The position numbers and the translations under genes were made by a program. DNA of 49,047 nt from Chloroflexota bacterium (GTDB lineage Bacteria; Chloroflexota; UBA11872). How positions within the stretch are numbered: the first letter of the stretch is position 1; the number at the start of each line of letters is the position of its first letter. The stretch spans positions 1-49,047 of the forward strand of contig JAJDUU010000036.1 in the NCBI GenBank assembly GCA_022826485.1. Direction: 5' to 3'. Shown in pieces: positions 1 through 49,047 of this stretch. Under the pieces are notes generated by a model. The model saw only the letters and a list, made by a program, of their open reading frames with translations, did not search any database and had not been told where the DNA came from.

Positions 1-240
1 GCCCTGAGCCTTGGCCGGCGGGGGGACGCTTCGAGCGCAAGGCCTGCCATCCGGCAGCCGCTGAATGACTGAGTCACCCCCGCCGGGTGCTCGGGACCCT
101 AGCAAGCCCCGCCCCTACCGTGGACACACAGGAATGACAGATTTGGCCATCGGAATGACGGAAATGACGCTCGGGAGGTCGGAAGGTACTCGGGATGCCA
201 GACGGGACCCGGGATGACAGAGGGCACTCGGAATCGAGAG
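1..240. other. Intergenic, degenerate REP-like repeats
   Basis: I see no credible gene here. From about 131 to 240 the sequence is a chain of imperfect short units built on 'ggaatgacag' and 'cgggatgaca', the same motif that ends the REP hairpins elsewhere in the window. A long open frame on the minus strand that runs from 538 to 74 is an Arg/His/Pro-rich shadow of the dehydratase gene and not a protein. Confidence 0.5.
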
Positions 241-1452
241 TTACCGCCAGGAAAGCTCCCGCCGGTCGGTGATGGTGGAGTGGTCGATCTCGAGGCCTAG
301 GCCGGGGGTGTTGGTGGGGGCGATGCGGCCGTTGACGGGTTGGACCTTGTGCTTGAGGTGCAGCTGGCGGATGTCGTTCCACTTGATGAGGTATTCGACG
401 TAGGGGCAGAGGGTGGGCGGCAGCGCGGCGCTGAGGTGGACGTTGACCGGCACGCTTGAGCCGTGGAACACGATCGGGACGTCGTAGACCGAGCAGATGG
501 TGGCCATCTTCATGGTCTCGCTGATGCCGCCGCACCACATGGTGTCGGGCTGGAAGACGTCGACGGCGCCGGCGCGCATGTAGTCTCGGGTTCCCCAGCG
601 GGTGTATTCGTGCTCGCCGCCGGCGATGGGGACCGGTGAGGCGGCGCGGATGCGGGCGTAGGCGGGGATGTCGTCGGGCTTGACCGGCTCCTCGATCCAG
701 CGCGGGCGGTATTCGGCCATGCGACGGGCCATGTCGATGGCGTAGCGCGCGTTCCAGCTGTTCCAGGCGTCGAGCATCACCTCGACGTCGTCACCCACCG
801 CCTCACGCACCGTGCGCGCCAGCTCCACGTTGGCGCGGGCGCCCGGCTCGCCGTCGTCGGGTCCGTGGCGCATGAACCACTTGGTGGCGGCAAAGCCCGC
901 GTCCACGACCTCGCGCGCGCGGGCGGTGACACGGTCGGGCTCGAGCGAATAGCCCAGCATGCTGGCGTAGGCGGGGATGGAGTCCCGCACCGGACCGCCC
1001 AGCAGGCGATAGACCGGCTGCCCGAGCCACTTGCCCTTGAGATCCCACAGCGCCACGTCCAGCGCACTGATCGCAAACATGGGCTGGCCCTTGCGCGCGT
1101 GGATCAGCTGGCGGTAGAGCTTGTCCCAGATGCGCTCGATGGCGAGCGGGTCCTCGCCAACGACCAGCGGCGCGACGTCGGTGTCGATGACGAAGGCCGT
1201 TTGCCGGTCGATGGTTCCCGCTAGGCCGCTGACGCCCTCGTCGGTTTCGACCGAGAGGAAGATCGACGAGATCGGGTAAGCGCCGCGCGCATTGCGCTCC
1301 TGGCCAACTCCGCCGCTCGCAATGGGGTAGCCGCGCTCGTGCTTGTGCTCGGGATAGACGTCGATGGGGCGGACGACGCGCTCTTCCCACAGCTCGCCGT
1401 CGTATTCGAGCTCGCCGTGAAGCTCGAAGAGCCGCACGCGGGTGATGCGCAT
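241..1452 (-). CDS. Mandelate racemase/muconate lactonizing enzyme-type sugar-acid dehydratase
   Basis: A 403-aa enolase-superfamily enzyme, most likely dehydrating a sugar acid to its 2-keto-3-deoxy form in the cytoplasm. The N-terminal capping domain spans about residues 1-130, and the barrel carries the expected active-site series: K191 in ATKWFMRHG, D228 in VMLDAW, E254 in WIEEPV, E280 in GGEHEY and H330 in VFHGSS. The 'KWF...GP' segment and the H330 base resemble L-rhamnonate dehydratase-type members, but the exact substrate cannot be read from sequence. The length is normal for the family. The ATG start gives MRITRVRLFE, a typical N-terminus. It stands alone; the downstream side is repeat-rich, so no operon partner is visible. 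Confidence 0.9.
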   Translation of the reverse strand: MRITRVRLFELHGELEYDGELWEERVVRPIDVYPEHKHERGYPIASGGVGQERNARGAYPISSIFLSVETDEGVSGLAGTIDRQTAFVIDTDVAPLVVGEDPLAIERIWDKLYRQLIHARKGQPMFAISALDVALWDLKGKWLGQPVYRLLGGPVRDSIPAYASMLGYSLEPDRVTARAREVVDAGFAATKWFMRHGPDDGEPGARANVELARTVREAVGDDVEVMLDAWNSWNARYAIDMARRMAEYRPRWIEEPVKPDDIPAYARIRAASPVPIAGGEHEYTRWGTRDYMRAGAVDVFQPDTMWCGGISETMKMATICSVYDVPIVFHGSSVPVNVHLSAALPPTLCPYVEYLIKWNDIRQLHLKHKVQPVNGRIAPTNTPGLGLEIDHSTITDRRELSWR

Positions 1453-1610
1453 GGCGGGGTCCAGGTGAGGCCGGGTAGCCGCGGGTGAGGTCCAGTCTAA
1501 AGGGGGCGGGCGATATCGGCCCCGAGCAGTCCCCTCACCCCGCCCTCTCCCCGTGGGAGAGGGAGCCGGACCAAGCTGGCTGGCGTGGGTTGAGAATGGG
1601 CCGGGTTGGA

Positions 1611-1850
1611 TTCCCGCCTCCGCGGGAATGACGGAGGGAAGCGGGAGTGCGACGGAATAGTTCAGGACCTCCTGACGCGGACACCTGGGGGGTGCCGCGG
1701 CACAGGGCGCTCTCGAGTCGCACCGACGCTCTCACGCCACCCCGGCGAAAGCCGGGGTCCAGGTCCGCCTGCCAAGCCTTAGAACCCGACTGGTTTCCGG
1801 CCTTCGCCGGAATGACAGACGGGGGCAGGCTCTTCGCCGGAATGACGGAC
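1611..1850. repeat. Cluster of REP-type hairpins in the 1453-1894 intergenic gap
   Basis: The 442-bp gap between the dehydratase and the selenoprotein candidate has no gene. It carries at least three short perfect hairpins with tetraloops: TTCCCGC-ctcc-GCGGGAA at 1611-1628, CCCCGGC-gaaa-GCCGGGG at 1740-1757 and TTCCGGC-cttc-GCCGGAA at 1795-1812. Two are followed by the tail 'tgac(g/a)ga'. A half copy lies at about 1831-1845. Relatives occur at 43939-43956 and, degenerate, near 47175. These look like REP elements mobilised in trans or acting as mRNA-end structures; no REP-associated transposase is present. Confidence 0.7.
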
Positions 1851-1894
1851 CGGGCAGCACCGCACGCGTGGCGGTGCTGCCGTATCCTTGCCGC

Positions 1895-2446
1895 ATGAAA
1901 TCATTGGTCGTTCTGGTCGCGCTTGCGCTGGTGGGCAGCTTGCTGCTGGCTTGCGGCGAGGACGGGCCGCCCGAGGGCGCGGAGATCGCGCCGGACTTCA
2001 CCGTGCAGGATGCGCACGGAAACGCGGTGACGCTGTCCGGGCTGGTTGAGGACGGTCAGGGCGTCATCCTGGTGTTCTACCGGGGCTTTTTCTGAGGAAT
2101 CTGCCGTGCGCAGCTCGTGGAGCTGCAGGGAGCCATCCCCCTCTTCGCCGAGGTGGGGTATCGACCGGTCGCCATCAGCACGGACGATGTCGAAGGCGCC
2201 GCGGATATGGCGCAGTACACGCGAGCGGAGTATCCGATCCTGGCCGACCCGGATCACGCGGTGGCCGAGAGCTACGGCGTGTTCGACCTGCTGGGCGACG
2301 GCGTTTCCGCGCCGGCGGTGCTGCTGATCGGGGAGTACCGCGTGGTGCATTGGCGCCAGGTGGGCGAGGGCATAGGCGACCGACCGTCGATCAGCACGAT
2401 TCTGGACGCGATTCTCGAGATCGAGGGCACACCGGACGGGAGCTGA
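1895..2446 (+). CDS. Candidate selenoprotein: peroxiredoxin/thioredoxin-like lipoprotein with in-frame UGA (Sec67)
   Basis: Read straight through the TGA at 2093-2095, this is one 183-aa protein. Residues 1-20 are a lipoprotein signal (SLLLAC, lipid Cys20). A thioredoxin-fold AhpC/TSA-like domain follows, with the family hallmark 'FYRG' directly before the active site, FYRGFF-U-GIC-RAQL. The UGA sits where this family has the first catalytic Cys, giving a U67-x-x-C70 redox pair. The same frame continues to 2446 with normal domain features (VAISTDD, YPILADPDH, YGVFDLLG). Both pieces, before and after the UGA, are needed for the fold. A hairpin follows the UGA (separate entry). The ATG at 1895 fits the signal peptide better than the in-frame GTG at 1868. 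The likely role is thiol or peroxide reduction at the outer face of the membrane. The alternative is a simple nonsense mutation of a Cys codon (TGC/TGT to TGA). Confidence 0.8.
2110..2126 (+). promoter_or_regulatory. SECIS-like hairpin downstream of the in-frame UGA
   Basis: A perfect 7-bp stem GCAGCTC (2110-2116) and GAGCTGC (2120-2126) closes a GTG loop; opening the top pair gives a 6-bp stem with a CGUGG loop holding an exposed GU. The loop starts about 22 nt after the UGA. Bacterial SECIS elements are stem-loops inside the coding sequence shortly after the UGA with a G/GU in the apical loop, so position and loop content fit. The stem also encodes A-Q-L-V-E-L-Q, so some of the pairing could be chance. 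Confidence 0.6.
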
Positions 2447-2638
2447 GGCCCGGGCAGAGGCGGGCTGTGCGTCGGTGATGCCCACCCGTGCGGCCGAGCA
2501 TGAGCGTCCTAGATTCCTCGCTGCGCTCGGAATGACAGATGGGAGCGCGGACTTACGGACAAGTGCGCGGACGAACCGCTACGTGCACACCAACGCGGCG
2601 AGGCGCCGAACCGGCCACCCGACCATTAAGCTTGGTCC

Positions 2639-2711
2639 GGGTCGGTAGCTCAGTTGGTAGAGCAGCGGACTTTTAATCCGAAGGTCGTGGGTTCGAGTCC
2701 CACCCGGCCCA
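2639..2711 (+). tRNA. tRNA-Lys (UUU)
   Basis: A complete cloverleaf: acceptor stem GGGTCGG/CCGGCCC (one G-U), D arm GCTCAGTTGGTAGAGC, anticodon loop CTTTTAA giving UUU, and T arm GTGGG-TTCGAGT-CCCAC. The discriminator is A2711. The next bases are CCC, so the terminal CCA is not fully encoded. The top anticodon-stem pair is a G/A mismatch. The last 36 nt are copied at 4187-4222. Confidence 0.97.
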
Positions 2712-2894
2712 CCCTGATTGTCCAGCGCGATGACGCGGCAGCTCGTGACAAGTGCCCGACGCCCCCGGGCGGCGAGAGCTCGCCGAGCAACACACAGATG
2801 CGTTTGGGGCCGTGAGGCGAATGCCCGCGTGCGGCCGGCGGCGGGCGACGCCCGTAGTAGCGTTGTGGGGTGGACCGGCAACATTGCCGATCCG

Positions 2895-4106
2895 GTGGCA
2901 AAGGGACCGACGCTGGCGAATCCCATCGAACTGCGAACGGAGCGGCTGCTGCTGCGGCCGTTCCGGCTGTCCGACATCGACGACGTGCTCAGCTACGGCA
3001 GCGATCCCGAGTGGGCCGAGTTCTATGCGCGTCCGTACGACCGGGGCGCCGCCGAGCACATGGTGGCGCAGGCCGTGCTGGCGTCATGGGACACCGGCGC
3101 CAGGTTCGCCATCGTCCTCGGCGACCGCGTCGTTGGCGTCGTCAGCCTCGATGTCGATGCCGAGGACCAAACAGCCGAGCTGGGCTACGACGTCGCCAGA
3201 GACCATTGGGGGCGGGGCATCGCGACTGAGGCGACGGCGGCCGTCTGCGATTGGGGGTTCCGCGCGTACGGGCTCGCCAAGATCTACGCGGCGGCGGACG
3301 CCCGAAACAAGCGCTCCCTGCGGGTGCTGCACAAGCTGGGCATGACCCGCGAGGGGACGCTGCGGAGCGAAGCGATGGGCGGGACGCGCGTTGCCGCGGC
3401 CTACTACGCGGTGCTGCGGGACGAGTGGAGCAGGCGCGGCGAGCCTTTGCCGCCGATACCCGGACCCGTCGACGAGTACGACTCAACGGATCGCGGCGAG
3501 TTCCGCGAGCTGTCCACCCGCCGGCTTGTGCTGCGGCCAATGGAACCCGGCGACGTGGACGACGTGTTTGCCTACACCAGCGACCCCGAGTGGGCCGAAC
3601 ATCTGCTCGACGAGGTTCCGCGGCCCTTTACGCGACGACACGCCGAGGAGATGGTCGCGCGCCATCTGCTGGCTTCGCCGGACGCCCAACCCTCCTGGGC
3701 GATCGTCCTGCACGGCGCCTGCGTCGGGATCATCAGCCTCGACATTGACGTCAGACACCAGACGGGCGAGCTGCACTACGGCCTGGCGAAGCCCCACTGG
3801 GGCAAGGGCCTGATGCCCGAGGCCGCCGGCGCCGTGCTCGACTGGGGCTTTCGACGGCGTCGCCTGGCCAAGATTTGGGCCCGCGCCGACGCCGATCATT
3901 TGCAGTCCCGGCGGGTGATGGAAAAGCTGGGCATGCAACGCGAAGGGCTGGCCCGGAACCACTACATCGCCCCCCGGCCCGGCCGTTCGCGGGTCGATGT
4001 GATCTTCTATCGCATGCTCCGGGACGAGTGGGAACAGGCCATCGCGGCTCGGCCAGCGATGGAGAGCGCAAGCGACAGCCGTCGAACTGAACCCGACAAC
4101 CCCTGA
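2895..4106 (+). CDS. Tandem-domain GNAT acetyltransferase (two RimJ/RimL-like domains)
   Basis: About 403 aa with two complete GNAT domains in one chain. Each opens with a RimJ-like start (ELRTERLLLRPF and ELSTRRLVLRPM), continues with 'YxSDPEWAE' and an acceptor-side strand, and has the acetyl-CoA loop region (RDHWGRGIATEA; KPHWGKGLMPEA), then 'NKRSLRVLHKLGM' or 'LQSRRVMEKLGM'. The family N-acetylates protein N-termini or small amines; the substrate is unknown. The two halves are clearly an internal duplication. I chose GTG 2895 because the frame upstream, open from 2718 just after tRNA-Lys, is Arg/Ala-rich and resembles no GNAT start; an alternative non-ATG start slightly downstream is possible. 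The gene sits alone between tRNA-Lys and the partial tRNA copy. Confidence 0.85.
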   Translation: MAKGPTLANPIELRTERLLLRPFRLSDIDDVLSYGSDPEWAEFYARPYDRGAAEHMVAQAVLASWDTGARFAIVLGDRVVGVVSLDVDAEDQTAELGYDVARDHWGRGIATEATAAVCDWGFRAYGLAKIYAAADARNKRSLRVLHKLGMTREGTLRSEAMGGTRVAAAYYAVLRDEWSRRGEPLPPIPGPVDEYDSTDRGEFRELSTRRLVLRPMEPGDVDDVFAYTSDPEWAEHLLDEVPRPFTRRHAEEMVARHLLASPDAQPSWAIVLHGACVGIISLDIDVRHQTGELHYGLAKPHWGKGLMPEAAGAVLDWGFRRRRLAKIWARADADHLQSRRVMEKLGMQREGLARNHYIAPRPGRSRVDVIFYRMLRDEWEQAIAARPAMESASDSRRTEPDNP

Positions 4107-4186
4107 CACGGCGGAATCCCGTCACCAGTGACCTGGAGCCGGGATTGGTCGGGAGAGAGTCATCACGCACGGTGTGGTGGACGCTG

Positions 4187-4222
4187 CCGAAAGCCGTGGG
4201 TTGGAGTCCCACCCGGCCCACC
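4187..4222 (+). repeat. Partial copy of the tRNA-Lys 3' end (att-like direct repeat)
   Basis: These 36 nt match tRNA-Lys positions 2678-2713 at 33 of 36 bases, covering the end of the anticodon arm, the T arm, the acceptor 3' strand and ACC; here the following base completes CCA. The 5' half of a tRNA is absent, so this is not a functional gene. Such 3'-end duplications are left by tyrosine-recombinase integration at tRNA genes. The 1.5-kb interval holds only the GNAT gene and no integrase, so it would be a decayed or trans-mobilised insertion. Confidence 0.75.
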
Positions 4223-4225
4223 AGA

Positions 4226-4271
4226 CTTGATAAAGTCAAGAACCTTTCACATCAAGCTTGACAAAATCAAG
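4226..4271. promoter_or_regulatory. Pair of CTTGA-N5-TCAAG palindromes, 31 bp apart
   Basis: Two palindromes, CTTGA-taaag-TCAAG at 4226-4240 and CTTGA-caaaa-TCAAG at 4257-4271, are embedded in two ~28-nt direct repeats that also share 'aaYctttca'. The 31-bp offset equals three helical turns, which suggests a cooperative dimer-of-dimers operator. The A/T-rich sequence contrasts with the surroundings. The next open sequence is a surface-protein remnant, so the regulated gene may have been lost. Confidence 0.45.
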
Positions 4272-4418
4272 AATCTTTCAGATCGGGGTCGCGCTGGTAT
4301 TCCAGGCGGTTTTCGTTGCCCTTGGCGGGGGACGATCCGACCGCGCGCAATGGGGCATACCGATAGAAGAACGGCAGGGGTCGAATCCGAGAGGGCTGGG
4401 CACGATGGAAATCGGCAT

Positions 4419-4727
4419 CTGAGGGACACGGTGTCCGTCGCCGCCGACTACTCCACGTTGACGTTGACGGCCCAGGGCCGGGGCACGGCGACGATCACGG
4501 TCACGGCCCAGGACAGCGACGCCAACCTGGCCAGCGACGCCTTTGACCTGTCGGTGGAGCCGGAACCGGAATCCCCAGCCGGGGCGCCCACGGTGGCCGC
4601 GCCGCTGGCCGACGTGAGACTGGTGGGGCCGGAGCAGCGGGCGATCTCCCTGGCCGGCGCGTTCAACGACCCCGACGGCAACGAGGTCAGCGACGAGTTC
4701 GAGATGACGGTCGCGCCGGCCTCGTAG
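4419..4727 (+). pseudogene. Remnant of a secreted Ig/cadherin-like repeat protein
   Basis: About 102 codons encode the end of a repeat-domain surface protein: 'TLTLTAQGRGTATITVTAQD' followed by 'AFDLSVEPEPE', then a second partial repeat 'APLADVRL...ISLAGAFNDPDGNEV'. This pattern (hydrophobic beta strands, Thr/Val-rich, DPDG turn) is typical of cadherin-like or putative-Ig domains in bacterial adhesins. There is no signal peptide, no start codon with a ribosome site, and the frame upstream (4128-4418) is non-coding in character. The stop at 4725 follows a truncated second repeat. I therefore treat it as a gene fragment. The flanking 4107-4418 gap holds only the tRNA copy and the palindromes. 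Confidence 0.6.
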
Positions 4728-4822
4728 CCGCAGGGCCTGAATCGCAAGAGGGCCGCATACCTACGACAGGCGTCCAGCCGAAAACGCAACGGGGTTGGGT
4801 AAGGACACGCGACGAGAAGGAA

Positions 4823-6217
4823 ATGCCAGAAGCGGCGACGGACATGAAACGGGTCATCATTGTCGGCGGGGGAGCAGCCGGGCTGGGCGCGGCGTACACG
4901 TTGAAGAAGCGTGGTGTCGATGCTGTGCTCCTGGAGGCCGAGAATCATGTCGGTGGGCGGCTCGCGGCCGACGAGGTGGACGGGTTTCTCATCGATACGG
5001 GGGTGGACTTCTTCTGCTACTCCTACGACGCGGTGTTTCGCATCTGCGAGGAGTTGGGCGTGCCACTGGTCCGCTCGATCCAGAAGCTCGGCTGGTACAA
5101 AGACGGACGGTGGCATGTAACCACGGCTGCTCCGTCCATTCCCGGCCTGGTCAGCAACCTGAGAGCATTTGCGCACATGGGACTGCTGTCCTGGGGCGCG
5201 ATGAAGCTGATCTATAGGGTCTTTCGCCAAGCCGACTACCTGACGTTCGCCAGCAACAGCCGCATGGCCGAGATCGACGGAGACGAGACCTTCGGCGAGT
5301 ACCTGGAGAAGACGGGCGCGTCCGAGTCTCTCCGGGTCACGCTCAGCGGGTTCGTCGAGAACGGCGTGCTGGACTATGTCGCTCTCTCCAGCCAGGCGTA
5401 CATCAGGGGATACCTGGCCAACACGTTTCTGCGACCGCACAAGCTGATGCAGCCGGAAAAAGGGGCGGGCGCACTTGCCCGCGCCCTGGGCGATGCGTGC
5501 GCAGACGTCACCCGCGTTTCGACGCCTGTGAGGGAGGTGCTCGTCGGGGAGCGGGGCGTGACGGGCGTGGTGATCGACGGCGAGACCATCGAGGCCGACG
5601 CGGTTATCTGCGCGGTTCCCGCTCCGGTCGCGCTGGAGATCATCCCCGGCCTTCCACAAAGGATCCGGGAGACGCTGAGCAACGTCACCTACTCCTCCGC
5701 GTGTCGGTTGGTGATGGGACTGGACCGCCCGCCGCTACCTCCCGGCTGGCACGGCGCCATCTACCCGCAGGACGAGACTCCCCTGGTGCTGGACCGGTCC
5801 ATCAACCTGCCGGGCTGCGTGCCACCGGGCAAGAGCACGCTGGACCTGATCGCGGGGCGCGAGCGCGCCAAGCAACTGCTGGAACTGGACGATGAGGAGG
5901 TCAAGCGCGAGTTGCTGCGGGACATTCGCCGAAACCCGCCGCCCGGTTCGGCCCTTCCGGGCGACGACGACGGGCTGTTCACGCGCGTCTACCGGTGGAA
6001 GACCGCGGTGTGCAAGGGGCCGCCGGGGATGTTCAAGGCGATGGCGAACAGCCGCCGCGAGCTTGGACAGGAAATCCCCAACCTCTTTCTGGCGGGCGAT
6101 TACACGCGAGTTCCCCTGGTCAACGGAGCCCTGGCCAGCGGCATTGCCGCGGCTGAAGAGGCCCTGGGCCTGCTGAACGTTGGAGGCCAGTCCCGGAGAG
6201 AAGACTTGTCACCATGA
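4823..6217 (+). CDS. FAD-dependent amine-oxidase/protoporphyrinogen-oxidase-like oxidoreductase
   Basis: A 464-aa flavoprotein. The N-terminal Rossmann motif VIIVGGGAAGLGAAYTL and the following 'LLEAENHVGGRL' bind FAD. A C-terminal flavin segment reads 'LFLAGDYTRVPLVNGALASG', the usual closing motif of the amine oxidase/phytoene desaturase/HemY superfamily. Length fits. The substrate cannot be inferred; I see no second haem or carotenoid gene beside it. GAGAAGGA ends four bases before ATG 4823; ATG 4844 (MKRVII) is the alternative. The stop overlaps the ATG of the next, broken, lipoprotein gene by 4 nt (ATGA), so the two were once translationally coupled. Confidence 0.85.
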   Translation: MPEAATDMKRVIIVGGGAAGLGAAYTLKKRGVDAVLLEAENHVGGRLAADEVDGFLIDTGVDFFCYSYDAVFRICEELGVPLVRSIQKLGWYKDGRWHVTTAAPSIPGLVSNLRAFAHMGLLSWGAMKLIYRVFRQADYLTFASNSRMAEIDGDETFGEYLEKTGASESLRVTLSGFVENGVLDYVALSSQAYIRGYLANTFLRPHKLMQPEKGAGALARALGDACADVTRVSTPVREVLVGERGVTGVVIDGETIEADAVICAVPAPVALEIIPGLPQRIRETLSNVTYSSACRLVMGLDRPPLPPGWHGAIYPQDETPLVLDRSINLPGCVPPGKSTLDLIAGRERAKQLLELDDEEVKRELLRDIRRNPPPGSALPGDDDGLFTRVYRWKTAVCKGPPGMFKAMANSRRELGQEIPNLFLAGDYTRVPLVNGALASGIAAAEEALGLLNVGGQSRREDLSP

Positions 6218-6585
6218 AGAGCATGGCCCTGGCGATGACGGCGGTTCTCGTGTTTCCCCTGGCGGCCTGCGGCGGCGAATAGGATCCGTTGACCAACACG
6301 GAGTGGCGGCTGGTCGCGCTGGGCAATGCCGACGCTCCCGCCGAGGTGGTGGTGGGCGACCCAACCGCCAGGTTCACCACCGCTACGGACATGACGGGGT
6401 GGACGGGCTGCCTTATCGAGACCATCCAAGCTCAACCGGCGGTCAACGATTGGGCTGCGGATTCATCTCATCCGGCGTGCGGTAGCCAAGACGCAACTCC
6501 GCGAGGATGTGATTCGAGCTGCCGGCGTCGTCGCCCAGCCTGCGTCGCAACCTCTTGCCTCAGGCACGCCCCAGACTCGCTCTAG
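6214..6585 (+). pseudogene. Broken META-domain (HslJ-like) lipoprotein
   Basis: It starts at ATG 6214, overlapping the flavoprotein stop. The first 22 codons form a lipoprotein signal (VFPLAACGGE), then TAG at 6280-6282 interrupts. In the same frame the sequence resumes as a META-domain start, 'DPLTNTEWRLVALG', and 'FTTATDMTGWTGC', which corresponds to the conserved region before 'GCN'. After that the META pattern is lost, and the remaining open frame to 6585 is Cys/Arg-rich and unconvincing, which suggests a further frameshift or truncation. The parent would be a small outer-face lipoprotein. There is no evidence for amber recoding. Confidence 0.65.
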
Positions 6586-6651
6586 CAGCTGCGCGTGTGC
6601 AGCCACCGTTGGCTGATCTAAGGACGGCCGCCGGCGGGTTCTAACTTCAGG

Positions 6652-7332
6652 CTATTGCCATAGCAGGGGATCGGGTCGCCGCATCAGCCCGAAGCCCAGA
6701 TATCCATACCAGATAACCAGCAGCACGTAGAAGCTCCGGGCCAGGGAGATGAAGGTGCTGCGGCCGTCGCTGTTGAGTATGGCAATCACGAAAAAGACCA
6801 TGACGGCCAGGCTGACAAGGGCAGCCAACAGGGAGATTATCCGGATGTAATCGTCTCTCGTGGAGAGGCCCAACGCGAAAATGAAGCTGCCAAATCCAAG
6901 CGCAATCCCACCGGCGTAGAGGAAGGCGGAGCCCACGTAGTAGACGGGAACGCTTCCGCTAATCTGGTCGCTGGTCTGGGCATCGGCCAGAATGAAGTCC
7001 ATGCCCCCGGATAGAATCCAACCGGTCAAGCCGACGAAGATCACGAAAAAGCCCATCTGAACCAGTGCCTTACCGTTGCCCTGCAAGGTCACGTTCCGCA
7101 TGAGCGCATAGAGTCCCGAGAGGATCAGGGACAGGCCGAGGATAATCCCGATGTTGGTCACGTTGGTCAGCGCCGCGTTGGCGCCTTTGGCCGTAACGGA
7201 GCCAACGGCGTCTGTCACGTTGGCGCTATCGATCAGCAGGCCACCCGGCTCTAGGAGAAAGAAGATGAAGGCGATTGCCGGGCCGAATATGAGGGAAAGC
7301 CCCGCTAGCCGGTTCACCGATATCGTGCCCAT
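6652..7332 (-). CDS. Six-helix integral membrane protein of unknown function
   Basis: A 226-aa protein with about six hydrophobic helices: LSLIFGPAIAFIFFLL, IGIILGLSLILSGLYAL, GFFVIFVGLTGWIL, YVGSAFLYAGGIALGFGSFI, ISLLAALVSLAVMVFFVIAIL and YVLLVIWYGYLGFGL. I do not recognise a named family. The start ATG at 7332 (MGTISVNRLAGL) is preceded by AAAGGAG eight bases upstream, which decides against the longer frame that begins further up. No enzymatic motif is visible. It lies between the broken META gene and the broken GH32 gene, so context gives no clue. Confidence 0.75.
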   Translation of the reverse strand: MGTISVNRLAGLSLIFGPAIAFIFFLLEPGGLLIDSANVTDAVGSVTAKGANAALTNVTNIGIILGLSLILSGLYALMRNVTLQGNGKALVQMGFFVIFVGLTGWILSGGMDFILADAQTSDQISGSVPVYYVGSAFLYAGGIALGFGSFIFALGLSTRDDYIRIISLLAALVSLAVMVFFVIAILNSDGRSTFISLARSFYVLLVIWYGYLGFGLMRRPDPLLWQ

Positions 7333-7557
7333 GTTCGAATCTCCTTTATTGGTGTCATGCGAAGGATCCATAGCGCTCGATCCTTCCAGCCATACATCGT
7401 GACGCAAAACCTGCGGCCCCGCAATTGGACAGTGACCTGCCCCCAAAATAGCTGAACCGCCCTCGATGTTTGCCCCGTGGGGCGCCCGTGCTCACACGCG
7501 TGTCACTCACGCATCCTCTGAAACGCGGCGGCCGGGGCGAGCTGACGATCCTCGGAG

Positions 7558-9085
7558 TCACCAGGGATTGGTGGCGTCCATTTCCCACTTGACGAGGTTC
7601 GTGACGCGGAGGGGCCGGTCCTCGGTGAAGAGCTTGAACTGCCTGCTGTCGTCGCGGGTGGGGTAGACCCGCTGGACGATGCAGATGCGCGAGTTGACGA
7701 ACATCTCGATGACGGAGCGATCGACGAAGAGGTCGATGTCCAGTCGCGTGTTGCCCTCCAGCGCAAAGGGCACGACCTGTTGACGCACACCCCTGGTGAA
7801 GACCCCGGCGTCATAGCCGTAGGTCAAGCTCTCGTCTTCGCTGGACTTCTCGAAGTCGACCACGAACCGCTGGCGCCCGGCGTCGTAGGTCACCACCGTT
7901 TCCTCTTGGCCATCGGGCGAGCACAGCAGCTTGAACCCGAAGCGGGCGGCGTCGTTGGGCTCGATGGTCAGCGTGATCTCCATGCAATCCGACGCGAATC
8001 CGGGGACCGTCCGCTCCTCGCCGTCCGACAGCGTGACGTCGCCGTGCACCTGCTCGTCATAGCGCAGGGCGCGCAGCTCCGCGACGGGGTCGATGCGGAG
8101 GCTGTTGTCGCCGCCGGGGGTGAAGTGCCAGGGCAGGGTCATGACGCCGTTCCAGCCGTGCGTTTCCCAGTCGTCCCCCCGCGCGTCCATGATCCAGCCC
8201 CAGAAGATCCTGCGGCCGCGGTCGTCCACCAGCGTCTCGGGGCCGGCGACCAGGCTGCCCAGATGACTCAGCTGCCCGTGGATCTCTGGGATGAACTGTT
8301 CGTCCTGGTACCGCCCGATGTAGTACTGGGCCTTGTTGTAGGGCCAATGGGTGTGCATGAGCAGCATGTGCTTGTCGCCGAACGGGAAGAAGTCGGAGCA
8401 GGCGCAGTCCTCGACCTCCTCGGTCCACCGCCGATCGGACTTGTAGAACGGGCCGAGGTACTCCCACTCCCAGAGGTTCGTGGACTTGAACAGGCTGGTG
8501 GAGTCCCCCGCGTAGCCGGGTCGGTGGTTCTTGTTGCCGATCAGGGCGTAGTAGACGTCGCCTTCCTGCCAGCCGCTGGGATCGAAGATCACGCACTCCG
8601 GGAAGCGGCTGGAGCATTTGGACGGTTCGCCGTCCGGGCCCGGGTCCATTGGAATGACGGGGTTCTCCGGGCAGCGGAACCCAGTGATCCAGGTTGTCGT
8701 CGCGGGCCTGGTAGATGCAGATGCCCCGCGTGGGCATGTTGGTGATGATGGTGGGCGGATCGGTGCCCTCCATCACGTCGCCGCTGTTGAAGTAGTCCCC
8801 CTTGGCGCCCTCCAGGGGCTCACGCAGCGAGGCCTTGTGGTAGCGCCAGTGGAGCAGGTCCCGGCTGCTGATGTGCTGCCAGCTGGAGAAGTAGATCTCG
8901 CCCGGACCGTTGGCGATCTTCTGCAGGTAGCCGAGGTTGTAGCGGCCCTTCCAGAAGACCGCGCCGTTGATGTCGTTCCAGCGGCCTTCCGGCGGGACGA
9001 AGTGATACCTGGGCCGGAACTTGTCGGCGACCAGCTGTTCCCGGAGCTCATAGGACTCCATCAGATAGTCGTCGAAGTCACGCAT
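7558..9085 (-). pseudogene. GH32 beta-fructosidase-like gene with a single-base frameshift
   Basis: Two overlapping frames together make a ~508-aa glycoside hydrolase family 32 protein (sucrose/fructan hydrolase type). The 5' part (start 9085, ribosome site GGAG) has the nucleophile motif variant WNDINGA and 'NLGYLQKI'. The 3' part (to 7558) has 'CVIFDPSGWQEGDVYYALIG', the acid/base region 'EVEDCACSDFFPFGDKH', 'YYIGRY', and a C-terminal beta-sandwich ending 'DIDLFVDRSVIEMFVN', the classic GH32 C-terminus. The frames join near 8670: after 'HWVPLP' one extra base must be skipped to continue 'ENPVIPMDPG'. All motifs are intact, so this is either a very recent pseudogene or an assembly/sequencing error in a GC run. 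No signal peptide is seen, so it would be cytoplasmic. Confidence 0.8.
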
Positions 9086-9246
9086 TCACGGCACTCCATG
9101 CGGTGTGGGGTTGAGTCTCACGCGGTCCACGACACCCGACAAGACCACGAGCTCTCACCGTGACACTCGTCTCGACCGGGAGGACGAGTCTCGTCCCGCC
9201 TCTGTTGGACTCAGGACCGCCGCGGGGGTGCGGCAAGGTTCCGACC

Positions 9247-11610
9247 TCATACCTCCTGCGTGATCGCCGTTTCCGCCTTGGTCATGCGGTAGCCGACGCG
9301 GGGCTCGGTGAGGATGTAGGTGGGGTTGGCGGCGGCGTCGCCCAGCTTGCGGCGGAGCCTCTTGACCACGTCGCGCACCAGCCAGGCTTCGCCGACCCGT
9401 TCCGGGCCCCAGACCCGCTGCAGCAGCACGGTGTGGGTCAGGACGCGGGGAGCGTGGACCGCCAGCTCGTAGAGCACGGCATACTCCGTGGCCGTCAGCT
9501 CCACCGGCGCCGCATCCATCGTCACGCGGCGCTCGGCAAAGTCGATGCGCAGACCCTCGACCGCGTAGGGTCCCGAGGACTCGCCCTGGAACGGGTCCAG
9601 CCGCTTCCTGAGCGCCGCCCTGATCCTCGCCGCCAGCTCCGTCGGCGAGAAGGGCTTGACCAGGTAGTCGGCCGCCCCCATGTCGAGCGTCCGGGCGACG
9701 GTCTGGTCCTGGCCGTACATCGACAGGAAGATCACCGGCACGTCCGCCGTCCGGCGGATGTCGTGCATCAGCTCGATGCCGTCGCTCCCCGGCAGCACCA
9801 GGTCCAGCAGCACGAGGTGGGGCTTCTCTTCCGCCAAGAGGCGCGGCACCTCGGCGGGGTCGCCGGTCACGATGGACGCGTAGCCCGCCCTGGTGAGGAC
9901 GTTTCGGACGTATCCGAGCGCCTGAGGGTCGTCGTCCACGGCCAGGACGCGGACCCGGCGCCGGGCTGCCGGCCGCGAAGCGGGAACGGCCGGCGCGGGA
10001 GTAGCGGCCTCCACCGCCGCCGGCAACGTGAAGGTGACCCGCGCCCCCAATCCCGGCCCGTCACTCTCCGCCCAGATGCGGCCGCCGTGCGCCTCCACGA
10101 TGCCCTTGCAGATGGCGAGGCCCAAGCCGGATCCCTCGCCTCCGGACGCCCGCGAGAACCTGCGAAACAGCTCCGGCAGCAGGTCCGCCTGGATGCCACG
10201 GCCCTGGTCGGACACCGAGACGGCGACGTAGACCCCGTCCCGCACGCCGGTCACCGCAATCGGCGACCCCTCGGGCGAGTATCGGGCAGCGTTGGAGAGC
10301 AGGTTGCCCAGCACCTGGACGATGCGGCGGCGGTCGGCCGTCACCAGGGGCAGGTCCATGGCCAGCTCCACATCGAGGACATGCCTCGCCCCGCCGGTCA
10401 CGAACCTGCCGGCGGCCTCATCCACCAGCAGGCGCAGGTCGGCAGGCTCGGGGTCCACGGGGAGGGCGCCTGTCTCGATGCGGGCCACGTCCAGCAGGTC
10501 GCCGATGAGGAAACGCATCTGGTCCGACTGATCGCGGATGATGTGGAAGAACTGCGTCATCTCGGCCGGATCCAGCTCGTCGGCAGTCTCCAGCACGGTG
10601 GTGATGGAGCCCTTGACCGCCGCCAGGGGCGTCCGGAGTTCGTGGCTCACCATGGCCAGGAACTCGGCCCGCAGCCGCTCCTGCTCCTCCAGCGGCGTCA
10701 GGTCCTGCAGGGTGATGACGAAAGAGGCGACCCGCCCGTCCTCGGCGTGGATGGGCGAGGCGTTGAGCAGGAGGCTGACGCTGCGCCCGTCGGGGACCCT
10801 GAGGGCGATCTCCTCGGCCCGCACGGTGTCCCCCCAGCTCAGCAGCTCCGCGAGGGGGAACTCCCGCAGGGAGACCTCCCTGCCGTCCGACCGCACGCAG
10901 GTCACCCCGTCGAGGATGTCCTCCGGCCCCTGGCCCTCGTCCAGCAGGCCCTCCACCAGGCGCGCGGCCTCCCGGTTGAAGGACGCCGGCCGTCCCGTCC
11001 GGGCGTCGAAAACGACGACGCCCACGGGCGAGGTGTTTACCAGCGTCTCCAGGTCGGCCCTGGCCCGCCGCTCCTCCCGGTAGGCGCGGGCGTTGGCGAT
11101 GACCAGCGCCACCTGCGAGGCGAACATCACCAGGGTCTCCTCGTCCTCCTGGGTGAACTCCCGGCCCGGCTCGTCGCTCCCCACGTAGATGTGGCCCGAG
11201 CGCACCCCCTGATGGAGTATCGGGGCCGCCATGAAGGCGGTGAGCGCCACGGGCGAGCGAAACTCCTCAAGGCCGATCGACTTGGTGAACTCCTCCAGCG
11301 GGCCGACCCTCAGTGGTCCCGGCAGGGCGTTCAGGTACTCGAAGAACGTCTGCCCCTGGGGAGCCTGCCAGAGCCGCTCCAAGTAGCCGGGTTCGAATCC
11401 CAGGACCAGGTGGTCCTCCACCTGCCCGGAATCGTCCAGGGTGATGATGGAGGCGAATGGCGCGTGAGTCAGGGAGCGGGCGCTGTCCATCACGGCCTGC
11501 AGTGCCGTGTCTATGTCCAGGCTTTCGTTGATGCGGAGGCTGGCCGCGCTCAGCCGCGACAGGCGTTTCCGCAGCGCCTCGAAGTCGCGGTCCCGGTGGT
11601 CGACGCGCAA
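9247..11610 (-). CDS. One-piece sensor: GAF-PAS-HisKA-HATPase-REC-wHTH hybrid kinase/transcription factor
   Basis: A 787-aa protein with both halves of a two-component system. Order: GAF-like sensor (about 20-175), PAS (about 185-300), HisKA with the phospho-His in FLAMVSHELRTP (about 315), HATPase with VLGNLLSNAARYSP and GEGSGLGLAICKG (about 420-525), REC with acidic pocket VDDD and phospho-acceptor VLLDLVLPG (about 550-665), and an OmpR-type winged helix (PVELTATEYAVLYEL ... RVGYRM, about 675-780). There are no membrane segments, so it senses a cytoplasmic signal and can bind DNA itself. The start is TTG 11610; no ATG lies near. It is divergent from the FN3 secreted-protein gene, whose promoter region it could control. 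Confidence 0.92.
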   Translation of the reverse strand: MRVDHRDRDFEALRKRLSRLSAASLRINESLDIDTALQAVMDSARSLTHAPFASIITLDDSGQVEDHLVLGFEPGYLERLWQAPQGQTFFEYLNALPGPLRVGPLEEFTKSIGLEEFRSPVALTAFMAAPILHQGVRSGHIYVGSDEPGREFTQEDEETLVMFASQVALVIANARAYREERRARADLETLVNTSPVGVVVFDARTGRPASFNREAARLVEGLLDEGQGPEDILDGVTCVRSDGREVSLREFPLAELLSWGDTVRAEEIALRVPDGRSVSLLLNASPIHAEDGRVASFVITLQDLTPLEEQERLRAEFLAMVSHELRTPLAAVKGSITTVLETADELDPAEMTQFFHIIRDQSDQMRFLIGDLLDVARIETGALPVDPEPADLRLLVDEAAGRFVTGGARHVLDVELAMDLPLVTADRRRIVQVLGNLLSNAARYSPEGSPIAVTGVRDGVYVAVSVSDQGRGIQADLLPELFRRFSRASGGEGSGLGLAICKGIVEAHGGRIWAESDGPGLGARVTFTLPAAVEAATPAPAVPASRPAARRRVRVLAVDDDPQALGYVRNVLTRAGYASIVTGDPAEVPRLLAEEKPHLVLLDLVLPGSDGIELMHDIRRTADVPVIFLSMYGQDQTVARTLDMGAADYLVKPFSPTELAARIRAALRKRLDPFQGESSGPYAVEGLRIDFAERRVTMDAAPVELTATEYAVLYELAVHAPRVLTHTVLLQRVWGPERVGEAWLVRDVVKRLRRKLGDAAANPTYILTEPRVGYRMTKAETAITQEV

Positions 11611-11872
11611 GCGTTTCTCACTTCACGAGTTGAGTCCAGCCGTGCCTGTACGCGGCTACGGCGCATGGTAATTCGTAGAAAACTATTCACCAGATTACAC
11701 AAAAGATATGTAGGGAAAGACACGCCCGGGGTATGCGGCGGTCGGATAGCTTCGCGTGACTGAAACCGAGAGTCTCCGCTCTGACGAAGGGCACAGGTCG
11801 CCGCCGGCGGCGTTCGGCGCGTTCGTCCCGACCGATGCAGCGGAACGCTCGCCGAGAGGAGGCATGCGAGCC

Positions 11873-12466
11873 ATGTTCGACACCGGAAACGCCGGCAGCG
11901 GGGTGCGCCGCCTGCCGGGAACGGCACGACCCGTGACCCTTCCCACGAGCCCAGGCATCAGGCCGGCCCTCCGCCTCGCTCCGCGGCTTCTTCTGGCCGC
12001 CGCGCTTGCCGCGCTGGCGGTCTTCGTCATGTCTGACGCCCGATCCGTCGCGGCTCAATCCGGCGACCAGGAGCGGCGGTCGGCGGTCGAAGCTCCCGGC
12101 GCCGTGACCGCCCTCGCGCTGTCCTCCACCGCGACCAGCGTGACGGTGCGGTGGCAGGCCCCGGAGAGCGGCGGAGACCCGGCGCGATACATCGTGCACC
12201 TGCGACCGGAGGGCGGCGAGACCGGCAGCGGCCGGACCAAGACGCCCAAGGCGAAGAAGACGTCGGTGACCTTCGACAACCTCGAAGCCGGCGCGACCTA
12301 CCGGGTGTGGGTGCGGGCGCGGAACGCGGGCGGCAAGGGCGAGCGGGTTCAGGGCGCCGTCACCCTGCCCCAGGCCGATGCCCTGCCGAATTCCATCGAG
12401 CGGCCGCTTGAAGTGATCCGCTGCGACGATTATTTCTCGGCGGCCTATTGCGATGCTTACCGCTAG
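11873..12466 (+). CDS. Secreted or anchored fibronectin type III domain protein
   Basis: About 197 aa. A long signal/anchor helix (LRLAPRLLLAAALAALAVFVM, about residues 32-52) is followed by one FN3 domain (about 70-165) with the typical strands 'VTALALSSTATSVTVRWQAP', 'YIVHLRP', 'TSVTFDNLEAGATYRVWVRA' and 'NAGGKG'. The short tail 'RCDDYFSAAYC' has two Cys that could form a disulfide. AGAGGAGG at 11855-11862 is ten bases before ATG 11873, which I prefer over ATG 11864 (too close) and GTG 11756 (Pro/Arg-rich extension). The protein probably sits on the cell surface. The large repeat block begins 45 bp after the stop. Confidence 0.75.
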   Translation: MFDTGNAGSGVRRLPGTARPVTLPTSPGIRPALRLAPRLLLAAALAALAVFVMSDARSVAAQSGDQERRSAVEAPGAVTALALSSTATSVTVRWQAPESGGDPARYIVHLRPEGGETGSGRTKTPKAKKTSVTFDNLEAGATYRVWVRARNAGGKGERVQGAVTLPQADALPNSIERPLEVIRCDDYFSAAYCDAYR

Positions 12467-12510
12467 GACGGCTCGGGATTAGTCCCTGAGCGGGGTCCCT
12501 TCCACCTCCC

Positions 12511-12877
12511 GGAGTCCCTTGATCAACGAGGCAGGGGCGGTTCGTGAACCGCCCCTGCCTCGTGGGGGAACAGGTCGACTGGACGCGAGATTTCCGCCTT
12601 CGGAGACCTTGGCATGAAGGGGCGATATCCCACGCCCCGGACCCTCACCCTGCCCTCTCCCTGGGGGAGAGGGAACCGGAGCGCCCGCACCCAACCCTCT
12701 TCCCGAGGGAGAGGGAACCGGAGCGCCCCTCACCACGCAACCCTCTCCCTGGAGGAGAGGGAACCGGAGCGCCCGCACCCAACCCTCTTCCTGAGGGAGA
12801 GGGAACCGGAGCGCCCGCACCCCCGTAGCGAGTACGGGGCAGGCTCTAGCTCTCTCCCTCTTCAAGGGAGAGGGAGC
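12511..12877. repeat. Composite repeat block, copy A
   Basis: This block and 15755-16120 are two copies of the same element in the same orientation. It consists of a conserved left part (shared 'ggagtccctt', a 34-bp palindrome, then about 80 bp with 'gtcgactggacgcgaga' and 'cttggcatgaaggggcg') and a right part of four to five ~40-bp units. Each unit is a hairpin 'ccctctccct-N-gggagaggg' plus 'aaccggagcgcc' and 'caccca'. The end of the block is 'cccccgta...gagtacggg' and a last hairpin 'ccctcttcaagggagaggg'. The remaining gap (12878-13271) shows a REP half-site near 12915 and no gene. Confidence 0.85.
12528..12561. repeat. 34-bp perfect palindrome in repeat copy A
   Basis: GAGGCAGGGGCGGTTC, a GT centre, then the exact reverse complement: 16-bp arms with a 2-nt centre, 62 bp after the FN3 stop. 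The identical palindrome is at 15772-15805, 72 bp after the LRR stop. In RNA it would be a very stable hairpin and could end transcription or protect the mRNA end, though no T run follows. Confidence 0.9.
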
Positions 12878-13348
12878 CGGACCCGGTCCCTGCTGGCGGG
12901 GCTTTTGCACGGGGATCCTTCGCGGGAATGACGGCGGGAGTGCGGAGGGGTGCGCGCAGGTTTTTCTCGAGGGAGACGATGCGGATGGAGGGTATCTCCG
13001 CTCTGAAGGGCCGCACGGGCCGCCGCGCGGCTCGGGTGAATGGTGGATTCTCCCCGAGAATTCATAGGTTTATGCAATAGCGGACCCATTTGATAGCCGC
13101 CCAATAGACCCAGGCGTGTATGATTCCGTTCGGAGCTTTTGGGGAAAAGCGGAGACAGCAGTGTGGGCGCCCGCCCACGCCGCGCGCGGCGGGTCTGAGC
13201 GCCGCCCGGCCCGATGTGCCCGTGGTAACCCGAATTCGATGGGGGTCCTAGTGCGCCAGAGCCGAGCGACCATGGTCGACATCCGCAACTTCAGCCAAGG
13301 GCAACGCCACCGCGCTGCGGGCGGCGCTGTTTGGAAGACGCCGCCGTG

Positions 13349-13358
13349 CCCCCCCCCC
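13349..13358 (+). repeat. C10 homopolymer upstream of the LRR gene signal peptide
   Basis: Ten consecutive C. The frame that carries the LRR signal peptide is closed upstream by TAG 13249-13251 and has no ATG, GTG or TTG before GTG 13435, which lies inside the hydrophobic core. The neighbouring frame has ATG 13272. Nine C would join ATG 13272 in frame to the whole LRR protein; ten does not. This is the arrangement expected of a slippage-controlled on/off switch, or of a homopolymer miscount. Confidence 0.6.
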
Positions 13359-13434
13359 GCCGTTAAAGCCTTCAAGCGCCGCGTATGCCTGTCGCTGGGC
13401 GGTCGCGGCGATCCTGCTGCTGGGGCTGGCCCTG

Positions 13435-15699
13435 GTGGCCGCGGGCCGGGCCAACGCGAGCAGCCATTGTAGCTCGCAGGCCAGCGCGGCCCTGATCCGG
13501 GACTGCGAGACGCTGCTCACGGCCAAGCCCACGCTTGATGCCTTGGGCGACTTGCTGAGCACCTGGGACGGGGGCCAGCCCATGAGCGGGTGGTCCGGCG
13601 TGTGGAGCGACGCGACCAGCGGCGTTACACACGTGTCCTTCTCCGGCGAGCGAAGTGATTCCGGCGCCGGATTCCGGGGCAAGATCCCGCCTGCGCTGGG
13701 CAGCCTGCCCAATCTCCAGACCCTGCGTCTGCAAAATATGGAATTGATCGGCTCGATTCCAAGGGAACTCGGCGGTCTCTCAAACCTGCTGAGAATGGAA
13801 CTGCACAACAACAGGCTGACCGGCTCGATTCCGTCCCAGCTCGGCAACCTGAGCAACCTGACGGTCCTGTGGTTGCATGACAACCGGCTGAGCGGCAGCA
13901 TTCCCGCCGCGTTGGGCAACCTGAGCAACCTGCAGCAATTGACGCTGAGACGCAATGAGTTGACCGGCAGAATTCCCGCCAAGCTGGGCAACCTGAGCAA
14001 CCTGGCGGTCCTGTGGCTGCAGGAAAACCGGCTGAGCGGCAGCATTCCCGCCGCGTTGGGCAACTTGAGCAACCTGCAGCACTTGCAACTGTGGGCCAAC
14101 CGGCTGAGCGGCTCGATCCCCGCCGAGCTCGGCAACCTGAGCTACGTGCAGCGGTTGGGGCTCAGCGGCAACCAACTGAGCGGCTCGATCCCGTCGCAGC
14201 TCGGCAACCTGAGCAGCCTGCAGTACCTGTGGCTGTATGCCAACCAGCTGAGCGGCTCGATCCCCGCCGAGCTTGGGAGCCTCGGAAGCCTGGTGACCTT
14301 GTCGCTGTCCGAGAACCGGCTCAGCGGCCAAATCCCGACCGAATTGGGCAACCTCTGGAGCCTGCGAAATCTGTATCTGCGGGACAACCGGTTGACCGGC
14401 GGCATTCCCACCGAGCTGGGTAACCTGAGCAACCTGCGGGAATTGCTGCTCAACAACAACCAGCTGACCGGCGGCATTCCCACCGAACTGAGCTACCTGA
14501 GCAACCTGCAGATCCTGTGGCTGCAGAACAACAAGCTGACCGGCGGGATTCCCACCGAACTGGGCAACCTGAGCGCCTTGACGAGCCTGTCGCTGCACCG
14601 GAACCCGAAGCTCGGCTACGCCACGCCGGACGCCGCGGGGCCGACGCTCGGGATTCCCTGGCAGCTGGGCAATCTGGCGAACCTGGAGTACCTGTGGCTG
14701 GACAAGGCGGGGCTGACCGGCGCCATCCCGGCCGAGCTGGGGCAACTCTCCAAGGTCCAGGTGCTGGCGCTCTCGTGCAACGCCCTCAGCGGCGCGGTGC
14801 CCAGCGCCCTTGGGAATATCGGCAGTGGGGTGACCGGCAACGACCGGAACGGCATCCCCTTGAAGACCGAGCTGTACCTGCAGGGCAATCGCGGGCTGCT
14901 GCTGGGCAACGCCGACTTTCCGGCCAGCCTGGCCACTCCGCGCGCCAGCCCCAGACTGACGGTGGTGCGCAGCGGCCGCTGCCGGGGCGACTCCGCGCCC
15001 ACGTCGGCGGCACCGCCGGCGCCACCCACGACGACGACCACTTCGCCGTCGGCACCCCCGCCGCCATCCACGACGACGAGCGCTTCGCCGCCACCGTCAC
15101 AGACCAACGGCGGCGGAACCGCCGCCGCCCAGGCGGTCGTGTCGGCCGACGGCACGATGCTGCGGCTGGAGCGGCGCGACCAGCCGGACACTGTCATCGA
15201 ACTGGCCATCGGGAGCATTTCCGCCAACCGCCAGGATGTCGTCCTGGGCGGCGTCATCCGCGACGCGGCCGACGGGCAGACCTATCTCGTCGTGCGGCGC
15301 GAGCCCTTCGACACCGACGGCCGCATCGTGCGCCGCTGGGTCCCGCCCGATAGCCCGCTGGTCTCCCAGATCCCCTGGCCGGACGTGCTCGCGCGGTACA
15401 CCGTGCCCACCACCGTGCTGGCCGCCATCCCGCTGGATGGGCTGCCCTCGTCGCCGTCGCAGTCCCTGCGGTTCCTGGACGGCGACGTCGAGCGCATCTT
15501 CCGCTGGGACGCGGAGACGAACCAGTGGCGGCACGTGCCGGACATCGAAACGTTCCAGGCGCTCGGGCTCTATTGGTGCGACGTGACCGCGGCGCACGCC
15601 GCATTCTTCGAGGAGCTGCCCGCCGCGATGCTCGGCCCGCCCTTCCCCGCCAGCACCGCCCCCGCCCGCGCCGACTATCCCAACTGCCGCACGGCCTGA
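13435..15699 (+). CDS. Plant-type leucine-rich-repeat surface protein
   Basis: At least 754 aa from GTG 13435. In frame before it, from about 13363, lies the rest of a signal peptide (AYACRWAVAAILLLGLALVA), so the true N-terminus is probably upstream and depends on the C10 tract. Residues about 75-440 are some 15 LRRs of 24 aa with the plant receptor-like consensus 'GSIPxELGNLSNLxxLxL'. An N-cap region has 'LSTWDGGQPMSGWSGV', like plant LRR N-termini. A Pro/Thr/Ser linker (about 520-560) leads to a C-terminal domain of unknown type with paired Trp/Cys (YWCDV, YPNC). It should be exported and bind proteins or glycans. High repeat identity at DNA level permits LRR-number changes. Confidence 0.85.
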   Translation: MAAGRANASSHCSSQASAALIRDCETLLTAKPTLDALGDLLSTWDGGQPMSGWSGVWSDATSGVTHVSFSGERSDSGAGFRGKIPPALGSLPNLQTLRLQNMELIGSIPRELGGLSNLLRMELHNNRLTGSIPSQLGNLSNLTVLWLHDNRLSGSIPAALGNLSNLQQLTLRRNELTGRIPAKLGNLSNLAVLWLQENRLSGSIPAALGNLSNLQHLQLWANRLSGSIPAELGNLSYVQRLGLSGNQLSGSIPSQLGNLSSLQYLWLYANQLSGSIPAELGSLGSLVTLSLSENRLSGQIPTELGNLWSLRNLYLRDNRLTGGIPTELGNLSNLRELLLNNNQLTGGIPTELSYLSNLQILWLQNNKLTGGIPTELGNLSALTSLSLHRNPKLGYATPDAAGPTLGIPWQLGNLANLEYLWLDKAGLTGAIPAELGQLSKVQVLALSCNALSGAVPSALGNIGSGVTGNDRNGIPLKTELYLQGNRGLLLGNADFPASLATPRASPRLTVVRSGRCRGDSAPTSAAPPAPPTTTTTSPSAPPPPSTTTSASPPPSQTNGGGTAAAQAVVSADGTMLRLERRDQPDTVIELAIGSISANRQDVVLGGVIRDAADGQTYLVVRREPFDTDGRIVRRWVPPDSPLVSQIPWPDVLARYTVPTTVLAAIPLDGLPSSPSQSLRFLDGDVERIFRWDAETNQWRHVPDIETFQALGLYWCDVTAAHAAFFEELPAAMLGPPFPASTAPARADYPNCRTA

Positions 15700-15754
15700 C
15701 CGCGGTCGGCCCCGCGAGCGGCAGGCCCGGTGGATCGTCGAGCGCGGTTGTGGC

Positions 15755-16120
15755 GGAGTCCCTTGGTCAACGAGGCAGGGGCGGTTCGTGAACCGCCCCT
15801 GCCTCGTGGGGGAACAGGTCGACTGGACGCGAGATTCCCGCCTTCGGAGACCTTGGCATGAAGGGGCGATATCCCACGCCCCGGACCCTCACCCTGCCCT
15901 CTCCCTGAGGGAGAGGGAACCGGAACGCCCCTCACCCAACCCTCTTCCTGAGGGAGAGGGAACCGGAGGACCCTCACCACGCAGCCCTCTCCCTGGGGGA
16001 GAGGGAACCGGAGCACCCTCACCCAACCCTCTCCCTGGGGGAGAGGGAATCGGATCGCCCTCACCCCCGTATCGAGTACGGGGCGGGCTCTAGCCCTCGC
16101 CCTCTTCAAGGGAGAGGGAA
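15755..16120. repeat. Composite repeat block, copy B
   Basis: Direct copy of 12511-12877, nearly identical over the first ~150 bp (isolated substitutions such as gatcaa/ggtcaa) and then the same series of 'ccctctccctg(a/g)gggagaggg' hairpin units with varied spacers. The two copies bracket the LRR gene. The 15700-16273 gap contains nothing else that looks like a gene. Confidence 0.85.
15772..15805. repeat. 34-bp perfect palindrome in repeat copy B
   Basis: Identical to 12528-12561: 16-bp arms around GT, 72 bp after the LRR stop codon. Its placement after two different secreted-protein genes supports a 3'-end role. Confidence 0.9.
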
Positions 16121-16273
16121 CTGACGGTCGTGCAAGGGATTGCGCCCGTCCGGCTCGGCGCGCAGCCGGTTCCAGCCCTGGCGCAGTGGGCGCGGCGCCC
16201 CCCGATACGCTCCGACGCCAGCCGCGCCGGTCGCGGCTGGCGTCGGAAGTGGACGAGACGCTCTGGGCGAGCG

Positions 16274-16879
16274 CTACATCATGTCCATGTCGTTCATGGA
16301 GTTGATCTCGTCTTCCGGAGTCCCCACGCCGTAGAGCACGCCGTCGTCGGTGCCGGCCAGGAACTCGGCCTCTGTGCCTCGACCGATCACGTCAACCGCG
16401 ATGCGGTGCGACAGGCCCATGCCCATGTCGTCATCCATCGACATGTCATCGCCCATCGACATGTCGTCATCCATGGACATGTCATCACCCATCGACATGT
16501 CGTCGCCCATCGACATGTCCATGGCCTTCGCGGCCGCGATGCGAGCTTCGGCCACGGCGACGATGCGGTGGTAGTACATGTTGTCGGTCGGCGAGTCCAT
16601 CATCATCATCATCGAGTCGAGCTCGGCGTTGTGATCGTGGATCCACTGACCCGCGGCATCGTCGCCATAGATCGCGCGGTAGGCCGCCTGCACGTCAGCC
16701 GATTGGTCTTCGAGCCGCTGGCCGTCTTTGGCGGCGGGATGCATGTCCGCCAGAGCCGGGGCGAGCGTTGTGAGCACCAATGCACTGACGACGACCAGGA
16801 GCATCAGCGCACGCCACGGTACGGGCACGGTGCTAGTACGAATCAACGGAGCAAGCCTTTCTCCAGTTTCACCCGCCAC
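16274..16879 (-). CDS. Secreted methionine/aspartate repeat protein, possible metal binder
   Basis: 201 aa. A signal peptide ends near residue 45 (ALMLLVVVSALVLTTLAPALA-DM). Residues about 52-118 form a short helical domain (VQAAYRAIYGDDAAGQWIHDH ... MYYHRIVAVAEARIAAA) with M90-M94, five Met in a row. Residues 120-155 are about six MSMGDD/MSMDDD repeats, and the protein ends NDMDMM. Dense MxM spacing with acidic residues and an HDH motif is what periplasmic Cu(I)/Ag(I) sponges use, so copper or silver handling is a reasonable guess; acid- or calcium-binding is the alternative. The start is GTG 16879; TTG about 12 codons later, after GGAGAAAGG, is possible. It is divergent from the sulfite-oxidase-like gene, with repeats between. 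Confidence 0.75.
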   Translation of the reverse strand: MAGETGERLAPLIRTSTVPVPWRALMLLVVVSALVLTTLAPALADMHPAAKDGQRLEDQSADVQAAYRAIYGDDAAGQWIHDHNAELDSMMMMMDSPTDNMYYHRIVAVAEARIAAAKAMDMSMGDDMSMGDDMSMDDDMSMGDDMSMDDDMGMGLSHRIAVDVIGRGTEAEFLAGTDDGVLYGVGTPEDEINSMNDMDMM

Positions 16880-16976
16880 CGCGGCGGGCTACGCAAACGC
16901 AGTCTTCTACAACAGGGGCAATGCCCCGTCAAACCTTCGGGCTAAGTGGAACTCTATGCTGCGCTAACCGTAGAAA

Positions 16977-17017
16977 AACTTCCTTAAGTTGCAACTGTAG
17001 GAAAACTTCCTTAAGTT
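16977..17017. promoter_or_regulatory. Two AACTT-CCTT-AAGTT palindromes in a 27-bp tandem repeat
   Basis: AACTTCCTTAAGTT occurs at 16977-16990 and again at 17004-17017 within a 27-nt tandem repeat that begins gtag(a/g)aaaactt. The sequence is A/T-rich in a G/C-rich setting and lies between two divergent genes (16879 and 17249), so a two-site operator is likely. Confidence 0.5.
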
Positions 17018-17029
17018 GGTTTGAACTGA

Positions 17030-17054
17030 CCGAACAAACCATAAACTTGTTCGG
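17030..17054. promoter_or_regulatory. CCGAACAA-N9-TTGTTCGG inverted repeat
   Basis: A perfect 8-bp inverted repeat with a 9-nt spacer (accataaac), 13 bp after the tandem palindromes. It could be a third regulator site or a leader hairpin about 195 bp upstream of ATG 17249. The rest of the 16880-17248 gap shows no gene. Confidence 0.4.
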
Positions 17055-17248
17055 GGAGTCGCATAGGTCGATTGCGGCGGTCGCCTATCATTTCGAAGGC
17101 TGATGCCGCGCGTCGGACGGGCGATGCCTTGCGGAGAAGACCCAACGCTCGCAGAGTGAGCTATCGACGTCGTGCGGCGGGCCTGGCATCCGACTCGACC
17201 GCAGGTACGTATGAGTGGGTGCGGGCGCTGTGCACCTAGGAGAAATGG

Positions 17249-19234
17249 ATGGCTGACGAGATCGCCGGGCGGCTGGCCCAAATCTTGAGGTCCTGGGCGC
17301 GCGCCGGGCTGGCGGGGGTCTTGTCCGGACTGCTGGCCGTGGGCGTGAGCGAGCTCTACGCCGGGATCTTCGACGGGTTGCCGTCACTCCTCGTCTCCAT
17401 GAGCGGACGGATCGTGGACCTGAGTCCGCGGGCCATGGAAGAGTTCGCGATCAGCGTGTTCGGCACCAGCGACAAGCTGGCGCTCGTCATCTTTCTGGTG
17501 GTGCTCACGGCGATCTTCAGCGCCACGCTCGGCGTCGTGGCGCTGCGGTCTCGACCGGTGGCGGTGGCGGGCTTCGCGGCCTTCGGAATCCTGGCCGGGC
17601 TGGCGAACGCCTTCGACGCCCAATCGACACCGGCCCATGGGGCAGCGTCAGCTGCCGTGTCGGTGGGGCTGGCGGTGGCGGCGCTCTTGTGGCTCATCCG
17701 GCTGATCCGGCAGCCAGCGGCTGCCGCGGAGACGACGCCGGCGATCCAGTTGCGGCGACAGCGACGGCTGTTTCTTGGCACCGCCACGGTGGTGGCGGCA
17801 GCCTCGGTGGCTACCGGAATCGTCGGACGCAATCTGATCGAACGCGCCAAGGTGGTCGCGGCCAAGCGCGAGGATGTGGTGCTGCCCCCAGTGAGCAGCC
17901 GCGCGGCGGTGACGCTGCCGGGTCCAGCACCCACGATCAGTGTGGCGGAGGCGCTGGCGCCCACGCCGACTCCCGCGCCCACGCCGACCCCCGAGCCCGA
18001 ACCGACGCCCACGGCGACCCCGTCGGCGACCGCCACGCCGGAACCAACGCCGACACCGGAGCCCACGCCCACGTCTACGCCCGAGCCCACGCCGACTCCG
18101 ACGCCCGAGCCGACACCTACGCCGACGCCGGAGCCCACGCCTACCCCCACACCCGAGCCCACGCCCACTCCAACGCCCGAGCCCACGCCCACCCCAACGC
18201 CCGAGCCCACGCCCACCCCAACGCCCGAGCCGACACCCACGCCCACGCCTGAGCCGACGCCCACGCCGACCCCCGAGCCCACCCCAACACCGACACCCGC
18301 GCCCGCACCGGTCCAGCCGCTGACGACGACGACGGTTCCCGTGGACGGGATGACGCCGCTGGTTACGCCGAACAGCGACTTCTACCGGATCGACACCGCG
18401 TTCTCGATTCCGCGCGTCGACGTCAACACGTGGCGGCTCAGCATTGGGGGCCTCGTCGAGCGTCCCTTCAGCATCTCCTTCGAGGAGTTGCTGGGGCTCT
18501 CGACGTTCGAGGAGTTCATCACGCTGTGCTGCGTCTCGAACCAGGTGGGCGGCAACCTCATCGGCAATGCCAAGTGGCAGGGGGTGCCGATCTGGCACCT
18601 GATCAATCATGCCGGGGTGAAGCCCGAAGCCACCCAGATCGTCGGACGGTCGGTGGACGGCTTTACGGTCGGGTTCCCGCGCGACGTGGCGTTCGATGGG
18701 CGCCCGGCGCTGGTGGCCGTGGGCATGAATGGCGAAGCGCTGCCGTTCAAGCACGGCTTTCCGGCGCGCCTGATCGTGTCGGGCCTCTACGGGTACGTTT
18801 CCGCCACCAAGTGGCTGCAGGAGATCGAGCTCACCACCTGGGAGGGGTTCAACGGCTACTGGATCCCGCGGGGCTGGTCCAAGCGAGGTCCGGTCAAGCT
18901 GCAATCCCGGATCGACGTTCCCAGGCGCTCAGCGACGATAAGCCCCGGCCGGCAGCCGATCGCCGGTGTGGCGTGGGCGCAGAACCGCGGCATCAGCAAG
19001 GTGGAGGTGCAGATCGACGGCGGCGATTGGCAGGAAGCCAGGCTCGCCCTGCCGATCAGCAAGCACACCTGGGTGCAGTGGGTGCACGAATGGGACGCCA
19101 CCCCGGGCGCGCACACGGCGAGGGTGCGCGCCACCGAGGCCAACGGCGAACTGCAATCCGAAGGTCCCCGGCCGCCAGCGCCAAACGGCGCCGAGGGCTG
19201 GCATCAGATCAGGTTCAACGTCGCCGAATCCTGA
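17249..19234 (+). CDS. Membrane-anchored sulfite-oxidase-family molybdopterin oxidoreductase
   Basis: 661 aa. Residues 1-200 hold about four to five membrane helices ([81 protein letters not shown]). Residues about 230-355 are a long (PTPTPEP)n linker. Residues about 365-530 are the molybdopterin domain, with the Mo-ligand region '[19 protein letters not shown]' and '[10 protein letters not shown]', and '[22 protein letters not shown]'. Residues about 545-655 are the Mo-cofactor dimerisation domain. The catalytic part would face outside, held off the membrane by the spacer. Oxidation of sulfite or reduction of an S-/N-oxide are possible; the substrate is not readable. AGGAGA lies just before ATG 17249. 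Confidence 0.88.
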
Positions 19235-19258
19235 ACGCCGAGACGCCGCAGGGGGCGC

Positions 19259-20881
19259 CTACGACGGTCGAGGTTGGTCCGCCGATGCCGCCCGATAGCC
19301 GACCAGCACCTCGACGCTGGCGAGCGCGAGCTTGCAGTCGATCATGGGGTTGCGCGCGATCACCTCGACGCGCAGCCGGTTCCAGCCCTGGCGCATGAGG
19401 GGCGGCGACACGTCGAATTCGAGCCAGGTGTCGTTGTAGAGCTGGCGCGTTTGGGCCTGGGATGCGTCGAGCGTGTGGCCGTTGAGGTCGAATTGGAGCT
19501 CGTCGCGAACCGTGAGTTGCTCGACGAGCAGGCGCAGCGTGACCGCGTGGAGCGCGCCGTCGCTCGCGGCTGAGTCGAGATCGTCCGCGACGTCGACTGA
19601 TACTTCAGCCTGGTCGCCAGGTTTCTCGAGGATCGCCGGCAGGGGGCCTTCGGCCCACTCGCGCTGATCCACGAGGTAGTGCTTGTCCTTGCGAGCGATC
19701 AGGTCCGGATCGCCCATCTCCTTCCAGGGCTGGCGGTCGTAGCTCAGATCGCGGGTGAAGGGGATGAGGTGGTTGTTGAACAGGTAGATTCCGTCCGCGC
19801 CGGCCCGCCAGTGCGCGGCGGCCACGGCCCGACACATTTCCGTGGAGTAGTAGTCGCGCTCGTTCCACAGCATCCCAGCCGAAAACGAACGGTGCTGGCC
19901 GAACAGACCGAGGTTCTGCGCGATGACCTGCACGCCGGTGCCTCGCGCCGCCTCGACGTACCCCTCAACCGGAAGCCGGTGCCGATTGCCCATGGCTTGG
20001 CCGACGACGAGGATGTCGAGGAGGCCTTCGGCCAGCCACGCGCGCACGTCGATTCCGGCGGACAGGGCCTGGTCCAGCGAGCCTGGGATCCGGGCGGAGA
20101 AACAGAGGGAACGGCCGGACCGGCGGGACTTCTCGTCGATGGCGGCCTTGATCTCTCGCATAAGGTCCGTAAGCAGTAGGGCGCCGGCTTGCTCCTCGCC
20201 GTCACGGAACAGCCGGGGATAGCGGCAGAAGTCCCAGTCGAGGCCGTCCAGGTCGTAGTTGGCGATCGCCTCCGTGGCCAGGGCCAGCTTGTAGTCCCGC
20301 ACCTCCGGCACGGCGAAGTTGTAGGCCGTCTTGGCCCTACGTTGGACCCCGGCGTAGGGTCGATCGACCGCGCGCTCGGGCGCATCCTGTCCGAGCAGCC
20401 AGTCGGGATGCGCCCGCTTCATCGGCGACATCAGCGGGTCGTCCAGGCCGCCCGCGAGCCTGAGGTCGTGCACGTCGTTGACGCGCATGGAGAGAAACAC
20501 CTCAAGCCCGGCCTTGTGACCGTGCTCGATGACAACCGCGGCGGGGTCGATTCCCGCCTCGGTCATCTGCCTGGCGTTCTCGTAGATGCGCCAGTTGGAG
20601 GCCGTCGTGAACGGCGAGCCGCCCTGGCCCCAACGCGGACCGACCGCGGTGTCGTGGCTGTAGTGGTCGGACAGGCGATGCGTTGGCGTACCCAGGTAGG
20701 GGTCGGTGCCAAGCTGCCAGTAGAGGGTGTCGACGTGGGTGTCGCGGAGCGGGTCGATCGCCAGGCGCGCCAGCCCCTCGGCGCCGATGGGCGCTTCCAT
20801 GGTCGGGCCGACGAGCGTCCCGCCGTCGTTGCAGAGGATCAGTCGATGCGGCTTCACGTCTGCCCTGCGCTCCGTTTCCAC
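19259..20881 (-). CDS. Glycoside-hydrolase-like TIM-barrel protein (GHL type), function unknown
   Basis: 540 aa. The N-terminal two thirds look like a (beta/alpha)8 barrel of the hypothetical glycosyl hydrolase-like group: 'VDTLYWQLGTDP', 'GIDPAAVVIEHGHKAGLEVFLSMRVND', and the catalytic-type strand 'YDLDGLDWDFCRYPRLF' (DxDFxR, like the GHL10 DxxR pattern). 'GADGIYLFNNH' is a late barrel strand. The last ~110 residues are a beta-sandwich (ELQFDLNGHTLDA ... RLRVEVIARNP). There is no signal peptide. The GTG at 20881 is the outermost start; GTG 20857 (MKPHRLILCNDGG) is equally good. It is tail-to-tail with the molybdopterin enzyme (24 bp). Confidence 0.7.
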   Translation of the reverse strand: METERRADVKPHRLILCNDGGTLVGPTMEAPIGAEGLARLAIDPLRDTHVDTLYWQLGTDPYLGTPTHRLSDHYSHDTAVGPRWGQGGSPFTTASNWRIYENARQMTEAGIDPAAVVIEHGHKAGLEVFLSMRVNDVHDLRLAGGLDDPLMSPMKRAHPDWLLGQDAPERAVDRPYAGVQRRAKTAYNFAVPEVRDYKLALATEAIANYDLDGLDWDFCRYPRLFRDGEEQAGALLLTDLMREIKAAIDEKSRRSGRSLCFSARIPGSLDQALSAGIDVRAWLAEGLLDILVVGQAMGNRHRLPVEGYVEAARGTGVQVIAQNLGLFGQHRSFSAGMLWNERDYYSTEMCRAVAAAHWRAGADGIYLFNNHLIPFTRDLSYDRQPWKEMGDPDLIARKDKHYLVDQREWAEGPLPAILEKPGDQAEVSVDVADDLDSAASDGALHAVTLRLLVEQLTVRDELQFDLNGHTLDASQAQTRQLYNDTWLEFDVSPPLMRQGWNRLRVEVIARNPMIDCKLALASVEVLVGYRAASADQPRPS

Positions 20882-21076
20882 ACGCGGGAAACCCGACGGT
20901 CCCGCGCCGACAGGGTAAAGGTCTCGACGGCCACGCCGCAGCGGGCGGCGATGGCGCGCGACGCTTGGTTGAGGCTACGTGACCCGTCGGTTGCGCGACC
21001 ACGAGCCACGCATGGGGCCCAAACTTTGACTACCCTCGAGTCCTGTGGTCCGTGAGCGACAGGCCGGTGAACGCCC

Positions 21077-21718
21077 GTGAATTTCGATGTCGACCAACAC
21101 CTCGGCGCCACGGAGCGCTCAGTGTCGTGGCTGGAGCGCGATGGAATGCCCGCCAGCGGGGTCACGCTGGCTCGCAGCTACGCGACGACGCTGGAGGACC
21201 TGTGGGACGCCGTGACGAACGGCGAGCGCATCCCGCGCTGGTTTGCGCCGGTGAGCGGGGAGCTTCAGCCTGGCGGCCGGTACCAGATCGAAGGCAACGC
21301 CGGCGGTGAGATCACGGCGTGCGAAGCACAGTCCCACTACGCGTTCACGTGGGTGTTCGGCGAGTTCGTGAGCTGGGTGGACGTGGGCGTAGCGCATGAA
21401 GGATCGGGCCATGCCCGGCTGACGCTCACGCACACGGCGCACCTTTCGGAGCACTGGGACACCTACGGGCCGGGTGCGGTGGGCGTCGGCTGGGAAATGG
21501 GCTTTCTGGGGCTGGCGCTGTATCTCGCCGAGCCCAACTGGTCGAAGCCCGACGACATGGCGTTCGCCACCTCGCCGGACGGCAAGGCGTTCATCACCGG
21601 CAGCAGCGAGGGGTGGGGACGTGCGGCCGTTGCGGCGGGCACGAACCCCGAAACCGCAGGTGCGGCGGCGCGCCAGACGACTGCGTTCTACACGGGTGAG
21701 GAAACCGAGCCGGAGTGA
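21077..21718 (+). CDS. SRPBCC (AHSA1/START-like) domain protein
   Basis: 213 aa. Residues about 27-150 match the Aha1-type START fold: 'SYATTLEDLWDAVTNGERIPRWFAP' then 'GGRYQIEGNAGGEI', 'YAFTWVFGEF' and 'ARLTLTHTAHL'. These domains form a hydrophobic cavity and often act as lipid- or ligand-binding proteins or as partners of ArsR-type regulators. The C-terminal ~50 residues (GWGRAAVAAGTNPE) are the usual extension. The start is GTG 21077. The upstream gap to 20882 shows no gene. A frame read through by chance on the other strand is not supported. Confidence 0.82.
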   Translation: MNFDVDQHLGATERSVSWLERDGMPASGVTLARSYATTLEDLWDAVTNGERIPRWFAPVSGELQPGGRYQIEGNAGGEITACEAQSHYAFTWVFGEFVSWVDVGVAHEGSGHARLTLTHTAHLSEHWDTYGPGAVGVGWEMGFLGLALYLAEPNWSKPDDMAFATSPDGKAFITGSSEGWGRAAVAAGTNPETAGAAARQTTAFYTGEETEPE

Positions 21719-21731
21719 GGCGTCGGCGCCG

Positions 21732-22145
21732 TCAGGCCGACCACTCGACGAACGTGTCCTCGCCGCGCTCCTTCTGAATCCGCCGGATGTCGGCGATCTC
21801 CTGGTCGGTCAGTCGCTCCGCCGGCGTCACGACCGTCGTTTCAATGAACTCGATCCTCAAATCTCGTTGCGTCAGCCATTCCCAGCGATCGACGTTCACC
21901 GGATGCGGGTGCGGGTGAACGTCGTCGGGACCGAGCGATTCAGCAACCACGTATAGAAATCCCGGCACTACACCGTCATGCCGAATGCGATCGGCGTTGG
22001 ACCATGAGACGAGCGACGGTTGGTGGGAGAATGCCTTCGCCACACGCTTGGCCTTGGTGATTGAGCTTCCACGTCTGAGTATGGTCAACCTTCGATCAGA
22101 TCCGTGATACCAGGGCCCGCTATCGTCGTGTTTACTATCTGTCAT
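21732..22145 (-). CDS. Small protein with possible ADP-ribosyltransferase-like fold
   Basis: 137 aa, unrecognised by name. 'PWYHGSDRRLTILRRGSSIT' at the N-terminus and 'VPGFLYVVAESLGPDDVHPHPHP' in the middle resemble the YHGT...G and 'G-x-VYxV' strands of Arr- or RES-like ADP-ribosyltransferase folds, where the first H/Y and a later E act on NAD. I cannot identify the catalytic Glu with certainty. The C-terminus (LTDQEIADIRRIQKERG) is helical. Base composition is less G/C-rich than its neighbours. The ATG 22145 start gives a Ser/Asp-rich N-terminus. It is tail-to-tail with the SRPBCC gene. Confidence 0.6.
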   Translation of the reverse strand: MTDSKHDDSGPWYHGSDRRLTILRRGSSITKAKRVAKAFSHQPSLVSWSNADRIRHDGVVPGFLYVVAESLGPDDVHPHPHPVNVDRWEWLTQRDLRIEFIETTVVTPAERLTDQEIADIRRIQKERGEDTFVEWSA

Positions 22146-22277
22146 ATCGCTCAGTCATCGTGAAGAGTCATCTTCCGATAGGCAGAGACTACTTCGTGTA
22201 TGAGACGTAAATCAAACATCAGATGATTACGCGCCTTCCAGGACCAACCGCCATGTGTATTTTTGATTAGACTTCAA

Positions 22278-22289
22278 CTTGAGGTCAAG
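22278..22289 (-). promoter_or_regulatory. Candidate promoter/operator CTTGAGGTCAAG
   Basis: A CTTGA-gg-TCAAG palindrome overlapping a minus-strand TTGACC -35-like hexamer; A/T-rich sequence (TAATCAAAAATA on that strand) follows in the -10 region. Pairing of a palindrome with the -35/-10 spacer is seen for MerR-type regulators. It would drive the 22145-21732 gene through a ~120-nt leader. Weak evidence. Confidence 0.3.
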
Positions 22290-22356
22290 CCAACGAGTCC
22301 CGCTTCAAATTCAGAGCGTGCTAGAGTGCCAGCGGCTCAATGCGGAGTCTTGATTG

Positions 22357-23430
22357 ATGGCGACCCGACGTAGGCGGATCGAGAACGCTCCCCTGCCCTC
22401 CCCGTTTCCCGAGGGCTGGTACTTCATCGCAAGCCGAGCGGATTTGGTCAAGTCCAAGCTCATCCAGCGGACCTGGATGGGGGAGAACATCGTCGCCTGG
22501 TGCGATGCGAACGGAGGCGTCTGCGTCGCCGAGGCCTACTGCCCCCACCTGGGATCGGATCTGGGACCCGAGGCGGGAGGCCGGATTCGCGACGGCCGCC
22601 TCGTCTGCCCGTTCCATGGCTACGAGTTCGATGCCAGCGGTCAGTGCGTCGCCACGCCGTATGCCGACCCGCCGAAGACGGCGAAGCTACGGGTTTTCGC
22701 AACCCAGGAAGTGCTCGGCCTGATCTTCGCGTGGTGGGGCATCGACGGGCGCCCGCCGCAATGGAGCTTGCCGGACTATCCACGGGAGGAGTCCGGCTGG
22801 ACTGACTTCGAAATCAGGACGATGCGCTTTGCGGGCCACCCCCAGGAGACGACGGAGAACTCGGTGGACTTGGGCCACCTGCGATTCGTCCACGGCTATG
22901 AGAACGTGGGCCGCGCCGAGCGGCTGTCGGTCGACGGGGCGTGTCTCAAGAGCGACTTCGACTTTCGGCGCGTTCGGACGATTGCCAAGGTCGCGAAGCT
23001 GACCTTCGACATCACCGCCAAGACTCGGATCTTCGGGCTGGGCTATTCGTACGTGCAGATTCGCGAGCACTCCATCGGGATAGATTTGCGGCTGTGGGTA
23101 CTGGCGACGCCGGTCGACGGCAAGCTGATTGACTTGTCGCTGGTCTCGCATGTGCGCGAGATTCGCAAGCCGAAGCGGTGGATTGCCGGCTTGGGATTCC
23201 TCCCGGTGGGGCTGCGCGCGCCCCTGATGAACAAGATCATGGCCGCGATGCAAACCCGCGATGTCTTGCAGGACGTGGTCATCTGGGAGCGCAAGCAGCA
23301 CCGATCCCTGCCCCGACTCTGTCGCTCGGACGGCGAGATCATGCCGTTTCGGACGTTCTGCACCCAGTTCTATCCCGACCCTCGCGAGGCGGCGACGCTC
23401 CCCGAGCAAGCTGCCGAAACCCTACGATGA
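22357..23430 (+). CDS. Rieske [2Fe-2S] non-haem iron oxygenase (steroid-type candidate)
   Basis: 357 aa. The Rieske cluster ligands are C62-P-H64 and C84-P-F-H87 (CPHLGSDLG ... CPFHGYEF). The mononuclear iron site is ENSVDLGHLRFVH, giving N168, D171, H174 and H179. The single-subunit layout, 'PEGWYFIA' start and C-terminal helical region match the group of Rieske oxygenases acting on steroids and other large lipids (ketosteroid 9-hydroxylase, Neverland/DAF-36 and bacterial sterol-demethylase SdmA-like enzymes). That assignment is from motif layout and context, not a search. It needs electron-transfer partners, none adjacent. ATG 22357 is preceded by GGAG. It begins a plus-strand run with the RND transporter and the sterol methyltransferase. 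Confidence 0.85.
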   Translation: MATRRRRIENAPLPSPFPEGWYFIASRADLVKSKLIQRTWMGENIVAWCDANGGVCVAEAYCPHLGSDLGPEAGGRIRDGRLVCPFHGYEFDASGQCVATPYADPPKTAKLRVFATQEVLGLIFAWWGIDGRPPQWSLPDYPREESGWTDFEIRTMRFAGHPQETTENSVDLGHLRFVHGYENVGRAERLSVDGACLKSDFDFRRVRTIAKVAKLTFDITAKTRIFGLGYSYVQIREHSIGIDLRLWVLATPVDGKLIDLSLVSHVREIRKPKRWIAGLGFLPVGLRAPLMNKIMAAMQTRDVLQDVVIWERKQHRSLPRLCRSDGEIMPFRTFCTQFYPDPREAATLPEQAAETLR

Positions 23431-23518
23431 CCAGAGGAATCGTCCGTGAGTCGCAACCGCACGTCCGGGAAGCAGTGGGCGGCGCTTCCCGCAGAATCCT
23501 GAGATTGAGGGACAGGCC

Positions 23519-26011
23519 ATGAATCAGGTACTTGGCAAGCTGAGTTCGCTGGTCACGGTCCGCCCGTGGATCACGCTTCTGGTCCTCTTCCTCGTCACGC
23601 TCGGACTGGGCGCCGGAGCGGTGTTCCGCGCGCCGCTGCCGTCGACCGCCGAGACGCTGCCTGACAACAGCCCCATTGCCGACGCGATGGCCGAGATCAA
23701 TGAGCTCTTCGGAGACCACGGGGAAATCAGCGCCGTGACGCTCGTGTTCCGAGGCGACGCGCTCACGCCCGCCGGTCTGTCCCAGATGGACGCCCTGATC
23801 AATGACATCGTCGGCGACCCGGGCGTGCACGAGCTCTTGACGCCGTCCAACCCGGTCTTTGCGCCGTCGTCGCTGATCAAATCCGCGCTTCAGGTCGACA
23901 GTTTTGAGTCGGTGACGCAGGCGCAGATCGATGACGTTCGCGTCCTCCCGCAAATCCAGCCGGCCCTTGCGGCAATGACCGGCACCGACACGGACGGCAG
24001 CCGGGTCGCGATCGGCAGCATCAGCTTGCTCGACACGGGCGACGATCGCGTGAGGGACGCCGAGCGAACGATCAACGAACTCTCCATCGCATCCGAGGGC
24101 CCGCTGCAGGCAAGCAGCGTGTCGTTCATCGTGATCGAGGACGAGTACAAAGAGGCCACCGAGACGGGGATGGGCCCCCTCATCGGCATCGCCTTCCTGC
24201 TGATCGCGCTACTGCTGCTGCTCTTCATGCGCACGCTGTCCGACATGTGGCTGACGCTGGGCGGACTCCTGGTGTCGATCATCTGGATCATTGGCGCGGA
24301 AGGCTGGCTCGGACCGAACGCCCTGGGTCTGATCGGCCCGCCGAACTCGCTGACCACGATGGTGCCGATCATCGTGATCGGCCTGACGGTGGACTATGCG
24401 ATTCAGACCATCTCGCACTACCGCGAGCAGCGTCTTGAGGGCGGTGAGGTGCGCGAGGCCATTCGCACGGGACTGCGCATCGTGGCCGTCCCTCTGATTC
24501 TGGCTGCCGTCACCACCATCGTCGGAATGTTGGCCAGCCTGTTTTCCCCAATCGGCATCGTGCGCGACTTCGGCGTCGTCGCGGGAATGGGCATTGCGAT
24601 GAGCCTGATCGTCATGCTGACGCTGGTCCCGGCCAGCCGGACGATCATGGACCGGCGACGCGAGAAGCGGGGGACGTTGAAGCCGCCACGTCCAATCGTG
24701 CACGCCTTGCCGGGCGTCGAGCGGCTGGCCGGGCTGCTGGGCCGCAGCGTGACCCGCCGGCCCGCGTACTACATCCTGGCTGTCGGCGCGATCACGATTG
24801 GTCTCGGCATTGCGTCAACCGGGTTGAAGTCGGAGTTCAACATCCGCGACGTGCTCCCCAGGGGCGGCGCCGTGCTGGCGGACATGGACACCCTGGAGGC
24901 GGCCGTCGGTGGCTCGGCCGAGGTGACCAACGTCCTCATCAAGGCCGAGGCCACGGAGACGCGGACGCTGCTCAACCTGCAGGACCTCACGACCGCCTTC
25001 GCGGACGAAACCCGGCGCCCGCCGGCGGCCGCGGGGCCGATTCAGGCCTCATATGAGCTGCTGCTGCGCGACTGGACCACCGACAGCGGGCAGCCGGGCG
25101 ACAAGTACGACCCCGAAATCGCATCGCTGTTCCGAGAGGCCTCGGCGGGCCTGCAGCTCGATCCAGCGCTGATGCAGGAAATCCTCGACCGGCTGGAGGC
25201 CATGGATCCAGCCTTCGGTCGCGTTCTCGTCAACAACCCGCAGGGCGTCGACACGCTGCTGATTCAGTTCCAGAGCTATGGGGGCGACCCCAACCTGACC
25301 ACCGCGCTGCAGCAAGACCTCGAGAATCTATGGGCCGGCGAGGATGACGGCCTGACCGCAACCTCGGAGAGCATCATCTCGATCACCGTCACGGACTCGA
25401 TCACCGAGCGGCAAACCGAGGCGATCGTCACGACGGTCGCGGCGGCTCTTACCGTTCTGGCCTTGTTCTTCTACCTGACGGTGCGCCAGCCGGCGCTCGC
25501 GATTGTTGCCGTGGGGCCCATCGTGCTCGTGCTCATCTGCGTGCTGGGCACGATGGCGCTGCTGGGAATCCCCTACTCGCTCATCACGTCAATCATCACG
25601 GCGCTTTCCATCGGAATCGGCGTGGACTACACCATTCATGTGATCCATCGCTATCGCGAGGAGTTCGCCCGCCTGCGCAACCCGGAGGAAGCCGCGGTCC
25701 GGACGCTCGCCACCACCGGGTCGGCGTTGTTGGGATCGGCAATGACCACAGCGCTCGGCCTGGGCGTGCTGGCGGCCTCGCCGCTGCTGGCGTCCCAGCA
25801 GTTCGGCATAACGGCGGCCATCACCATCGCCTACTCGCTGATCGTCAGCATCGTGTTGGTGCCGCCGGCCATGACCATCTGGGGCGCCTACCAGAACATG
25901 CGCCTGCGCTCGATGGTGGAGCGCGAGTGGTCCGAGCTCGACGTGGCTATCGACGAGGTGTATCGGCGACACGAGCAGGAAGAAGAAGCGTCTTCGCAGG
26001 CGGCCCCATGA
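23519..26011 (+). CDS. MMPL/RND-family lipid transporter
   Basis: 830 aa, 12 predicted membrane helices in two repeats. Each half starts with one helix (WITLLVLFLVTLGLGAGAVF; YYILAVGAITIGLGIA), then a large outer loop, then five helices. The RND signature is seen twice: 'IVIGLTVDYAIQTISHYREQ' and 'IGIGVDYTIHVIHRYREE', with the membrane Asp that carries protons. The size and paired 'VDY' motifs fit the MMPL/HpnN/Patched-like branch, which moves hydrophobic lipids including hopanoids, mycolates and sterols. It lies 88 bp after the Rieske gene and 52 bp before the sterol methyltransferase, so it is probably the exporter or importer for their product or substrate. The C-terminus is acidic and cytoplasmic. 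Confidence 0.9.
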   Translation: MNQVLGKLSSLVTVRPWITLLVLFLVTLGLGAGAVFRAPLPSTAETLPDNSPIADAMAEINELFGDHGEISAVTLVFRGDALTPAGLSQMDALINDIVGDPGVHELLTPSNPVFAPSSLIKSALQVDSFESVTQAQIDDVRVLPQIQPALAAMTGTDTDGSRVAIGSISLLDTGDDRVRDAERTINELSIASEGPLQASSVSFIVIEDEYKEATETGMGPLIGIAFLLIALLLLLFMRTLSDMWLTLGGLLVSIIWIIGAEGWLGPNALGLIGPPNSLTTMVPIIVIGLTVDYAIQTISHYREQRLEGGEVREAIRTGLRIVAVPLILAAVTTIVGMLASLFSPIGIVRDFGVVAGMGIAMSLIVMLTLVPASRTIMDRRREKRGTLKPPRPIVHALPGVERLAGLLGRSVTRRPAYYILAVGAITIGLGIASTGLKSEFNIRDVLPRGGAVLADMDTLEAAVGGSAEVTNVLIKAEATETRTLLNLQDLTTAFADETRRPPAAAGPIQASYELLLRDWTTDSGQPGDKYDPEIASLFREASAGLQLDPALMQEILDRLEAMDPAFGRVLVNNPQGVDTLLIQFQSYGGDPNLTTALQQDLENLWAGEDDGLTATSESIISITVTDSITERQTEAIVTTVAAALTVLALFFYLTVRQPALAIVAVGPIVLVLICVLGTMALLGIPYSLITSIITALSIGIGVDYTIHVIHRYREEFARLRNPEEAAVRTLATTGSALLGSAMTTALGLGVLAASPLLASQQFGITAAITIAYSLIVSIVLVPPAMTIWGAYQNMRLRSMVEREWSELDVAIDEVYRRHEQEEEASSQAAP

Positions 26012-26063
26012 CCGGCAGGTCACGCGTAGACATCGAGCCACTCAGCCGGGGTATGCGCTAAGC

Positions 26064-27128
26064 GTGGCCCTTCCATTCGCCAAGGAGCTTGGGCGCCTCC
26101 GCAATCTGTCCAGGGGGCTCAAGGGCGCGTACCGCGGATCGGACGCCCAACGTCGCGTGCAAGATTTCGATGGATGGATGCACCGAGCCACGGCGGGCGA
26201 TGCGGTCGCGACCGACTACGACCACGCCACAACCGTGAAGGAGTACTACGACCTTTGCGGCGAGTTCATGGTGTTCGGGTGGGGCGAATCGCTCCATTTC
26301 GCCCCGCTGTCGCCGCGGGAGAGCCTGGAGGATTCCAAGACCCGGCACCAGCGGCTGATGATCGCCAAGCTGGAGTTGCGCGAGGGTATGACGGTGATCG
26401 ATGTCGGGTGCGGGATCGGCGGCCCGATGCGCCGGGTCATCCGCGAGGCGGGTGTCAGGGTGGTCGGGATCAATAGCAATGAGATCCAGTTGGACAAAGC
26501 GAGGTCGCTCAACGCCGAGGCGGGGCTGGACCACATGGCCGATTACGTCGCGTGCAGCTTCATGGACATGGGCGCCATCGCCGACGACACGTTCGACCGG
26601 GGCTATGCGATCGAATCGACCTGCCATGCGCCGGACAAGGCCGGCGCGTTCGCCGAGATCTACCGCGTGCTGAAACCCGGAGCCCTCTTCTGGGGTCAGG
26701 AAATGTGCCTGACGGACTCGTTCGATCCCGGCGACAAGCGGCATCGCGCCATCAAACAGGAACTGATGCACGGCATCGCCCTCAATGAGATCGCGACGAT
26801 GGGCGAAGTGGACCGAGCCCTCGAAACGGCGGGGTTTCAGGTGATCGAGGGGATAGACCGGGCCGTCGCGGAAAATGGTCCCTCCACGCCGTGGTATCAG
26901 CCCATGGTGAGCCGACGCCAAACCCTGGGCAATGCTCTGCACCGGACTCCGGTCGGCCGCAAGGCGTTCCAGGGGACATCGAAGCTGGTCGAGACGCTGG
27001 GGATTCTTCCGAAAGGCTCCGCCGACGTCGTCGGGCTCATGGATCGCACGGCCAACGCCTACGTTGCGGGCGGCAAGGCCGGGATCTTCACGCCGCTCTA
27101 CTGTTTCCTGGCTCGCAAGCCCGGATAG
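26064..27128 (+). CDS. ERG6-type sterol 24-C-methyltransferase
   Basis: 354 aa, close to eukaryotic SMT length. It has the full SMT signature set: YYDLCGEF..FGWGESLHFAP (61-81), SAM motif VIDVGCGIGGPMR (111-123), VVGINSNE (133-140), the diagnostic sterol motif YAIESTCHAPD (181-191), the 'LTDSFDPGD' loop (217-224) and a complete sterol-MT C-terminal domain ending LPKGSADV ... VAGGKAGIFTPLY..LARKP (315-353), which parallels yeast Erg6. It should transfer methyl from SAM to the C-24 double bond of a sterol side chain, or of a similar terpenoid. The start is GTG 26064. It is the third gene of the Rieske-RND-SMT run and is convergent with the GPP34-P450 gene. No oxidosqualene cyclase is in the window. 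Confidence 0.92.
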   Translation: MALPFAKELGRLRNLSRGLKGAYRGSDAQRRVQDFDGWMHRATAGDAVATDYDHATTVKEYYDLCGEFMVFGWGESLHFAPLSPRESLEDSKTRHQRLMIAKLELREGMTVIDVGCGIGGPMRRVIREAGVRVVGINSNEIQLDKARSLNAEAGLDHMADYVACSFMDMGAIADDTFDRGYAIESTCHAPDKAGAFAEIYRVLKPGALFWGQEMCLTDSFDPGDKRHRAIKQELMHGIALNEIATMGEVDRALETAGFQVIEGIDRAVAENGPSTPWYQPMVSRRQTLGNALHRTPVGRKAFQGTSKLVETLGILPKGSADVVGLMDRTANAYVAGGKAGIFTPLYCFLARKPG

Positions 27129-27167
27129 GCTCGCTCCGCCCCCGACTCTCGGGCGATGCCAGTTGCG

Positions 27168-29192
27168 TTAGACGTTCAACTCGTGCCGCTGCTCGGCAAT
27201 GCGGAACTTCAGCTTCTTGCTCGGTTTGCTCGACGGCAGCGGGCTGAAGCCGAGCTGGAAGTTCGGCGGGGACACCTCGAGCGTAAAGTGGCGCGCGATC
27301 ATCAGCACGTTGGCCGCCAGCTGCAGTTCCACCCACCCCGTGCCAAGGCACCGGTGCGTGCCCAACCCATATGGGGCGTAGCCAGGACCGCGATGCTCGT
27401 TGCGCGGCGGCTGGTAACGGTCGATATCGAACTTGAATGGGTCTGGAAAGACGTCGCTCATGTAGTGCGTGGCCGTCTGGGCAATGTGCAGCCGGGACCC
27501 GACGGGCAGCTTGTAGCCTTCGACCACGCAGGAATTCATCACGTTGCGAATGGACATCGGGACGATCGGATACACCCGCAGGCATTCCATGAGGAAGCGG
27601 TGGGTGACGTCGATCTCTCGTGGCCTGAATGCCTCTCCACTCGGATCGCCGTTGGCGAACAAGGCATCGGCTTCGTCTCGGATTCTCGCGTGGATCTCCG
27701 GCTGTGACGCCATGGCGTACAACACGAAGCTGAACATGTCGCCGAGGTATACGCTCGCTATCAGCGCGGCTGAAAGCGCGAAGGGCAGATTCGATTCCGG
27801 GACGAACTGCGGATCGCTCGCGTGCAGGCTAAGCAGGTCATCCGCAAGGTCGCGGGGACATCCAGCCCGCTGGGCGGGCGTGTGGCCAAGCTGAACCCGC
27901 TTCAACAGTGTGTCCAAGGATTTCATCCGGCGCCGCATGCCTGGGGTTCGCAGCATGAACTTGGGCATCACCTTCGCGACGTGAACGCTTAGCGCCCGTT
28001 CCTTGAACCGCGCCAAATCCGCAAAAACATCCTGAGAATCAACGCTGATAAGGAGCGGTGAGAGCTGCGCGTTGATCATTCGCCGGCACATCTCGGTTGC
28101 TTGGTAGGTTGCTCCAACCTCCCAATGCGACATATAGCTCCGCGCGTGCCCATAGACTTGGTCCAGTTGTCCCACGAGCCTTCCGCGGGAATACCCTGGA
28201 CCCAACGACTTGCGAAGCCGAAAGTGATCGGCGCCATCTAGCGACGGCAAGACGCCCGACGCGCCATAGACCTTCTCGAAGTCCGCGAAATAATCCCTCG
28301 TCCTAAGGTATCTGCGCCCACTCCGATGGACCCAGCGGTTCACCTCGAGGCCGCCAACGAAGATCATTGGTTCCACAAACGGCGGTCGGATCTCGAACAC
28401 CGGCCCGTACTCTTCCGTGAGCTCCGCGAAGAGGGCAGGAAAGTTCCCGCTGCGAACATGTCGATTCAGCATCAACCGCCACAGCGGGACCGTCGGAATC
28501 TTCTTGGTCAGGGCGGAGTGCTGTAGCAGCGGGGCGGCAAAGCTCTGGGCCACGGCATCGGCGATCGACCGACCGATCAAGTCCATATTGCAGATGAAGT
28601 GAATGCGCTCCTCATCCTGCTCTTCAAGCTGAAATATAAAGCGAAACACATCACAGGTATTGACGAGGCAGATGATGATCACGTCTCGCGGGTCGGGGAT
28701 TTCGCTATCGAAGATCGCCTTACCGATGCGAGTCTTCACAAATTGCGCCGCGGATCCCTCGGGAGAGCTGCCGAACATTTCCGACTGCCGCGCGGCCCGG
28801 GCAAGCGTCCAGAATCCGCCCTCGTGATGATCCAGAATCTCCGCTTCAACCAAGCGGTCCAGCGTGAGATCGATGATTGAATCGGCGCGGGGCGCCAGCC
28901 GTTCGATCCAATACTGGGCATTGTGACGACCCGACTCGTTCGCTATCTCCTCGAGAATGGGATCGAGCGTCGGGTCACCCGTTTCCGTCCGGTCAACGAG
29001 AAACAGCGACTCGATGTCCGTGTCGATGCGCGACATGAGCGAAAGCTCGGCGAGCGCCGCGCCAACAACGGCGCAGTTCAGGTGCCATCCGGGAACCTGA
29101 TGAAAGTACCCGCTCTCCTCATTGAGCAGCATCAGCAGAAGCTCTTCAGACAGGGTTAACTGTCGAGTGGGCGTATCTTCCGCAACAGTCAT
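27168..29192 (-). CDS. GPP34 (GOLPH3-like)-cytochrome P450 fusion protein
   Basis: 674 aa. Residues about 10-215 are a GPP34 domain: 'LTLSEELLLMLLNEESGY', 'NCAVVGAALAELSLMSRI', 'TGDPTLDPILEEI', 'WIERLAP', 'RLVEAEIL'. In eukaryotes this fold binds PI4P membranes; bacterial roles are unclear. Residues about 235-670 are a P450: ECLR (E536, R539), 'DRYQPPRNEH' and the haem loop YGLGTHRCLG with Cys615. The I helix (472-497) reads ALIASVYLGDMFSF, without the usual Gly and acid-Thr pair used for O2 activation. The P450 is probably held at the membrane by the GPP34 part and acts on a lipid. The ATG 29192 start is clear. GC content is lower than upstream genes. Confidence 0.88.
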   Translation of the reverse strand: MTVAEDTPTRQLTLSEELLLMLLNEESGYFHQVPGWHLNCAVVGAALAELSLMSRIDTDIESLFLVDRTETGDPTLDPILEEIANESGRHNAQYWIERLAPRADSIIDLTLDRLVEAEILDHHEGGFWTLARAARQSEMFGSSPEGSAAQFVKTRIGKAIFDSEIPDPRDVIIICLVNTCDVFRFIFQLEEQDEERIHFICNMDLIGRSIADAVAQSFAAPLLQHSALTKKIPTVPLWRLMLNRHVRSGNFPALFAELTEEYGPVFEIRPPFVEPMIFVGGLEVNRWVHRSGRRYLRTRDYFADFEKVYGASGVLPSLDGADHFRLRKSLGPGYSRGRLVGQLDQVYGHARSYMSHWEVGATYQATEMCRRMINAQLSPLLISVDSQDVFADLARFKERALSVHVAKVMPKFMLRTPGMRRRMKSLDTLLKRVQLGHTPAQRAGCPRDLADDLLSLHASDPQFVPESNLPFALSAALIASVYLGDMFSFVLYAMASQPEIHARIRDEADALFANGDPSGEAFRPREIDVTHRFLMECLRVYPIVPMSIRNVMNSCVVEGYKLPVGSRLHIAQTATHYMSDVFPDPFKFDIDRYQPPRNEHRGPGYAPYGLGTHRCLGTGWVELQLAANVLMIARHFTLEVSPPNFQLGFSPLPSSKPSKKLKFRIAEQRHELNV

Positions 29193-29303
29193 GGGACTTC
29201 GTCCTCGTGCACGCCTGCAACCGGCCTAGGCACTCGTACGCCTACCGCACGTAGCCACGATTGTACCGCTCGGACAGACCGGCGGCAAAGACAAATCACT
29301 TCA

Positions 29304-29318
29304 TGACAAACCATGTCA
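29304..29318. promoter_or_regulatory. TGACA-N5-TGTCA palindrome upstream of the P450 gene
   Basis: A perfect 5-bp inverted repeat with 5-nt spacer, 112 bp upstream of ATG 29192 in the 229-bp A/T-richer gap before the GPP34-P450 gene. It has the size of a GntR/TetR operator half-site pair. No regulator is adjacent. Confidence 0.35.
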
Positions 29319-29421
29319 CGTGATCGAATACTCAAACGATATCTTGCACGTAATCTACAGGCTAGCTTTCCACGCGCCATTCGCAGGATGATCTGCTATT
29401 TCCAATTGACATCGGCCGAGT

Positions 29422-30795
29422 CTATCGTGGCGTTCGATCCTTCGCTTTCTTCAAACGCCAGCCGTGCATAATGCTGCCGTAGTGGTTGAATGACCGCCTC
29501 GCCTTGGAATCGTCGAATGGATAGTCCGCCCCAATCTGAGTTGCAGCGGCGAGACCGCTTACAAAGCACGTTTCCTGGCTGTTGACCAGCGTATGCGCCC
29601 CGCAGTGCCACGTGCGGCGCCGGCCCTGAATGAATTGGAACAAGTTGACAATCCAGGCGACGTGCCGCACGTCATGCACAATATGCTGGAACCACCATCG
29701 CGCGATGACTTTCCGTCCATCGATCTTGCTGATCGGGTTGTAGGTCACCAGACACGGTTTGTCGGACCGACCAGCCCACGGCTGCTGGTTGTGCATGATG
29801 TACGTGATTTCGTAGTTGTCCGGTCGAGCGCCGTACTGCTCGATATGGTTGCTCCGCGTCTTCAGCGGCATCACGTCGTTGTCGGGAAGAACCGCAGCGT
29901 CGGAGTGCACAACGGTGTGATTGTGGAGCTCGCTCTCATAGCGAATTGACGAAAGGATATAGCGCTCCAGCAGCGTGGGCTTGTCGAGAATCATCAAGGT
30001 CTGGTTCGCATTGCACGCCAGAATCACCTCGTCGAAGGCCTCTCTGACGCCGTCTTCGTCCTCCACGACCACGCCGGACGAATGCCGGTATACCTTTCGG
30101 GCGGGCCGGTTGAGGTAGATCTTGTCGCGAAAGCCCGCCGACAGGTTGTCGTAAATACGTCGCGTGCCCTGGTCCCAGGTCTGCATGGGCGTAGCGGTTT
30201 CGATGTCGAAGAAGTCGAGGTACCTGGCGAAGAGCGCGGCCGGCATATCGAACACGTTGGTCGCCATCAGGAAATTGACGAACATCGGCTTTAGGATCTT
30301 GTAGCGGAAGTCCCCGGAGAATCCTCCCAGGTTCAGCACCGTTCCCATGCTGATGTAGTTGAACGGATTGAGTGCGTTCAGCAGCTTCGACCGGGTACGG
30401 CTCAGCCAACCAATCCAATGCAGGTGCCGCAGGATGCGTTGGAACTTCTCGATCTCGGCTTGCAACTGCTCTCTGATCTCGGAGTCGAAGTCGTGCGCGT
30501 AAACCTGGCCGCGGTACTTCACGCTATAGCTGAACCGGGTATCGACCAACTCAATGCCGAACCGTTGCATCAACAGGACGATGTGGTCATAGACCGACGG
30601 AATGCACGCGGTTACGGAGATGTCGAAGGGAATCGAGCCGCCGTCGTCCTGCGGCATGTCGGCGGTGACGGCGTTTCCGCCAATGCGGTCCTGGGCCTCG
30701 TAGAGCCGAAAGTCGAATCGGTCCGGGTGGTGGTGCAAGCCCCAAGCCGCGGCCAGCCCTGAGATTCCCCCTCCAATGATGGCTATGCGCCGCAG
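29422..30795 (-). CDS. FAD/NAD-binding amine-oxidase-like oxidoreductase (COG2907-like)
   Basis: About 457 aa from a CTG start. The dinucleotide motif IAIIGGGISGLAAAWGL is encoded upstream of the first TTG (30738), so the protein must start earlier; the frame is closed by TAG at 30808-30810, and the only start-like codon between is CTG 30793-30795, preceded by AGGAG nine bases upstream. Other motifs: YEAQDRIGGNA and a C-terminal 'CFVSGLAAATQIG'. 'FDISVTACIPSVYDHI' and 'YNPISKIDG' fit the predicted NAD/FAD-binding proteins often found beside cyclopropane-synthase-like and lipid genes. It lies upstream of the P450 on the same strand and may be in the same pathway. The substrate is unknown. Confidence 0.8.
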   Translation of the reverse strand: MRRIAIIGGGISGLAAAWGLHHHPDRFDFRLYEAQDRIGGNAVTADMPQDDGGSIPFDISVTACIPSVYDHIVLLMQRFGIELVDTRFSYSVKYRGQVYAHDFDSEIREQLQAEIEKFQRILRHLHWIGWLSRTRSKLLNALNPFNYISMGTVLNLGGFSGDFRYKILKPMFVNFLMATNVFDMPAALFARYLDFFDIETATPMQTWDQGTRRIYDNLSAGFRDKIYLNRPARKVYRHSSGVVVEDEDGVREAFDEVILACNANQTLMILDKPTLLERYILSSIRYESELHNHTVVHSDAAVLPDNDVMPLKTRSNHIEQYGARPDNYEITYIMHNQQPWAGRSDKPCLVTYNPISKIDGRKVIARWWFQHIVHDVRHVAWIVNLFQFIQGRRRTWHCGAHTLVNSQETCFVSGLAAATQIGADYPFDDSKARRSFNHYGSIMHGWRLKKAKDRTPR

Positions 30796-30940
30796 CGTCC
30801 TGCGCTCCTACCGGTTCGCACCATCTCTCTGCGTACGAATGGCGCTGTCTGCCAAGTCGTCAACGATACCGCCCGAACGCGCTCAGAGCCGCGGTCGCCG
30901 CGCTATGCTCTGGAAAGGCTTGATTCGGATTGGAACAAAA

Positions 30941-33184
30941 ATGCCGGCGCGCCTCTCAATCGACGACCTGTTCCAGATTCGCTATCCAACCTACGACGTG
31001 CCGCCGCGCCTTTCGCCCGACGGCCAGTCGTTGGCGCTGACCGAATTCCCGGCCGTTGCGTCCCAGGGGGACGGCAGCGCGGACGAATATGACGCGCACC
31101 ACACGCCGATGACCGCTGTTGGCAGCCGGATTACCGTCGTGGACCTGGCAACCGGCGACCTTTGGCAGCCGTTTCCCGGCGCCGAGGTTTCCTGGGGCGC
31201 GCAGTGGTCCCCCGACGGCTCGATGCTGGCGGCGTACGTGGTCATGGACGGCCCGTCCTGCCTGGGCATCCTGCACCTAGCCGATCGCCGAGTGCAGGTC
31301 GTCCGGGAGGCGGAGGTCCGGCCCTTCTTCGGCTTTGAGCTGCCGGTCTGGACCCCCGACAGTCAATCGGTCGTCGTAAAGCTCTGGCCGGCCGACGAGG
31401 CATGGCTTGGCAACGGGCACGCCGCCGTTCCGAGCACCTCAGGCACCGTGGTGTTGTCCCACGATCCCGGCGCCCCGGCTGAAAACGGTGCTCCAATTCG
31501 ACTCATCACGGATCGCTACGGCTGTGACTTCGGCGTTGTCGACGTCGGGACGAGCGAGGTGCAGCGACTCGGCGACCACTGGCGCATCATCGGCGGCTGC
31601 CGCATGTCGCCAGACGGCCAGGCGGTTGCCGTCCCCGTGATCGTCGACGCGGAGATGGCTCGCCTGCAGTTCTACAGCGACTTGATGGTCGTGCCGCTTG
31701 ACGGTTCCGAACCCCGAGCGGTGGCGCGCCGCGTGACCTTCCTTTACGGCCAGAGCTTTAGCTGGTCACCCGACGGCGCGCGGATCGCGTTTGCGACCGC
31801 CGAGCGACGCCAGCCCGACGGCACCCCGCCGCGCGGCCGCCTCTTCCTCACCGACAGCCAGGGCCGGGGAGAGCCGCTCGACGTGTCCGCCGACGCCCCG
31901 GACGACCTGAGCCAAGCCTATGAGCACCCGCGCTGGAGCGCGGCCGGCGACCTGGTGTTTTGCACGGTGGCGGATGGCGTTTGGAGCTTCCAAAGCGACG
32001 GCTCCGGCGCTCGCAAGCACGCCATGGATTCCGGCAGAGTGCTGACGAGCTGGATTCAGCCGCCGGACGATCAAGTCTTGCGCACATCGGTCGACGGCAC
32101 CCTGCCGCTGCTGATGCGCGACCCGACATCCCAATCGCTCGAGACAGCCGCCATGGATCTCGCCGATGGCGACATCGTGACGCGCTCGGTGCTGCAAAAG
32201 ACCTACGTCGCCAGGGGCGAAACTCTGGGCATGGATGTCGATTGGGATGAGCAAGCGGTCTATCTACAGCTGGAGGGCGCCGAGCATCCGCCAGAGCCGT
32301 GGCGGCTCGACTTCACGACCGGAGAATCCAGCCGGTTGGCGACGCTGAATCCCGGCTTTGAAAACGGGCGGACGGGGTCCCGTCGATCAGTCGAGTACCT
32401 GGACGCCGATGGAGAGCGGCGCCGGGCGACCATGTTGCTGCCACCCGACCACGTCGAGGGAGAGCCGCTGCCGATGATTGTGATCGTCTACGGCGGCATC
32501 ATGCCCTCGGAGCGCATCCATAGCTTCCGACTGTTCCACTGCCTGTCCCTGGCCGACGGTCACCTTTATGCATCGCACGGATACGCCGTACTCGTGCCCG
32601 ACATTCCGCTTGGGACGCGCGATCCCCGTCGCGGTATCGCGCGCAACGTCCTGCCCGCCGTCAACCGTGTCGTCGATTTGGGAATCGCCGATCCGGAGCG
32701 AATTGGCGTCTTGGGGCACAGCTACGGCGGGTACAGCGTGCTGGCCCTCATCACCCAGACCGAGATGTTTGCCGCGGCCATCTGCTCGGCCGGGGCCGTC
32801 AACCTGACCAGCTTCTATGGGGCCTTGAGCGACGCCGGCGACACCACGTGGATTGGGTGGTGCGAAAGCGGCCAGGCGCGACTGGGCGGGAGCCTTTGGG
32901 AAAGTCGCGACGCCTACATCGAGAACTCGTCGCTGTTCTATCTCGACCGCGTGACGACACCGCTGCTGCTGCTGAGCGGCGACGGCGATCCCGGCGCATT
33001 CACCCAGGCGAGCGAGACCTTCAGCGCCTTGCGCCGCCTGGGCCAGCGCGTCGAGCTCCGCAACTACCTGGGCGAGGGCCATTGGCCCGGCATGTGGTCC
33101 GAATCGAATCTGCGCGATGTGCTCGCCCGCACCATCGACTGGTTCGACGAGCACCTGAAATCGGAGAGCGCCGTCAAGGTCTGA
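30941..33184 (+). CDS. S9-family prolyl-oligopeptidase-like serine peptidase
   Basis: About 747 aa. Residues 1-470 are a beta-propeller of WD40/TolB-like blades ('PRLSPDGQSLALTE', 'WSPDGSMLAAYV', 'WSPDGARIAFAT'). The C-terminal third is an alpha/beta hydrolase with the nucleophile GHSYGGYS, the Asp in LLLSGDGDPGAF and the His in GEGHWPGM: a complete triad. 'IVIVYGGIMPSE' is the oxyanion region. No signal peptide, so it is cytoplasmic. I use ATG 30941 (MPARLSIDDLFQIRYP), as family members start this way; the frame upstream to 30776 overlaps the divergent oxidoreductase start and is not protein-like. It is divergent from that gene with about 145 bp between. Confidence 0.88.
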   Translation: MPARLSIDDLFQIRYPTYDVPPRLSPDGQSLALTEFPAVASQGDGSADEYDAHHTPMTAVGSRITVVDLATGDLWQPFPGAEVSWGAQWSPDGSMLAAYVVMDGPSCLGILHLADRRVQVVREAEVRPFFGFELPVWTPDSQSVVVKLWPADEAWLGNGHAAVPSTSGTVVLSHDPGAPAENGAPIRLITDRYGCDFGVVDVGTSEVQRLGDHWRIIGGCRMSPDGQAVAVPVIVDAEMARLQFYSDLMVVPLDGSEPRAVARRVTFLYGQSFSWSPDGARIAFATAERRQPDGTPPRGRLFLTDSQGRGEPLDVSADAPDDLSQAYEHPRWSAAGDLVFCTVADGVWSFQSDGSGARKHAMDSGRVLTSWIQPPDDQVLRTSVDGTLPLLMRDPTSQSLETAAMDLADGDIVTRSVLQKTYVARGETLGMDVDWDEQAVYLQLEGAEHPPEPWRLDFTTGESSRLATLNPGFENGRTGSRRSVEYLDADGERRRATMLLPPDHVEGEPLPMIVIVYGGIMPSERIHSFRLFHCLSLADGHLYASHGYAVLVPDIPLGTRDPRRGIARNVLPAVNRVVDLGIADPERIGVLGHSYGGYSVLALITQTEMFAAAICSAGAVNLTSFYGALSDAGDTTWIGWCESGQARLGGSLWESRDAYIENSSLFYLDRVTTPLLLLSGDGDPGAFTQASETFSALRRLGQRVELRNYLGEGHWPGMWSESNLRDVLARTIDWFDEHLKSESAVKV

Positions 33185-33274
33185 GTGATCGCGGGTCGTC
33201 GGGCTGCTCGTGATCAGACCACTAGTGTCCGGTCGATTGCCGTCGCGGGGCGCGCAACAGGCATGGCAGAGTGG

Positions 33275-33348
33275 CACGCCCGGAGGGATTCGAACCCCCG
33301 ACCCCTGGTTCCGAAGACCAGTGCTCTAATCCGCTGAGCTACGGGCGC
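33275..33348 (-). tRNA. tRNA-Arg (UCG)
   Basis: Complete cloverleaf on the minus strand: acceptor GCGCCCG paired to CGGGCGT (terminal G-U), D arm GCTCAGCGGATTAGAGC, anticodon stem CTGGT/ACCAG with loop CTTCGGA giving UCG, and T arm GGGGG-TTCGAAT-CCCTC. The discriminator is G, and CCA is encoded (33272-33274 on the plus coordinate). Confidence 0.97.
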
Positions 33349-33378
33349 TTGGCGGCGGGACGATTCTAGCGGGGCGGA

Positions 33379-34992
33379 CTATCCGGCTACGGGTGCGCTG
33401 TCGCTCACCTGGGCCGGGACGAACGACTCGGCGTCCCCCAGCATCTCGAAGGGACCTTCGATCCACCGCACGGGATCGACCGCGGCGCCGCCGACGTACA
33501 TCTCCCAATGGACGTGGGGGCCGGTCGAGCGTCCGGTGGAACCCACCAGACCGACGGTGGCGCCGCGCTCGACCACTTGCCCGAGCGACACCGAAAAGTC
33601 GTGCAGGTGATAGAAGAGCGTGAAGACGCCGAAGCCGTGATCGAGAACGACGGTGTTGCCGCGGATGGTGAGCGGACCCACAAACGCGACGCGCCCTCGG
33701 TTGGGCGCGGGAATCGGAGCACCAGTCGGCGCCGCGTAATCGATGCCCTCGTGCACCGTCATGACTGATCCCGGCTGCAGGGTGCGGCGCTCGCCGTAGG
33801 GGGAGGTGACGCGACCGCTGCTCGGATGCTGGAATGGTCCAGTCCAGAGCGGCCCCCCGTTCACTCGCAGCACGATGGTGTGGAGAAACTCGCGCTCTTC
33901 CTGAGCGACGGCGTCGTCGAGCAAGTCTTCGTGGCTGTCGGGTATGTGGAACTCGGCCGAGGGGTACTGGCGCTCGGCTAGCTCGACCGAGATGTCGACC
34001 ATGCGCTCCCCGACGCTCACCTGCAGGTCCTGCGGCCCGGTCATGGCCGTGGAGGCCGTGCCCAACACGGCGTGCCATGCGCCGTCGCGGCAAACAAGCG
34101 GGGCGGGTTGCCCGTTCCAACGCACAGTCACGCCGCCGGCCGCCGTGTTCACGCGAACGCCGATCGCATCGCCCTGCTGCGGCATCTCCGAGTCGACGGT
34201 GATCAAATCCGCATCGGCGGGCGGAACGTGGGGGTCAAGGGGCGTAGTCGCCTCCGCCGGAAACAGGCCGGCTTCCTTGGCCAGGTCCCCGGAGTTGGCG
34301 AACACCACCTGCCCGGCGCGGGCCCAGGGCACGTCGATGAGCCACTGCTGCAGCACGGCGCGCTGCGTGCGCATGGCCACCATGCTGCCGAAGTCGCCGT
34401 AGGCGATGGGCAGCCCGAGGCGCGTGAGCCAACTGGGCACGGCGAAGTAGGCGTCGCGAATGGCCGGATTCACGTCCAGCAGGGCCAGGTGGTTCTCCAT
34501 GATCTGGGAGAACGGCACGCCGGCATCCTCGGGCAGGGTGGCGTGCCGGGGAACTTGCCGGAACGATTCCAGCCAATCGTCGTGGCCCTCTTGGTTCATG
34601 ACGTCCATGGTGTTGGCCACGTTGACGCCGTTCTTGGACGGGTCCCACTGCAGCACCATCTTTTGGAAGGCCTGCACCAGAAAGCCGTGCAACATGAACC
34701 GGTGTGATACCGGGTAGCCGACGACCTGGATGCCGCCGAGCTCCTGAAACGCGGTCCAGAACTTCGCGGCGTCGTCGTCCCTCACGGGGTAGCCGCCGCC
34801 GGTGTCGCTGCCCGTCTGGGTGAAGAACTGGCCGCCGCTGATCGGGAAGTCGGCCCCGAAGCCGCAGGCGGTACCGAACGGCACCTCGGGCACCTCCGCC
34901 GCCAGGGGCAAGGGCAGGGCGGCGAGCGCCAGGGCGAGGATGAGGGCCGCGGCCACGCGGCGCATGGCGGACCGAGCGTGGGGGGATTTCAC
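33379..34992 (-). CDS. Secreted M23 (LytM-type) peptidase with N-terminal LGFP-like repeats
   Basis: 537 aa. A signal peptide (AAALILALALAALPLPLAA) ends near residue 32. Residues about 45-165 have 'ISGGQFFTQTG', 'DDDAAKFWTAFQELGG', 'VVGYPVSHRFML' and 'QAFQKMVLQW', the LGFP-like pattern common in secreted Chloroflexota proteins. The M23 domain (about 390-510) has the zinc ligands HEGID and PHVHWEM. It would cut peptidoglycan cross-links or act in cell-wall turnover outside the membrane. The start ATG 34992 is used; an in-frame ATG nine codons on would also leave a signal peptide. It is divergent from yihY. Confidence 0.9.
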   Translation of the reverse strand: MKSPHARSAMRRVAAALILALALAALPLPLAAEVPEVPFGTACGFGADFPISGGQFFTQTGSDTGGGYPVRDDDAAKFWTAFQELGGIQVVGYPVSHRFMLHGFLVQAFQKMVLQWDPSKNGVNVANTMDVMNQEGHDDWLESFRQVPRHATLPEDAGVPFSQIMENHLALLDVNPAIRDAYFAVPSWLTRLGLPIAYGDFGSMVAMRTQRAVLQQWLIDVPWARAGQVVFANSGDLAKEAGLFPAEATTPLDPHVPPADADLITVDSEMPQQGDAIGVRVNTAAGGVTVRWNGQPAPLVCRDGAWHAVLGTASTAMTGPQDLQVSVGERMVDISVELAERQYPSAEFHIPDSHEDLLDDAVAQEEREFLHTIVLRVNGGPLWTGPFQHPSSGRVTSPYGERRTLQPGSVMTVHEGIDYAAPTGAPIPAPNRGRVAFVGPLTIRGNTVVLDHGFGVFTLFYHLHDFSVSLGQVVERGATVGLVGSTGRSTGPHVHWEMYVGGAAVDPVRWIEGPFEMLGDAESFVPAQVSDSAPVAG

Positions 34993-35105
34993 AGGCGATT
35001 AGCCTAGCATCGGAAGGGCTGCGGCACCGGTGATGAAACGCCGGCATCCGCCCGGCGTGACGCGCCGCGGCTGGCCCCAAACTCTGGCACTCTTGGGCGC
35101 ACACC

Positions 35106-36131
35106 ATGGACGGCAACGCACCCACGCCGCCGCGCGGTATCCGTCGGCGATTCGGCGGTCTCTTTTGGACGCCGCGCGCCACCTTGGGATACGTGGTGGC
35201 CGCAGTGCGGCGGGCCCGGGATCACGCCGCCGACGCCGTGGAAGCGACGAGCGATGCGGCGACAACGTGGGTCCAAGCCCATCCGCAGCTCCGTGTGCTG
35301 TATCTGACGGCGGACCGGTTTGGCACGCAGCAACTCCCGACGTTTGCCGCCGCCATCAGCTTCCAGACCTTCGTCTCGTTGTTTCCGCTGCTTGGCTTCA
35401 TCACCGCCATCGCGGCGTTTCTGATCGAGCCCGACGAGCTGGTGCGATTGGTCGCGGAACAGTCGGAAGACCTGGCCCCAGGGGCCGAGGCATTCCTGGA
35501 AAGCACGTTGCCGTCGATGGCCGCCGTGCGCGAGAGCGTCGGCCTCATCTCGCTCGTCGCGCTCTTGTGGACCGGCAGCAATCTTTTCGGGGCGCTGCGC
35601 CGCGGTCTCGATGCGGCAACCGGCGCGACGCGGCGGCGAACCTTTGTGCAGGGCCGAGCGCTGGATCTCGCCACGACGATGGCCACCGGCGTGTTGCTCG
35701 GCATTTCCGTGACCGTGACCGCCGTGCTGACGTTTCTGCTGCAATCCGAGCTGCTTGGGGGCGACTCGCCGTTTGCCTGGCTCGGGTGGCTGCTGCGCTG
35801 GCTGGGCGTGCTTCTGCCAGTCCTCTTCGCCACCGGCGTGTTCGGGCTGATGTATCACCTGGTGCCGGCCGAGCGATTGGCCTGGCGTCCGGCGCTCGTG
35901 GGCGGCCTGGTGGGAGCCGTCGGGTTCGAGATCGGGAAGAACGCCTTCGTGTGGTACACGGCGAACTTCGGCTCGTTCAACGCGATCTACGGCCCCATCG
36001 CCACGATCGTCCTGCTGCTGATCTGGCTCTACTTCAGCAGCATGATCTTCCTGGCCGGAGCTGCGTTCGGGTCGGCGGTGGCTGCCGCGATGGAGCGCGG
36101 GAAGGCCGCGGCATCCGGCAGCACGACCTGA
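35106..36131 (+). CDS. YihY/virulence factor BrkB family membrane protein
   Basis: 341 aa with about six membrane helices. Family features: the 'QLPTFAAAISFQTFVSLFPL' first helix, 'VGLISLVALLWTGSNLFGAL', 'MATGVLLGISVTVTAVLTFLL', 'LPVLFATGVFGLMYHLVP' and the closing 'IYGPIATIVLLLIWLYFSSM' with the conserved 'GxYGxxA...W' character. Once annotated as ribonuclease BN, the family is now regarded as an inner-membrane protein of unclear function. ATG 35106 is preceded by a weak ribosome site. The gene stands between the M23 peptidase and the polysaccharide operon. Confidence 0.92.
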   Translation: MDGNAPTPPRGIRRRFGGLFWTPRATLGYVVAAVRRARDHAADAVEATSDAATTWVQAHPQLRVLYLTADRFGTQQLPTFAAAISFQTFVSLFPLLGFITAIAAFLIEPDELVRLVAEQSEDLAPGAEAFLESTLPSMAAVRESVGLISLVALLWTGSNLFGALRRGLDAATGATRRRTFVQGRALDLATTMATGVLLGISVTVTAVLTFLLQSELLGGDSPFAWLGWLLRWLGVLLPVLFATGVFGLMYHLVPAERLAWRPALVGGLVGAVGFEIGKNAFVWYTANFGSFNAIYGPIATIVLLLIWLYFSSMIFLAGAAFGSAVAAAMERGKAAASGSTT

Positions 36132-36235
36132 CGGCGGCACACGTTACGACGGTCACGCAGGCCATACACGCATCACACGCGCGGCTTGCGGCGGCTCCGG
36201 GGCGAATAGACGGCGTTGTAGGGTAGGCATTCGGG

Positions 36236-37381
36236 ATGGCTCACATCGCCCTCAACGCGCTGCCGGTATTCACGGAAGCCACATTTCGCAATGCCGGCGT
36301 GAGCCGCTTCAGCGCACGTCTTATCGACGCCGTGCTCGAGGCGGACGACACCCACCGGTATTCGGTCTTCCTCAACGACAGCGTGCGCGAGCCGCCGTTT
36401 CGCACCCGGCCCGGCGTCCGATTGCGGCGCACGCGGCTGCCGACGTCGCGCACCTGGGTGCGGATTCTCTGGGAGCACCTGGTGGCGCCGGGACATCTCG
36501 CCGTGTCCGGCGCCGACATCGTCCACTCGTTTCTGAACGTGACGCCGTTGGCCGCGCCGGGCCGGCACGTGGTGGTGGTTCACGACCTGTCGTTCTTGCG
36601 GGCCCCTGAGACGCACCCAACCCACCGGCGGTGGTATCTGCATGCGGCGACACGGCTGTCGAGCCGGCGCGCGGGCGCCGTGCTGGCGGACTCCAAATCG
36701 ACGCGCCGCGATCTCATCGAGCTGTTCGGCGTGCGACCCGACAAGATTTCCGTGGCCTACGCCGGCGCGGAACCGCAGTTCCATCCGCGCCCCGAGGCCG
36801 AGGTCGAGGCGTTTTGCGCGGCGCAGGGCGTGCGGCGGCCGTTCGTGCTCAGCGTGGGGACCATCGAACCGCGCAAGAACGTGGACGTGCTGATCCGCGC
36901 GTTCGCCCGCCTGCGGCGCGAGGGTCGTTACGCGGGCTCGCTAGTCATCGTTGGAGGACGTGGGTGGATGGGCGTCGACGTCCCCGAGCTGATACAAGCG
37001 GCGCAGGTGGTCGATGACGCGCAGTGGCTTGGTTACGTTGATCAACGAGAGCTTCCCTTTTGGTACAGTGCAGCCGACCTGCTGGTGTACCCCTCCAGCT
37101 ATGAGGGGTTCGGCATGCCACCGCTTGAAGCCATGGCCAGCGGCACGCCCGTGATCACGTCCAACCGATCGTCGTTGCCGGAAGTCGTGGGCGACGCCGG
37201 GATCACCGTTGAACCACGGGACGAAGCCGCCCTGGCCGACGCCATGCACCGAGTCTTGCAGTCACCTGAACGCCGCGACGCCATGCGCGCGCGAGGCCTG
37301 GCCCAAGCCCAGCGATTCAGTTGGCGATCGGCAGCTGAGACATGTCTCAACGCATATCAGAGCGTCCTGAAATCGCGGTAA
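36236..37381 (+). CDS. Family-4 glycosyltransferase (exopolysaccharide operon)
   Basis: 381 aa, GT-B fold. The N-terminal acceptor domain has '[15 protein letters not shown]' and '[12 protein letters not shown]'. The donor domain has '[21 protein letters not shown]', '[24 protein letters not shown]' and the nucleotide-sugar E-x7-E motif in [15 protein letters not shown]. It adds a hexose, mannose-type being common, to a lipid-linked oligosaccharide on the cytoplasmic side. It is the first gene of a plus-strand run through 41789; its end overlaps the next gene by 40 nt. Confidence 0.9.
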
Positions 37382-38850
37382 CCGCACCGCCGCCCGCCCC
37401 CAAGCCTGTGGGCCGCGCCCGCGGGACGCCGTGGCGCGTCCTCACGTCGCGATGGCTGACCGCCCTGGGCGATGTGGCCGTCCTGTTCGGCGCGTTCGTG
37501 TTCGCCTACGCCCTGCGTTACGTCTGGCGCCTCGGGCCGGAGCTCAACGAGTTTCAGTTCACGTCCATCGACGCCTATTGGGTCGTCGCCGGGCTCTTCA
37601 TCCCCATCACCGTGCTGAGCTTCTACGTGCTGGGTCGCTATCAGCCGCGGCGCAGCGTGGCCGTTCTGGACGAGCTGCCGCGAATCGCGGTCGGCGTGCT
37701 GATCGGCACGGCGGCGGTGGTCTTCGTGTTCTTCGTGTCGCGTCCGCTCTTTTTCTCCCGGCTGATGTTCATGTACCTCGGGGCGGCGGGCGCCGTGGGC
37801 ACGGTCGTGTGGCTGGGGTTGCGGCTGGGCCTGGTGCAGATGGTGCGCCGGGCCGGCTTTGACAACCAGCGCATTCTGGTCGTGGGCAGCGGCGTGGTGG
37901 CGAAATACCTCATGCAGCAGCTGTCCGCGTCGCAGGCATCGGGGAATCGCGTGATCGGCTACCTCGAGGAGAACGGCGACCAAGCCGCGAGTGCAGGATT
38001 CGGCCGGTTCCAGCGGCTCGGCGACCTCAACGACCTCGAAGTGCTCATCCGAACCGAGACCATCGACGAGGTGTACATCGCCCTGTCGGCCACGACGCAA
38101 CACAACCTGGAACCGCTCATCGAACGCTGCCGGGTCCACGGCGTCCGCTTCCGTGCGGTGCCCGATTTGCTGGAAGCACAGTTTGGCCGGATGGAGATTC
38201 ACCCGTTGGCGGGGATCCCTCTGGTGACGCTGAGCGACAACGCGATCGTCGGCTTCAAATACATCCAGAAGCGCGCGCTGGACATCGTGGTGAGCCTGGT
38301 TGGGCTCGTCCTCAGCGCACCGATATGTCTCGTGATCGCGATTGCGATTCGAGCGGATTCGCGCGGCCCCGTGCTGTTTCGGCAGACGCGCATCGGCAAG
38401 GACGGCGCCGAGTTCACCCTGTTCAAGTTCCGGTCGATGGTGGTGGACGCGGAGGCGCTGAAGCGCCAACTGATCGCCGGTGGACCGCATCCCGCCCTTT
38501 TCAAGATTCGCGACGACTCGCGGCGCACCCGGGTCGGACGCGTGCTGCGGCGCATGAGCCTCGACGAGTTGCCGCAGCTCTTCAACGTGCTCACCGGCAG
38601 CATGAGCCTGGTGGGGCCGCGGGCGCAGGTTTCCGACGAAGTGGCCCAGTACGACGACTGGGCGCGGCACCGCCTGCGCGTGCATCCGGGCCTCACCGGA
38701 CTGTGGCAGGTCAGCGGACGCAGCGACCTGCCCTTCGAGGAAATGGTGATGCTGGACACGTTTTACGTGGCGAACTGGTCGCTTGGCCTGGACCTCAAGA
38801 TCCTGGTGAAGACGATTCCGGCGGTGCTTTCCGGGCGCGGCGCATTCTGA
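37342..38850 (+). CDS. Polyprenyl glycosylphosphotransferase (initiating sugar-1-P transferase)
   Basis: 502 aa. Four N-terminal helices and a CoA-binding-like domain ('[18 protein letters not shown]', '[10 protein letters not shown]') are followed by one helix ([19 protein letters not shown]) and the catalytic domain with 'VLFRQTRIG', 'FTLFKFRSM', '[10 protein letters not shown]', 'MSLVGPRAQ' and '[12 protein letters not shown]'. It links the first sugar phosphate to undecaprenyl phosphate and starts repeat-unit assembly. The ATG 37342 start overlaps the upstream gene; GTG 37408 is an alternative that avoids the overlap and keeps all helices. Confidence 0.93.
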
Positions 38851-38878
38851 AATCGCCCCGAACACTCGGCGTGCCGGA

Positions 38879-39988
38879 ATGAGCGTCGCCCTCGTCCACG
38901 ACTGGCTGAATCAGCAGGGCGGCGCCGAGGTGGTGCTGGAGCAGCTTCACGCGATGTATCCGGAGGCTCCCGTCCACACCTCGTTCTACGCTCCGGACCT
39001 CGTGGACCCCGCCTTTCGCCGCCTGGATGTTCGCACGAGTTGGCTGCAACGCCTTCCCGGCTGGCGCACGCGGCATCAGGCCTTCTTGCCGTTGTATCCG
39101 CTCGCCTTCCAGTCAATGCGAATTCGGGATGCCGACGTGGTGGTGAGCAACGTCAGCGCGTTCTGCAAGGGCATCCAAACCCCGCCTGGAGCGATCCACG
39201 TGTGCTACTGCCTCACCCCAACGCGGTTCGTGTGGATGCCGGAGGCGTATCTGTTGCGCGAGGGCTATCCCGCCTGGCTGCCGCGGGCGCTGGCGCCGTT
39301 GCTGTGGTGGATGCGGCGGTGGGACCGCGCGGCGGCGCAGCGCGTGACGCAGTTCGTCGCCATCTCGCAGGCCGTGGCCGAGCGCATTCGCCGCTTCTAC
39401 GGACGCGAGGCCCTGGTGGTGCACCCGCCGGTGCACACCACGCGGTTCACGCCCTCGGCGGACGTGGAGGACTACTTTCTCGTCGTGTCGCGCCTGATTC
39501 CCTACAAGCGCATCGACCTGGCCGTGCGCGCGTGCACGGAGGCCTCGCTGCCGCTTGTGGTCGTGGGCGACGGCCGCGACCTACACTCCCTGCGTCGGAT
39601 CGCTGGACCGACCGTCAGGTTCGCCGGCCGTGTGTCCGACGACGAGGTGCGACGGCACATGGCGCGCTGCCGCGCGTTCGTGTTCCCCGGTGAGGAGGAT
39701 TTCGGCATCGCTCCGGTAGAGGCCCAGGCCGCCGGCCGCCCGGTGGTGGCATACGCCGCCGGCGGCGCGCTGGAGACCGTGCGCGACGGCGAGACCGGCG
39801 TGCTGTTTCACGAGCCGACGGCGGCCAGCCTGCGGCAGGCCCTGGAGCGTGTCAGCGACATGACCGTCGATCCCGCGCGTCTCGTGCGCCACGCGGCGCA
39901 ATTCGACGCTTCCGTATTCCGCGCCAACCTCGGTCGCGCGATCGACGTGACCATCGAGCGGGCGCGCGCGTCGGAGGCGGTGAGCTAA
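38879..39988 (+). CDS. Family-4 glycosyltransferase
   Basis: 369 aa, GT-B. It starts 'VALVHDWLNQQGGAEVVLEQL', the typical GT4 glycine-rich start, and has 'VCYCLTPTRFVW', 'FVAISQAVAERIRRFYGR', 'YFLVVSRLIPYKRIDLAV' and the donor motif EEDFGIAPVEAQAAGRPVVAY. It should extend the lipid-linked glycan made by the preceding gene. The stop TAA is directly followed by the GTG of the first Wzz-like gene, so the genes are transcribed and translated together. Confidence 0.92.
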   Translation: MSVALVHDWLNQQGGAEVVLEQLHAMYPEAPVHTSFYAPDLVDPAFRRLDVRTSWLQRLPGWRTRHQAFLPLYPLAFQSMRIRDADVVVSNVSAFCKGIQTPPGAIHVCYCLTPTRFVWMPEAYLLREGYPAWLPRALAPLLWWMRRWDRAAAQRVTQFVAISQAVAERIRRFYGREALVVHPPVHTTRFTPSADVEDYFLVVSRLIPYKRIDLAVRACTEASLPLVVVGDGRDLHSLRRIAGPTVRFAGRVSDDEVRRHMARCRAFVFPGEEDFGIAPVEAQAAGRPVVAYAAGGALETVRDGETGVLFHEPTAASLRQALERVSDMTVDPARLVRHAAQFDASVFRANLGRAIDVTIERARASEAVS

Positions 39989-40660
39989 GTGTCGTCGGCA
40001 CGCTTTGGGCGAGTGGTGCAGCGCTGGTGGGTGTTTATCGCCGCCGTCACCGGCGCCACGATCGTCGCCGCCGTCCTTTGGCAACTCATCGGGCCGGTGG
40101 GGCTGCGCGCCGAGGCCGAGCTGGTCCTGACGCTGAATCTGCCGGAGGAGAGCCAGCGCCTGCAGTACGGCGCCGAAAGCAGCCGGGCGCAGGCGGCGGG
40201 AATCGTGATTGAGGATCTCGCGCGCCTCACGCGCGGACGTGAGCTGCTGCGGCTGGCGCACGCGGAGGTCGTCGACGCCGGTCACTCGATGGACTTTCGC
40301 ACCATGTTCGAGACCATCGACGTGTATCCGCTCTCGCGCGGGCTGCGCATCGAGCTGGATTGGGGTGACGGCCCGGCGGCGCAAGCGCTGATCGACAGCA
40401 TTGTGACCCTGCTGATAGACAATCAGAACTCCTACTACCCCACCCTGGGCGAGATCGGCACGCTACGGCTGATCGACAAGACCGACGAGCCCGAGCGTCC
40501 GCCGCGGGCGCTGGCAGCGCTCGACGTGGTGCTCAAGTCCGCGGTGGCGCTGATTCTGGCCATTGCGGTTGCGCTGGTCGCGGATTGGCGGCTCAACCGG
40601 CTTCACGAGTCCGACGTGACCGATTTGATCGACGCGCCGGTGATCGGCCGCCTGCCGTGA
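39989..40660 (+). CDS. Wzz-like chain-length/co-polymerase membrane protein, first copy
   Basis: 223 aa. One helix near each end (WWVFIAAVTGATIVAAVLW at about 13-31; VVLKSAVALILAIAVALVAD at about 183-202) with an outer helical domain between, the usual Wzz/capsule co-polymerase topology. The C-terminal tail 'DVTDLIDAPVIGRLP' matches the cytoplasmic end seen in Wzc/Wzz proteins. It should set polysaccharide length with the neighbours. The start is GTG, directly abutting the previous stop; its end overlaps the next gene by 4 nt (GTGA). Confidence 0.75.
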   Translation: MSSARFGRVVQRWWVFIAAVTGATIVAAVLWQLIGPVGLRAEAELVLTLNLPEESQRLQYGAESSRAQAAGIVIEDLARLTRGRELLRLAHAEVVDAGHSMDFRTMFETIDVYPLSRGLRIELDWGDGPAAQALIDSIVTLLIDNQNSYYPTLGEIGTLRLIDKTDEPERPPRALAALDVVLKSAVALILAIAVALVADWRLNRLHESDVTDLIDAPVIGRLP

Positions 40661-41262
40661 CTGGGCCGGTGATGCGCTGGCAGTCGATCGTGATCGCGGG
40701 CGCGGCGGCGGCGGTCATTGCCGTGATCGTGAGCGTCATCGTGGTGGTGGTCGCCGAGCCGGTCTACCGCGCGTCGACCAGCGTTTCGATCCGACCGCGG
40801 ATCGCCGACCTGGGCGCCTCGGAGTCCGCGTCGCGCCTGATCCGCAACTACGCCGTGTGGGTAGATTCGGAGTCCTATGCCATGCGGCTGGATCCGGAGG
40901 CTCGCGGCGGGCTGTCCGACGCTGAGATCGTCAAGCGTGTGCGGACCAATGGCGATTCCGACCGGCTGGTGGTGACGATTCAGGCCGAGGACGTGGATCC
41001 CGACCGCGCGGCGGCGTTGGTGAATGGACTCGCCGAGGCGCTGGTCGCCGAAGTGGCCACGCCGGCCCGCCTGAACGACCCGGAGAAGGGGCTCGAGATC
41101 GCCATCATCGACGCCGCACGAGCTCCCAGCGCGCCAACGTGGCCGCGGGGCGAGGTGGTGATTCCGGTGGCGGCGATAGTGGGCGCCGTGGTGGGCGCCG
41201 CCGTGGCCTGGCTCATCGCTCCGGCGATGGCGCCGGCGCGAAATGAGGGCGACGCCCGATGA
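40657..41262 (+). CDS. Wzz-like membrane protein, second copy
   Basis: 201 aa from GTG 40657, which overlaps the previous stop (GTGA). Helix 1 (IVIAGAAAAVIAVIVSVIVVVVA) and a C-terminal helix (VVIPVAAIVGAVVGAAVAWLIA) enclose a domain with 'YRASTSVSIRPR' and 'VVTIQAEDVDPDRAAALVNGLAEAL', the Wzz/YveK pattern. 'IIDAARAPSAPTWPR' before the last helix is the common proline-rich segment. Two different small co-polymerases in a row, followed by the kinase-like protein, replace the single Wzc seen elsewhere. Its stop overlaps the next ATG (ATGA). Confidence 0.8.
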   Translation: MTGPVMRWQSIVIAGAAAAVIAVIVSVIVVVVAEPVYRASTSVSIRPRIADLGASESASRLIRNYAVWVDSESYAMRLDPEARGGLSDAEIVKRVRTNGDSDRLVVTIQAEDVDPDRAAALVNGLAEALVAEVATPARLNDPEKGLEIAIIDAARAPSAPTWPRGEVVIPVAAIVGAVVGAAVAWLIAPAMAPARNEGDAR

Positions 41263-41789
41263 GCCAGAGCGGCGCCGGCAACGCCGAGATGCCGGGCATC
41301 GACGAGCTGCGCACCAACATGCTCGTGGCCCTGGCCGACACGCCGCATCCGCTGGTGGCCGTGACCAGCCCGCGCGACGACACGCGGCGGCTGGACGTGG
41401 CGGCGGCGCTGGCGGCGTCGGCGGAGCAAACCGGACGTCGCGTGGCGCTGGTTGACGCGGACGTGACCGCTTCGCGCGACGACTCAACCGCGTCCGTCAG
41501 CACCGCGACCATATCCGCGCCGGCCGTCTCCGAAGCCAACGCCGCGCTGCTCGTGGCCGAGGACTTTCGGGATCTGCTGGCCGACACCGCCGACGCCAAC
41601 GACCTGGTGGTGGTGGCGTGTCCGCCAGTGCTCGACGTAGCCGAGACGCGCGCCGTCACCGCGGCGTGCACCGCCACCGTGCTCCTGGCCTCGCAGCGCA
41701 CCTCGCGCCGCGATTCCACGGTGCAGGCCGCCCGGGTGCTCCGCGAGGCCGGCGCGCGGCTCCTCGGCGTGGCCCTGCGCCGCTCCTAA
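41259..41789 (+). CDS. CpsD/BY-kinase-like protein with degenerate Walker A
   Basis: 176 aa, ATGA-coupled to the second Wzz-like gene. The fold is that of CpsD/CapB tyrosine kinases: 'DELRTNML', strand 'PLVAVTSP', Walker A' 'RVALVDADV' and 'DLVVVACPPVLDVAETRAV', then 'TVLLASQRTSRRDSTVQAARVL'. Where Walker A should read G-x-G-K-S/T it has SPRDDTRRLDVAAALA, so the phosphate-binding Lys is missing. The protein also lacks a Tyr-rich tail. It is probably not an active kinase but a structural partner of the Wzz-like proteins. The end overlaps the convergent aldo/keto reductase by 4 nt. Confidence 0.72.
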   Translation: MSQSGAGNAEMPGIDELRTNMLVALADTPHPLVAVTSPRDDTRRLDVAAALAASAEQTGRRVALVDADVTASRDDSTASVSTATISAPAVSEANAALLVAEDFRDLLADTADANDLVVVACPPVLDVAETRAVTAACTATVLLASQRTSRRDSTVQAARVLREAGARLLGVALRRS

Positions 41790-42802
41790 GCGTCCCGGCG
41801 CAGCGGACCGAGATCGGCCGGCGGTAACTCATCCGCCAGCATGCGCTCGTAGGCCGCGCGCGTGACGGCGTCGGCTTCCTGCATGACGGCAGCGGACACG
41901 TCGGCCTCGGCTCCAGCCACCGCGGTGGCGACCTCATCCGGATTGCGGAATCCCACCAGCGCGGTTGAGACGGTCGGGTTCTCGATGACCCAGCGCAGCG
42001 CCAGCTGCGGCAGGTCCAGTCCGACCTGCTTCGCCAGCGCCCGCACGCGGTCGACGGCCTCCAGGTTTTGCGGCAGGTGATCGGCGCGAAACAGCGGCAG
42101 GCCGAAGGCATAGCCGGTGCCCCGCCAATCCTCCTCATCGAGCTTGGTGTCCGACGTGAACTGCCCGGCGAGGACGCCGTGCGCGAGGGAGCCATAGGCC
42201 ATCACGCCGACGCCATGCGCCTCACAGGCGGGGAATCTGCGCTCGGCGTGGCGCCGGTCGAGCATGTGGAAGCCGACCTGGTTGGCGACCATGGGTAGGA
42301 CGGCCGAAGCCTCCACCATCTGGTCCGGCCTGTAGTTGGAGACGCCGACGAACCGGACCTTGCCCTCGTCGACGAGCTCTCTGCAGGCGCCCATGGTGTC
42401 GGCGATGGGCGTATCTGGGTCCGGCCAGTGGTGCAGGAACACGTCGACATGGTCCATGCCGAGATTTTGCAGGCTGCGCTCGCAGCTGCGGCGAACCGTC
42501 GCGGGCCGAGCGTCCAGCCGGTTGGCCTTCACGGACGGATCGTGCTCGATGCCGAACTTGGTGACGACGATTACCTCATCCCGCCGTCCGCGCAGGGCCG
42601 CGCCCATCAGCTTCTCGGAGTGCCCAAAGCCGTAGCCGGCGGCGGTGTCGAACAGGTTGATGCCCTGGTCGATGGCGGCATGGATCGTGGCGGTGGCCTC
42701 GTCGTCCATGGCCGCGCCGTAGAAGCGTCCGCCCATGGGCCAGCCGCCGAATCCGACCACGCTCACGCGGAGCTCCGGCGTCCCCATCTCGCGATATTGC
42801 AC
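41786..42802 (-). CDS. Aldo/keto reductase, copy 1
   Basis: 338 aa, NADPH-dependent aldo/keto reductase barrel. The catalytic tetrad is visible: Asp and Tyr in NLFDTAAGYGFGHSEKL, Lys in VVTKFGI and His in VFLHHWPDP. 'FVGVSNYRPDQM' and 'VSTALVGFRNPDEV' complete the family pattern. The substrate is an unknown carbonyl or sugar. The start is GTG 42802 (MQYREMGTPELRVS). It lies 8 bp downstream of a close paralogue of the same length; the two form an operon. Confidence 0.93.
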   Translation of the reverse strand: MQYREMGTPELRVSVVGFGGWPMGGRFYGAAMDDEATATIHAAIDQGINLFDTAAGYGFGHSEKLMGAALRGRRDEVIVVTKFGIEHDPSVKANRLDARPATVRRSCERSLQNLGMDHVDVFLHHWPDPDTPIADTMGACRELVDEGKVRFVGVSNYRPDQMVEASAVLPMVANQVGFHMLDRRHAERRFPACEAHGVGVMAYGSLAHGVLAGQFTSDTKLDEEDWRGTGYAFGLPLFRADHLPQNLEAVDRVRALAKQVGLDLPQLALRWVIENPTVSTALVGFRNPDEVATAVAGAEADVSAAVMQEADAVTRAAYERMLADELPPADLGPLRRDA

Positions 42803-42810
42803 GCCCGCTC

Positions 42811-43827
42811 CTAGGCCTCCCGCCGCAGCGGCCCGACCTCCGCCGGCGGCATCTCGTCGGCCCGCATGCGCTCGTAAGCCGCGCGGGTGATGCCTTCGGC
42901 CTCCTGCATGACGGCGGCGGGAATGTCCGTATCGGCCGCGGACACCGCCACGGCGACCTCATCCGGGTTGCGGAATCCCACGAGCGCCGTCGAGACGGTC
43001 GGGTTTTCGATGACCCAGCGCAGCGCCAGCTGCGGCAGGTCCAGATCCGCCTGTTCCGCGAGCGCCCGCAGCTGGTCCACGACCTCGAGATTCTGCGGCA
43101 GGTGATCGGCGTGAAAGATCGGCAGGCCAAATGCATAGCCGGTGGCGCGCCAGTCGTCGTCGTTGAGCCTGGTGTCGAGCGTGAACTCCCCGGCCAGGAG
43201 GCCGTGCGCCAGCGATCCGTAGGCCATCACCCCCACGCCGTGTTCCTCGCACGACGGGAAGATCCGCTCGGCGTGGCGCCGGTCGAGCATGTGATAGCCG
43301 ACCTGGTTGGCGACGATGGGCAGAACGGCCGACGCCTCGGCCATCTGCGCGGGCGTGTAGTTCGAGACGCCGATGAACCGCACCTTGCCCTCGTCGATGA
43401 GCTCCTTGGCGGCGCCCATGGTGTCGGCGATTGGCGTGTCGGGATCGGGCCAGTGGTGCAGGAACACGTCGATATGGTCCACGCCGAGGTGTTGCAGGCT
43501 GCGCTCGCAGCCCCGACGCACTGCCGAGGGGCGCCCGTCGCGCCGGTAGGCGTGCACGGACTCGTCGCGGTCGATGCCGAACTTGGTGACCACGATCACC
43601 TCGTCACGCCGCCCGCGAAGCGCGGCGCCCAACAGCGCCTCGGAATGCCCCATGCCGTAGCCGGCGGCGGTGTCGAACAGGTTGATGCCCTGGTCGATCG
43701 CCGCATGAATCGTGGCCGTGGCCTCGGCGTCCATGTCCGCGCCGTAGAAGCGCCCGCCCATGGGCCAGCCGCCAAACCCGACCACGCTCACGCGGAGCTC
43801 CGGCGTTCCCATCTCGCGGTACCGCAC
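42811..43827 (-). CDS. Aldo/keto reductase, copy 2
   Basis: 338 aa, collinear with copy 1 from end to end with no visible gap. The tetrad is in NLFDTAAGYGMGHSEAL, VVTKFGI and VFLHHWPDP. Differences cluster in substrate-loop regions ('HAYRRDGRPSA' against 'KANRLDARPAT'; 'DTRLNDDDWRATG' against 'DTKLDEEDWRGTG'), so the two may have separate substrates. I take GTG 43827 (MRYREMGTPELRVS) by analogy with copy 1; the much longer open frame upstream, to 44463, crosses rplU in antisense and is not credible. Confidence 0.93.
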   Translation of the reverse strand: MRYREMGTPELRVSVVGFGGWPMGGRFYGADMDAEATATIHAAIDQGINLFDTAAGYGMGHSEALLGAALRGRRDEVIVVTKFGIDRDESVHAYRRDGRPSAVRRGCERSLQHLGVDHIDVFLHHWPDPDTPIADTMGAAKELIDEGKVRFIGVSNYTPAQMAEASAVLPIVANQVGYHMLDRRHAERIFPSCEEHGVGVMAYGSLAHGLLAGEFTLDTRLNDDDWRATGYAFGLPIFHADHLPQNLEVVDQLRALAEQADLDLPQLALRWVIENPTVSTALVGFRNPDEVAVAVSAADTDIPAAVMQEAEGITRAAYERMRADEMPPAEVGPLRREA

Positions 43828-43938
43828 GTGCGCCCCCCATCCGCCGACCTGTGCAAACTCGCTAGGGGCGGGTCTGAGACACGCCCGCCCTTGCATCCAG
43901 GGCGCTCCGTGTGACGACGAGGTTCGGAGCGACCTGGA

Positions 43939-43956
43939 TTCCGGCCTCCGCCGGAA
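43939..43956. repeat. REP hairpin TTCCGGC-ctcc-GCCGGAA
   Basis: Same element as at 1795-1812, with the 'tgacgga' tail. It is in the 279-bp gap between the aldo/keto reductase and rplU starts, which otherwise holds only the presumed divergent promoters. Confidence 0.8.
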
Positions 43957-44106
43957 TGACGGAAGGTTACACAACAGCCACCATCCGCCGGAACGACTAC
44001 GGAGCATGCGCCCGGCACCGACGCGGGTCAATCGCGGCTGATACCATAAGGGCGGTGCGCCTTGCCCGAAGTCCGGCGCCCGCCCCACGCTTCCACGAGG
44101 AGTCCT

Positions 44107-44442
44107 ATGTCGTTCGCGGTGATCCGCTCGGGTGGCCAGCAGTTCCGCGTGCAGCCCGGCGACGTGATCGACGTGGAGCTGCGGGACGAGTCGTCCGGAC
44201 CGGTGGCGTTCGACGACGTGCTGCTGATCCATGACGACGACGGCCGGCACGTGGGCACGCCGACGCTGGACGGCGCGACCGTTCGCGGCACGGCGCTCGG
44301 CGAGGTCAAGGGGCGCAAGGTGCGGATATTCACCTACCACGCCAAGAAGCGGCATCGGCGCCGCATGGGTCACCGGCAACGGTATACACGGGTTCGCATC
44401 GACGGCATCGACCGAGAGCCGTCGCCCGCAGGCGACGAATAG
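44107..44442 (+). CDS. rplU: Ribosomal protein bL21
   Basis: 111 aa. Typical L21: '[22 protein letters not shown]', 'VLLIHDDDG', '[11 protein letters not shown]' and the RNA-binding basic stretch '[19 protein letters not shown]' before the last strand. A 50S subunit protein that binds 23S rRNA. GAGGAG lies six bases before ATG 44107. It precedes rpmA by 20 bp, the usual pair. The last residues ([10 protein letters not shown]) are a short acidic tail. Confidence 0.97.
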
Positions 44443-44462
44443 ACAGAGGAGCAGAAGACTCA

Positions 44463-44716
44463 TGGCTCACAAGAAAGGCCTCGGCAGCAGCCGCAACGGT
44501 CGCGACAGCAATCCCAAGATGCTGGGCGTCAAGCGGTCCGACGGGCAGTACGTCCATCCCGGCGAGATCATCGTGCGGCAGCGCGGCACCAAGCTGCTGC
44601 CCGGACCCAACATCGGCGTCGGGCGCGATCACACGCTCTTCGCGCTCATCGAGGGCCACGTGGTCTTCGAGCGCAAGCGCGGGCGCACGCAGGTGCGCGT
44701 GGCGAACGCGGCCTAA
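44463..44716 (+). CDS. rpmA: Ribosomal protein bL27
   Basis: 84 aa. It starts [19 protein letters not shown] without the cleavable N-terminal extension found in Firmicutes, so residue 2 reaches the peptidyl-transferase centre directly. '[22 protein letters not shown]' and '[14 protein letters not shown]' are the family core. Ribosome site AGAGGAG precedes the ATG. rplU-rpmA is an operon; obgE, often next, is not here, as tRNA-Ala follows instead. Confidence 0.97.
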
Positions 44717-44728
44717 ACTAACGCCTCA

Positions 44729-44801
44729 GGGCCGATAGCTCAGTCGGAAGAGCGCCGCACTCGCATTGCGGAGGTCGTGGGTTCGAGTCCCATTCGGTCC
44801 A
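44729..44801 (+). tRNA. tRNA-Ala (CGC)
   Basis: Full cloverleaf: acceptor GGGCCGA/TCGGTCC with the G3-U70 wobble that defines alanine identity, D arm GCTCAGTCGGAAGAGC, anticodon stem CCGCA/TGCGG with loop CTCGCAT giving CGC, and T arm GTGGG-TTCGAGT-CCCAT. The discriminator is A, and CCA is encoded at 44802-44804. It marks the left edge of the segment with different gene content. Confidence 0.97.
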
Positions 44802-44839
44802 CCACGTATAGGCTCTTGGCCTTGAGGAGGCAATGGTAG

Positions 44840-45829
44840 ATGGAGAACGCCATTTACACCCCAGCGGGTTACACGGATCGAATACGACAAGAGCTCGCCA
44901 ACTGCCTCATTGAGACGAATATCTCACAACGTTCCAAGTCCATAGGCAAAGTACGAGATCGATACGATCTTGGGGATCGCCTGGCGCTTATCACCACCGA
45001 TCGACAGAGTGCCTTCGACCGGGTGCTGGCCGCTGTGCCCTTCAAAGGCCAGGCCCTGAACATGACGAGCGCATGGTGGTTTGAACAGACTCGCCATATT
45101 GTGCCGAATCACGTACTTTCCGTCCCCGATCCAAACGTCACCATTGCCAAGAAATGCACCGTCTTCCCGATTGAGTTCGTCGTGCGTGGATACATCACCG
45201 GAACTACGAGCACCGCCCTCTGGACGGTCTACCAGAGTGGTCAGCGTAACTACTGTGGCATCGATTTACCCGAGGGCCTCGTGAAAAACCAGAAGCTCCC
45301 AACGAACTACCTCACACCGACCACCAAGGCGGAGGATCACGACCGTCCGATCAGCCCTGACGAGATCGTGTCCGAAAACTGGATGACGGCCGCGGATTGG
45401 GAACAATGCAGCCGCATCGCCCAGGAGCTATTCGCCTTCGGTCAAGCCACGGCAGCCGATCATGGCCTGGTTCTCGTCGATACGAAATATGAGATGGGCC
45501 GCGACGAGAACGGTGAGATCCTCCTGATCGACGAGATCCACACCCCTGACTCCAGCCGCTACTGGATCGCCGACTCTTACCAACAGCGCATCCGGGAGGG
45601 ACAAGAACCCGACAACGTCGACAAGGAATTCCTCCGGCTCTGGTTCACGGAGAACTGCGATCCCTACGAGGACGAGGTCCTGCCACCAGCACCGAACGAC
45701 CTTGTCATCGAGCTCTCAAGACGCTACATCTATCTTTACGAGAAGATCACCGGTCGCCCGTTCGAGTTTCCAGGGACGGACCAACCCATCGAGACGCGTT
45801 TGGCAAGCAACCTTCAAGGAATCACATGA
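44840..45829 (+). CDS. purC: Phosphoribosylaminoimidazole-succinocarboxamide synthase, long (ADE1-like) form
   Basis: 329 aa. SAICAR synthase, which joins aspartate to CAIR with ATP in purine synthesis. Motifs: SIGKVRDRYDLGD, 'TTDRQSAFDRVLAAVPFKG', 'EFVVRGYITGTTSTALW', 'LPTNYLTPTTKAEDHD', 'LVDTKYEMG' and 'LIDEIHTPDSSRYW'. It is longer than the ~240-aa common bacterial enzyme and resembles the ~300-aa ADE1 type. Its base composition is clearly less G/C-rich than rplU-rpmA, with codons such as ATA, TTG and AGC used freely, so it may have been acquired. It lies just after tRNA-Ala. Whether it is the cell's only purC cannot be told from here. Confidence 0.95.
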   Translation: MENAIYTPAGYTDRIRQELANCLIETNISQRSKSIGKVRDRYDLGDRLALITTDRQSAFDRVLAAVPFKGQALNMTSAWWFEQTRHIVPNHVLSVPDPNVTIAKKCTVFPIEFVVRGYITGTTSTALWTVYQSGQRNYCGIDLPEGLVKNQKLPTNYLTPTTKAEDHDRPISPDEIVSENWMTAADWEQCSRIAQELFAFGQATAADHGLVLVDTKYEMGRDENGEILLIDEIHTPDSSRYWIADSYQQRIREGQEPDNVDKEFLRLWFTENCDPYEDEVLPPAPNDLVIELSRRYIYLYEKITGRPFEFPGTDQPIETRLASNLQGIT

Positions 45830-46001
45830 AGGTGTAGGCCGGGCGATAGCGACCACCGGTGAAGAAATACATCCTCAGCGAGTTCTGTCTCTTCCTCATA
45901 AGGGGAATCTGTCATGGGCACCGACCCTACAATCTAGGTTCCTCCTTCATAGTTCATTTTCAGGCGAGGCAAGAGGCTATACCAAAAGACGGAGCATTGC
46001 A

Positions 46002-47051
46002 GTGAACGCGGCGCAAGGTTCCTTCGGCAAGTTTCTGGCGGGGTTGGACAGCCTGTTCCCCGCCGCCTTGGTTGGTCCCTCCGGGTGGCAGCGGTTGCTG
46101 GCGTTGGCGAATCGCCTGCCCATTCACGTGATCGACAACCGTTTTGGTTTCGAGTTCGCGCTTTGCGACCCGGAACCGGCGGCGGACTTCTTCGCAGGAT
46201 TCGCCGCCCGGTCCCGCCTTGCCGAGTTCTACATCAGCCAGGGGAAGACTGCCCCGCCCGGTTCAGTGCCGGCTGCGATGGGAGCGTTCCTCGCCGAGCA
46301 GGCGCAGAACCCCCAGGCCTTTCTCCCGCGCTCGGGCGGCGACGTAATCCTTGAGTATGATCTGGCCGGAGCCAGGCCGGATCCGGATGCGCCGCCCGGA
46401 ATCTTCCTTGTTCCAGGGACTGCCAGAGAAACAGACGCGCGGGAACTGCTTGGCGACCCGGACTCAGTGGTGACGGCTTTGTGGGACGTTGCCGGGTGGG
46501 TCCCGGACGCGGCGGAACAGAGGCAGGTGCAGAGAATCTACGAGGCGCTGCCGCCGACAGGGTTCATCTCCCAGACCGGGGTCATCCCGGGAAGGGCGCA
46601 ACGGGCTATCCGTCTCATTGTGCGGATTTACTCTGTGGAAGAAGCCATTGAGATGCTGGAGCGGCTCCAATGGCCCGGTTCGCCCCCTGCTGCTGCGGCG
46701 ATCCTGGAAGACGTGATGCATCTGACCAGGCCGTACACGGGGCTTAGCATGGACGTGACCGCGCAGGGCATGTCGCCCCGCTTGGGCCTGGAGTTCTTTC
46801 GTCCGGTGGAATGGTATGAGCTGGACCGCCCAGGGTGGAAGAGCCTGTTCGACCTGCTGGTGGAGAAGGGCTGGTGCCTGCCGGCAAAGGGCCGAGGGAT
46901 GGCGGCGTGGCCGCACATGGGCCACGTGTTCGCCGAGGACGGCGTGTACCGGGTACGGCAGACCATCAACCACGTCAAGCTGATCATGGACCGCGGCGAG
47001 ATCACCGCCAAAGCCTACGCCGGCATTGACACGCCGCGGGTAGTCCTGTGA
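46002..47051 (+). CDS. Unrecognised 349-aa protein in the RiPP-like segment
   Basis: I do not recognise the family. From GTG 46002 (GGAG seven bases upstream) it encodes a soluble mixed alpha/beta protein with no signal or membrane segment. Visible features: 'GWQRLLALANRLPIHVIDNRFGFEFALCDPEPAADFF' character at 30-65 (Trp, paired Asn/Arg), 'LVPGTARETDARELL', 'GRAQRAIRLIVRIYSVEEAI' and a C-terminal 'NHVKLIMDRGEITAKAYAGI'. Proteins of this kind could be tailoring enzymes or peptide-recognition proteins. The frame extends upstream to 45702 inside purC, but that part is not protein-like. It is followed, 207 bp on, by a SAM methyltransferase and then by the RiPP precursor on the other strand. Confidence 0.65.
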   Translation: MNAAQGSFGKFLAGLDSLFPAALVGPSGWQRLLALANRLPIHVIDNRFGFEFALCDPEPAADFFAGFAARSRLAEFYISQGKTAPPGSVPAAMGAFLAEQAQNPQAFLPRSGGDVILEYDLAGARPDPDAPPGIFLVPGTARETDARELLGDPDSVVTALWDVAGWVPDAAEQRQVQRIYEALPPTGFISQTGVIPGRAQRAIRLIVRIYSVEEAIEMLERLQWPGSPPAAAAILEDVMHLTRPYTGLSMDVTAQGMSPRLGLEFFRPVEWYELDRPGWKSLFDLLVEKGWCLPAKGRGMAAWPHMGHVFAEDGVYRVRQTINHVKLIMDRGEITAKAYAGIDTPRVVL

Positions 47052-47258
47052 CCGTGAGCGACGCTGCGAACAGCATCGGCGGGTGTCAAACCGCCCTGCT
47101 CTGCCTATTGCCGGTCAAGTCGTGTCAGCGATAGATTCGGCGTCCACGGGCCTCCTCCGCTTGCTCAATTAGCCATTCCAGCTTTCGCCGGAATGAGGGA
47201 CATATGGCCGTTGTTTGCTTGGCAAGTCAATTCGACGACCCTCCCCAGGAAAGGTGAA

Positions 47259-47936
47259 ATGGCATCCAGCGATATTTTCAGCGATAGATATGCCCCGCAA
47301 TATGCGTCGCTCTACATCAATCACCCACACTGGGAGCCGAAGCTGCGGCACAACGCGGCGTTGCTTAGAACGCTGTTGCATCCATTGGGCAATTGGCTGG
47401 ATACCTGTTGTGGGCAGGGCTGGCACCTTGCGCAGTTTCCGCGCCAGCGGCGCATGGGCATTGACATCAGCGCGTCCCAATTGGAGCGGGCCAGGCAGCA
47501 GAATCCCGGCGTCCCCTTCATTCAGGCCGACGTTGTCGATTACGAGTTTCCGGACGGGCAGCGCTTTGACCTGGTGAGCAACTTCTGGAGCTCCTATTCC
47601 TACCTGAACGATGAGGACGCTATACGGACGCTGGTGCAGAAGCTGGTGCGGTGGACTGCTCCGCGCGGCGCTCTCTATCTGGAACTGACGGAACCGGACG
47701 GGTTGGATGGTTTCAACGACAACGAGTTCTCGGCGGAGACGGGCGCCAAGGTCGCCCTGCGCTCCGCCGACGGGGTGCTCTGGCAATACCAAGACATCGG
47801 CGGAGTACACCTGATGATGAGTCCTCGCTTGGAGTTTTTTACCGACATTATCGCGCCACACTTCACCCGAATAAACCACTCGACAGTCGTTCGGTCAGTA
47901 CGCCAACTCGTTGCCTGGGGCAAGCGCCCCGACTGA
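47259..47936 (+). CDS. Class I SAM-dependent methyltransferase
   Basis: 225 aa. A Rossmann-fold methyltransferase: motif I 'WLDTCCGQGWHLAQF', motif II 'MGIDISASQLERARQ', 'FIQADVVDYEF' and motif IV 'FDLVSNFWSSYSYL'. The substrate is unknown; small-molecule or peptide O/N-methylation is likely. AGGAAAGG precedes ATG 47259 (MASSDIFSDRYAP). A degenerate REP hairpin lies just upstream near 47175. Its neighbours suggest peptide natural-product tailoring, but a stand-alone role is possible. Confidence 0.88.
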   Translation: MASSDIFSDRYAPQYASLYINHPHWEPKLRHNAALLRTLLHPLGNWLDTCCGQGWHLAQFPRQRRMGIDISASQLERARQQNPGVPFIQADVVDYEFPDGQRFDLVSNFWSSYSYLNDEDAIRTLVQKLVRWTAPRGALYLELTEPDGLDGFNDNEFSAETGAKVALRSADGVLWQYQDIGGVHLMMSPRLEFFTDIIAPHFTRINHSTVVRSVRQLVAWGKRPD

Positions 47937-47967
47937 ATGCCGGTCGCCTCGCCCGGCATTAAAGGCA

Positions 47968-47995
47968 GACTTCTCAGCGTATTGGCTGAGAAGTC
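47968..47995. terminator. Bidirectional hairpin between convergent genes
   Basis: GACTTCTCAGC and its exact reverse complement GCTGAGAAGTC (11 bp) with loop GTATTG, placed 31 bp after the methyltransferase stop and 44 bp before the end of the convergent precursor gene. No long T run follows on either side, so termination strength is uncertain. Confidence 0.6.
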
Positions 47996-48039
47996 CGCGC
48001 CCTCACATCCGCCTTGCCCTCACCGTTGAGAGGCTGCGT

Positions 48040-48291
48040 TTACCACATAATGATCATTCCGCCGGAAGCCTTCGCCAAGTCCTCATCCGTCAGATTCGCC
48101 GATGGCGGCAGCACCAGGTGGGTCGTGTTTCCGCTGTCCTCGTGCACCACGATGTTGTACTCGTCGGGGATGTCGACCCCTATTTCAGACGATATGGCAG
48201 CGTTGGGGTTCTCCATGACGCGAGAGCGGAACTCCTCGTCTTCCGCAGCCTTGGTGATCACGTGGGCCTTCATCTCATCAACGGTTTGCAT
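48040..48291 (-). CDS. NHLP-type RiPP precursor peptide with five-residue core
   Basis: 83 aa. The body matches nitrile-hydratase-like leader peptides (NHLP): an amphipathic helix 'AHVITKAAEDEEFRSRVMEN', 'PNAAISSEIGVDIPDEY', 'NIVVHEDSGNTTHLVLPP' and 'NLTDEDLAKASGG'. The leader ends in Gly77-Gly78, the C39-peptidase cut site, and only MIIMW (79-83) follows. NHLP precursors carry a modified core after the GG, so the product would be a pentapeptide, or the protein has lost its core. ATG 48291 has a near-perfect ribosome site, AGGAGG seven bases upstream, arguing for high expression. Neighbours are a methyltransferase, an unknown protein and an ABC-exporter remnant. Confidence 0.85.
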   Translation of the reverse strand: MQTVDEMKAHVITKAAEDEEFRSRVMENPNAAISSEIGVDIPDEYNIVVHEDSGNTTHLVLPPSANLTDEDLAKASGGMIIMW

Positions 48292-48334
48292 CAGGGTTCC
48301 TCCTGACAGGCTAATGTAGGACCAAATCATCCGA

Positions 48335-48424
48335 GGACATGAGTACCTGTCCACACTACCGCGCGGATATGAGCACCCGCCCACACCGTCGCGCGGAAAA
48401 GGGTACCTGTCAAGACATTCGGCG
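48335..48424. repeat. Three 30-nt direct repeats upstream of the RiPP precursor
   Basis: Units at 48335-48364, 48365-48394 and 48395-48424, each starting gga(c/t/a)a(t/a) and sharing 'g(t/c)acc(t/c)g' and 'gcgc(g)'. The third runs into the end of the exporter remnant. They resemble binding-site arrays at insertion-sequence ends and lie between the precursor start and the truncated transporter. Confidence 0.6.
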
Positions 48425-48583
48425 ACGGGCCAGGTCGCGGAACATCCCCTCTTCGTCCAGCAACTCGGCGAAGGTTCCCTGCCGGGCTACCCGCCCTTCC
48501 CGGATCACGTAGATGCGGTCGGCCCGCCGGATGGCGCCGGGCTGTTGCGTCAGCGCCACAAACTCCGCCCGCTGCTCCGTCAT
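48410..48583 (-). pseudogene. C-terminal remnant of an ABC exporter ATPase
   Basis: 57 codons, too short to be a gene. The translation 'AIRRADRIYVIREGRVARQG' followed by 'TFAELLDEEGMFRDLARRR' is the end of an ABC ATPase after the H-loop, as in peptidase-containing bacteriocin exporters. Residues before it (EFVALTQQPG) replace the usual 'IAHRLSTI', so the switch His is lost or altered. All upstream parts are absent: the sequence breaks into repeat debris at about 48590. On the same strand and just upstream of the precursor, it looks like the remains of the NHLP exporter. Confidence 0.75.
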
Positions 48584-48630
48584 CGATCGACCTCAAACGG
48601 CACCGGCCCATACCCTCATGGCTCTCCAAT

Positions 48631-48673
48631 GTGTTCACCATGTCTCCGAACGGGTGTTCATGATGTCCCCGGT
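48631..48673. repeat. Insertion-sequence-end-like direct repeats
   Basis: GTGTTCACCATGTCTCCGAA at 48631 and GTGTTCATGATGTCCCCGGT at 48654, a 23-nt tandem pair. Such paired 'GTGTTCAxxATGTCyCCG' units remind me of the ends of some insertion sequences. No transposase is present between 48584 and 48753, so an element may have inserted here, cut the exporter gene and left. Confidence 0.45.
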
Positions 48674-48753
48674 CTGCACACGACGGCGAGGGGCGTTTTG
48701 CAACGCTCTCTGGATAGGCGCTCTGATTGACTGCCGGCGCGGGCGCCGGTTGC

Positions 48754-49047
48754 CTAACGGCCGGCGGCCACCGTCCGCAACGCCCAACGCCAGTGGCTGG
48801 AAATGGATAGTTCGTTGTGGTGGAAATCGCTGACGAAGCCCTCTTCGTCAATGACGTAGGTGACCCGCAAGTTTCCCACCCCGGTATCGGGCCTGACGTC
48901 GTAGAGGTCGCCCACACGACTATCAGAATCATGGGCCATGGGCAGGGCAATCCTCAGGAACCTGAAGTACCTGGCCAGGCGCCTTATCTGCCTCTCCTCA
49001 GCAGAGCCGATGGCCACCACAACGGCGTTACGGTCCGCCATCCTCTG
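48754..49047 (-). CDS. Peroxiredoxin-like protein, C-terminal part (cut by window edge)
   Basis: The frame stays open to the edge, so the 5' end is missing; ATG 49041 is probably internal, as codons Gln-Arg precede it in frame. The visible part has 'AVVVAIGSAEERQIRRLARYF' and 'LPMAHDSDSRVGDLYDV', then 'LRVTYVIDEEGFVSDFHHNELSI', which is the second half of a bacterioferritin-comigratory/AhpC-TSA-type thioredoxin fold. The peroxidatic Cys lies beyond the window. Thiol-dependent peroxide reduction is the family role. It is not obviously part of the RiPP genes. Confidence 0.75.
   Translation of the reverse strand, partial: QRMADRNAVVVAIGSAEERQIRRLARYFRFLRIALPMAHDSDSRVGDLYDVRPDTGVGNLRVTYVIDEEGFVSDFHHNELSISSHWRWALRTVAAGR

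Follow-up and report, generated by a model that had tools for sequence, protein, structure and literature searches.

Five consecutive genes on a contig of a Chloroflexota MAG (JAJDUU010000036.1; 49,047 nucleotides, all of which is referred to here as the window) raise the question of what sterol-type enzymes would do in a bacterium that has no sterol cyclase near them and of where their substrate would come from. The preliminary description had read the block as a pathway that oxidizes, C-24-alkylates, and moves a sterol, either host derived or encoded at a distance in the same genome. We consider it probable, at roughly 0.7, that the block is a sterol-tailoring and transport module of a symbiont that makes no sterols and acts on pre-formed ones. 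Tailoring of acquired sterols is argued for by the sterol-type methyltransferase, the constancy of its oxidase partners, the position of the module next to an operon for de novo sterol synthesis in one genome, and the lack of a cyclase in most of the others.

Gene content of the block

The window belongs to a 3.17-Mb MAG (G000; 96% complete), apparently of a sponge-associated type, whose nearest relatives are other Chloroflexota MAGs. Pfam and NCBIfam profile searches assigned the five genes to the families that had been claimed for them, in the same order and on the same strands. These genes, and a small gene upstream, are as follows.

21077 to 21718, plus strand: SRPBCC/AHSA1-type small protein, possible accessory lipid-binding protein (PF08327)
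22357 to 23430, plus strand: KshA-type Rieske non-heme iron oxygenase, 357 amino acids (PF00355 and PF19298 KshA_C)
23519 to 26011, plus strand: MMPL/HAE3-type RND transporter, 830 amino acids (PF03176)
26064 to 27128, plus strand: sterol 24-C-methyltransferase (SMT), SMT/ERG6-like, 354 amino acids (PF08498 Sterol_MT_C)
27168 to 29192, minus strand: GPP34-cytochrome P450 fusion, 674 amino acids (PF05719 and PF00067)
29422 to 30795, minus strand: FAD amine-oxidase-superfamily oxidoreductase, 457 amino acids, CTG start (PF01593)

The Rieske, RND, and SMT genes on the plus strand are separated by intergenic gaps of 52 to 88 bp. For the FAD gene, the most probable start codon is a CTG at position 30795: an in-frame stop precedes this codon, no ATG, GTG, or TTG lies in between, a GGGISG nucleotide-binding motif follows, and the CTG is kept in close relatives. 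An open reading frame (ORF) limited to ATG, GTG, and TTG starts (start at 30738) cuts off part of GGGISG; since the CTG start restores the motif, the mechanical ORF call is the worse one, and the extent originally given for the block, 22357 to 30795, is right at both ends. The block and its flanking genes are retained at 81 to 97% identity in three relatives (L039, L040, and L042), so the arrangement is due neither to chance nor to binning error.

Homologues of the SRPBCC/AHSA1 protein lie close to the module in approximately 10 relatives, in one of them (L062) immediately before the SMT gene. This protein could be a lipid-binding partner, with a weak link to the pathway. Elsewhere in the window, positions 17249 to 19234 encode a molybdopterin sulfite-oxidase-like enzyme in which a long linker of a repeated 10-residue unit joins the membrane part to the catalytic domain; the repeat gives rise to long spurious ORFs on the opposite strand.

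Predicted activities of the encoded proteins

The window SMT matched the Sterol_MT_C profile at 61.8 bits (cut-off, 21.7; E = 6.5e-17), and the motifs GWGESLHF, DVGCGIGGP, and IESTCHAP are all present and near invariant across 87 aligned homologues. Activity on sterols in vitro has been demonstrated for SMT homologues from sponge metagenomes (PMC10070321), and the window enzyme is predicted to methylate a sterol side chain at C-24. A second SMT, ~42% identical, occurs elsewhere in many Chloroflexota relatives (L152:9133-10149; L151, L153, and L041:17253) and is absent from the window genome; at L151 to L153 it has no recognizable sterol genes adjacent to it. One genome, G029, has no SMT yet carries the FAD, Rieske, P450, and RND genes together (L171; G029:C6:60000-79000), which implies that alkylation is not a constant function of the module. 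Some lineages may have a core of four genes to which the SMT is added, and that core may work without C-24 methylation.

The GPP34 domain occupies residues 14 to 215 of the fusion protein, with the P450 domain C-terminal to it. GPP34 is a peripheral membrane-binding domain in eukaryotes, which by analogy suggests that this half docks the P450 at the membrane. The P450 half retains the heme cysteine and the ExxR motif. In its I-helix the aspartate is conserved, while most of the 53 homologues have alanine or methionine where threonine is usual, a substitution that may reflect an unusual mode of oxygen activation or desaturase chemistry. The best matches among solved structures were CYP51s, weakly so (81 bits). 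For the FAD enzyme, which has 79% mean column identity across phyla, the nearest solved structures were LkcE and 2b9w, the latter of which we take to be a FAD-dependent fatty-acid double-bond isomerase. Its AlphaFold model (pLDDT 51) was too poor for structural use. Together, the P450 and the FAD enzyme would be expected to oxidize or desaturate a sterol.

The window Rieske protein matched KshA_C at E = 1.4e-23, and the ligand motifs for its iron-sulfur center and its mononuclear iron do not vary among the complete homologues aligned. The nearest solved structures were KshA both by sequence and by fold, the latter (TM 0.72 to 0.77) from a predicted model with pLDDT 85. The protein scored 38 bits against the SdmA model NF052579 (cut-off, 600) and is not SdmA. 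It is a candidate for oxidation or desaturation of the sterol ring system.

The RND protein matched MMPL at E = 2.8e-46 and the HAE3 model TIGR00921 at 210 bits. It fell below the cut-offs of both HpnN models (TIGR03480, 115 of 752 bits; NF052374, 68 of 1,100 bits) and of the sterol transporter BstA (NF045600, 25 of 1,400 bits). A "Sterol-sensing" match was set aside as evidence for sterols, as it is common to RND proteins generally.

Some features of these proteins weaken the sterol-tailoring reading. The Sterol_MT_C score of the window SMT (62 bits) is under that of SMT2 (80 bits) in the sterol operon of a Nitrospirota genome (G114) described below, the FAD family is broad and its nearest solved member is LkcE, KshA-like Rieske enzymes have varied substrates, and the RND family moves many lipids.

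Sterol and hopanoid genes

The lack of a cyclase near the block, as originally noted, extends to the whole of the 96% complete window genome, in which a search for squalene epoxidase (SQE; PF08491), oxidosqualene cyclase (OSC), and squalene-hopene cyclase (SHC) found only the last. This sole triterpene cyclase (DVDDTA motif) lies on contig C30, preceded by two squalene/phytoene-synthase-like genes and followed by an HpnH-like radical SAM gene; the former are putatively hpnC/hpnD-like by position, and these names are read from the sequences. We thus rejected the possibility that a sterol cyclase had been missed, the only candidate being an SHC with hpn-type neighbors. Of the two substrate sources initially proposed, a host-derived sterol fits a genome with SHC and neither SQE nor OSC, while distant encoding is unlikely at ~96% completeness.

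Clear SQE and OSC were present in only 4 of 54 genomes (G114, G115, G121, and G129). Among the 48 of these 54 genomes that bear an SMT, 44 were without both SQE and OSC, and at least 21 were without any cyclase match; cyclase-free genomes include the single-chromosome records of a Dadabacteria (G104) and a Dehalococcoidia (G113) member. Genes could have been missed in one 96% complete MAG, which would not explain a pattern seen across tens of genomes.

In the Nitrospirota genome G114, the module is followed within ~21 kb by an operon of SMT2, SdmB, SdmA, ERG24, a CYP51-like P450, and SQE/OSC. SdmB and SdmA scored 303 and 415 bits, respectively, and the ERG24-type reductase matched at E = 1.5e-70. 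The CYP51-like P450, named by its place in the operon, is separate from the GPP34-P450 and scored better than the window protein. The SQE-OSC fusion (L148:6375-9998 on G114:C55) is a single ORF of 1,208 residues with a DCTAE motif and 728 bits to TIGR03463. Because SdmA, SdmB, and OSC are under the NCBI equivalog cut-offs, the exact functions in this operon are putative. SQE and OSC are likewise fused in one ORF of ~1,110 to 1,210 amino acids in all four genomes that carry them, symbiont MAGs of different groups, with both domains above Pfam cut-offs. In G129, the fusion gene has another GPP34-P450 as its neighbor, and an MMPL-type RND gene lies close by.

Distribution among symbiont genomes

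An SMT scan of genome contigs returned 217 relatives, of which the best 80 (69 to 92% identity) were analyzed. These 80 come from MAGs of Chloroflexota, Dadabacteria, Acidimicrobiia and Actinomycetes (Actinomycetota), Nitrospirales (Nitrospirota), Nitrospinota, Gemmatimonadota, Alpha- and Gammaproteobacteria, Terriglobia (Acidobacteriota), and Truepera. Within up to 10 kb on each side of the SMT, less at contig ends, the GPP34-P450 was found in 52 of the best 80 loci, the Rieske gene in 50, an RND gene in 48, and the FAD gene in 29; at least one of P450, Rieske, and FAD was near the SMT in 58. The SMT-associated RND proteins belong to three sequence families, namely, HAE3/MMPL in Chloroflexota, another MMPL type in Dadabacteria and Proteobacteria, and an AcrB-like type in Gemmatimonadota and Gammaproteobacteria. 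Among the Chloroflexota loci, 28 of 40 have the HAE3/MMPL-type gene close to the SMT; elsewhere, other RND types take its place. In the Dadabacteria chromosome G104, SMT2, P450, and FAD genes share one site, with the SMT, Rieske, and RND genes ~15 to 20 kb away.

Whole-genome counts gave a similar picture. A GPP34-P450 homologue was present in all 33 further SMT genomes with named records (28 at ≥60% identity), and the FAD gene was present in 27 of the 33. Across 101 Chloroflexota genomes, SMT was found in 20 and the P450 (≥60% identity) in the same 20 plus 3 more; the FAD gene was found in 22 of these 23 P450 genomes, while none of the other 78 carried SMT, P450, or FAD. Fisher tests of this co-occurrence gave 3e-18 and 2e-21, values that are only indicative, as the genomes are related.

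A sterol function would be hard to maintain if related genomes showed no synteny and the families pointed to unrelated substrates. The comparison found conservation instead: the gene families recur together, in shuffled order and orientation, in approximately 10 phyla or classes, and the set in G114 adjoins a sterol operon. Both observations support the original reading of the block as oxidizing, C-24-alkylating, and transporting a sterol.

The SB06xx, jk18x, p16x, and OX638/CATOS series and the remaining records are presumably sponge derived; sponge origin is documented for part of the MAGs only. Ten of the best 80 (accessions beginning with MPM or MPN) are listed as symbionts of Aplysina aerophoba (Slaby et al. 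2017; PMC5649159). The RHO, COS, and IRC series fit the sponges Rhopaloeides, Coscinoderma, and Ircinia of Robbins et al. 2021 (PMC8163846), a match of prefix to species that we infer.

Evolutionary history

Phyla are mixed on the SMT tree, which was built by a quick method. Gamma- and Alphaproteobacteria each require four label changes on well-supported branches and Gemmatimonadota require at least three, with one Gammaproteobacteria-Gemmatimonadota pair supported at 97%; SMT identity between these two groups reaches 93%. This mixing, together with the high identity between phyla, points to horizontal exchange. Some noise may stem from mis-binning, which would not account for the records at chromosome level. 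A recent transfer of the whole module in one piece is not supported: the inter-phylum distances of its genes are uncorrelated (rho, −0.3 to 0.2). Given the lack of a single inter-phylum history, the set appears to have come about through reassembly or piecemeal exchange, with function keeping its members together. Carriage by phages or plasmids was rejected: the SMT and FAD enzyme had no match in viral contigs, and the plasmid search matched only distant methyltransferases.

Alternative explanations

Two other readings turn on the substrate or its fate in metabolism. The module might tailor the bacterium's own hopanoids, with SHC making hopene and the SMT, P450, Rieske enzyme, and HpnN-like RND protein decorating and moving the products. 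The SHC and its hpn-type neighbors in the window genome, and the 115 bits of the RND protein to HpnN, are consistent with this. However, the module is on a different contig from the hopanoid genes, the G114 module adjoins an OSC operon and not an SHC, and the 21 or more of 48 SMT genomes without a cyclase of either kind, G104 and G113 among them, led us to reject hopanoids as a general answer; we regard this reading as very improbable. Steroid breakdown, in which the KshA-type Rieske enzyme would open ring B, the P450 would start side-chain oxidation, and sterols would serve as a carbon source, is also improbable. The Rieske protein is indeed nearest to KshA by sequence and fold, and a survey of steroid breakdown in host-associated metagenomes often mentions sponges in the portion of it covered here (PMC5790920). 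Yet an SMT builds rather than degrades, the G114 module is adjacent to biosynthesis genes, and KstD was absent from the window genome, where the best match to NF005882 reached 24 bits (cut-off, 788) and all matches were Rossmann-type background.

It is somewhat unlikely, though in keeping with several observations, that the product of the module is a modified steroid to be exported, as a defensive or signaling natural product, rather than a membrane sterol. A P450, a FAD enzyme, and a Rieske enzyme are a typical decorating set; LkcE, nearest to the FAD enzyme, belongs to antibiotic biosynthesis; and three RND types, including AcrB-like exporters, go with the module. Strong conservation, exemplified by the 79% mean column identity of the FAD enzyme over phyla, is better suited to a common core function. 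This alternative differs from tailoring of acquired sterols for the cell only in the fate of the product.

Proposed pathway

In the preferred reading, that of acquired sterols being tailored, ready-made sterols would enter the cell, coming from the sponge, from what it eats, or from neighboring symbionts. The GPP34 domain probably keeps the P450 at the membrane, where this enzyme and the FAD enzyme would oxidize or desaturate the sterol. The SMT would then add one or more methyl groups to the side chain at C-24, a step that would require a C-24 double bond, either already in the substrate or introduced by the P450 or the FAD enzyme. Oxidation or desaturation of the sterol rings may fall to the Rieske enzyme, and the RND protein may carry the substrate or the product from one membrane to another or export it. 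The sterol's identity, the order of steps, the regiochemistry, including the bonds attacked by the P450, FAD, and Rieske enzymes, the source of the delta-24 bond, and the cargo of the transporter and its direction are all predicted here from sequence.

Relation to known systems and significance

Earlier publications describe both bacterial SMTs and clusters for de novo sterol synthesis in sponge symbionts. The sponge-metagenome SMT homologues of Brown et al. 2023 (PMC10070321) carry out sterol C-24 methylation, and many are clustered with sdmA/sdmB; the emphasis of that study is on de novo clusters, with an OSC accompanying 13 of its 24 SMTs. A Chlamydiae SMT is an OSC-less case in it, for which the authors raise host-acquired sterols. 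Its main text makes no mention of P450, Chloroflexi, or a fusion, nor does it describe GPP34-P450, Rieske, FAD, or RND partners. The clusters of steroid genes (CSGs) of Ircinia symbionts (Kelly et al. 2022; PMC9531527) resemble the module in their occurrence in sponge symbionts of 10 phyla, their horizontal transfer, and the SMT often alongside; they differ in being de novo ERG24-CYP51-OSC clusters, whereas the module contains none of these genes, mostly occurs without them, and adjoins such a set in G114.

At the level of single proteins, the window Rieske shares the Rieske/KshA_C architecture with the 3-ketosteroid 9alpha-hydroxylase KshA (PDB 4qdd and 2zyl) and with the cholesterol 7-desaturases Neverland/DAF-36, but it is only 21 to 24% identical to KshA and is without a KstD partner. 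In SdmA/SdmB sterol C-4 demethylation, a bacterial Rieske oxygenase likewise acts on sterols, but the window protein reaches 38 bits against the SdmA model, compared with 415 for the SdmA encoded in the G114 operon. The RND protein shares its RND/MMPL family with the inner-membrane lipid transporters HpnN and BstA and scores far under the cut-offs of both. Searches of the open-access literature found nothing relevant on a combination of GPP34 and P450. Within that literature, there appears to be no precedent for this module lacking a cyclase, for its spread, or for the GPP34-P450 as the member found most constantly in it.

The origin of unusual sponge sterols is debated, as is the 24-isopropylcholestane fossil signal taken as evidence for early animals, and published work looks mainly for bacteria with a sterol pathway from the cyclase onward. 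Tentatively, and with slightly less than even confidence, we propose that an undescribed module (GPP34-P450, LkcE-like FAD enzyme, KshA-type Rieske enzyme, RND transporter, and usually an SMT) has spread horizontally through many of the sponge bacterial phyla and lets bacteria that make no sterols remodel those of the sponge or its neighbors, so that sponge sterol profiles, including alkylated fossil biomarkers, would derive in part from cyclase-free bacteria. If this is true, cyclase-based screening misses most bacterial contributors, and the host, its diet, and neighboring symbionts would be the substrate donors. Sterols and sterol fossils attributed to sponges may then be shaped by bacteria that do no more than modify the sterols of others. 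The module offers a specific set of enzymes for heterologous testing, including a P450 fusion predicted to be membrane docked, and represents a case of a single metabolic trait common to several phyla in one habitat.
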